A DNA stretch of 33,016 nucleotides from positions 1 through 33,016 of the forward strand of contig JAURPJ010000124.1 in NCBI GenBank assembly GCA_030835305.1, in the 5' to 3' direction. The translations under genes were made by a program, and so were the position numbers. The notes under the pieces were generated by a model. That model made no database searches, was not told where the DNA came from, and was given only the letters and a program-made list of their open reading frames with translations. The DNA is from Verrucomicrobiota bacterium (GTDB taxonomy: Bacteria; Verrucomicrobiota; Verrucomicrobiia; Verrucomicrobiales; Akkermansiaceae). Positions 1-33,016 of the stretch are shown here, piece by piece; the stretch's first letter is position 1, and every line of letters starts with the position of its first letter.

Positions 1-142
1 CGGAGAGCGATATTCCGCCCTCACTCCTTCGGACGCCTATCGGACATAACGCAAAAGGCCTCACCAACTCATGAGTTGGTGAGGCCTTTTGCGTTATGTC
101 CGATAGGCGTCCGAAGGAGTGAGGGCGGAATATCGCTCTCCG
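1..142. repeat. Perfect 142-bp palindrome at the window edge
   Basis: Bases 1-71 are the exact reverse complement of bases 72-142, with no spacer; the centre lies between 71 and 72 in a CTCATGAG core. The palindrome runs precisely to the first base of the window. A long, mismatch-free, spacer-less inverted repeat ending at a sequence edge is typical of an assembly or amplification fold-back. A true cruciform or hairpin end is the alternative. On the minus strand one arm reads as the end of a short ORF with a TAA stop at about 46-48, so the arm itself looks like ordinary genomic sequence. Confidence 0.95.
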
Positions 143-521
143 TCGGATTTTTTAACCGCGTTGAGGTTATCCTCGTTGATCATCATTTCGCGGTCGTCCA
201 TCTCATGGGCTTGTCTGCGCCAGGTTGAAGGTCCCAGCCACGGGATAGTTCAAAATCATCGATTTGTCGAACCTCGCCGCGTAGCGGTTCTGTTCAACAA
301 GGCGGTAGCCCCGGCGACTTGCCGCTGTCCGAGTTTGTGGACGTGTCGGGCGTTTCTGCTACTATAGACGCTTGATTTTCGGACGGTCGCGGATCACCTA
401 TTATGCTCGGTTCAAAAAAATGTCTGACCGTTCGCTGTCCACAGAGAGTTGATTTGATCAATGAACCTCAAGATTTTCTCGATACTCCATCATGCGCTGG
501 CTTCGTTACGATAGGAAGGTC
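143..521. other. Gene-poor stretch with small hairpins
   Basis: No convincing gene is seen. Bases 264-300 form a compact hairpin: TTGTCGAAC pairs with GTTCAACAA with one mismatch, then there is a 4x4 internal loop, a CCGC/GCGG stem and a 3-nt loop. A minus-strand reading frame crosses this hairpin and closes near 210, but it has no clear start or family. The string GTTGATTTG at about 448-456 resembles GTTGATATG at 882-890, which would fit integron cassette junctions, but this is suggestive only. Confidence 0.4.
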
Positions 522-758
522 ATGAAAAAGAAAATTGCAATTGCTCTCACTATTTTTCCACGAAGCCTGTTCGTTCTCGCATTGGTCTCCTTCATCGTTT
601 GCTCGATTGCGGAGCTTGGTCTCTCTAGCGGAAGCGCCAACATCGGCCTTGGGCTACTATTCATAGCGCTCCTAATAAACATTCCAACTTTCATTGCTTG
701 GGTATTGTATTTCGCGACACGAGGGTCGGGACAGTCGCCCGACAAGCAAAGCGAATAA
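522..758 (+). CDS. Small two-helix membrane protein, possible gene cassette
   Basis: This is a 78-residue hypothetical protein that I do not recognise. After a Lys-rich start (MKKKIA) it has two clear hydrophobic segments, at about residues 9-30 and 40-62, and a polar C-terminus, so a two-pass inner-membrane protein is predicted. The ATG at 522 is preferred over an in-frame ATG at 492 because AGGAAGG lies just upstream and the Lys-rich start is typical for membrane insertion. The stop codon falls 3 bp before an attC-like inverted repeat at 762-888, the arrangement expected of an integron gene cassette. No integrase gene is visible in the window, so the cassette reading is inference. Confidence 0.5.
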   Translation: MKKKIAIALTIFPRSLFVLALVSFIVCSIAELGLSSGSANIGLGLLFIALLINIPTFIAWVLYFATRGSGQSPDKQSE

Positions 759-761
759 TCT

Positions 762-888
762 GCCGAACAAGGTGGTGGTGGACAAGCGGCTACTCGCTCC
801 GAGTCGACATGGCCCTCTTCACTACAACACTTAACCCTGTTTCGGAGGTGCGCCCCCAGTAGCCGTTGCCACACCTTGAACGTTGATA
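762..888 (+). repeat. attC-like imperfect inverted repeat
   Basis: The left arm at about 766-794 (AACAAGGTG ... AGCGGCTACT) is complementary, with bulges, to the right arm at about 858-884 (AGTAGCCG ... CACCTTGAACGTT). CAAGGTG/CACCTTG and CGGCTACT/AGTAGCCG are the two matched blocks. The outer ends are AAC and GTT, the invariant triplets of integron attC sites. The arms enclose about 60 bp of variable sequence, and the site begins 3 bp after a small ORF. The full RYYYAAC/GTTRRRY consensus is not met, so this may be a diverged attC or an unrelated folded element. Confidence 0.4.
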
Positions 889-1258
889 TGGTTGTGGATT
901 TGTCAATGGGCAATGGTTCATTATTCTCGCTAAATGTTTAGTGAGCTTGCTGGTTCGAAAACCGCAACGGAGAAGTGAGGGATACTGGGCGTGGTGTGCT
1001 GTTTCGGGCAGACTGGTATGCAACAATGCGCAGCTTTTTAGACAGAGCAAAGCGATGCCCGGAGGGTGAAGGCCGGAAGGATGACGGACTGAATCAAAGA
1101 TGCGTGAGCCAATCCTATGATAGGTATCGTACTTGGAGGTCACAGTGTTCGTCTTCACCGATGGCCTTCTCCTTTATCTAGACTCGCATGCACATCTGCT
1201 TTCGCGGACTTAACGCTGAACGTCATCAAGGGGCCGGCTTTGCGCCTGGTTATGAGGT
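889..1258. other. Non-coding stretch without a supported gene
   Basis: Several short frames overlap here on both strands, but none has a recognisable domain, a ribosome binding site or sensible composition. Short plausible-looking peptide stretches are interrupted by stops in every frame, as in decayed or repeat-derived DNA. I see nothing that can be annotated. Confidence 0.5.
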
Positions 1259-1285
1259 CTGATTCCTCTCTTCACTTCTGCGGTC

Positions 1286-1660
1286 TTGGTTGTGTTTTTC
1301 TTGGTGCTAGTGTACATCGAGCCGATCTTGGTCAGTTCATCCGGATCCCAACCACTTTACGGAAATTTCGATATGGTAATGAAGTGCATGGGCGGTCACG
1401 AGATATTTCTCTACCTTGCTGAGGATGAAGCTTTCGAGCACTGTCCACGTCATCGCGACATGAGTCTGATGGGGCGTATTGAGCGCGACGGAAACTCGGT
1501 GACAATTCATAGGAAGCACGATGACGCACCTTGGTGTCGCGTGTATCTTGACGGCTCAGGTCACTCTCTTGTCTTCCTCGACGATTCTTCTCGTCATGAC
1601 CTCCCGCAAGTAAACAACCCGTGGAGAGCTTGTTCCCCGCGACTACTCCCTGAACACTAA
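1286..1660 (+). CDS. Small membrane-anchored hypothetical protein
   Basis: This is a reading frame of about 125 residues with no family I recognise. It opens with a strongly hydrophobic stretch (VVFFLVLVYIEPILV) that could be a signal anchor, followed by a polar domain rich in Asp, His and Arg with three Cys residues. No ATG lies before the hydrophobic segment: the frame is open from a CTG at 1259, and TTG at 1286 or GTG at 1292 are possible starts. A start at the internal ATG at 1382 would remove the hydrophobic segment. It sits between the attC-like repeat and gene-poor DNA, so it may be another cassette gene or a 5'-truncated relic. Confidence 0.35.
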   Translation: MVVFFLVLVYIEPILVSSSGSQPLYGNFDMVMKCMGGHEIFLYLAEDEAFEHCPRHRDMSLMGRIERDGNSVTIHRKHDDAPWCRVYLDGSGHSLVFLDDSSRHDLPQVNNPWRACSPRLLPEH

Positions 1661-2019
1661 GCTACACTCAGAAATGAAGACGAAGAACAAGACGCTGCGA
1701 TGAAAGATCAGCGCAAAAGTGAGTGATTTTCCCTCTTAATTTTTAAGCTTTGACTTGGATGAAGAAGCCTCTTTTTTCGTGATTGGAGGGCTCTCGGGAT
1801 TGTCGGATTCCGTAGAATCAGTGGAGAAGTTTGCGCATGATCACGACGATGATTTGCTCGTGCTTTTTGGTGATCTGCTGCAGGACTCGTTCGAGCGCGT
1901 GGTGGGTGTCTGCGATTGCGGTCGGAATGGATCCCGCTCCGTTGTGGGAGGATTTTCCAGGATTATCGGATCATGATAAGACAGGAAGTTAGATTGACAT
2001 CCTGCCTCGAGGTCGGGGT
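1661..2019. other. Intergenic region with a minus-strand relic
   Basis: No complete gene is supported. On the minus strand, 1970-1818 is open for about 50 codons and reads like real protein, ending in a helical segment (ALERVLQQITKKHEQIIVV), but there is no usable start codon at its head and a stop lies directly upstream. It looks like the tail of a truncated gene. A candidate Shine-Dalgarno GAGG for the next gene lies at about 2009-2012. Confidence 0.35.
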
Positions 2020-5000
2020 ATGGTGGCCCAAGAAACAAATACGATGATTGTAAGTAATTTATTAATGAGGGCCGCAGCGATTGTCGTGCTGGGGTGCGGG
2101 AGTGTGACGGCTGCCGAAGGTGAGTTCCAAAGTCTCTTCAATGGAAGGAACCTTGATGGCTGGGATGGCAATCCTGAGATTTGGTCGGTGCACGACGGCG
2201 TAATCATCGGGAAGTCGGAAGGGCCTTCCCGGATGAAGTACAATCAGTTCTTGATTTGGCGTGGCGGAGAAGTGGAGAACTTCGAGTTTCGGGCCCAAAT
2301 GAAGATCATTGGCGATAATTCCGGGATTCAGTATCGGAGCAAGGAATTACCAGCGGTCGGCAAGTGGGCGGTCGGTGGTTACCAATGTGATGTTCATGTG
2401 AATTCCCCCTATCACGCCATGCTCTATGAAGAGCGGGGGCGGGGGATTACCGCGCTGAATGGGCAGGGAGTGGTCACCGATCCCGAGGGGACGCGTTGGC
2501 TGACGGATCGCCATGAGACGGTGAAAGCCGAGTTTGGAACCTGGAATGAATACACCATCATAGCGAAGGGAAATCACATCATCCACAAGTTGAACGGCAA
2601 GAAGACGGCGGAGTTTCATGACTTTGAGAAGGGCCGGCGTTCTCTTAAGGGGCTTCTCGCTTTTCAGATCTCGAGCGGTAAGCCGATGACGGTCATGGTC
2701 AAGGAGGCCAAGCTAAAGATGCTCCCTAAAGGTGGCGTGATTGACTTTAAGGACTTCGCGATTCCGAGTGATGCCCAGGTCATTGAAAAAAGAAAACCTG
2801 CTCCGAAAAAGAAAGACGGTGAGAAACCGAAGAAGTCCGCGGCGGGCGGGAATAGTGCCACGCCCGTTGCCAATATCACCAAGCCCGATGGTTTCGAAGT
2901 GGAGTTGCTGTATTCGGTGCCAGGTGCCAGGCAGGGATCCTGGGTGAATCTCTGCAATGACGACAAGGGACGGATTTATGCGAGTGATCAATATGGCGGA
3001 CTTTATCGATTTTCTCCTCCCGCACCCGGGAAAGAGTTGACTGAGGCTGAGATTCAAAAACTGCCACTCGAGATCCGTGCCATCAACGGGATGCTTTTTG
3101 CCTTCGATGCGCTTTATGTCGCGGTGAATGACTACGAGCGGAAAATCGAAAGCGGTCTTTATCGCATCACCGATAGCGATGGAGATGATGAGTTGGACAA
3201 GGTCGAGAAGCTTCGTGGGATGACTGCGCGGGGTGACCACGGGGTGCATGCCATCGTTCTCACTCCCGATGAAAAAGGACTCTACCTAATCTGCGGCAAC
3301 AATGTTGATCCGACGGAAGCGGCTGCGACTTCACCTCTAAAACCGCTTTGGGATGACGATCATCTCCTGGCGCGCATGCCCGATGGAAGGGGGCACAATC
3401 GTGACCGCCTTGCTCCGGGGGGCATTATTTATCGTGTCGATCCCGAGGGCAAACACTTCGAGGTTTTTGCCAACGGATTCCGCAATATTTTCGACGCCGG
3501 CCTAAATCACAACGGTGATCTCTTCACTTACGATGCTGACATGGAGTATGACTTTAATACGCCATGGTATCGTCCCACCCGTATCAACCATGTTGTCAGT
3601 GGTGGCGAGTATGGTTGGCGTAATGGAGCTGGTAAATATCCCGAGTTTTACTTCGATAATCTGCCGGCGACGCTGAACATCGGACCGGGATCGCCGACCG
3701 GAACGACCTTCGGCTACGGGGCCAGGTTTCCGGCCAAGTATCAGAACGCTTTTTATGCTCTCGATTGGAGTTGGGGGAAAATTTACGCGGTGCATTTGGA
3801 GCCGGACGGAGCGAGCTATGCCGCGACCAAGGAAGAGTTCATTACGGGAGGTCCGCTTCCGGTGACAGATGCCATCATTCATCCGGATGGCGCGATGTAT
3901 TTCGCGATTGGCGGGCGTCGCGTTCAGTCCGGGCTTTACCGCGTGACCTACACGGGAAAGGAAAGCACTGCTCCGGCCAAGGCGGTTGCCGTCAAATTGC
4001 CGCTTCACGAACTGCGCAAAAAAATCGAGGTCTTTCACGGCAAGGCCGATCCCAAAGCGGTTGAATCGGTTTGGCCACATTTGGGACATGAAGATCGTTT
4101 CATCCGGGCGGCGGCGCGCACCGCGCTGGAGCACCAAGAAGTATCGACCTGGAAGGTAAAAGCCTTCAATGAGATCGATGCCATGGCCCAACTTGAGGCG
4201 CTGCTCGCGCTGGTCCGGGTCGAGGGAGAAGACAAGGACGATCTTTTCCGCGATGCGATTTTTCAGATTCTACTCAGGCGCGATTACGGCAAGCTTTCCA
4301 CCGAGGAGCGACTGGCGTATGTGCGCTTGATTCAGATTGCTCTGAATCGTTTGGGCGATCCGGACAAGGCAACTCTGAAGGCGATTGCGGCCAAGCTTGA
4401 TGCCTCCTATCCGGCCGACACTTTCGAGGAGAACTGGCTCCTGACCGAGACGCTCGCTTACCTGCAGTCTCCGAATACTGCCGCGAAAGCGATTGCCTTG
4501 ATTGAAGCGGCACCGAGTCAGGAGCCGCAGATGGAATACGCCCGGAGTATCCGGTTTTTGAAGACCGGCTGGACGAGTGATCTTCGCAAACGTCAACTGG
4601 AGTGGTTTCTCAAAGCCGCCAACTACAACGGGGGGGCGAGCTTCGCCAAGTTCATCGAGTTTATCCGGAACGATTCACTTGCCACCTTTAGCGATGCCGA
4701 GAAAAAGGAGCACGCTGCGCTCATCGCGAAGAAACCGGAGCGAAAGAGTGCGATCGAGCTCTCGGGAGCGATCTTCGCGGGCCGGACTCCCACGATGTGG
4801 AAACTCGAAGATTTGAGCGAAGCGGCCCGGAACGGTATGAAAGGACGTGATTTTGTGCAGGGAAAGAAGATGTTTGCGGCATCGGCCTGCTATGCCTGTC
4901 ACCGTTTTGGGAATGCCGGAGGTATGACCGGGCCTGACCTCACGGGAGCCGGGGGACGCTACAGTCCCCACGACTTGCTCGACCAAATTATCAATCCAAG

Positions 5001-5292
5001 TAAAGAGATCAATGAGCAGTTTGCACCCATCGTGGTCACCCAGAAAGACGGAAAGACCCTGACTGGCGTGGTGGTGAACCTGAGTGGTGATAATGTCACC
5101 ATCAACACCGATCTCAGCGATCCCAACCAGCGGGTCAATGTCGATCGCAAAAAAGTGGAGAGCATCGAGCCCAGTAAGATATCCATGATGCCTCCCAACT
5201 TGCTCATGATGCTGAAAAAGGAGGAAATTCTCGATCTCGTCGCCTATATTCTGAGCGGTGGGAATGAGAATCATGCCGCTTTCAAGAAATAG
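2020..5292 (+). CDS. Secreted DUF1080 / beta-propeller / heme c fusion protein
   Basis: This is a 1090-residue exported protein. A hydrophobic signal segment at about residues 10-32 ends in VTAAEG. Residues about 36-237 form a DUF1080 domain (LFNGRNLDGWDG opening), a lectin-like fold with 3-keto-disaccharide hydrolase members. A Lys/Pro-rich linker follows, then a PVC-type membrane-bound-dehydrogenase-like propeller (about 289-655), helical HEAT-like repeats (about 680-900) and a Pirellula/Verrucomicrobium-type heme-binding domain with CYACH at 957-961. The family context suggests periplasmic carbohydrate binding or oxidation coupled to electron transfer; substrate unknown. ATG 2020 has GAGG seven bases upstream; ATGs at 2044 and 2065 give tidier signal peptides. 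It precedes protease pair 1 by 128 bp and need not share its transcript. Confidence 0.88.
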   Translation: MVAQETNTMIVSNLLMRAAAIVVLGCGSVTAAEGEFQSLFNGRNLDGWDGNPEIWSVHDGVIIGKSEGPSRMKYNQFLIWRGGEVENFEFRAQMKIIGDNSGIQYRSKELPAVGKWAVGGYQCDVHVNSPYHAMLYEERGRGITALNGQGVVTDPEGTRWLTDRHETVKAEFGTWNEYTIIAKGNHIIHKLNGKKTAEFHDFEKGRRSLKGLLAFQISSGKPMTVMVKEAKLKMLPKGGVIDFKDFAIPSDAQVIEKRKPAPKKKDGEKPKKSAAGGNSATPVANITKPDGFEVELLYSVPGARQGSWVNLCNDDKGRIYASDQYGGLYRFSPPAPGKELTEAEIQKLPLEIRAINGMLFAFDALYVAVNDYERKIESGLYRITDSDGDDELDKVEKLRGMTARGDHGVHAIVLTPDEKGLYLICGNNVDPTEAAATSPLKPLWDDDHLLARMPDGRGHNRDRLAPGGIIYRVDPEGKHFEVFANGFRNIFDAGLNHNGDLFTYDADMEYDFNTPWYRPTRINHVVSGGEYGWRNGAGKYPEFYFDNLPATLNIGPGSPTGTTFGYGARFPAKYQNAFYALDWSWGKIYAVHLEPDGASYAATKEEFITGGPLPVTDAIIHPDGAMYFAIGGRRVQSGLYRVTYTGKESTAPAKAVAVKLPLHELRKKIEVFHGKADPKAVESVWPHLGHEDRFIRAAARTALEHQEVSTWKVKAFNEIDAMAQLEALLALVRVEGEDKDDLFRDAIFQILLRRDYGKLSTEERLAYVRLIQIALNRLGDPDKATLKAIAAKLDASYPADTFEENWLLTETLAYLQSPNTAAKAIALIEAAPSQEPQMEYARSIRFLKTGWTSDLRKRQLEWFLKAANYNGGASFAKFIEFIRNDSLATFSDAEKKEHAALIAKKPERKSAIELSGAIFAGRTPTMWKLEDLSEAARNGMKGRDFVQGKKMFAASACYACHRFGNAGGMTGPDLTGAGGRYSPHDLLDQIINPSKEINEQFAPIVVTQKDGKTLTGVVVNLSGDNVTINTDLSDPNQRVNVDRKKVESIEPSKISMMPPNLLMMLKKEEILDLVAYILSGGNENHAAFKK

Positions 5293-5420
5293 GTGTGATG
5301 AATTGATTTTTGAACGGATGACGTTTGGGGAGGCGTATCAGGCTCGACGACAAGGGGACACTTGTTTTCGGGCTTTGCAGATTGCCTCGAAGGCATTCTG
5401 GAACTAGATTTGCGAAGATC

Positions 5421-6398
5421 ATGAAATTTGAAACGATTTTGATGGCGACTTGTTTCGCCTTCGGGACTTTGGTTCACGCCGACCGGCCCGATTTTAACGA
5501 CAAGGAAGCTCCCCGGACTCTCGGTGATTTTCGCGAGATCCAGAGTGCTTTGCAATCCCATCTCGAGCGCGCCCGCTCTGCAACGATTTGCCTGCAAATG
5601 GGCGGAGGTTCCGGAAGCGCGGTGATTGTCAGCAAAGATGGTTTGGTTCTGACTGCGGCTCACGTCACGAGCAAGGTCGACGAGGAAATCAAGGTGATCA
5701 TGGAAGATGGTCGCGAGTTTAAGGGGCGTTCCCTCGGGCTCAATTCCGAGACTGATTCGGCAATGTTACAAATTGAGGGTGATGGGCCGTTTCCTTTCGT
5801 GGAAGTGGATCTCGATGATACGACCGAGTTGGGCGACTGGGTTTTTTCTCTCGGGCACTCGGGCGGATTTGACAAAGCCCGCGGGGTAAATGTCCGGGTG
5901 GGGCGCTTGGTCCGGACGGCACCAACCACGGTCCAATCTGATTGCATGCTGATCGGTGGTGACTCGGGTGGTCCGCTCTTTAGTATGGCCGGTGAGCTGA
6001 TCGGAATTCACAGCCGGGTTGGAGCATCTCGCGAAGAAAGTATGCATGTTCCAATCCGCGAGTTTCAGGCCCACTGGGACGAACTGAAGGAAGGTAAGTT
6101 TATTGGAGAAGGTGGGTTTGCCCAGAAGAGCAAACCGGGTAGCGGCTTTCTGGGCGTTGTGACCGAGGAATCGGATGAAGTTGGATTGAAGGTGACCGAA
6201 ATTTGGGAGGATGGCGTTGCGGACAAGGCTGGTATCAAAGTGGGTGATCTCATCATCGAAATTGAGGGTGAGAAGGCGACCAAGGAGCTGATGACGAACA
6301 AGCTTGCCGAATCGGGAGCGGGAGACAAATTGAAGCTTAAGTGGAAGAGCGGAGCTGAAACCAAGGAGGAAACAATCAAACTCGGAGAACGACCATGA
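5421..6398 (+). CDS. Secreted trypsin-like serine protease with C-terminal PDZ (pair 1, active)
   Basis: This is a 325-residue S1C-type (HtrA/DegP-like) protease. A signal peptide occupies residues 1-20 (ending VHA). The catalytic triad is intact: His81 in LTAAH, Asp112 in TDSAM and Ser182 in GGDSGGPL. A single PDZ domain spans about 240-325, beginning GFLGVV. ATG 5421 is chosen because it starts the signal peptide; the frame is open further upstream without such a signal. The stop overlaps the next gene's start (ATGA), so the two are translationally coupled. It is shorter than DegP, which has two PDZ domains. Periplasmic quality control or regulated cleavage is the family role; the substrate cannot be read from sequence. 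Confidence 0.9.
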   Translation: MKFETILMATCFAFGTLVHADRPDFNDKEAPRTLGDFREIQSALQSHLERARSATICLQMGGGSGSAVIVSKDGLVLTAAHVTSKVDEEIKVIMEDGREFKGRSLGLNSETDSAMLQIEGDGPFPFVEVDLDDTTELGDWVFSLGHSGGFDKARGVNVRVGRLVRTAPTTVQSDCMLIGGDSGGPLFSMAGELIGIHSRVGASREESMHVPIREFQAHWDELKEGKFIGEGGFAQKSKPGSGFLGVVTEESDEVGLKVTEIWEDGVADKAGIKVGDLIIEIEGEKATKELMTNKLAESGAGDKLKLKWKSGAETKEETIKLGERP

Positions 6399-7390
6399 AG
6401 ATCATCACTTTCCTGCTGGCAGTATCATTGCCTCTCGCTGCCAATTCACTTCCTTCGGAAAAGCGGAAAAATGGACCGTTGGTTCAGGACGCTCTTTCTC
6501 CGGTTCAAGTTTCCCTTCAGGAGAGCAGCGCGGTCTTTTACAGCAACGAAACTTCGAAAGCTTTTCTTTATGGAACGGTGGTGTCCGACGATGGCCTGAT
6601 CATGACGAAAGCCAGTGAAATCGAGGAAGTAGAAAGCTACTACGTGCGCGTTGGGACCAAGAAGTACAGGGATCCGGTCGTTGTTGCGAGAAACGACATT
6701 TGGGATGTCATGATGATAAAAATCGATGCTGAAGGCTTGAAGCCAGTGGATTTTTCCCAAGCCAGAGATTTGGCCCACGGAACCTGGGTCGTATCCAATG
6801 GGGCTACCGAGCGCCGGTTTCGGCGTCCTCGGGCCGGCATCATTAGCGCCAACAAACGTGAGATTCCCGGTGGTTCTCCCGCAGTTTTGGGAGTGGGGCT
6901 TAAAGAGGAGGGCGGTAATCTGCTCGTTGGTGAAATTACCGAAAATTCCGGGGCAGCCAAGGCTGGTTTGAAGGAAGGGGACAAACTGCTCAAAGTGGAT
7001 GGCTCAGACATCAAGGATCGCGATGGTTTGATCGCCTACCTCAAAGACAAATCCCCGGGTGATAAAATCAAGCTCACTTTAACCCGGGGTGAAGAAGAAC
7101 TGACGCTTGAGGTCGAGTTGATGGCTCGGCACAAACTTTACGGACAGGGTAAGACCCGGAATGACCAGCTGAGCGGGGGTGAAGCCCAGCAATCGGCGCG
7201 AAGAACCGGCTTTCCCATGGTTTTGCAGCACGAGACGATGCTGAATCGCAACACCGTCGGAGGTCCTGTTTTTACCCTGGACAATCAGTTTGTCGGAATG
7301 AACATCGCGGCCGTGAATCGGGTTGAGGCCTTCGCCATTCCCGGAAAAGAACTTTCCGAGATCGTGGCCGAGCTGAAGAAGTCGCTGTGA
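6395..7390 (+). CDS. Secreted PDZ pseudoprotease (pair 1, catalytically dead partner)
   Basis: This 331-residue exported protein has a signal peptide at about 1-19 and is related to the preceding protease but lacks its catalytic residues. The LTAAH box is MTKAS (His replaced by Ser74), the Asp region survives as WDVMMIKID, and the GDSGGP box reads NTVGGP (Ser replaced by Val288). Unusually, a full PDZ domain at about 163-248 (VLGVGL ... AKAGLKEGD) lies before the GGP box rather than after it. A GGAG at about -11 supports ATG 6395, which overlaps the upstream stop. A scaffold, inhibitor or substrate-adaptor role for the upstream protease is inference. The gene at 22721-23857 has the same design. 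Confidence 0.82.
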   Translation: MKIITFLLAVSLPLAANSLPSEKRKNGPLVQDALSPVQVSLQESSAVFYSNETSKAFLYGTVVSDDGLIMTKASEIEEVESYYVRVGTKKYRDPVVVARNDIWDVMMIKIDAEGLKPVDFSQARDLAHGTWVVSNGATERRFRRPRAGIISANKREIPGGSPAVLGVGLKEEGGNLLVGEITENSGAAKAGLKEGDKLLKVDGSDIKDRDGLIAYLKDKSPGDKIKLTLTRGEEELTLEVELMARHKLYGQGKTRNDQLSGGEAQQSARRTGFPMVLQHETMLNRNTVGGPVFTLDNQFVGMNIAAVNRVEAFAIPGKELSEIVAELKKSL

Positions 7391-7416
7391 GTTGATCCCG
7401 GTTCAGCCGGTTGCCG

Positions 7417-8796
7417 CTACTGCTGTTGAGACCGGTGTTTCTTGAAAATTTCCAAGGTCCGTTTCCGCTCATCGCTGTGGTCAAGAATAGGAGCTGGGTA
7501 GCCCTCGGCCAATGATTTGCCATCTGCAGGAGGATCTTGGAATGCCTTCGGGGCAATGAATTCAAGCTCGGGAACCCAGCGTTTGATATACTCGCCTTTG
7601 GGATCAAATCGTTTGGTCTGGGACCATGGGTTTTGTATCCGGAAGTAAGGCGCGGCGTCGGCCCCGGTGCCGGCACTCCACTGCCACCCTCCGTTGTTCG
7701 AGGAAATTTCGCCATCCAAAAGGTGCTGCGCGAAGAATTGTTCCCCAAGCTTCCAGTCGACGTGCAGGTCCTTGGTTAAAAACATAGCGACAATCATGCG
7801 CACACGGTTGTGCATGAAGCCCGTTTTCAGAAGCTCCCGAATTCCTGCATCGATGATTGGGAAACCCGTTTGTCCGGATTTCCAGGCCTCGAATTTTTTA
7901 CCCGGCTCATCCCAGGGAAGTCCACACCAGTCAGGATTGAATTCATCTTTCAGCACGTCGGGAAAATGGTGAAGAATCTGGAAGTAGAATTCCCGCCATC
8001 CCAGCTCTTTGAGATACTGCTCCGATCCCAGTTTGGCCGCTTTTTGGTAAAGTTCCCGGATCGAGAGGGTTCCCCAGCGTAGATCTTGCGAGAGCCGGCT
8101 CGTCCCCGGGATCGACGGAATGTCTCGGGTGTCGTTATACCGTGGGATCCTTCGGTTAAGGGCTTCCTTCATGCGCTCGCGGGCGGCCTTCTCACCACCT
8201 TTGGGCAGTTCCCATTCCCCTTCCTCTAGATCCCAGGTGGCGAGAGTGGGGAGGGGGAGCGAATCAAGATTGTTGGGAGTCTTGATCGACTCAGGGCGGC
8301 CCGCAGGAGATCGCTTTTCGCCTCGAAGCCACCGCCTCGCAAACGGGGTGTAGACGCGGTATGGAGTTCCGTCGCCCTTCAGAATGTCGGTTGGTCCATG
8401 AAGCGAGGCATCTTGGAAGCTGTGGACGGGAATCGGGGATTGTTCTCTGAGTTTGGCTTCCACGGCCTGGCCGAAGGGATCGACGTCCTCGTTGTAAAAA
8501 ACAGAATCGATTTCAGCCACTTTGATGAGACGAAGAATCTCAGAAACAGCATCTCCCCGACGAATGATCAACTTGCCACCAAGATGTTCAAGGTTTCCGG
8601 AGAGCGAAGAAAGGCACTCGCAGAGGAATTTCTGGCGCTTTGGGCCGGTCCAGGAGTGATCGCCCGACCAGTCGCTGAGGACGTAGACCGGAACCACTTC
8701 TACTCCTGATGAAATTGCCTCCAGGAGGGCGGTGTTGTCAGTAAGTCGTAAGTCGCGGCGAAACCAGTGGAGGACCCGACGATATTCTTTAGCCAT
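7417..8796 (-). CDS. phrB: Deoxyribodipyrimidine photolyase
   Basis: This 459-residue flavoprotein repairs cyclobutane pyrimidine dimers using light. The N-terminal antenna-binding Rossmann domain opens with VLHWFRRDLRLTDN. The C-terminal FAD-binding region carries WREFYFQIL, GFPIIDAGIREL and MHNRVRMIVA, the NNGGWQWSAGTGADA block and YFRIQNP, all hallmarks of class I CPD photolyases. Length is normal and the gene appears intact. A small AP2-like gene ends 7 bp upstream on the same strand, so the two probably share a transcript. It converges with protease pair 1 across a gap of about 26 bp. A cryptochrome-like role is possible, but the repair-type motifs make photolyase the better call. Confidence 0.93.
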   Translation of the reverse strand: MAKEYRRVLHWFRRDLRLTDNTALLEAISSGVEVVPVYVLSDWSGDHSWTGPKRQKFLCECLSSLSGNLEHLGGKLIIRRGDAVSEILRLIKVAEIDSVFYNEDVDPFGQAVEAKLREQSPIPVHSFQDASLHGPTDILKGDGTPYRVYTPFARRWLRGEKRSPAGRPESIKTPNNLDSLPLPTLATWDLEEGEWELPKGGEKAARERMKEALNRRIPRYNDTRDIPSIPGTSRLSQDLRWGTLSIRELYQKAAKLGSEQYLKELGWREFYFQILHHFPDVLKDEFNPDWCGLPWDEPGKKFEAWKSGQTGFPIIDAGIRELLKTGFMHNRVRMIVAMFLTKDLHVDWKLGEQFFAQHLLDGEISSNNGGWQWSAGTGADAAPYFRIQNPWSQTKRFDPKGEYIKRWVPELEFIAPKAFQDPPADGKSLAEGYPAPILDHSDERKRTLEIFKKHRSQQQ

Positions 8797-8803
8797 GTTA
8801 AAA

Positions 8804-9067
8804 CTAGGACGCCTTCAGAATTTGGTGGGATTTCTCAACCGTCGCGTTGCTAAGCTTGCCGTTGATGCGGCGGGAGTTATCGATCACTTTGAGCAATTTC
8901 GTCCGAGCTTGCTCGGCGGCACGCAGAGACTCACTGGCACTTCCGTAGTTCTTGTCCGAGAAATACTTCGTAAAGGTTGTTCCAGCCCTGCTGACGCAAA
9001 GGCGCCAGCCTTCAAAGGCGGTCGTTTCGTAAGTGAAACGGGTCAGGTTTTTGCGGGATTTCAACAT
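8804..9067 (-). CDS. Small AP2-like DNA-binding domain protein
   Basis: This 87-residue basic protein resembles bacterial AP2/ERF-like domains, which occur alone or as arm-binding domains of integrases and homing endonucleases. The core is WRLCVSRAGTTFTKYFSD followed by YGSASESLRAAEQAR, that is, three beta-strand-like stretches with aromatic and basic residues and then a helix. The C-terminus is a second basic helical segment. The stop lies 7 bp before the phrB start, so co-transcription is likely. No Shine-Dalgarno is visible. It could regulate the photolyase operon or be a domesticated mobile-element domain; the family assignment is by pattern only. Confidence 0.6.
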   Translation of the reverse strand: MLKSRKNLTRFTYETTAFEGWRLCVSRAGTTFTKYFSDKNYGSASESLRAAEQARTKLLKVIDNSRRINGKLSNATVEKSHQILKAS

Positions 9068-9290
9068 GGCTTAGTTATTCTCGTATAAATAATCCAACTT
9101 TGCGGGATTTCACCTGAAAATCGGGGCTTTAAGGACGATTCTTTGGTAAACCGAAGCAAAAAAGGATTGCATCGGACCCGCTAAGCTGGTTTTTTCCGCG
9201 CCCGCGAGCCTTTAAAACCGTCGTAGGTCCTCTGGAGTTCCGTCACCGGAACTGCTCGCACAGGGGGAAACCCGACAAACCAACAAAATA
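9068..9290 (+). promoter_or_regulatory. rpoA leader with a short hairpin
   Basis: This is the divergent intergenic region between the AP2-like gene and rpoA. A perfect hairpin, AGTTCCG/CGGAACT with a TCAC loop, lies at 9236-9253, 37 bp before the rpoA start. A GGGGGAAA purine run lies further downstream at about 9263-9270. I cannot identify a convincing promoter. The hairpin could be a leader structure, but no known ribosomal-protein binding motif is recognisable. Confidence 0.3.
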
Positions 9291-10409
9291 ATGTCAGAAG
9301 AAAACACTGAAATCGAAGAGAAGCCCGATCCAATCAAGCTGAATCGTTTCGAGCTCCCCAGCCGCCTCATTAAAAACGATGATACCGCCACCGATACCTA
9401 CGCCCAGTTTACTGCCGAGCCTTTCGAGCAGGGATTCGGCCACACCATTGGTAACTCTCTCCGCCGCGTCCTACTTTCCTCTCTGGAGGGTGCCGCCATC
9501 ACTTCAGTGCGTATTGCCGGAGTGCAGCACGAATTTGCGACTCTCCCCGGAGTCATTGAAGATGTCACGGACATCGTCCTCAACCTCAAGAAGGTGAAGT
9601 TCAAGGCTCATGAAAAGGAGCCCCGCGTTCTCAGCCTGAAGGTTGAAAAAGAGGGTGTTGTCACCGCCGGTGACATTCAGGAGGACAATATTTACGAGAT
9701 CGTCAACAAGGATCAGGTGATTTGTACCCTAGACAAAAAGGTGAAGTTTGACGCCGAGATTGAGGTCCAGGTAGGCCGTGGTTTCAAGACCGGCGACGAA
9801 AACAAGCGTGAAGGCGCTCCGATCGGAGTGATTGCAATTGACTCCATCTTCTCGCCGGTTTCCCGCGTGAAGTACGAAGTTGGCGCGACCCGGGTTGGTC
9901 AAATGACCGACTTCGACAAAGTCGTTCTCGATATTTGGACCGACGGTCGTATCGAGCCTCACGATGCCCTTCTGCAAGCTTCGGCGATTCTCCGTCACCA
10001 CCTCGACGTTTTCGTTAACTATGACGACGACGCGGTTGGATTCGAAGAAGCACCAGCAGAGCAGTCCGAAGAGAATGCCGCTCTCAAGAAGCTCCTCAAT
10101 ATGAGCGTCAACGAGATCGAGCTTTCCGTTCGTGCCGCCAACTGCCTCAACAACGCAAACATTACCTCGGTTGGTCAGCTTGCGCTCAAGACCGAGGCTG
10201 AAATGCTCAAGTACCGTAACTTTGGTAAGAAGTCTCTCAACGAAATCAAAGACAAGCTTCAGGAGCTTGGACTTGGTCTCGGCATGAACCTCGATCCGTC
10301 GCTTCTTACCGGACCTGCCCTCGGCGTCCCGGCTGCCCCCCGCCTCGGTGTGGAGGAAGAAGCGCCGGTTGGACTTGCTGACCTCATCGCTCAAAACCTC
10401 GACCAGTAA
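9291..10409 (+). CDS. rpoA: DNA-directed RNA polymerase subunit alpha
   Basis: This 372-residue alpha subunit nucleates core RNA polymerase assembly. The N-terminal dimerisation domain (about 18-245) contains the signature FGHTIGNSLRRVLLSSLEGAA. The C-terminal domain (about 265-328), which contacts UP-element DNA and activators, contains LSVRAANCLNNANITSVGQL and the FGKKSLNEIKDKL helix. The protein is longer than the usual 315-340 residues because of an acidic N-terminal extension and a tail of about 40 residues after the CTD. rplQ follows 36 bp downstream. The rest of the alpha operon (rpsM, rpsK, rpsD) is not upstream; an oppositely oriented AP2-photolyase pair is there instead. Confidence 0.98.
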   Translation: MSEENTEIEEKPDPIKLNRFELPSRLIKNDDTATDTYAQFTAEPFEQGFGHTIGNSLRRVLLSSLEGAAITSVRIAGVQHEFATLPGVIEDVTDIVLNLKKVKFKAHEKEPRVLSLKVEKEGVVTAGDIQEDNIYEIVNKDQVICTLDKKVKFDAEIEVQVGRGFKTGDENKREGAPIGVIAIDSIFSPVSRVKYEVGATRVGQMTDFDKVVLDIWTDGRIEPHDALLQASAILRHHLDVFVNYDDDAVGFEEAPAEQSEENAALKKLLNMSVNEIELSVRAANCLNNANITSVGQLALKTEAEMLKYRNFGKKSLNEIKDKLQELGLGLGMNLDPSLLTGPALGVPAAPRLGVEEEAPVGLADLIAQNLDQ

Positions 10410-10448
10410 GGGTCGCCTTAACCTTACAATTTAGAAAGAAACAATTTG

Positions 10449-10865
10449 ATGAGACATCGTCGTAAAACAGTAAGACTCCAGCGCAAAGACGGCCACCGTC
10501 GTTCTTTACTTGCCAACCAAGCCTGCGCTCTCATCGAGCACGGTCGTATTCGCACCACTCTGGCCAAGGCTAAGGCGCTTCGCCCGATCGCTGAGAAGCT
10601 GATCACCCTGACCAAGAAGGAAGACGGTGTTCACGCCCGCCGCATGGCATTTCGTTTCCTTCGTCAGAAGGACAGCGTGAAGCGTCTCTTTGATACCGTG
10701 GCTCCTGTTGTCGGTGATCGCCCGGGTGGTTTCTGCCGGATTACAAAGCTTGGACCTCGTCCCAGCGATTCCGCTCCGATGGCATTCATTGAGTGGGTTG
10801 ATCTCGAGAACCTGGCCGATGACGACATTGACATCGAGGATACTGCCGCTGAGGGTGAGGAGTAA
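10449..10865 (+). CDS. rplQ: 50S ribosomal protein L17
   Basis: This is L17, a large-subunit protein near the exit tunnel. The N-terminal MRHRRKTVRLQRKDGHRRSL and the following LLANQACALIEHGRIRTT region are diagnostic. The length of about 139 residues slightly exceeds the 115-130 usual, because of an acidic tail (ENLADDDIDIEDTAAEGEE). ATG 10449 begins MRHRRK; an in-frame ATG at 10446 directly precedes it in some readings, and the AGAAAG purine run upstream serves either. The gene is co-directional with rpoA, 36-39 bp away, and is followed by a strong terminator at 10890-10925. Confidence 0.96.
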   Translation: MRHRRKTVRLQRKDGHRRSLLANQACALIEHGRIRTTLAKAKALRPIAEKLITLTKKEDGVHARRMAFRFLRQKDSVKRLFDTVAPVVGDRPGGFCRITKLGPRPSDSAPMAFIEWVDLENLADDDIDIEDTAAEGEE

Positions 10866-10889
10866 AAATCCATCCTCCAAATCAATCAC

Positions 10890-10925
10890 AACGGCTGACT
10901 TCCGAGAGGAGGTCAGCCGTTTTTT
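10890..10925 (+). terminator. Rho-independent terminator after rplQ
   Basis: The stem AACGGCTGAC pairs with GTCAGCCGTT, extended by further partial pairing toward the loop, and is followed directly by a run of T at 10920-10925. It lies 25 bp after the rplQ stop and closes the rpoA-rplQ transcript. Confidence 0.9.
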
Positions 10926-10964
10926 CGTTGCTCAAGCTGTCCCTTTCCCCAATCTCCTCCCGGC

Positions 10965-11510
10965 ATGATCCACAAATTGAATTTCGTTTCCTTCGCCGCT
11001 GCCCTTGGCTTCTTTTTTCTCCCCTGGCTTGATTTTCAGTGTTCGGAGAAATCAGTGATAACCCAGTCCGGATTTCAAACTGTAACGGGTGGGGGTCTTT
11101 TGGGAGAGGATACAAAATCGATGGCCGAAAATAAGAAGAATGATGAAGACCAGGATGGGTTTGGAGTGGCCCTCTTCGTCGCGGTCGGCCTGGGCTGCGT
11201 TGCCCTGGGGTTGCTCCTTGCTTTTATCGGGCTTCTCGGTGGCGGACCACCATCTCCCGCCTTGCCGGCGCTGGCTGCCGTGGCGCTCATTTTGATCGGC
11301 TTACAGATGAAGCTTGGTTTCCCCATGGAGCAAAAAATCGCCGAGTCGTTCCAAAAACCCCGTGATGAAGAGGGAAATACGCATGCTGACGTGGGCAAAT
11401 TATTCGCCCAAATGAATATTCGGATTGTCTATCGCCCTTGGATTTATGCCGAATTGGGAAGTCTTTTCCTCCCGGTCGGCATCGCATTTTTTTCGATAAA
11501 GCTGAACTGA
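10965..11510 (+). CDS. Hypothetical four-helix membrane protein
   Basis: This is a 181-residue protein without a recognised family. It has a hydrophobic N-terminal segment (about 5-20), a polar acidic stretch rich in Lys, Asp and Glu (about 48-65), two adjacent strongly hydrophobic helices (about 67-90 and 95-113), a second polar segment, and a final hydrophobic helix (about 160-178). Two or three N-proximal helices plus a C-terminal one suggest an integral membrane protein. The ATG follows the rplQ terminator by 40 bp, so it probably has its own promoter. It converges with the sulfatase operon. Confidence 0.7.
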   Translation: MIHKLNFVSFAAALGFFFLPWLDFQCSEKSVITQSGFQTVTGGGLLGEDTKSMAENKKNDEDQDGFGVALFVAVGLGCVALGLLLAFIGLLGGGPPSPALPALAAVALILIGLQMKLGFPMEQKIAESFQKPRDEEGNTHADVGKLFAQMNIRIVYRPWIYAELGSLFLPVGIAFFSIKLN

Positions 11511-11527
11511 GGTCCTGAACAGCTTAC

Positions 11528-13057
11528 TCACCTACCATCCCCGGTGTAAATAATCTTCCCGTTTTTTGGCGCCTGGGGCCACGGAGTCGTTCCAGGTGCC
11601 CAGTCCTTTGGTTGGGTATTTCGGATTTTTTGGACTTCCTGTTTCACCCAGTTCGGAACAGTGACGTTTTCCTTCTGTCCGTATACCCAAGGGAGAGCGG
11701 GTGACATGAGACGATCCATTCCGGTCAGCGGTGGGCGCTCTTTGCCGACGGAGGTCACCCGGTCGGTGAGTTGTTTCACGATTTCCGGATGTTTGGTAGC
11801 GATGTCTGTTTTTTCGGAGGGATCGGCTTCGAGATCATAAAGTTCCTTTCCAACCAATTTGTATCTTCCCTTTCGAATCGCTGGAAAGCGCACACTACCG
11901 GAGACTTCGAAAATGATTTCATCCCGTGGGCTCTTGGAATAGGAAAAGATGACGTCAGTCATGTTCTTACCGTCGAGAGGACGCTCTTGATCGAGCGATG
12001 CCCCGGCAAGCGTGGCGAAGGTGCTGAAGAGATCGGTGACGTGGATCATGCCGTCATTCGTGGAATTGGCTTTGATCTTTTCGGGCCAGCGCATCAGGCA
12101 GGGAACCCGGACGCCGCCTTCGTAGTTTGTGTTTTTCGTGCCACGATAAGGTGCGTTCATTTCCTCTCGTAGTCCTCCATTGTCGTTGGAAAAGATAACG
12201 AGGGTGTTGTCTCCGAAGCCACTCTGATCAACGGCATTCACGATCAGGCCGACGGCATCGTCGAGGCATTTTAAGGCGGCGTAACGTTTCCCATGCTGCT
12301 CAACATAGCGGGGGATTTCCTCAAGCGGACCGTGGACTGCGTTAAAGGCGACATACATGAACAACGGTTGCTCCTGTCGCTCCATGCGGTGTTCGGCAAT
12401 CACGCGGACGGCTTCGTTGGCAATGAGGTCCGTGCTATAACCGGGTTCGAAGACTGGCTTCTGGTTTCGATGCCAATCATAAACCGCAAAGCGTGCGGGC
12501 GCGTTGTGCGGAATCGTTTTATTGTTGTAGTCTATTCCCCAACCATAGTGACCGTATTGGTGATCGAAGCCCTGACCCATCGGGAGTTGGCCCGGGAGCC
12601 ACTCTCCGCAATGCCATTTGCCGGCAATCGAAGTGAAGTATCCCGAGTCCTTCAACGCCTCTGCAATGGTTCGTTCCTCGGTCGCGACGCCGTGAATCCG
12701 GCGGGTTTCGTCCCCTTGCTTGTTCCTGACCAATTCCATCCCAAGCTTCGCGAGGTAGCTGGGTTTGCCAAAGTCTTCCGAGCGCCAATCACTCCAGGTT
12801 CGGAAGGCATACCGCCCGGTGAGGAAGGCGGCGCGGGTCGGGGCGCAGACCGCGTGAACGTAAAATTGGTGCAAGCTGACTCCTTGTGATCGGAGCTTGG
12901 TGAGGTGCGGAGTGAGCTTGGCGTCGCCGCCATTGAAGGCGGGTTCGTTCCAGCCCACATCGTCCGACAGAATGAAAATGATGTTTGGTTTTGAGCCATC
13001 GACTGGGGAAGCGTTGGCCAGATTGAGTGAAGCGAGAAAGAGGATGAGTTTTTTCAT
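11528..13057 (-). CDS. Secreted type I sulfatase (CAPTR)
   Basis: This 509-residue alkaline-phosphatase-superfamily sulfatase hydrolyses sulfate esters, in this phylum typically of algal polysaccharides. A signal peptide lies at 1-16 (MKKLILFLASLNLANA). The first metal-binding box is SDDVGWNEP. The maturation motif CAPTR at 71-75 matches CxPxR, so Cys71 should become formylglycine. A SNDNGG box supplies further metal ligands. ATG 13057 is preferred because it begins the signal peptide; the upstream extension would overlap the neighbouring gene. It is the third gene of the sulfatase operon, 14 bp after the TIM-barrel gene. The substrate cannot be assigned. Confidence 0.93.
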   Translation of the reverse strand: MKKLILFLASLNLANASPVDGSKPNIIFILSDDVGWNEPAFNGGDAKLTPHLTKLRSQGVSLHQFYVHAVCAPTRAAFLTGRYAFRTWSDWRSEDFGKPSYLAKLGMELVRNKQGDETRRIHGVATEERTIAEALKDSGYFTSIAGKWHCGEWLPGQLPMGQGFDHQYGHYGWGIDYNNKTIPHNAPARFAVYDWHRNQKPVFEPGYSTDLIANEAVRVIAEHRMERQEQPLFMYVAFNAVHGPLEEIPRYVEQHGKRYAALKCLDDAVGLIVNAVDQSGFGDNTLVIFSNDNGGLREEMNAPYRGTKNTNYEGGVRVPCLMRWPEKIKANSTNDGMIHVTDLFSTFATLAGASLDQERPLDGKNMTDVIFSYSKSPRDEIIFEVSGSVRFPAIRKGRYKLVGKELYDLEADPSEKTDIATKHPEIVKQLTDRVTSVGKERPPLTGMDRLMSPALPWVYGQKENVTVPNWVKQEVQKIRNTQPKDWAPGTTPWPQAPKNGKIIYTGDGR

Positions 13058-13071
13058 GGGTGAGGTGCTGC

Positions 13072-13959
13072 CTAGATATCGCAAATTGAGATGGCTTCTT
13101 CGAGGCCTTTGAGCGGATTGCCGGTGGGAATCCATTCGTGGCCGACGTAGCCGGAGTAGTTGATTTTGAGGAGGGTCTTCATAAGGCCGCGGTAATTGAT
13201 TTCCTGGTTGTCGCCGATTTCTCCGCGTCCGGGATTTCCGGCGATTTGAACGTGGCCGATAAATTCGTAATGTTGTTCGATCCGTCGGATGAGATCGCCG
13301 TCCATAATTTGCACGTGATAGGCGTCGAAAAGAACTTTGAAGGCCGGAGAGGAGACCGCCTTGACGATCTCGACGCAGTTATCGATGTGGTCGCCTTGAT
13401 ACCCGGGGTGGCCTTTCATCTTCTCATCGACCTTTGAGTTGAGTGGTTCGAGGACTAGGGTAACCTTATGTTTCTCGGCAACCGCGGCCATTTTCTTAAA
13501 GCCCTCGATGCAGTTTTTGGTTCCTTCTTCAACCGAAACACAACTGCCATTTTCATGGTGAGTGGTGTCGAGTAAGCCGGTAAAAGTCATGACGTTTGGA
13601 AAACCCGCCGCTCCGGTGGTGGCAATGGTCTTTTCCAAAATGGCAAAGACCTCTGGGTGGTGCCCTTTGTTGTTCATCCCGCGTTCGAAGTTGTGGGATT
13701 TGGTCGCGGCGCAAACCAATCCGGTGTCTTTCAAAAGAGGAAGCTGTTCAGCGGAAAAGAGCTCGACTCCGGCAACGCCGAGTTGTTTGGCGTGTTTGAT
13801 GACATCCAGTGGAGTCCATTTCGCCGCGACAATAAAGGGCCAGGCAGCGATGACCTGCTTGATCCGACCATTGCGGGCGGTACTCTCTTGGGCAAGAACG
13901 GGAGAAGTGAACGCGGCGGCACCAAGGCCTGTCAGGAAATTTCTTCTGGATGGAGTCAT
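13072..13959 (-). CDS. Tat-exported TIM-barrel sugar isomerase/epimerase-like protein
   Basis: This 295-residue protein belongs to the xylose isomerase-like TIM-barrel superfamily and resembles hydroxypyruvate isomerases. The N-terminus carries a Tat-type signal (SRRNFLTGLGAAAF ... VLAQ). Metal-ligand candidates include the Glu in LVLEPLNSK, the Asp and His in FDAYHVQ, and the Glu in GHEWIPTG. It lies between two sulfatase genes: the upstream stop is one base before this start region and the downstream sulfatase begins 14 bp after its stop. An extracytoplasmic role on a desulfated sugar is inferred from that context; the exact reaction is unknown. Confidence 0.85.
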   Translation of the reverse strand: MTPSRRNFLTGLGAAAFTSPVLAQESTARNGRIKQVIAAWPFIVAAKWTPLDVIKHAKQLGVAGVELFSAEQLPLLKDTGLVCAATKSHNFERGMNNKGHHPEVFAILEKTIATTGAAGFPNVMTFTGLLDTTHHENGSCVSVEEGTKNCIEGFKKMAAVAEKHKVTLVLEPLNSKVDEKMKGHPGYQGDHIDNCVEIVKAVSSPAFKVLFDAYHVQIMDGDLIRRIEQHYEFIGHVQIAGNPGRGEIGDNQEINYRGLMKTLLKINYSGYVGHEWIPTGNPLKGLEEAISICDI

Positions 13960-13960
13960 C

Positions 13961-15376
13961 TTATTTGAGGTGTCGGTGTGGTGTGTTTTTCACGGCTTCC
14001 AATTTTTCTGAGAGACGTGCTACAATTTCGGGGTGTTCCAAAAAAAGGTTGTTGGTTTCACCGGGATCTTTTCCGAGATGGTAGAGCTGACCGGTGAGGC
14101 CGTTTGCTTCAGGTTTAACATTTTTTGGTTTACTAAACCCTCCCGAGCCGAGCGCGGTGATCAGCTTCCAGTCGCCTTCACGAACGGTCATCACTTTGGC
14201 GCTTCCGGCGCGCATGACAAAGCTATCTCGTGAGGAGGATTCGCCTTTGAGTGATGGCAGGAAACTAAAGCTATCGGGACCAGCTTCTTTTGGGATTTTA
14301 GTTCCCATGAGTTCGGCGAAGGTTGCGAGGAAATCAGTAAAGCAGATCAGTTGCTCGCTGGTGGATCCGGCCTTGGCTACCCCGGGCCAGCGTGCCACGA
14401 AGGGCATGCGGTGGCCTGCTTCCCAGGCGTCCGCTTTCATGCCGCGAAGATGGCCTTGGGAGTCATGGGCATATTTTTTAACGTCTTTGTCATACCAGCA
14501 GGGGCCGTTGTCGGAGGTGAAGATGACCAGAGTATCTTTTTCCATTTTCGCTTCTTCGAGAGCGGCGAGGACCTTGCCGATTTGTGCGTCCACCATCATG
14601 ACAAAGTCGCCATAGATGCCGACCTTGCTCTTGCCGAGAAATTCCTCCGAGGGGAGCCACGGAGTGTGCGGGGCAGGGTAGGCGAGGTAGAGCATGAGAG
14701 GGGCTTCTTTCTTGTGGCTTTTAATGATCTCAACCGCTTCCTCGGTGAAGTTTGGAAGAACGTCATCGATGTTCATGTCGGGCGAGATTCCTCCGGCCCG
14801 GCGCATGCGGCCTTGAATGGCATTCCACCCGGTTTCTTCCGGCGAGAGTTCTTTTTCGATATGGCCGGTGGGCGGTTGAACCGCCTTGTCATCCCGAATG
14901 TAAAAGTAGGGCGGAATATCAGTGGAGGCACGAATGCCAAAGTAGGAGTCAAAGCCGCGATCAACCGGACCTCCGGGAAGAGGTTTGTCGTAGCCATTTT
15001 CTTTGAATCCAACGTGCCATTTGCCGACCATGGCGGTTTTGTATCCTTGTGATTTTGCAAGGGAAGCGATGGTCATTTGCCCTTCCTCAATCAACGGATG
15101 CTTTGGCCAGCGCCCGACGTCGGTGCGGAAGGGATAGCGTCCGGTGAGTAAACCATAACGCGACATGTGACAAAGTGGGCCGGGCGCGTGGGCATCGGTA
15201 AATCTTATCCCGTCACGCGCCAGCGAATCAATATGCGGAGTCGCGATCTTCGAATGAGGGTTGAAGCAACCCGGATCTCCGTAGCCCATGTCGTCGACGA
15301 GGATGATGACGATGTTTGGTCTGGCCAAGCACGTCATCGAAAGAAGGAAGGACAGGAGCAGCAGTTTCAACGACAT
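13961..15376 (-). CDS. Secreted sulfatase with variant CHMSR maturation motif
   Basis: This 471-residue sulfatase has a signal peptide at about 1-18 and the metal box LVDDMGYGDPG. The expected CxPxR box is PLCHMSRYGLLTGR, with Cys69 present but Met where Pro normally stands. KWHVG, TSDNGP and other superfamily motifs are retained, so the fold is intact. Whether formylglycine-generating enzyme accepts this Cys is uncertain. ATG 15376 opens the signal peptide. It is the first gene of the minus-strand operon, with one base between its stop and the TIM-barrel start. It is divergent from the membrane protein at 15511, leaving about 134 bp for promoters. Confidence 0.9.
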   Translation of the reverse strand: MSLKLLLLSFLLSMTCLARPNIVIILVDDMGYGDPGCFNPHSKIATPHIDSLARDGIRFTDAHAPGPLCHMSRYGLLTGRYPFRTDVGRWPKHPLIEEGQMTIASLAKSQGYKTAMVGKWHVGFKENGYDKPLPGGPVDRGFDSYFGIRASTDIPPYFYIRDDKAVQPPTGHIEKELSPEETGWNAIQGRMRRAGGISPDMNIDDVLPNFTEEAVEIIKSHKKEAPLMLYLAYPAPHTPWLPSEEFLGKSKVGIYGDFVMMVDAQIGKVLAALEEAKMEKDTLVIFTSDNGPCWYDKDVKKYAHDSQGHLRGMKADAWEAGHRMPFVARWPGVAKAGSTSEQLICFTDFLATFAELMGTKIPKEAGPDSFSFLPSLKGESSSRDSFVMRAGSAKVMTVREGDWKLITALGSGGFSKPKNVKPEANGLTGQLYHLGKDPGETNNLFLEHPEIVARLSEKLEAVKNTPHRHLK

Positions 15377-15510
15377 GGAAGGGAGGATATGAGGTGCAAA
15401 GTGTCTCGCAAAGGAGGAAAAGGCAGGAGTTTGGTTTTCCACTGTAGCCTTTTCTGGTGAAAGATCGTAAGCTTGATGGAAATTAAGACTATGGAAGGGA
15501 ACACGTTGAA

Positions 15511-16005
15511 ATGATCATGGCTGATGTCCTGTTGTGGACTTTTGTAATTTTGGGATTTTTTGTCATTACGATTGCCTACTGGGTGGCGGCGGTGGGACTG
15601 GCTCCGGAGCTGGTCGAGCAAAGTTGCGAAAGATTCGGGAACTCGCCCTGGAAATCTTTTTTGATTGGAGCGGCAATCGGAGTGCCCGGGATGGGGATCG
15701 GTTTGGCGATCGCCAATGGCGGGCCGCCTGTCATCAAGGTGTTTGGTATTCTTATTGTGATTTTGGTCTTTTTGCTGGGCCTTTGCGGGTCGGCCGGATT
15801 ATGCCTGAGGATCGGGAAGGGGCTTGTGAATCCGCTCGATGAAGCGCAGCCGTGGTTACGAGTGAAGCGGGGTGGCATTGTCCTTGGTTTGATGATTATT
15901 TTTCCGGTGCTTGGATGGTTTTTTGTTTTGCCGGTCGTCATCCTTTCGGGGATCGGTGCGGCGTTTTTGGGCTGGCGTGATGGCAAGAAGGCTCAAGCCG
16001 AATGA
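15511..16005 (+). CDS. Polytopic membrane protein, first gene of the DUF1800/DUF1501 run
   Basis: This is a 164-residue protein, unrecognised as a family. It has about four hydrophobic helices (roughly 5-28, 48-68, 73-97 and 122-150), a Gly-rich second helix and a short basic C-terminus. ATG 15511 and ATG 15517 (MADVLL) are both possible. Its stop overlaps the start of the DUF1800 gene (ATGA), so translation is coupled and the product may act at the membrane with that pair. It is divergent from the sulfatase operon. Confidence 0.75.
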   Translation: MIMADVLLWTFVILGFFVITIAYWVAAVGLAPELVEQSCERFGNSPWKSFLIGAAIGVPGMGIGLAIANGGPPVIKVFGILIVILVFLLGLCGSAGLCLRIGKGLVNPLDEAQPWLRVKRGGIVLGLMIIFPVLGWFFVLPVVILSGIGAAFLGWRDGKKAQAE

Positions 16006-17486
16006 AGACCAGACTGTCAGATGATCTTTCGCGCCGCACCTTTTTGCGAGGAGCCGCCGGAGTTGCGCTCTTTGCGACTTCGGGTTGTGAGGAGATCGAG
16101 GACTGGCTTGGAATGGGACCGAAAGAAGGTCTGGTGCTACCGCCCTCCGGGGAAGAGGTTGATTTAATTTCGCATGTGCTGAATCGGGTGACCTTTGGTC
16201 CCGAACCATCGGAGTATGCACGGGTAAAGGGGCTGGCCGGTGATGAGAAATCGGCGGTTGCGGCCTTTTTGGAAGAGCAGCTTGAGCCAGACGAGATTGA
16301 AGACAAACGAGCTCAGCGGGCGGTACGAAGGCTTGAGGCTATTCATGCTCCGCTTGGTGAACTCTATGAATACAAGGAAGCTCATCTGCTGGAGCAATTG
16401 ACAAGGGCCACTTTGATTCGTGCGACGCGAAGCAAGCGTCAGCTCTTTGAAGTGATGGCCCATTTTTGGAGTGATCATTTTAACATCGATATTTCAAAAA
16501 AGGAATGTCGCTGGCTCAAAGCGGCTGATGATCGCGAGGTCATTCGAAAGCAAGCGATGGGGAATTTTTCCGATCTTGTGAGAGCATCGGCGCTCAGTCC
16601 CGCGATGCTTTGGTACCTTGATGGAAGAGAGAATCGTAAGCGCGATGAGAGTGAGAAGCCCAATGAAAACTATGCTCGGGAGTTGCTGGAACTTCATACT
16701 CTGGGAGTTGGAGGCGGATACACACAGCAGGACGTCATGGAGGTCGCAAGATGCCTGAGCGGGTGGACCGTGAGAGGGAAAGATCGTTTCTTTAAAGGGA
16801 AAGTGGAGTTTCATGCCGATGCACATGATGACGGGGCTAAGATCGTTCTCGGTAATGAGATTGCTTCGGGTGGCGGAGAGAAGGATCTAGATGATGTCCT
16901 GGAGATTGTTTGCAGTCATCCTTCGACCGCTCGGTATTTGGGCGAAAAACTTTGTATCCGATTTATCGCTGACGAGCCGTCGCAAGAGTCCATTTCGGAA
17001 GTCGCTGGTGCTTTCTTGTCCAGCAATGGTGATGTCAAGTCGACCTTGCGGGCGGTTTTTGCAACGACGGAATTCTTGAAGGGACCGCGGGCCCAAAAGT
17101 TAAAACGTCCTTTCGAGTTTATCGTTTCAGCCCTGCGGGGATCGCGGGCCCGGGTTTCGTCCGAGATGGATTTGGTGGATTATCTGATCCGAATGGGGCA
17201 CGCGCCCTTCCAGTATCCGACGCCGGATGGCTATCCCGATGTCGCTTCGCCATGGACCGGGACTTTGCTCTGGCGCTGGCACTTCGCCATCGCCTTGTCG
17301 CGAAATGAAGTGAGTGAAGACATCCAAGTCGAAGAAAAAACCTTAATCAAGAAAGCAGGAAACGTTGAAGGGTTGGCGGCTTGTTTGTTGGGGCGGGTTC
17401 CGTCGGAAGAAGAAAAAATAGCTATGGAACGGAGCGGAGAGCCTCTGGCGCTCTTGATGGCTTCACCAGGATTCCAGTGGAGATGA
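16002..17486 (+). CDS. DUF1800 family protein with Tat/lipoprotein signal
   Basis: This 494-residue DUF1800 protein has the twin-arginine signal SRRTFLRGAAG at 10-20, followed by a possible lipobox Cys at residue 29 (ATSGC). Family motifs include HVLNRVTFGP near the N-terminus, HFWSDHFNI, NENYARELLELHTLGV and EVARCLSGWT. DUF1800 genes are nearly always paired with DUF1501 genes in PVC bacteria and others; the biochemical role is undefined. Both ends are coupled: the start overlaps the membrane-protein stop and the stop overlaps the DUF1501 start. Confidence 0.92.
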   Translation: MKTRLSDDLSRRTFLRGAAGVALFATSGCEEIEDWLGMGPKEGLVLPPSGEEVDLISHVLNRVTFGPEPSEYARVKGLAGDEKSAVAAFLEEQLEPDEIEDKRAQRAVRRLEAIHAPLGELYEYKEAHLLEQLTRATLIRATRSKRQLFEVMAHFWSDHFNIDISKKECRWLKAADDREVIRKQAMGNFSDLVRASALSPAMLWYLDGRENRKRDESEKPNENYARELLELHTLGVGGGYTQQDVMEVARCLSGWTVRGKDRFFKGKVEFHADAHDDGAKIVLGNEIASGGGEKDLDDVLEIVCSHPSTARYLGEKLCIRFIADEPSQESISEVAGAFLSSNGDVKSTLRAVFATTEFLKGPRAQKLKRPFEFIVSALRGSRARVSSEMDLVDYLIRMGHAPFQYPTPDGYPDVASPWTGTLLWRWHFAIALSRNEVSEDIQVEEKTLIKKAGNVEGLAACLLGRVPSEEEKIAMERSGEPLALLMASPGFQWR

Positions 17487-18586
17487 AAGGGACCGGAATT
17501 ATCTCAGGCAACGGTGACGAGCAACGAACTCTTGTTGTTGTTTTTCTGCGAGGTGGTGCCGACGGATTGACCTTGGTTCCTCCCGTGGGAAACAGCGACT
17601 ATTACAAAGTTCGGCCAACCTTGGCTGTCCCGGAAGGTGAGATTCTAAAGCTGGGTCACTCGAACTGCGGGCTGAACCCGGCGCTTTCCGGTCTGCATGA
17701 AATCTATCGCGATGGCGGGCTTACGGTTGCGCCTGCGGTGGGGTCAAATGACGACACCCGCTCTCACTTTTATGCCCAGGATCTCATGGAGCATGGTGGT
17801 CAGTTGGCCGGTGGTTGGTTGGGTCGATTTTTGCGATATCGTGAGGGACGGCCGCCCAGTGCTTTGTCGGCGGTGGCGCTGGGCAAGGCGATGCCGGAGG
17901 TTTTGCGCGGTGCACCGGCGGCGACGGTGATGGAGTCGCTCGATACTTTTTCCCTGGGGAGTGGTTCCGGATCAACGGCGACTTTACAGGCAGAGTTGGG
18001 AACTCTCTATGGTTCCCAGGAAAATCTTCTTGGTCCGGCTGCACGGGACACCCTGCAGGCTTTGCAAAGGGTTGGGAAGTTGCGCAGCGAAGATCTTCCT
18101 CCGGAAAATGGCGCGGACTACGGGGATGATTCCTTCTCGCGTGGCCTGCACCAAACCGCTCGTCTGATTCGCGCCCAGGTCGGGCTGGAAGCGGTATCGC
18201 TGGATCTCGACGGATGGGATTCCCACTTTGCGCAGGAAGCGCTGATCACGCCCCTAATGACCCGGCTTTCTGATGGGCTCGCGGCATTTTATCGCGATCT
18301 TGGGAAGCGGATGAAATCGGTGACGGTTGTGGTGATGACGGAGTTCGGGAGGCGCGTGGCTGAGAACTCTTCGTTTGGAACCGACCATGGTCGCGGCGGC
18401 ACAATGCTGGTGATTGGCGGCGGAGAACGCGGGAATGTCCTCGGCGAAATGCCAAAACTGGAGACCGGGATTTTGGTGGGGCCGGGAGATATTCCGGTGG
18501 CGACCGATTATCGCGACGTGTTGAAGCCGATTCTAACCTTGCATGGTGCCGGGAAAGCGATGGGCGAAATCTTTCCTGAAAATTAG
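17483..18586 (+). CDS. DUF1501 family protein lacking its own signal peptide
   Basis: This 367-residue DUF1501 (sulfatase-superfamily-like) protein has LVVVFLRGGADGLTLVPP at the N-terminus, SHFYAQDLME, LDLDGWDSH and VVMTEFGRRVAENSS ... TDHGRGG, all conserved blocks of the family. Most relatives begin with a twin-arginine signal, but here the first residues are polar and the protein starts almost at the conserved core. ATG 17483 overlaps the DUF1800 stop; extending the frame upstream into DUF1800 gives no signal either. It may be carried out with its Tat-exported partner, or remain cytoplasmic. It converges on the PBP gene with a single base between stops. Confidence 0.9.
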   Translation: MKGTGIISGNGDEQRTLVVVFLRGGADGLTLVPPVGNSDYYKVRPTLAVPEGEILKLGHSNCGLNPALSGLHEIYRDGGLTVAPAVGSNDDTRSHFYAQDLMEHGGQLAGGWLGRFLRYREGRPPSALSAVALGKAMPEVLRGAPAATVMESLDTFSLGSGSGSTATLQAELGTLYGSQENLLGPAARDTLQALQRVGKLRSEDLPPENGADYGDDSFSRGLHQTARLIRAQVGLEAVSLDLDGWDSHFAQEALITPLMTRLSDGLAAFYRDLGKRMKSVTVVVMTEFGRRVAENSSFGTDHGRGGTMLVIGGGERGNVLGEMPKLETGILVGPGDIPVATDYRDVLKPILTLHGAGKAMGEIFPEN

Positions 18587-18587
18587 A

Positions 18588-20777
18588 TCACCGGACCGGA
18601 ATGGCGCGCGGGATTTCGTCGTCTTCGATCGGAACAGCGCGGGGGATTTCACCCTCTTCGACAGGGATGGCGCGGGGAATGACATCTTCGACTGGTTCAA
18701 CAATCAACTCGCGACCTGGAGCGATGGGGCCGTTTTTGATGTTCGGAAGTCGATCGGCACCTTTCATGATGTCGACCCAGATTGGGAGTGCAAGGCTGGC
18801 TCCGGAGCTGCCCCTGAGGATGGTTTCGCCTCGATCCATGCCAACCCAAACCGCGCAGGTCAAAGCCGAGGTGTAACCGGCATACCATCCATCGGTCGGG
18901 CCATTGGTGGTTCCGGTCTTACCTCCGGACGGAGCCCGAAATCCATAGGTTGAGCGAATGGACCGTCCGGTTCCGGATTTGTTCACATCCTCGAGAATTC
19001 GGGAGACTTCCCAGGCAGATCTTTCATCGGCAGCCTGATAGGCAATCGGGCCGTTTTTCCAGAGGACTTCACCGGAGCGATCCCTAATGGCCTGAATGTA
19101 GTAGGGGCGAAATCGGGTTCCGCCATTTGGAAAGATGGTGTAAGAGCTGGCGACGGCCTCAGGGGAAGCACCCCAGGATCCGAGGAAGGAAGAGGGAACC
19201 ATGGGGATGTTACTGATATCAAAGCCCGATGACCGAGCTACCGCGACGATATTCCCCATCCCAGCTGCGGTTGCAACTCGAATGGCCGAAGTGTTACGCG
19301 ACTGAATGAGAGCTGTTCTGACCCGGATCTCTTTGTAATATTTTCCGTCGGAATTGGCAGGCCTCCATTCGGGGCTTCCTTCGGGGATTTCACTGGGCCT
19401 GATGGGCGCATCGCTGATCAGGTCGTATGGTTTGACGCCTTGATCAAATGCGGCAAGGAAAATAAATGGTTTGAAAAGAGAACCGATCTGTCGCTCGGAC
19501 TGGAGAGCGCGATTGAACTGGGACTCGTTGGCATTTCGCCCCCCGACGATTGCCAGGACTCCACCGGTTTCGTTGTCGATGACGACGGCCGCTCCCTGCA
19601 GGTAATTGGGATCGCCCCGACCATTCCATTCGGATCTTTTTTGGTGGGGGAAGCCACGTCGTTGTTCGACTTGAGTAAGACGTTTTTCGACCGAGCGTTC
19701 GGCGAGCTCCTGAATATTGGGGTCGAGGGTGGTTTCGACAATGAGGCCTCCATCGCTGATATTTTCCTTCTCAAGAATGCGTTTCAAGTCGCGTCGAATG
19801 GCATCAAGCGCGTAACTTCCTTCTCGAAGATTGTTCGGCGAGGCGATTTTAAGCGATTTCTCGCGAGCGGCGTCGGCTTCATCCTGGGTGATGGCTTTGT
19901 TTTCTACCATTTTTTCGAGAACCCAATCCCGCTGTAGTTCGGCTTTCTCCGGATGACGGAAGGGTGAGAACTTGTTGGGAGCGCGGATGATGCCCACCAA
20001 AAGGGCGGCTTCCTCTAAGGTGAGTTCTTTGGCTGATTTGTTGAAGTAGGTATGAGCTGCCACTTCAACGCCTCGTACCGAGCCTCCCCAAAAAATTCGA
20101 TTCATGTAGTGCTCCAGGATTTCATTCTTCTCGAAGTTGGACTCGATGCGGACCGCGATGAAGGTTTCGAGGGTTTTTCGATGAAATCCGCCAAGGATTC
20201 CTTCGTCCCGCTTTTTGAGTGCGTAGCTATTGCGGGCAAGCTGCATGCTGAGTGTCCCGCCACCTTCCAGTTTTCCACGGGTCAGGGCCCGCCAGACAAC
20301 ACGGGCCATCGAGCGGAAGTCAACAGCACCGTGGCTGCGAAAGCGCTTATCCTCCTGAGCGATGAGGGCGTCGACGAAGTGGGAAGGAACATCCTCGTAG
20401 CTAACAATACGTCGATTTTTCCCGTGTAGGAACCCGATTTCCTGTCCGGCCGAGTTCTTCAGGATATGTCCTTCGCGGTCCTGGATTTCAGTTCGGGCAG
20501 GCATTTGGACCACGTCTTCGAGGTCGTAGGTGCAGGCGATAACGTAGTAAACAAGCGAGAGGAATGCGCCGAAGATTGTCCCAACAAAAGCTCCAGAAAG
20601 ACCAACCTGGGCCGGCCACTTGAGCCAAGCGGGAAGCTTTGAGGTTAAAAGCACAATGAGGCGAAAGGGGGCCAAAAAGAAATCGCGGGCGGCGAAGTTG
20701 AACTTCACAGCTTTTTTTTTCTTATTTGCCGACTTTTTGCGGGCAACTTTTTTGCGGGCCTTCTTTTTTGGGGGCAT
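18588..20777 (-). CDS. Class A penicillin-binding protein (PBP1A-type)
   Basis: This is a 729-residue bifunctional peptidoglycan synthase. A Lys/Arg-rich cytoplasmic start (MPPKKKARKK ...) precedes one membrane helix at about 58-82. The GT51 glycosyltransferase contains Glu142 in AQEDKRFRSHG and GGGTLSMQLARN. The transpeptidase has Ser433-xx-Lys436 (GSLFK), Ser493-Arg-Asn495 and KTGTT at 620-624. All catalytic residues are present. The C-terminus ends in three 11-residue repeats (697-729) of the form xxxIPRAIPxx, encoded by 33-bp DNA repeats at 18591-18689. It is transcribed away from the RHS relic region. Confidence 0.95.
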   Translation of the reverse strand: MPPKKKARKKVARKKSANKKKKAVKFNFAARDFFLAPFRLIVLLTSKLPAWLKWPAQVGLSGAFVGTIFGAFLSLVYYVIACTYDLEDVVQMPARTEIQDREGHILKNSAGQEIGFLHGKNRRIVSYEDVPSHFVDALIAQEDKRFRSHGAVDFRSMARVVWRALTRGKLEGGGTLSMQLARNSYALKKRDEGILGGFHRKTLETFIAVRIESNFEKNEILEHYMNRIFWGGSVRGVEVAAHTYFNKSAKELTLEEAALLVGIIRAPNKFSPFRHPEKAELQRDWVLEKMVENKAITQDEADAAREKSLKIASPNNLREGSYALDAIRRDLKRILEKENISDGGLIVETTLDPNIQELAERSVEKRLTQVEQRRGFPHQKRSEWNGRGDPNYLQGAAVVIDNETGGVLAIVGGRNANESQFNRALQSERQIGSLFKPFIFLAAFDQGVKPYDLISDAPIRPSEIPEGSPEWRPANSDGKYYKEIRVRTALIQSRNTSAIRVATAAGMGNIVAVARSSGFDISNIPMVPSSFLGSWGASPEAVASSYTIFPNGGTRFRPYYIQAIRDRSGEVLWKNGPIAYQAADERSAWEVSRILEDVNKSGTGRSIRSTYGFRAPSGGKTGTTNGPTDGWYAGYTSALTCAVWVGMDRGETILRGSSGASLALPIWVDIMKGADRLPNIKNGPIAPGRELIVEPVEDVIPRAIPVEEGEIPRAVPIEDDEIPRAIPVR
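18591..18689 (-). repeat. Three tandem 33-bp repeats encoding the PBP tail
   Basis: Three in-frame units encode EDVIPRAIPVE, EGEIPRAVPIE and DDEIPRAIPVR, the very end of the PBP. Only the first three residues and one aliphatic position vary. The DNA units are similar but not identical, so the repeat is not a recent slippage product. Confidence 0.9.
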
Positions 20778-21060
20778 CTTGTCTTGAATCGACCTTACGT
20801 TTCAACGAGCGAAGGCCAAGGCCTCATTTGCTTCGCAAACAATCCGGAAGTAGTGGAAAGAAGGGCGTTTTTTTTGTTGTCCGTTCGGGAAGTTTTGCCA
20901 ACCGGGGCTTGAGGCCGGTAAACCGATTGTGACATTTCCATGTAGGTTAGCTGTTAAATCAGCACAGATTTTACTACTATTTTTGTTATGCGTTTGTTTT
21001 CTTCTGAGGGATTCAAGGTTTTTCGAGTGGTTGCTTCCGTAATCGGAGCTGCAGGGTGAC
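20778..21060. other. Intergenic region upstream of the PBP gene
   Basis: No supported gene is present. The PBP promoter should lie here on the minus strand, but I cannot pick out clear -35/-10 boxes. T-rich runs occur at about 20870-20880 and 20970-21000. Confidence 0.4.
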
Positions 21061-21372
21061 TGTTGGCTTCAGTTGAATGGGTTTGGCCAGTGGGAGTGGG
21101 ATGCCAATCACGATGGTGACGGGCTTTCTTTGCATGCGGAGTATTTTGGGCCAATCCGCTTTGCCCGTCGCGACCGGGTTGGAGGAGTCTGGGCTCTACC
21201 ATAATTCGCTGCGTTTTTACGACCCCATGCTGCGGAGATTTCTCCAGCAGGATCAAATCAGATACGAGGGAGGCGACTACAATCTATACCGATAGGTGGG
21301 CAATACTTCGCTTAGCTTCACTGATCCCACCGTTATTTCTGCCTTGAGCGAATACGGTCAGCTAGTTTAGCG
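21061..21372 (+). pseudogene. RHS/YD-repeat core domain remnant
   Basis: The translated region contains the C-terminal core signature of RHS proteins: ESGLYHNSLRFYDPMLRRF, then DQIRYEGGDYNLYR, then VGNTSLSFTDP. A TAG stop at about 21294-21296 replaces the Tyr codon normally found in NLYRYVGN, and the frame remains recognisable after it. Upstream, EYFGPIRFARRD is in a different frame from TGLEESGLY, so at least one frameshift is present too. The rest of the large RHS gene is missing. This is a decayed fragment of a polymorphic-toxin or YD-repeat gene, next to protease pair 2. Confidence 0.8.
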
Positions 21373-21444
21373 CGTCGCAGGTTGTTTCAGAAAGCTTAAA
21401 GGCCTCGGGGAGTGTGTCGACACACTCCTCGGTGGCGCGACGCG
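21370..21444. repeat. Nested palindromic element
   Basis: A perfect 20-bp palindrome, GGAGTGTGTCGACACACTCC, lies at 21409-21428. It is enclosed by the arms CGCGTCGC at about 21371-21378 and GCGACGCG at about 21436-21443. It follows the RHS relic and is not followed by a T-run, so it is not a typical terminator. It may be a dispersed palindromic repeat of this genome. Confidence 0.7.
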
Positions 21445-21733
21445 GACAGACCGACAATTGATGTCAATTGCGCGATAAAGAATTCCGGATAGTCTTGCCC
21501 GAAATAAAGTTTTCAGACCATCGATATCTCGGGTTATTCTTGCGAAAAACTTTTTGTTCAGATGATTATCTAAGAATTGTGGGCCAGCTCACTGTTGGCC
21601 TCTGTCGATAGGATTGAAATCCAGGCTTTTAGATGATTCCAGTGATGACCACACACTGGGCATTCTGAAGTCATCTTCGATTGAATTTTTTCTAAACAAG
21701 GAGACTCTTGACCGACGATATTTCAATAAAGCG
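21445..21733. other. Region upstream of protease pair 2
   Basis: No gene is supported. The protease frame is open back to 21614, but the added residues are polar and would bury the signal peptide, so I treat 21614-21733 as leader. Promoter boxes are not clear. Confidence 0.4.
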
Positions 21734-22714
21734 ATGATGAAGATTCTTGTCCCATTTCTAGTTCTGTCTGTAGCGGTGATGCTTCCTGCTGCTCCAAAAG
21801 TGGGGAGCCTCGGCGACCTCAGGAAGCTGCAAACACAGGTTCAAAAAGTGGTCCATGAAAAGACTGCCGCGACCGTTTCACTCGTTTCTCCAACAGTCGG
21901 TGCTTCGGGAAGCGGGGTGATTGTCTCTGGCGACGGGTTGATTTTGACCGCGGCCCACGTGATCGAGGGAAGCCGTGAGATCACGGTTATTTTCCCCGAT
22001 GGGCGCCAGGAAAAGGCGAGGGTTCTGGGCGCGAATTTCACTCGCGACGCGGCCATGGCGAAGCTGATCGGCCCCGGGCCGTGGCCTTTTGCTGAAATTG
22101 GCGATTCAGCTTCTCTCAAGGTGGGCGATTTCGTCGTCGCGATGGGCCATCCCAAGGGCTACGATCCAACTCGGCGTCCTCCGGTCAGGTTTGGGCGCGT
22201 GATGACCAAGGGTAACCTCGACTTTGTCACGACCGATTGCACTTTGATTGGTGGCGACAGTGGCGGTCCGCTCTTCGATCTTGAAGGTCGGGTGGTGGGA
22301 ATTCATTCGCACATCGCTCCTGATCGCAGGGTTAACAACCACGCTGGTCTTTCAGGCTTCAAGGAGTCGTGGGAGAACATGCTCGCCGGAAAGACGTGGG
22401 GTGTTCTTGGAGGCGATCGAAGGGATCCCAACCGACCGGTTCTGGGGCTCAATTTGCGAAAGACTGAGCGCGGGCTGATGGTTGACGAAGTGCCGCGGGG
22501 CGGCCCCGCTTTTGCGGCGGGGTTTCTTCCGGGGGACGTCGTGACCTCGATCAACGGGGAAATGGTCACCGAGGTTGAAAAACTTTCTGAAATTTTCGTG
22601 GATCTCCTTCCGGGAGAGGATGTGAAGATCAAATTTAATCGCAAGGATTTGGAACTCTCCAAAACTGTTAAGCTCGCCCGATTGGGTGATATTTACCGCA
22701 ACCAACGCCGATAA
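21734..22714 (+). CDS. Secreted trypsin-like serine protease with C-terminal PDZ (pair 2, active)
   Basis: This is a 326-residue S1C-type protease, paralogous to the one at 5421-6398. A signal peptide lies at about 1-20 (MMKILVPFLVLSVAVMLPAA). The triad is intact: His75 in LTAAH, Asp105 in TRDAAM and Ser176 in GGDSGGPL. One PDZ domain spans about 235-325 (VLGLNL ... AAGFLPGD). ATG 21734 and ATG 21737 are adjacent; the longer open frame upstream has no export signal. The pseudoprotease gene begins 6 bp after the stop. Shared features with pair 1 include the TDC(T/M)LIGGDSGGPLF block and the GPxPFxE strand. Confidence 0.9.
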   Translation: MMKILVPFLVLSVAVMLPAAPKVGSLGDLRKLQTQVQKVVHEKTAATVSLVSPTVGASGSGVIVSGDGLILTAAHVIEGSREITVIFPDGRQEKARVLGANFTRDAAMAKLIGPGPWPFAEIGDSASLKVGDFVVAMGHPKGYDPTRRPPVRFGRVMTKGNLDFVTTDCTLIGGDSGGPLFDLEGRVVGIHSHIAPDRRVNNHAGLSGFKESWENMLAGKTWGVLGGDRRDPNRPVLGLNLRKTERGLMVDEVPRGGPAFAAGFLPGDVVTSINGEMVTEVEKLSEIFVDLLPGEDVKIKFNRKDLELSKTVKLARLGDIYRNQRR

Positions 22715-22720
22715 ATCATT

Positions 22721-23857
22721 ATGAAGACATTTTTACTTTCGACAGTCCTGGCGATTTCGGGCCTCTTGGGCCAGTTGACTCCCGCAAGAATCCCCCTGGA
22801 AGACCAGAAGGTGACCGACAGTCAAGCTCTGGATATCTTTAAGGCGCTCCTGGCTGTGAATTTCAAAGCCAGGGAAGTGGTATATCCGATTTATTCGGGA
22901 CAGAGACGGGTAGCCTACGGGATCTCTTTGGGGGATGGGAAGCTCCTGACGAAAGCCAGTGAGGTCGTGCAAAGACGTGCCTTGTTTACCGCCAGTCGTG
23001 AACAAGTGGCGATGTCGGCAAAGATCGCGGGCATTTATCCCGATCATGATCTTGCGGTATTGCAAGTGCCGGGATTGAAGGCCCCGGCTGCGGAGTGGGC
23101 TGATGCCAGCAATCTTGCCGAAGGAGCCTTTCTTTCCGCGATCCGGGCCGATGGCGAAGCACAGGCAATGGGTGTTTTGAGTGTACGCGAGCGCAGTCTC
23201 AAGTCAATTGACCAGGGGTTCCTGGGGATTGAAATGGATACCCTTGAGACCGGAAAGGGAGTGAGGGTGAACAATGTTGTTGAAGGCTCCGCAGCGGCCG
23301 AGGTTGGGATTCGCCGGGATGACGTCATCGTGAAGATCTCCGGGCAGGAAGTACGGGGATTCTACGAGTTGTCCACAAAATTGAGACGCTTGAAAAATGG
23401 CGAGCAGCCGGAGATCGAACTGATGAGAGCCGGGGATTTTATCAAAGTGAAGCCGACTTTAAAGGGGCGTGAGATTCGTGAGGGCGTTTCCCGGAGACTG
23501 GAGCAGATGGATCGAATGAGCGGAGGACAAAGCCGGATTCGGGGTAATTTTGGGAATGTCATCCAGTCTGATATGGAACTCGAGGTTGAGGATGCCGGGC
23601 TTCCGGTTGTGGATTTGGAGGGGCGAATTATCGGAATGGTCATTGCGCGGGCGGGACGAATCAGCACTTTGATATTGCCTGGTGACGATCTTGCCGGGGC
23701 TCTTGAAAAGGAGGCTCAGCCGTTTGTGCCCGAAGTGACAGATAAGCGGCGTGATCAGCAGTGGCCCGAGGACGGCCGCCGCTCACGCATGCGTCGGGAA
23801 CTCGAGATGATGCGGCGCATGATGGAGAATCTCCAGCGGGAGTTGGATCGTGAGTAG
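22721..23857 (+). CDS. Secreted PDZ pseudoprotease (pair 2, catalytically dead partner)
   Basis: This is a 378-residue exported protein, paralogous to the one at 6395-7390. After a signal peptide (about 1-18), the LTAAH box is LTKAS (His replaced by Ser80), the Asp segment is DHDLAVLQV, and the GDSGGP box reads EDAGLP (Ser replaced by Ala292). The PDZ domain (about 165-250, GFLGIEM ... AAEVGIRRDD) again precedes the degenerate GGP box. A DRMSGG motif between them matches DQLSGG in the pair-1 protein. The last 35 residues form a Met/Arg/Glu-rich, probably coiled-coil helix absent from pair 1. It is likely co-transcribed with the upstream protease. Function inferred: partner or adaptor of that protease. 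Confidence 0.82.
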   Translation: MKTFLLSTVLAISGLLGQLTPARIPLEDQKVTDSQALDIFKALLAVNFKAREVVYPIYSGQRRVAYGISLGDGKLLTKASEVVQRRALFTASREQVAMSAKIAGIYPDHDLAVLQVPGLKAPAAEWADASNLAEGAFLSAIRADGEAQAMGVLSVRERSLKSIDQGFLGIEMDTLETGKGVRVNNVVEGSAAAEVGIRRDDVIVKISGQEVRGFYELSTKLRRLKNGEQPEIELMRAGDFIKVKPTLKGREIREGVSRRLEQMDRMSGGQSRIRGNFGNVIQSDMELEVEDAGLPVVDLEGRIIGMVIARAGRISTLILPGDDLAGALEKEAQPFVPEVTDKRRDQQWPEDGRRSRMRRELEMMRRMMENLQRELDRE

Positions 23858-23863
23858 TTGCAA

Positions 23864-25210
23864 CTACCGTTCCTCGCTCTGACTTCGCCAGAATTCAAGG
23901 CGGTCCTTGATTCGCTTTTCCATTCCGTTGGCTGTTGGCTTGTAATAGGTGCGCCCTTCGGGCAGGTAGGCCTGGGGAGTGAAGTTGCCATCGTAGTCGT
24001 GTGAGTAAAGGTATTGCATCGCTGCTTTTTCGACTCCAGATTCTGCGGCGATCTTTTTGCGGAAGCGGGTGACGAGGTGGTCTGGGACTTTGAGGGTGGC
24101 TCCGTTTTTGATGTCCTCTTGCGCGGCTCCGAGGGCCTTGTAGGCAGAGTTGGATTTTGGAGCGGTAGCAAGATGGACGGTGGCGTGAGCAAGGGGAATG
24201 CGACCTTCGGGCATGCCGAGGAACTCGAAGGCTTGCTGGGCGGCGATGGCGACTTGCAGGGCGGATGAGTCGGCGAGACCGATGTCTTCGGAAGCCGAGA
24301 TGACCAGCCGGCGGGCGATGAACCGGGGATCTTCTCCGGCGTGCAGCATTTTGGCGAGCCAGTAGAGGGCAGCATTGGGATCGGAACCGCGGATGGACTT
24401 AATGAAGGCGGAGATGGTGTCGTAGTGTTGGTCTCCGTCTGAATCATAGAGAACTGCTTTTTGCTGAATCGATTCCTCTGCGGTCGCGAGGTCGATGACG
24501 ATGACATTTTCGTCGGGAGGAGTGGTGATGACGGAGAGTTCAAGGGCGGTGAGGGCCTTGCGGGCATCACCATCGGCTTTCTCGGCAAGGTGACGGAGGG
24601 CCTCGGGTGCAGCTTCGATCTCCATCTTGCCAAAGCCCCGTGCTTCGTCTTTGAGAGCCCGCTCCAGAAGAGGGATGAGATCGTCAGTCGCAACGGGCTC
24701 GAGTTGAAAAATCTGCGAGCGGGAGACAAGCGGGGAGTTGACGTAAAAGTAGGGATTGTGAGTGGTGGCGCCAATAAAGCGAACAGTACCTCGCTCAAGG
24801 TGGGGAAGAAGGGTGTCCTGCTGGGCCTTGTTGAAGCGGTGAATTTCGTCGATGAAGAGGACGGTGGTTTGGTTATGGAGCGTTTGGTAAGTGCGGGCGG
24901 CCTCAATTTTTGTCCGGATCTCGGCAACATTTGATTCGACTCCGTTAAGGGATTCGAAGCGAGAGCCGGTGGATCTTGCAATCACGCTGGCGAGAGTGGT
25001 TTTGCCCGTACCGGGAGGTCCGTAAAAGATGAGTGAGGTAAAACGATCTGCTTCGATGGCCCGGCGGAGTAGTTTTCCCTCGGCAAGGATATGCTGCTGG
25101 CCGGCGATTTCGCCGAGAGTGCGTGGGCGCATTCGCGCGGCGAGGGGTTCGCCGTAGTGGGACTCGATCTCGTTGGAAGACGAGTCATCGGGAGTGAAGA
25201 GGGAGTCCAT
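23864..25210 (-). CDS. rarA: Replication-associated recombination protein A (AAA+ ATPase)
   Basis: This 448-residue AAA+ ATPase of the RarA/MgsA/WRNIP1 family acts on stalled replication forks and gapped DNA. The Walker A is GPPGTGKTT at 64-72 and the Walker B is VLFIDEIHRF at 117-126. FIGATTHNPYF is the sensor region. The C-terminal tetramerisation domain includes GSDPNAALYWLAKML and the closing PEGRTYYKPTANG block. Length is normal and the gene is intact. It converges with pseudoprotease 2 across six bases and is divergent from the FKBP gene. Confidence 0.96.
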   Translation of the reverse strand: MDSLFTPDDSSSNEIESHYGEPLAARMRPRTLGEIAGQQHILAEGKLLRRAIEADRFTSLIFYGPPGTGKTTLASVIARSTGSRFESLNGVESNVAEIRTKIEAARTYQTLHNQTTVLFIDEIHRFNKAQQDTLLPHLERGTVRFIGATTHNPYFYVNSPLVSRSQIFQLEPVATDDLIPLLERALKDEARGFGKMEIEAAPEALRHLAEKADGDARKALTALELSVITTPPDENVIVIDLATAEESIQQKAVLYDSDGDQHYDTISAFIKSIRGSDPNAALYWLAKMLHAGEDPRFIARRLVISASEDIGLADSSALQVAIAAQQAFEFLGMPEGRIPLAHATVHLATAPKSNSAYKALGAAQEDIKNGATLKVPDHLVTRFRKKIAAESGVEKAAMQYLYSHDYDGNFTPQAYLPEGRTYYKPTANGMEKRIKDRLEFWRSQSEER

Positions 25211-25307
25211 GACGGAGTTTTATGTCGGGGAGAGGGGAGAGGCCACGGAAATTTTCCGGTGATGGATCTTCGTTGTTTTAAAATCATATGCTGATAGGTT
25301 CTTCGGA

Positions 25308-25856
25308 GTGGACTTACGCTATATTGTCCCGGTTGCAGTGCTGGTTGGCGCCGCCTTTTTTTTGGCTCTCGGATCCGACGAGGAATCAGGCAATGAACGG
25401 TCGTCATCCAAGAATTCGAAAAGCGAAGAGGCTGTCCCGCGTAGTTCCAAAGCCGGGGGAGGTAATCCGAAGGGGCGGCGTGCGGTCTCAGAGCGGGTTT
25501 TGCGGGACCTGGGCTCGGAGTTCGTGACTGAATCCGGACTGCGATACGAAGTTTTAACTGAGGGACAAGGTGATCATCCGGGGCCGACCTCAAAGGTGAA
25601 AGTTCATTATACGGGAACCCTGGATGACGGAACGGTGTTTGATAGCAGCCGCGAGAGGGGGCAGCCTGAGGTGTTTGTCCTGAATCAGGTGATTAAGGGA
25701 TGGACGGAAGGTCTCCAGCTGATGCAGCCTGGTGCGGTTTATCGTTTTTTGATTCCTCCGGAGCTTGCTTACGGTGATCGAGCGGCGGGGAGTTACATTC
25801 CAGCCGGTTCGACCCTGACTTTTGAGGTCGAATTGATTTCGATCGAGAAACCATGA
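25308..25856 (+). CDS. FKBP-type peptidyl-prolyl isomerase, membrane-anchored or secreted
   Basis: This is a 182-residue protein that should catalyse cis-trans isomerisation of X-Pro bonds outside the cytoplasm. The N-terminal helix YIVPVAVLVGAAFFLAL (about 5-21) is a signal anchor, followed by a Ser/Lys-rich linker (about 25-60). The FKBP domain (about 75-182) shows VKVHYTGTLDDGTVFDSS, VIKGWTEGLQLM and IPPELAYGDR, with the Tyr, Phe/Asp and Trp pocket residues retained. The start is GTG 25308, because no ATG precedes the hydrophobic helix. It is three bases from the earliest possible purE start, so co-transcription with purE-purK is likely. Confidence 0.92.
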   Translation: MDLRYIVPVAVLVGAAFFLALGSDEESGNERSSSKNSKSEEAVPRSSKAGGGNPKGRRAVSERVLRDLGSEFVTESGLRYEVLTEGQGDHPGPTSKVKVHYTGTLDDGTVFDSSRERGQPEVFVLNQVIKGWTEGLQLMQPGAVYRFLIPPELAYGDRAAGSYIPAGSTLTFEVELISIEKP

Positions 25857-25895
25857 GCCTTGCCAAGCCGAGCAGGTCCGTTAGATACTCCGTTC

Positions 25896-26402
25896 GTGAG
25901 CGAGACAGAGCAGCCTTTGGTGGGTGTGGTCATGGGAAGTGATTCCGATTGGCCGACCATGAAAAAAGCCGTTGAGGTTTTAGAGCAATTCGGAGTGCCT
26001 TACGAGGCTCGGGTCGTGAGTGCGCATCGGACGCCAGAACTGCTGGTGGAATATTCCAAGACGGCGAAAGAACGTGGCTTGAAAGTGATCATTGCGGGAG
26101 CCGGAGGCGCTGCGCACCTACCAGGAATGGTTGCGGCAATGACAATTTTGCCGGTGTTGGGTGTGCCTGTGCAGTCACGGGCGTTAAGCGGGATGGATTC
26201 GCTCCTTTCAATCGTGCAAATGCCGAAGGGAATTCCAGTGGCGACGTTCGCCATTGGCGAGGCCGGCGCTGGAAATGCGGGGCTCTCGGCGGTTTCGATT
26301 TTAGCAACGATCGACGAAGACCTGGCCGCGAAATTGGAGAAATTTCGGATTGATCAACGTGATACTGTTTTGGGGAAAATTTTGCCTCCGCTAGAAAAAT
26401 GA
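25896..26402 (+). CDS. purE: N5-carboxyaminoimidazole ribonucleotide mutase
   Basis: This 168-residue class I PurE converts N5-CAIR to CAIR in purine synthesis. Motifs are [15 protein letters not shown] (phosphate binding), VSAHRTPE with the catalytic His, and [16 protein letters not shown] 25896 gives a compact N-terminus ([12 protein letters not shown]); TTG 25860 would extend it by 12 residues. The stop overlaps the purK start (ATGA), matching the consecutive enzymes. Pairing with PurK confirms the bacterial two-step route. Confidence 0.96.
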
Positions 26403-27508
26403 TGACCCTTGGCATTTTGGGCGGGGGGCAGTTGGCGCGGATGTTGTGTCTCGATGCGCGGCGGATGGGGATCCGCACGGTGGTGTGGAGTGGAACACCG
26501 ACTGCCGAGCCGACCGAGGGGGTGGCGGATATTTTGATCAAGCGAAATTTTGATGATGCCGAAGCACATGGGGAATTTTGTCGTCAAGTCGATATGGCGA
26601 CGGTAGAGTTTGAGAATATTCCACTGGAGACCCTGAAATCAGTCGAGGCTGCGGTGGGACTTTATCCATCGGCCGAGAGTATAGGAATCAGCCAGCATCG
26701 TTCGCGGGAGAAGACCTTTTTAAAAGACCATGGGATCCCTTGCGCGCCATTTGCGCTGGTGAACTCAATCGCCGAACTGGAAGCCGCCTTCGCGGAGATT
26801 GGTCCGACCACCGTTTTGAAAACCGCGGCTTTTGGCTATGATGGCAAGGGGCAGGTCAAGATCACTTCAGCGGAGCAATTGAAAACAGCCTGGGAATCGG
26901 TGCAAGGTGAGCCATCGGTGTTGGAAGGATTCGTCGATTTTCAATGCGAAGTTTCGGTGCTCGTTGCTCGTGGTCTTGATGGGTGCTGTCTCGCCTTTCC
27001 GGTAGCAGAGAATGAGCATCGAAATCACATCTTGGATCTCACCATTGTGCCGGCAAGGGTTTCCGCAGAGACCCTGGCAGAGGCGGAAGCGACTGCGATT
27101 CGTTTGGCTGGGGAGTTGGACTATCGCGGGCTTCTTGCGGTCGAATTTTTTGTCGAGAAGTCGGGTAGCGTGTTGGTTAACGAGATGGCTCCGCGTCCGC
27201 ACAATTCGGGGCACTACACCATGAATGGTTGTGTTACTTCGCAGTTTGAGCAGCAACTGAGATCGGTGTGCGGGCTGCCGCTAGGATCGGCTGAATTATT
27301 GAGTGAAACGGTGATGGTAAACCTGCTCGGCGATATGTGGAATCCTGATTTGCAGGTCGATGAAATCCATGCAACCGAAGGAGCAAAGCTTCATCTTTAT
27401 GGTAAAAGCAGCCCGGGCGAACGCCGCAAAATGGGCCATGTCAATGTGGTTGGTGGCAAGGATGTGGAAGCGCGGGCTCGCCATCTACAGGAAAATCTTT
27501 TAAGCTGA
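26399..27508 (+). CDS. purK: N5-carboxyaminoimidazole ribonucleotide synthase
   Basis: This 369-residue ATP-grasp enzyme makes N5-CAIR from AIR, ATP and bicarbonate and hands it to PurE. The N-terminal [12 protein letters not shown] is the nucleotide-fold start. [13 protein letters not shown] is the ATP-grasp loop, and the Glu-rich [18 protein letters not shown] and [14 protein letters not shown] blocks are diagnostic. Length is normal. ATG 26399 overlaps the purE stop; a second ATG follows immediately at 26402. Confidence 0.97.
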
Positions 27509-27512
27509 GCCG

Positions 27513-28328
27513 ATGAAAATTTTGATCCTGTTTTTGTTCATGCTCATTCCTGTGGTGGGGGAGATCACGGTTGTCACCTATAACATCCGTCAGGATACCG
27601 GGAGTGATCGCGGTGAGAGGGATTGGAGCAAGCGTGCGCCAAGGGTGGTGAGCTTTCTGAAAGAAGGAGGATTCTCAATTATTGGCCTTCAGGAAGCGAA
27701 GCACAATCAGGTCGAGGACGTGAAAAAAGGAATTCCCAGGTTCGTTCAGGTTGGAGTCGGGCGTGACGACGGCAAGACGCGTGGTGAGTATTCCCCGATC
27801 TTTTTTGAGCCCGCGATTTGGATGGCGGATGCCTCCGAGCAGGGGACGTTTTGGTTGTCGGATACGCCGGAGAAGCCGGGGAGTATGACCTGGGGAAATC
27901 GGGTCACGCGGATTTGTTCATGGGTGCGCCTGACGGGGAGAGACCAGAAATCGGTCTACATTTACAACACCCACTGGGATCACCAGAGTCAGCCTTCACG
28001 TGAAAAGGCTGCCGAACTGATCCTAAAAAAGATTGCGGCACGGAAGCATACCGCTGATCCGGTCGTTTTGATGGGCGATTTCAACGCCACCACGAAAAAT
28101 CCTGCAATTAAGACTCTTCTTGGTTCGGGCTCCCTGATTGATCACGGTGGCAAAAGGCAAAAACAGTCCTTTAACCTATGGAAGCCGGGGCTCAACGACG
28201 GATTACGGATCGATCATGTCTTCACAAGCCCCTCGATTAAAAAAGGAAAGGTCGAGATTCCCGCTGCAGGTGATCCTGTCGACTCGGATCACAACCCGGT
28301 AATTTTGACGATCCCGGGATTGGAGTGA
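27513..28328 (+). CDS. Secreted endonuclease/exonuclease/phosphatase-fold hydrolase
   Basis: This 271-residue EEP-superfamily protein has a signal peptide at about 1-16 (MKILILFLFMLIPVVG). Active-site motifs are VVTYNIRQ (Asn), IGLQEA (Glu), YNTHWDHQ (His), LMGDFNATT (Asp, Asn), RIDHVF and DSDHNPV (Asp-His). These fit metal-dependent phosphodiesterases or phosphatases, including sphingomyelinase-like and nuclease-like members; the substrate is not determinable. It lies 4 bp after purK and may be read from the same transcript, but is functionally unrelated. Confidence 0.9.
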   Translation: MKILILFLFMLIPVVGEITVVTYNIRQDTGSDRGERDWSKRAPRVVSFLKEGGFSIIGLQEAKHNQVEDVKKGIPRFVQVGVGRDDGKTRGEYSPIFFEPAIWMADASEQGTFWLSDTPEKPGSMTWGNRVTRICSWVRLTGRDQKSVYIYNTHWDHQSQPSREKAAELILKKIAARKHTADPVVLMGDFNATTKNPAIKTLLGSGSLIDHGGKRQKQSFNLWKPGLNDGLRIDHVFTSPSIKKGKVEIPAAGDPVDSDHNPVILTIPGLE

Positions 28329-28377
28329 GAATTTGGAGAGCCTTGCTTAGGGCCGTCTGTAAACCGCCCCTCCAATT
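28329..28377. terminator. Possible bidirectional terminator
   Basis: GAATTTGGAG just after the EEP stop can pair, with one bulge, with CTCCAATTC beside the C39 peptidase stop. The two genes converge here. There is no U-run, so this is a weak candidate. Confidence 0.3.
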
Positions 28378-29829
28378 CTAGATGTCGATGACGTAGCCAC
28401 TTTGGTTGCTGACGGCTTCGGCTTCATTGACGTGGATCCAACGGATGGTGTAATTTTTTCCCCATGAGTCGCTGACCGCGATTTCATTGGTGGCCTCGTT
28501 ATAACCAATGATCATGCAGAGGTGGAAGTTGGCCTTGGCGGTAAGTTTTGGGGCGCTAATTTTTGCGGCTTTGGCGACTTCAATCGCGTAAGTTGTCCAG
28601 TCCCTAATGCTTGGCCGGATCCGGGTTCGGGAGTTGGCAATGGCATTGTAGTTCGCTAGGCTGCACATCTGCCAAAGGATGGGCACGCCCTTGTCGAGGT
28701 AGCGTTTGATTTTACCGGGCGCGAGTGATTCGAGCTCAATTTGTCGGGCGGTTCGTCCTCCCTTGCTACGGGTGGTAAACGCAACCTCTTTATAAAGTTT
28801 CCGGGTATTCGTTCCTCCACCTCCTTCGGTGGCGAGAGTGGCAAGAAGGTACATGTCGGAGGGCACTCCGGCGTGTCTCATGGCGCGCTCGAAGGTCGCG
28901 GGAGCACAGTATCCCTTGGGACCCTGGTCGACCATGGGGATATTTTTGATATAAACGTCGCCATTGGCTTTGCGGGTAACACTGTTCTTAAGGCGGGCTT
29001 TGATATCGCTGTCGCTGACGCGGGAAAAACGCCCTCCGCCGTCCGCAAAGGAAGCTCGCACGATGCTGAGGCGGACGTATTCCTTTTCGAGGTGGGCGAG
29101 CAGGAAGGAGTGACCGTTCCAGTCCCACCGGCGGACAATATGGCGTTTATTTCCCTGTCCGAGCATGCGTTGGGTGTTGGGGCTCCCCAGGATGGCGGTG
29201 AGGGTTTTGGCTATCGATTGGGCGTCGTAGATCATTGCTCCCTCAAGGGTGTTTCGATCAATTTCTTTACCGTTGTTTTGAAAGTGATCCTCTCCGGCGC
29301 CCACGGTGCTGAGCGAGTCGCCTTTATTGGAATAAATGACGGAGATCGAAAGAGTGCGGCCGTTGTGATCGCCGTAAGCGACGATGGTTTTTGGTTTGGC
29401 CCCGGCGAAGGAGTAGGACCTGCCGGTATTGTAAAGCCGATAGCTGCTGGTGAAGGGTGTTTCGGATTCGTTCGGGAGTCCCAACCGGCGGGCGACATCG
29501 CGGGCAGGCTCATTCCAGATATTGCCGTTGCTGGCGAAGAGCTTGTGACCAAGGGCCTTGTTCAGAGGTTCGAGGTGCTGTTCGATTTTCTCCCGGTGGG
29601 ATTTCCAGGTATGGCGGATGTCGCTGCGGGAATCTCCCGAGAGGTAGGCGAGGGGAGTATCGAATTCCTGACCGTCGGCCCGACGGAGCAGTGCGATGTC
29701 TTTTTCGAGGTTGAGGAGCTCGACGCGGAGCTTGTCAGTCCCATTGGCTTCCTGGAGGGTGATGAGTGGCTCGGCCTGCACGGAAAGCGGGCTGGCGGCG
29801 AGGATTGAAAAGAAAGAGCGTAGAGTCAT
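28378..29829 (-). CDS. Secreted C39-like cysteine peptidase with an SHD1-like N-domain
   Basis: This is a 483-residue exported protein. A signal peptide (about 1-19, ending VQA) precedes an SLA1-homology-like (SHD1) beta domain at about 20-75, with the LRRADGQEF...LAYLSG pattern common in PVC proteins. A middle region of about 200 residues is unassigned. The C-terminal peptidase_C39_2-like domain has Cys308 in DQGPKGYCAPA, His436 in NFHLCMIIGYN and Asp454 in SDSWG, a complete papain-like triad. Unlike C39 transporters it has no membrane helices or ABC domain. It stands alone, upstream of tmRNA on the opposite strand. Confidence 0.85.
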   Translation of the reverse strand: MTLRSFFSILAASPLSVQAEPLITLQEANGTDKLRVELLNLEKDIALLRRADGQEFDTPLAYLSGDSRSDIRHTWKSHREKIEQHLEPLNKALGHKLFASNGNIWNEPARDVARRLGLPNESETPFTSSYRLYNTGRSYSFAGAKPKTIVAYGDHNGRTLSISVIYSNKGDSLSTVGAGEDHFQNNGKEIDRNTLEGAMIYDAQSIAKTLTAILGSPNTQRMLGQGNKRHIVRRWDWNGHSFLLAHLEKEYVRLSIVRASFADGGGRFSRVSDSDIKARLKNSVTRKANGDVYIKNIPMVDQGPKGYCAPATFERAMRHAGVPSDMYLLATLATEGGGGTNTRKLYKEVAFTTRSKGGRTARQIELESLAPGKIKRYLDKGVPILWQMCSLANYNAIANSRTRIRPSIRDWTTYAIEVAKAAKISAPKLTAKANFHLCMIIGYNEATNEIAVSDSWGKNYTIRWIHVNEAEAVSNQSGYVIDI

Positions 29830-29915
29830 TCGATCGAAGTCTGGGGAAATCTATGCCAGAAACGCGATTCGGGTTGAATAAATTAGTTCCATAGTGCATC
29901 CTAAGGGTAGCTTGT

Positions 29916-30276
29916 GGGGGCGTTCTGGTTTCGACTGAATGTTCGTAACGCTGGCTGCACGTAGAGGTTGATCGGTTGGCCTCTTAAAAAAGCCGTTCAA
30001 AACAAATAATTGCAGACTCTAACGAGCTCGCACTTGCTGCTTAATTGACAGCAACGTCCCAAACCTGACGCCTATTACGGGGCGGGGCGACTACTTAATA
30101 GGCTGGCTGCCAAGTCGGGGATCCGGGCAAGGCAGCGAGATTCAACAGGATCATCGGATCAGTGAACGGGCCGGGTGAGGCTCACCGATCTTAAAGCAGC
30201 AAACGCCTGGCTAAACTTGTAGACGCCTTCGTGAAAGGCATTCAGGACACGGGTTCAACTCCCGTCGCCTCCACCA
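29916..30276 (+). ncRNA. ssrA: Transfer-messenger RNA (tmRNA)
   Basis: The 361-nt RNA that rescues stalled ribosomes. The 5' end GGGGGCGTTCTGGTTTCGAC pairs its GGGGGCG with CGCCTCC before the 3' ACCA, giving the acceptor stem. GGGTTCAACTCCC is the T arm. The tag frame begins with GCA at 30012 and encodes ADSNELALAA, with a TAA stop at 30042-30044; the LAA ending fits recognition by ClpXP. The CCA is encoded. A terminator follows at 30287-30326. The 3' end of this gene is a common integration site, and a decayed island lies directly downstream. Confidence 0.98.
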
Positions 30277-30286
30277 TCTTCAAAAG

Positions 30287-30326
30287 ACCCGTAACTGGCT
30301 ATAAAATAGCTGATTACGGGTTTTTT
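30287..30326 (+). terminator. Rho-independent terminator after tmRNA
   Basis: ACCCGTAA at 30287-30294 pairs with TTACGGGT at 30314-30321, with additional GCTA/TAGC pairing inside the loop, and is followed by a T-run at 30321-30326. It lies 10 bp after the tmRNA CCA. Confidence 0.9.
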
Positions 30327-30445
30327 GCGGCCGTTTTCCGGAGGGCTGAAATAGCCGTATTTGGCCGATTTTGGCGAAAAATCCGTGTGTTTTCTGTGTG
30401 TTTTTGTAGCTTGGCTTGATCCCTCTGGACTCACAAATTGGCTCT

Positions 30446-30751
30446 GTGAAGCTCTATTCTCCATCCGCTCCGGGACGACCCTGGAAAGTAGCCTGGAGCC
30501 CTCCGGGGATGCCCCGGCAGGTCAAGGATCGTAAAACCAAAAAGGAAGCTGAGAAACTGGCCCGGGAAATCAAGGCCCAGTTAAAGCGAGGAGAAGTGGG
30601 TCGCGTCCATCGGGCTTCCGATGAGGAATATGAGCTTTTGAAGCTCTGTCGGAAACTGGCTGATCCCAGGAGAATCCTGGAAGAGGCTCTCGAAAATCAG
30701 GATAAGTTCAAACGGGCCACTAGCTTTTTGGGATCATTGAGCGCGAACTGA
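30446..30751 (+). pseudogene. Truncated integrase-like N-terminal fragment
   Basis: This is a short basic reading frame of about 100 codons. VKLYSPSAPGRPWKVAWSP followed by KTKKEAEKLAREIKAQL looks like the arm-type DNA-binding domain of a tyrosine recombinase: a beta-hairpin with aromatic and basic residues, then a helix with KKEAE. No catalytic domain (R..HxxR..Y) follows. The end of the frame runs directly into hsdR-derived sequence, so the gene was probably cut off by a deletion. The start may be GTG 30446 or TTG 30416. The position just after tmRNA supports an integrase origin, but the call rests on pattern and context. Confidence 0.5.
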
Positions 30752-30933
30752 AGCTGACGGGGTTCTGGGAGAGTATTCCAGCGCGAAACAGGCTCGTCGC
30801 CGATTTGCAGAGAGCGATGCTACAGCCTGAATTTGGGGCGATGCCCAATCTCGCAAAAAACCGAAAACAGATCATCAGCCGTCTGATGGAGGTCGCAGAA
30901 AAGAATCACGACACGATCCTTTACGCCGAATGA
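30724..30933 (+). pseudogene. C-terminal remnant of a type I restriction subunit HsdR
   Basis: About 69 codons are open after a TAG at 30721. The peptide (LTGFWESIPARNRLVADLQ, then LQPEFGAMPNL, then IISRLMEVAEKNHDTILYAE) matches the extreme C-terminus of many type I HsdR proteins as I know them. The helicase and nuclease portions (normally about 900 more residues) are absent, so the gene is a 3' fragment with no plausible function. Its stop overlaps the next start (ATGA), preserving the original operon junction. Confidence 0.65.
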
Positions 30934-31277
30934 AGGATTTGAAGTATGAGATTGTCCGTTCTTCGCGGCGGAAGAAGCTCACCATCACGGTGGAGCGGGA
31001 TCGGTCCATCATTGTCCATGCTCCGGAATCCACGAGCGATGAGCAGGTCCGTGAAGTTGTGGATTCCAAGCGTCAGTGGTTATTCGAGAAGGTGAATCAC
31101 CCTCAGAAGTATCAGGACCGGCCCCATCCTCCTGGGAAAGAAATCGTCGATGGAGAATCGGTGTTGTATCTCGGTAGGGAGTATCGGGTTGAAGTTTGCG
31201 AAACATCGAGTGGGGAGGTGGAATTCTCGAAAGTTTTTTCAATTCCCAAAGCTCTCGGGCGATCTGAGCGACTGTGA
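30930..31277 (+). pseudogene. Truncated YgjP/DUF45-type metallopeptidase
   Basis: 115 codons beginning MKDLKYEIVRSSRRKKLTI match the N-terminal half of DUF45 (YgjP-like, M48-related) proteins: SIIVHAPESTS, VDSKRQWLFEKV and YLGREYRVEV. Full-length members are about 230 residues and carry HExxH zinc ligands in the second half; here the frame stops just after FSIPKALGRS, so the metal site is missing. DUF45 genes often follow hsdR in type I restriction loci, consistent with the overlap seen here. Confidence 0.65.
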
Positions 31278-31938
31278 AAAGAAGATCGGCGAATCGCTCA
31301 CTGCGGAAGACGCCGAAAATCCCGAAGACGCCGAAGCACATCAACCCGACCTTCGAGCTGTTCGGGGTTCTTTCATCCAGGATGAAGGGCACTTTTTTTC
31401 GCATCGAGGAAGAGTGAAAGGGGACTGGGAACGGCTTGTGTTCCGGGATTCTGGAATGCAAGGGTGCCTCATTCCTTCAGTTTGGAGGAATTTGTGATCG
31501 AAACAGAGACACTCGCGAATGGGGCCGGAAACTACCCGAAACCTGTGTTTCTTGAGGCGCTCGATGATTGCAACGGCCGAAGGCCGGAAAACGGAGCGCA
31601 ACCTTTACAAAACGACCCGGGTCTCAGACGCGAATTATTGAGAAAATCGACAAATCATCGCAAGCCATGTGGTATGTAAACCCAAGAATACAACTACCAT
31701 TTCGAACCTCCGCGAAGTAGGCCCAATTTTCCAATCATGAGCAACAAAACCGATCAGGTAAGATCCATGAAACAACTTGGTATCACAAGAGATGGTGTGG
31801 TTAACAATCTACGCAATTGCGGATATTTGCTGATAACTGAAATACCCATGCCCACCACCTGGAATACTCATGGGTATTCATCTCCCCGAGTCCACCAATA
31901 GTGATCTGGATTTGTAGTAAATTAAGGTTCGCGATTAG
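31278..31938. other. Non-coding stretch between the decayed island and the sigma factor
   Basis: No supported gene is seen. GAAGACGCCGAA occurs twice, at 31306-31317 and 31324-31335. A long palindromic arm pair lies at 31841-31878 and is listed separately. The rest shows short overlapping frames with stops and no family signal. Confidence 0.45.
31841..31878 (+). promoter_or_regulatory. Inverted repeat upstream of the sigma factor
   Basis: AATACCCATG at 31841-31850 and CATGGGTATT at 31869-31878 are perfect 10-bp inverted arms with an 18-nt loop, about 60 bp before the sigma factor start. No T-run follows on the plus strand. It could be an operator, for example for autoregulation, or a transcript hairpin. 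Confidence 0.4.
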
Positions 31939-32571
31939 ATGAGGACTGAAGGAATGGAGCAGCGACATGAGGTCAACTTGTCGAAAGAGCAGTGGAAGAC
32001 ACAACAGACGTTGATCGTACGGGCTCGTAATCCCAACGACAGTCAAGCCTGGGATGAATTTACCAGTTATTATGCGGGCTTTATTCGCATGGTGCTGATG
32101 CAGTTGCACGCGCCGCTGGATGACCTCGAAGATCTCAGCCAAACCATCTTGGTGAAGTTATGGAAGAACCTGTCAACAGTGGAGCTGGGCCGTGACCATG
32201 CCAGGTTTCGCACGTGGCTGGGAACGGTTATCCGTAATACCTTCCATACGCATTGCAACCAGGCTGCCTCGCGAAAACGCCGGGAGAGCAAGGCCGCCGT
32301 CCCCGATGTCGTGCCACCGGATATTGAGGGCGTCATTGAAAGCGAGTGGCGGAAGCACATCATTGCGCTGGTTATTGAACGCTTGAATGCCAGTTTTTCC
32401 GGCAAGGCTATGAACGTTTTTGCGATGACTCTTGATGGAAAGTCCGTTGACGATATTGCTTCGACGCTTGAGTTGACCAAGGACTCGGTCTACGTGCTCC
32501 GCAATCGCGTCCAGTCGCGCTTCCGTAAGGAAGCTAGACAGTTGCGCAGTTACCTTGAGTTTGGCCAATGA
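31939..32571 (+). CDS. ECF-like RNA polymerase sigma factor (Rhodopirellula/Verrucomicrobium type)
   Basis: This 210-residue sigma-70 family protein has regions 2 and 4 only. Region 2 includes WDEFTSYYAGFIRMVL and DLEDLSQTILVKLWKNL, with RFRTWLGTVIRNTF downstream. Region 4 is the helix-turn-helix GKSVDDIASTLELTKDSVYVLRNRVQSRFRK. This fits the PVC sigma family whose genes are often adjacent to protein kinases. Its stop overlaps the kinase start (ATGA), so the pair is coupled. ATG 31939 and ATG 31954 are both possible. A 10-bp inverted repeat lies upstream. Confidence 0.9.
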   Translation: MRTEGMEQRHEVNLSKEQWKTQQTLIVRARNPNDSQAWDEFTSYYAGFIRMVLMQLHAPLDDLEDLSQTILVKLWKNLSTVELGRDHARFRTWLGTVIRNTFHTHCNQAASRKRRESKAAVPDVVPPDIEGVIESEWRKHIIALVIERLNASFSGKAMNVFAMTLDGKSVDDIASTLELTKDSVYVLRNRVQSRFRKEARQLRSYLEFGQ

Positions 32572-33016
32572 CGGAAGAATCGAGAGACCGGACCCAAGCC
32601 TTGAATAATCTGTTTGAGGAAGCGTTTGAGGAGGTTGATCCGGCCGCTGAGTCGCCTCTCTACAGCCAGCTTTGTTCGTTTCAGGAGCGCTACGGTCACG
32701 CTGAATTGATTGCGGTTGGAGGGATGAAGCGCATCCTCAAGGTCCTCGATCGACACGGCAATCGTTACGTCGCCATGGCCCGCTTGCATGAAGACGCAAG
32801 CGATTTGCTCTATGACCCATTTGTTCGCGAGGCACGGCTGACAGCGCTGCTCGAGCACCCGAACATCATCTCTGTTCACGACGTTGGCGTCGACAAAGAG
32901 GGGCAACCGTATTTCACCATGGATCTGAAGGTCGGTGATGGGCTCGATGTGGTATTGCAGAAGGCCCTTGCGGATGGGGGGTATCCGCTATCGGATCGCC
33001 TCGATATCTTCCTCAA
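32568..33016 (+). CDS. Serine/threonine protein kinase, 5' part (runs off the window)
   Basis: 149 codons of an STK-like protein continue past the window end. After an acidic N-terminus of about 45 residues, the kinase N-lobe shows IAVGGMKRILKVLDR (nucleotide-loop and beta-1/beta-2 region), RYVAMARLH (beta 3), then the helix C segment DPFVREARLTALLEHPNII, followed by VHDVGVDKEGQPYFTMDL (hinge). The beta-3 Lys expected in VAxK is Ala in VAMAR; a Lys lies earlier, in GGMK. The catalytic loop and any membrane or sensor domain are outside the window. It is coupled to the sigma factor by ATGA overlap, suggesting joint regulation. Confidence 0.82.
   Translation, partial: MTEESRDRTQALNNLFEEAFEEVDPAAESPLYSQLCSFQERYGHAELIAVGGMKRILKVLDRHGNRYVAMARLHEDASDLLYDPFVREARLTALLEHPNIISVHDVGVDKEGQPYFTMDLKVGDGLDVVLQKALADGGYPLSDRLDIFL

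Follow-up and report, generated by a model that had tools for sequence, protein, structure and literature searches.

A PDZ domain predicted to lie within the L3 loop of a catalytically dead HtrA encoded next to an active HtrA: a candidate two-part protease of Verrucomicrobiota and Planctomycetota

The window analysed here, i.e., the whole stretch of 33,016 nucleotides of contig JAURPJ010000124.1 (Akkermansiaceae), carries two tandem pairs of HtrA-like genes on the forward strand. In pair 1, P0002 (5421..6398, +, 325 aa) encodes an active HtrA with TAAH and GGDSGGP motifs and a C-terminal PDZ domain; its TGA overlaps the ATG of P0001 (6395..7390, +, 331 aa), the two codons sharing the ATGA at 6395-6398, and P0001 encodes an HtrA-like pseudoprotease whose PDZ is nested inside the protease domain. 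Pair 2 has the same composition, with an active HtrA carrying a C-terminal PDZ (P0004, 21734..22714, +, 326 aa) and a nested pseudoprotease (P0003, 22721..23857, +, 378 aa, PDZ at residues 166-240) that has Ser at the His position and Ala at the Ser position. The neighbours of pair 1 are a gene for a 3-keto-disaccharide hydrolase/cytochrome c protein and a photolyase gene, pair 2 is followed by MgsA and FKBP, and no envelope-stress gene was recognised beside either pair. Between the two pairs, at 11528-15442 on the minus strand, a xylose-isomerase-like TIM-barrel gene is found between two sulfatases, perhaps a carbohydrate-desulfation cluster.

P0001 begins with an N-terminus that looks, by eye, like a signal peptide, and can be divided into an N-terminal protease part (residues ~28-158), a PDZ (~162-243; 6878..7123, +), a linker (~244-272), and a C-terminal protease part (~273-329). 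Pfam matches Trypsin_2 at residues 60-155, which cover profile positions 3-108 of 144, and PDZ_2 at residues 164-242 (E 8.6e-17). Residues 165-167 (LGV) stand at what we take to be the place of the PDZ carboxylate-binding loop, and L165 and G166 are almost invariant in the 80 aligned nested sequences described below. The degenerate active-site box NTVGGP (residues 286-291; 7250..7267, +), in which V288 replaces the catalytic Ser, lies downstream of the PDZ, as the initial annotation had placed it. A phmmer comparison with HTRA1 (3num) returned two pieces, P0001 35-155 on chain residues 24-146 and 276-326 on 160-210; these two pieces around the PDZ indicate a single protease domain split in two.

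The initial annotation had left two possibilities, a PDZ inserted inside a trypsin-like fold or a rearranged C-terminal lobe, and had proposed to settle the matter by predicting whether the residues after the PDZ finish the second β-barrel. The AlphaFold2 model of P0001, built from the 80-row alignment (mean pLDDT 90.2, pTM 0.83), indicates that they do: the predicted C lobe is made of strands 131-138 and 143-155 before the PDZ and of strands 276-279, 291-294, 299-306, and 312-316 followed by helix 317-329 after it, and residues 27..330 of the model superpose on DegS deltaPDZ (2r3u_C, 42..251) with 181 of 185 residues aligned (rmsd 2.7, Z 22.7; VIA-align). Since the C-terminal segment completes the second barrel, the PDZ is predicted to be a true insert within the trypsin fold rather than the product of a rearrangement, and the model holds no sign of the separate C-terminal domain, unrelated to the barrel, that would have spoken for the opposite. 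A permuted C lobe can be discarded, the C lobe being collinear with that of DegS and HTRA1 in structure, alignment, and HMM pieces. Whole-chain Foldseek searches with P0001 gave low TM-scores (~0.25-0.42), as expected for a protein whose PDZ is not where the targets have theirs. The model of P0003 (pLDDT 84.8, pTM 0.72) superposes on the HTRA1 catalytic domain (3tjn_B) over 180 of 197 residues (rmsd 2.5, Z 23.3), and P0003 is predicted on this ground to share the nested-PDZ fold of P0001. Its C-terminal extension (342-377), predicted to form a long charged helix at 350-377, is absent from pair 1.

The same architecture recurs throughout the family, which we collected by a pattern scan of an 84,980-species collection: 268 stretches were retrieved, 224 confirmed, and 80 kept, of which L045-L113 belong to Verrucomicrobiota and L114-L124 to Planctomycetota. 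The 80 nested rows of our alignment are P0001, P0003, and 78 of these 80 fetched loci, the truncated L103 and L107 being omitted. Pfam matched both Trypsin_2 and PDZ_2 in all 80 rows, and an HMM of canonical HtrAs, whose columns were taken from an alignment also holding the nested rows and which is thus not fully independent of them, matched as two collinear pieces either side of the PDZ in 77 rows and as a single piece in the other three, P0003 among them. The nested family has, therefore, the two-barrel trypsin-like domain and at least one PDZ that define HtrA/S1C proteins; the PDZ, which usually follows the protease in HtrAs, is found here between two collinear protease pieces.

In order to locate the insertion point, we aligned the nested proteins to E. 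coli DegS, DegP, and DegQ with the PDZ columns omitted. The insert is bracketed by R155 (codon 6857..6859, +), which aligns with DegS R178 in loop L3, and by Q278 (codon 7226..7228, +), which aligns with DegS Q191. L3 is given as residues 176-189 of DegS, where R178 meets the LD' loop of the neighbouring subunit in an activation cluster with T167 and Q191 (PMC11642142); the HTRA1 counterpart of R178 is R302 (PMC5666011). As the equivalents of R178 and Q191 flank the insert, its insertion point is assigned by alignment to L3, the allosteric sensor loop. Both flanking residues are kept in 80/80 nested rows, R at the first position and Q at the second, while the column of DegS T167 holds R in 68/80 and a gap in 12/80. 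One has to keep in mind that R178 and Q191 are common to ordinary HtrAs too, so their retention may be partly structural.

Catalytic residues fared differently. The His column of the nested rows holds S in 79 and T in one, so that His is lost in 80/80; the Ser column holds V 38, M 17, C 10, I 5, Q 4, T 3, A 2, and E 1, so that Ser is lost in 80/80 as well; the catalytic Asp is kept in all 80, and the columns of G199 and N200 are mixed. The His-Asp-Ser triad of active S1C peptidases is, thus, broken in all 80 rows, and the nested protein is to be considered, on its aligned residues, a conserved pseudoprotease. It has a signature of its own: TKASE at the old His site, FPxxLQHD, and GxNIAR..R....A(I/L)P, with K72 and D104 invariant in the 80 rows, S at position 74 in 79/80, and E75 almost invariant. 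With the three Degs of E. coli and the window genome's unpaired HtrA included, a FastTree phylogeny groups the nested rows into a clade of their own (support 1.0) and their active partners into another (0.845).

Compared with L046-L048, the nested gene of pair 1 has a pN of ~0.07 for a pS of 0.76-0.78, and its partner behaves alike (pN 0.07-0.09); compared with L050 and L051, the nested gene evolves faster (pN 0.19-0.20) than the partner (pN 0.12-0.13). The dN/dS of the L047/L048 pair is 0.10. These substitution patterns point to purifying selection on the nested gene. A decaying pseudogene is ruled out for P0001 by its pN of ~0.07 against a saturated pS, and a chance or spurious ORF by the family-wide Pfam matches, the selection, and the upstream pairing.

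That pairing is almost constant. An active HtrA ORF, recognised by a GDSGG motif and a profile match, lies directly upstream in 78/78 loci having upstream DNA, L103 and L107 being cut by the contig end; no locus among the 78 was found to be without one. An additional search of the order gave an active HtrA upstream in 29/29 fetched loci, one of them fused; of another 20 copies, the majority of the second type, 19 have a separate active ORF directly upstream and one is a fusion. The active HtrAs of all 20 further copies have His-Asp-Ser by alignment; so do 80/80 partners in the 80-row alignment, partly by construction, as these were chosen by their His and GDSGG motifs. At the junctions, judging from start codons guessed from the codons at each junction rather than mapped, a 4-nt overlap of the nested start codon with the partner stop occurs in 19/78 pairs, and the nearest nested start codon lies at most 30 nt from the partner stop in 67/78. 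The sole known exception to the pairing is a 557-aa copy in the window's own genome (C27; L043:2886-4556), which has no active HtrA directly upstream. Its nested pseudoprotease occupies residues 273-550, the ~270 N-terminal residues gave no Pfam match at E 1e-5, and the gene precedes a 722-aa active-plus-nested fusion, whose start it overlaps.

The partners are HtrAs with peculiarities of their own. They kept their own PDZ in 73/78 loci; in the five others (L102, L104, L105, L108, and L109; four Akkermansia, one Akkermansiaceae), the partner is ~250 aa long without a PDZ match and the nested PDZ is kept. We considered loss of the PDZ from the active partner as a general rule for Akkermansia and rejected it, since it concerns one pair only and Akkermansia-like genomes have a second pair whose partner does carry a PDZ. 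The LD loop of the partners has diverged, with G in place of DegS Y162 in 79/80 and a gap at the T167 column in 80/80; L181, the unpaired HtrA of the window's genome, does not share this divergence. Q191 is kept in 67/80 partners. The spacing between R178 and Q191 is 9 in 79/80 partners, which had suggested a lost L3 sensor loop; the idea is weakened, as the spacing is 12 in the three E. coli Degs, yet only 10 in the unpaired HtrA. With LD and L3 both altered in the partner, the contacts described for DegS are not transferable one to one. In an alignment of pair 2 as one chain (A3), in which dead subunits seemingly fell on the active half, G68 and D105 are invariant throughout.

Active and dead halves can also be found in one chain. 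We read 20 regions for such fusions, 18 picked for their long open frames and two from the window's own genome, a choice from which no fusion rate can be derived; both halves share one ORF in 18 of them, and are encoded by separate overlapping ORFs in L189 and L193 (L200 is the same locus as L033, the fusion of the order search). All 18 fused active halves align with His-Asp-Ser. L044 is a natural fusion of 799 aa. The order is reversed in L188 (G318:C24), a 637-aa ORF in which the dead nested half comes first and the active HtrA second. Two PDZs are found inside the dead lobe in L196 and L197, and four consecutive ones lie between its N and C parts in L201 (G549:C18), a 1060-aa ORF.

As for the distribution of the nested protein, phyla beyond Verrucomicrobiota and Planctomycetota were covered by the pattern scan alone. 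The order search matched 87/112 genomes at E <= 1e-6, a figure that includes non-nested matches. In a sample of the phylum (288 genomes), at least 31 have a full-length match (E <= 4e-47, among matches listed to 5.5e-17): 23 of the 32 genomes of the window's family, six in another family of its order, and two in a family from outside the class; the remaining listed matches are partial or short, as from canonical HtrAs. The 9/32 genomes of the window's family without a full-length nested match all fall in a single genus group (g2, taken to be Akkermansia). Among the Verrucomicrobiales sampled, the pair is common, also in genomes titled Akkermansia muciniphila; in these, the active subunit of one of the two pairs has no PDZ match of its own. 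For Planctomycetota, 41/246 sampled genomes have a match at E <= 1e-25. The window's genome contains five nested copies: two in the window, two in fusions, and the 557-aa copy. One nested copy (G091:C20:26359-27246) has two in-frame TAG codons and is apparently decayed.

The fold and the parts of this protein are already known; for the PDZ-in-L3 topology, fixed in a dead subunit that is almost constantly paired, searches of open PMC papers listed none with a description of it in its title or opening abstract lines. The closest relatives are DegS, DegP, and HTRA1 (S1C), with which the nested protein shares the two-barrel fold (Z ~21-24 over the protease domain among the matches listed), the presence of a PDZ, and two residues of the activation cluster (the Arg in L3 and the Gln); it differs from them by a PDZ inside L3 instead of after the protease, by the loss of the catalytic His and Ser, and by its coding as the second member of a pair or within a fusion. 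MamO, a dead HtrA of magnetotactic bacteria that is required for MamE-dependent proteolysis and binds metal (PMC4794232), is likewise encoded with an active HtrA, whereas a PDZ is not mentioned in the main text of its paper (PMC4794232). MamO is reported there to activate MamE via its transporter domain, with no physical contact detected (PMC4794232). A Pfam scan for TauE in the 80 nested rows found none (only Trypsin_2, PDZ-type, and three stray weak families), P0001 and P0003 being scanned whole and most other rows trimmed near the C-terminal end of the match.

A PDZ insertion into a protease core has been described for SpoIVB (S55), with one PDZ strand packing into the core; unlike here, its PDZ precedes the protease, its site is not L3, and no paired active HtrA figures in the part of the description available to us. 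In the nested family, by contrast with the S55 order of PDZ before protease, the N part of the protease precedes the PDZ, and the NCBIfam model spore_IV_B matches P0001 at residues 155-241 only, with 29.8 bits against a cut-off of 305.25. Plant Deg5/Deg8, two HtrA paralogues that share a compartment and of which one has a PDZ and the other none, resemble the combination of a PDZ-less Akkermansia partner with a PDZ-bearing dead subunit; unlike that combination, both have the triad His and Ser in the available part of the source, where no nesting of the Deg8 PDZ is described (PMC3640471). A census of microbial PDZ proteins reports many of them in planctomycetes, and the nested architecture is not seen in the part of it available.

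Regulation of HtrA proteases is classically an allosteric relay from the PDZ to L3 and on to LD' among identical subunits. The retention of the relay residues in the dead subunit, the location of its PDZ in the relay loop, and its almost constant active companion lead us to propose a two-part HtrA of the cell envelope, whose dead subunit would sense peptides and switch the active one; we infer the co-assembly and the switching, and consider the proposal evenly balanced between right and wrong. The upstream subunit would be an ordinary active S1C protease and do the cutting; the downstream dead subunit would join it in an HtrA-type oligomer; a peptide bound by the nested PDZ would move L3, whose Arg (R155) would then come into contact with LD/L1 of the active neighbour and switch proteolysis, so that sensing and cutting would be split between two chains. 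Its strictest form, a two-component HtrA conserved in Verrucomicrobiota and Planctomycetota whose dead subunit has the PDZ wired into its L3, so that ligand binding acts directly on the activation cluster of the catalytic neighbour, we put forward tentatively and would rather bet slightly against. The third residue of the cluster, T167, is lost in the dead subunit, which speaks against a two-part HtrA; most partners having their own PDZ, the nested one would not be the sole sensor; and MamO, acting through a transporter domain without detected contact, is a precedent that gives protease–protease contact no support.

The main rival is an adaptor or holdase role, in which the dead subunit would bind the active one and its nested PDZ just capture or thread substrates, with no allosteric switch. 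Fusions and tandem genes require mere proximity, and the two or four PDZs of L196, L197, and L201 resemble added binding sites more than a fine-tuned lever; an insertion at L3 and not at a terminus in the rows examined, next to an invariant Arg and Gln, fits such a role poorly, and we deem it unlikely while taking it seriously. It is improbable that the nested protein is a repurposed pseudoprotease sharing an operon with an active paralogue that it does not regulate: MamO offers a precedent, and the invariant K72 with the almost invariant S74 and E75 of TKASE are new features outside the logic of DegS, but an independent function would hardly account for fusions in many genomes, one of them reversed, nor for adjacency in every one of the 78 loci, which come from two phyla. 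That the protein is still a hydrolase, its new active centre made up of K72, S74, E75, and D104 or of the Cys or Thr found at the old Ser site in 10 and three rows, is scarcely credible despite the conservation of K72, D104, and S74, given that this site is mostly V, M, I, Q, A, or E amid mixed G199 and N200 columns. To our knowledge, a Ser/Lys pair two residues apart at an old His site is without precedent.

If the strictest form of the proposal is real, the PDZ-L3-LD relay and catalysis would have been separated genetically in nature. A dead PDZ-in-L3 subunit paired or fused with an active one makes a ready-made test of which subunit senses and which cuts. Pfam annotates both genes of a pair alike (Trypsin_2 + PDZ), which hides the dead, nested one.
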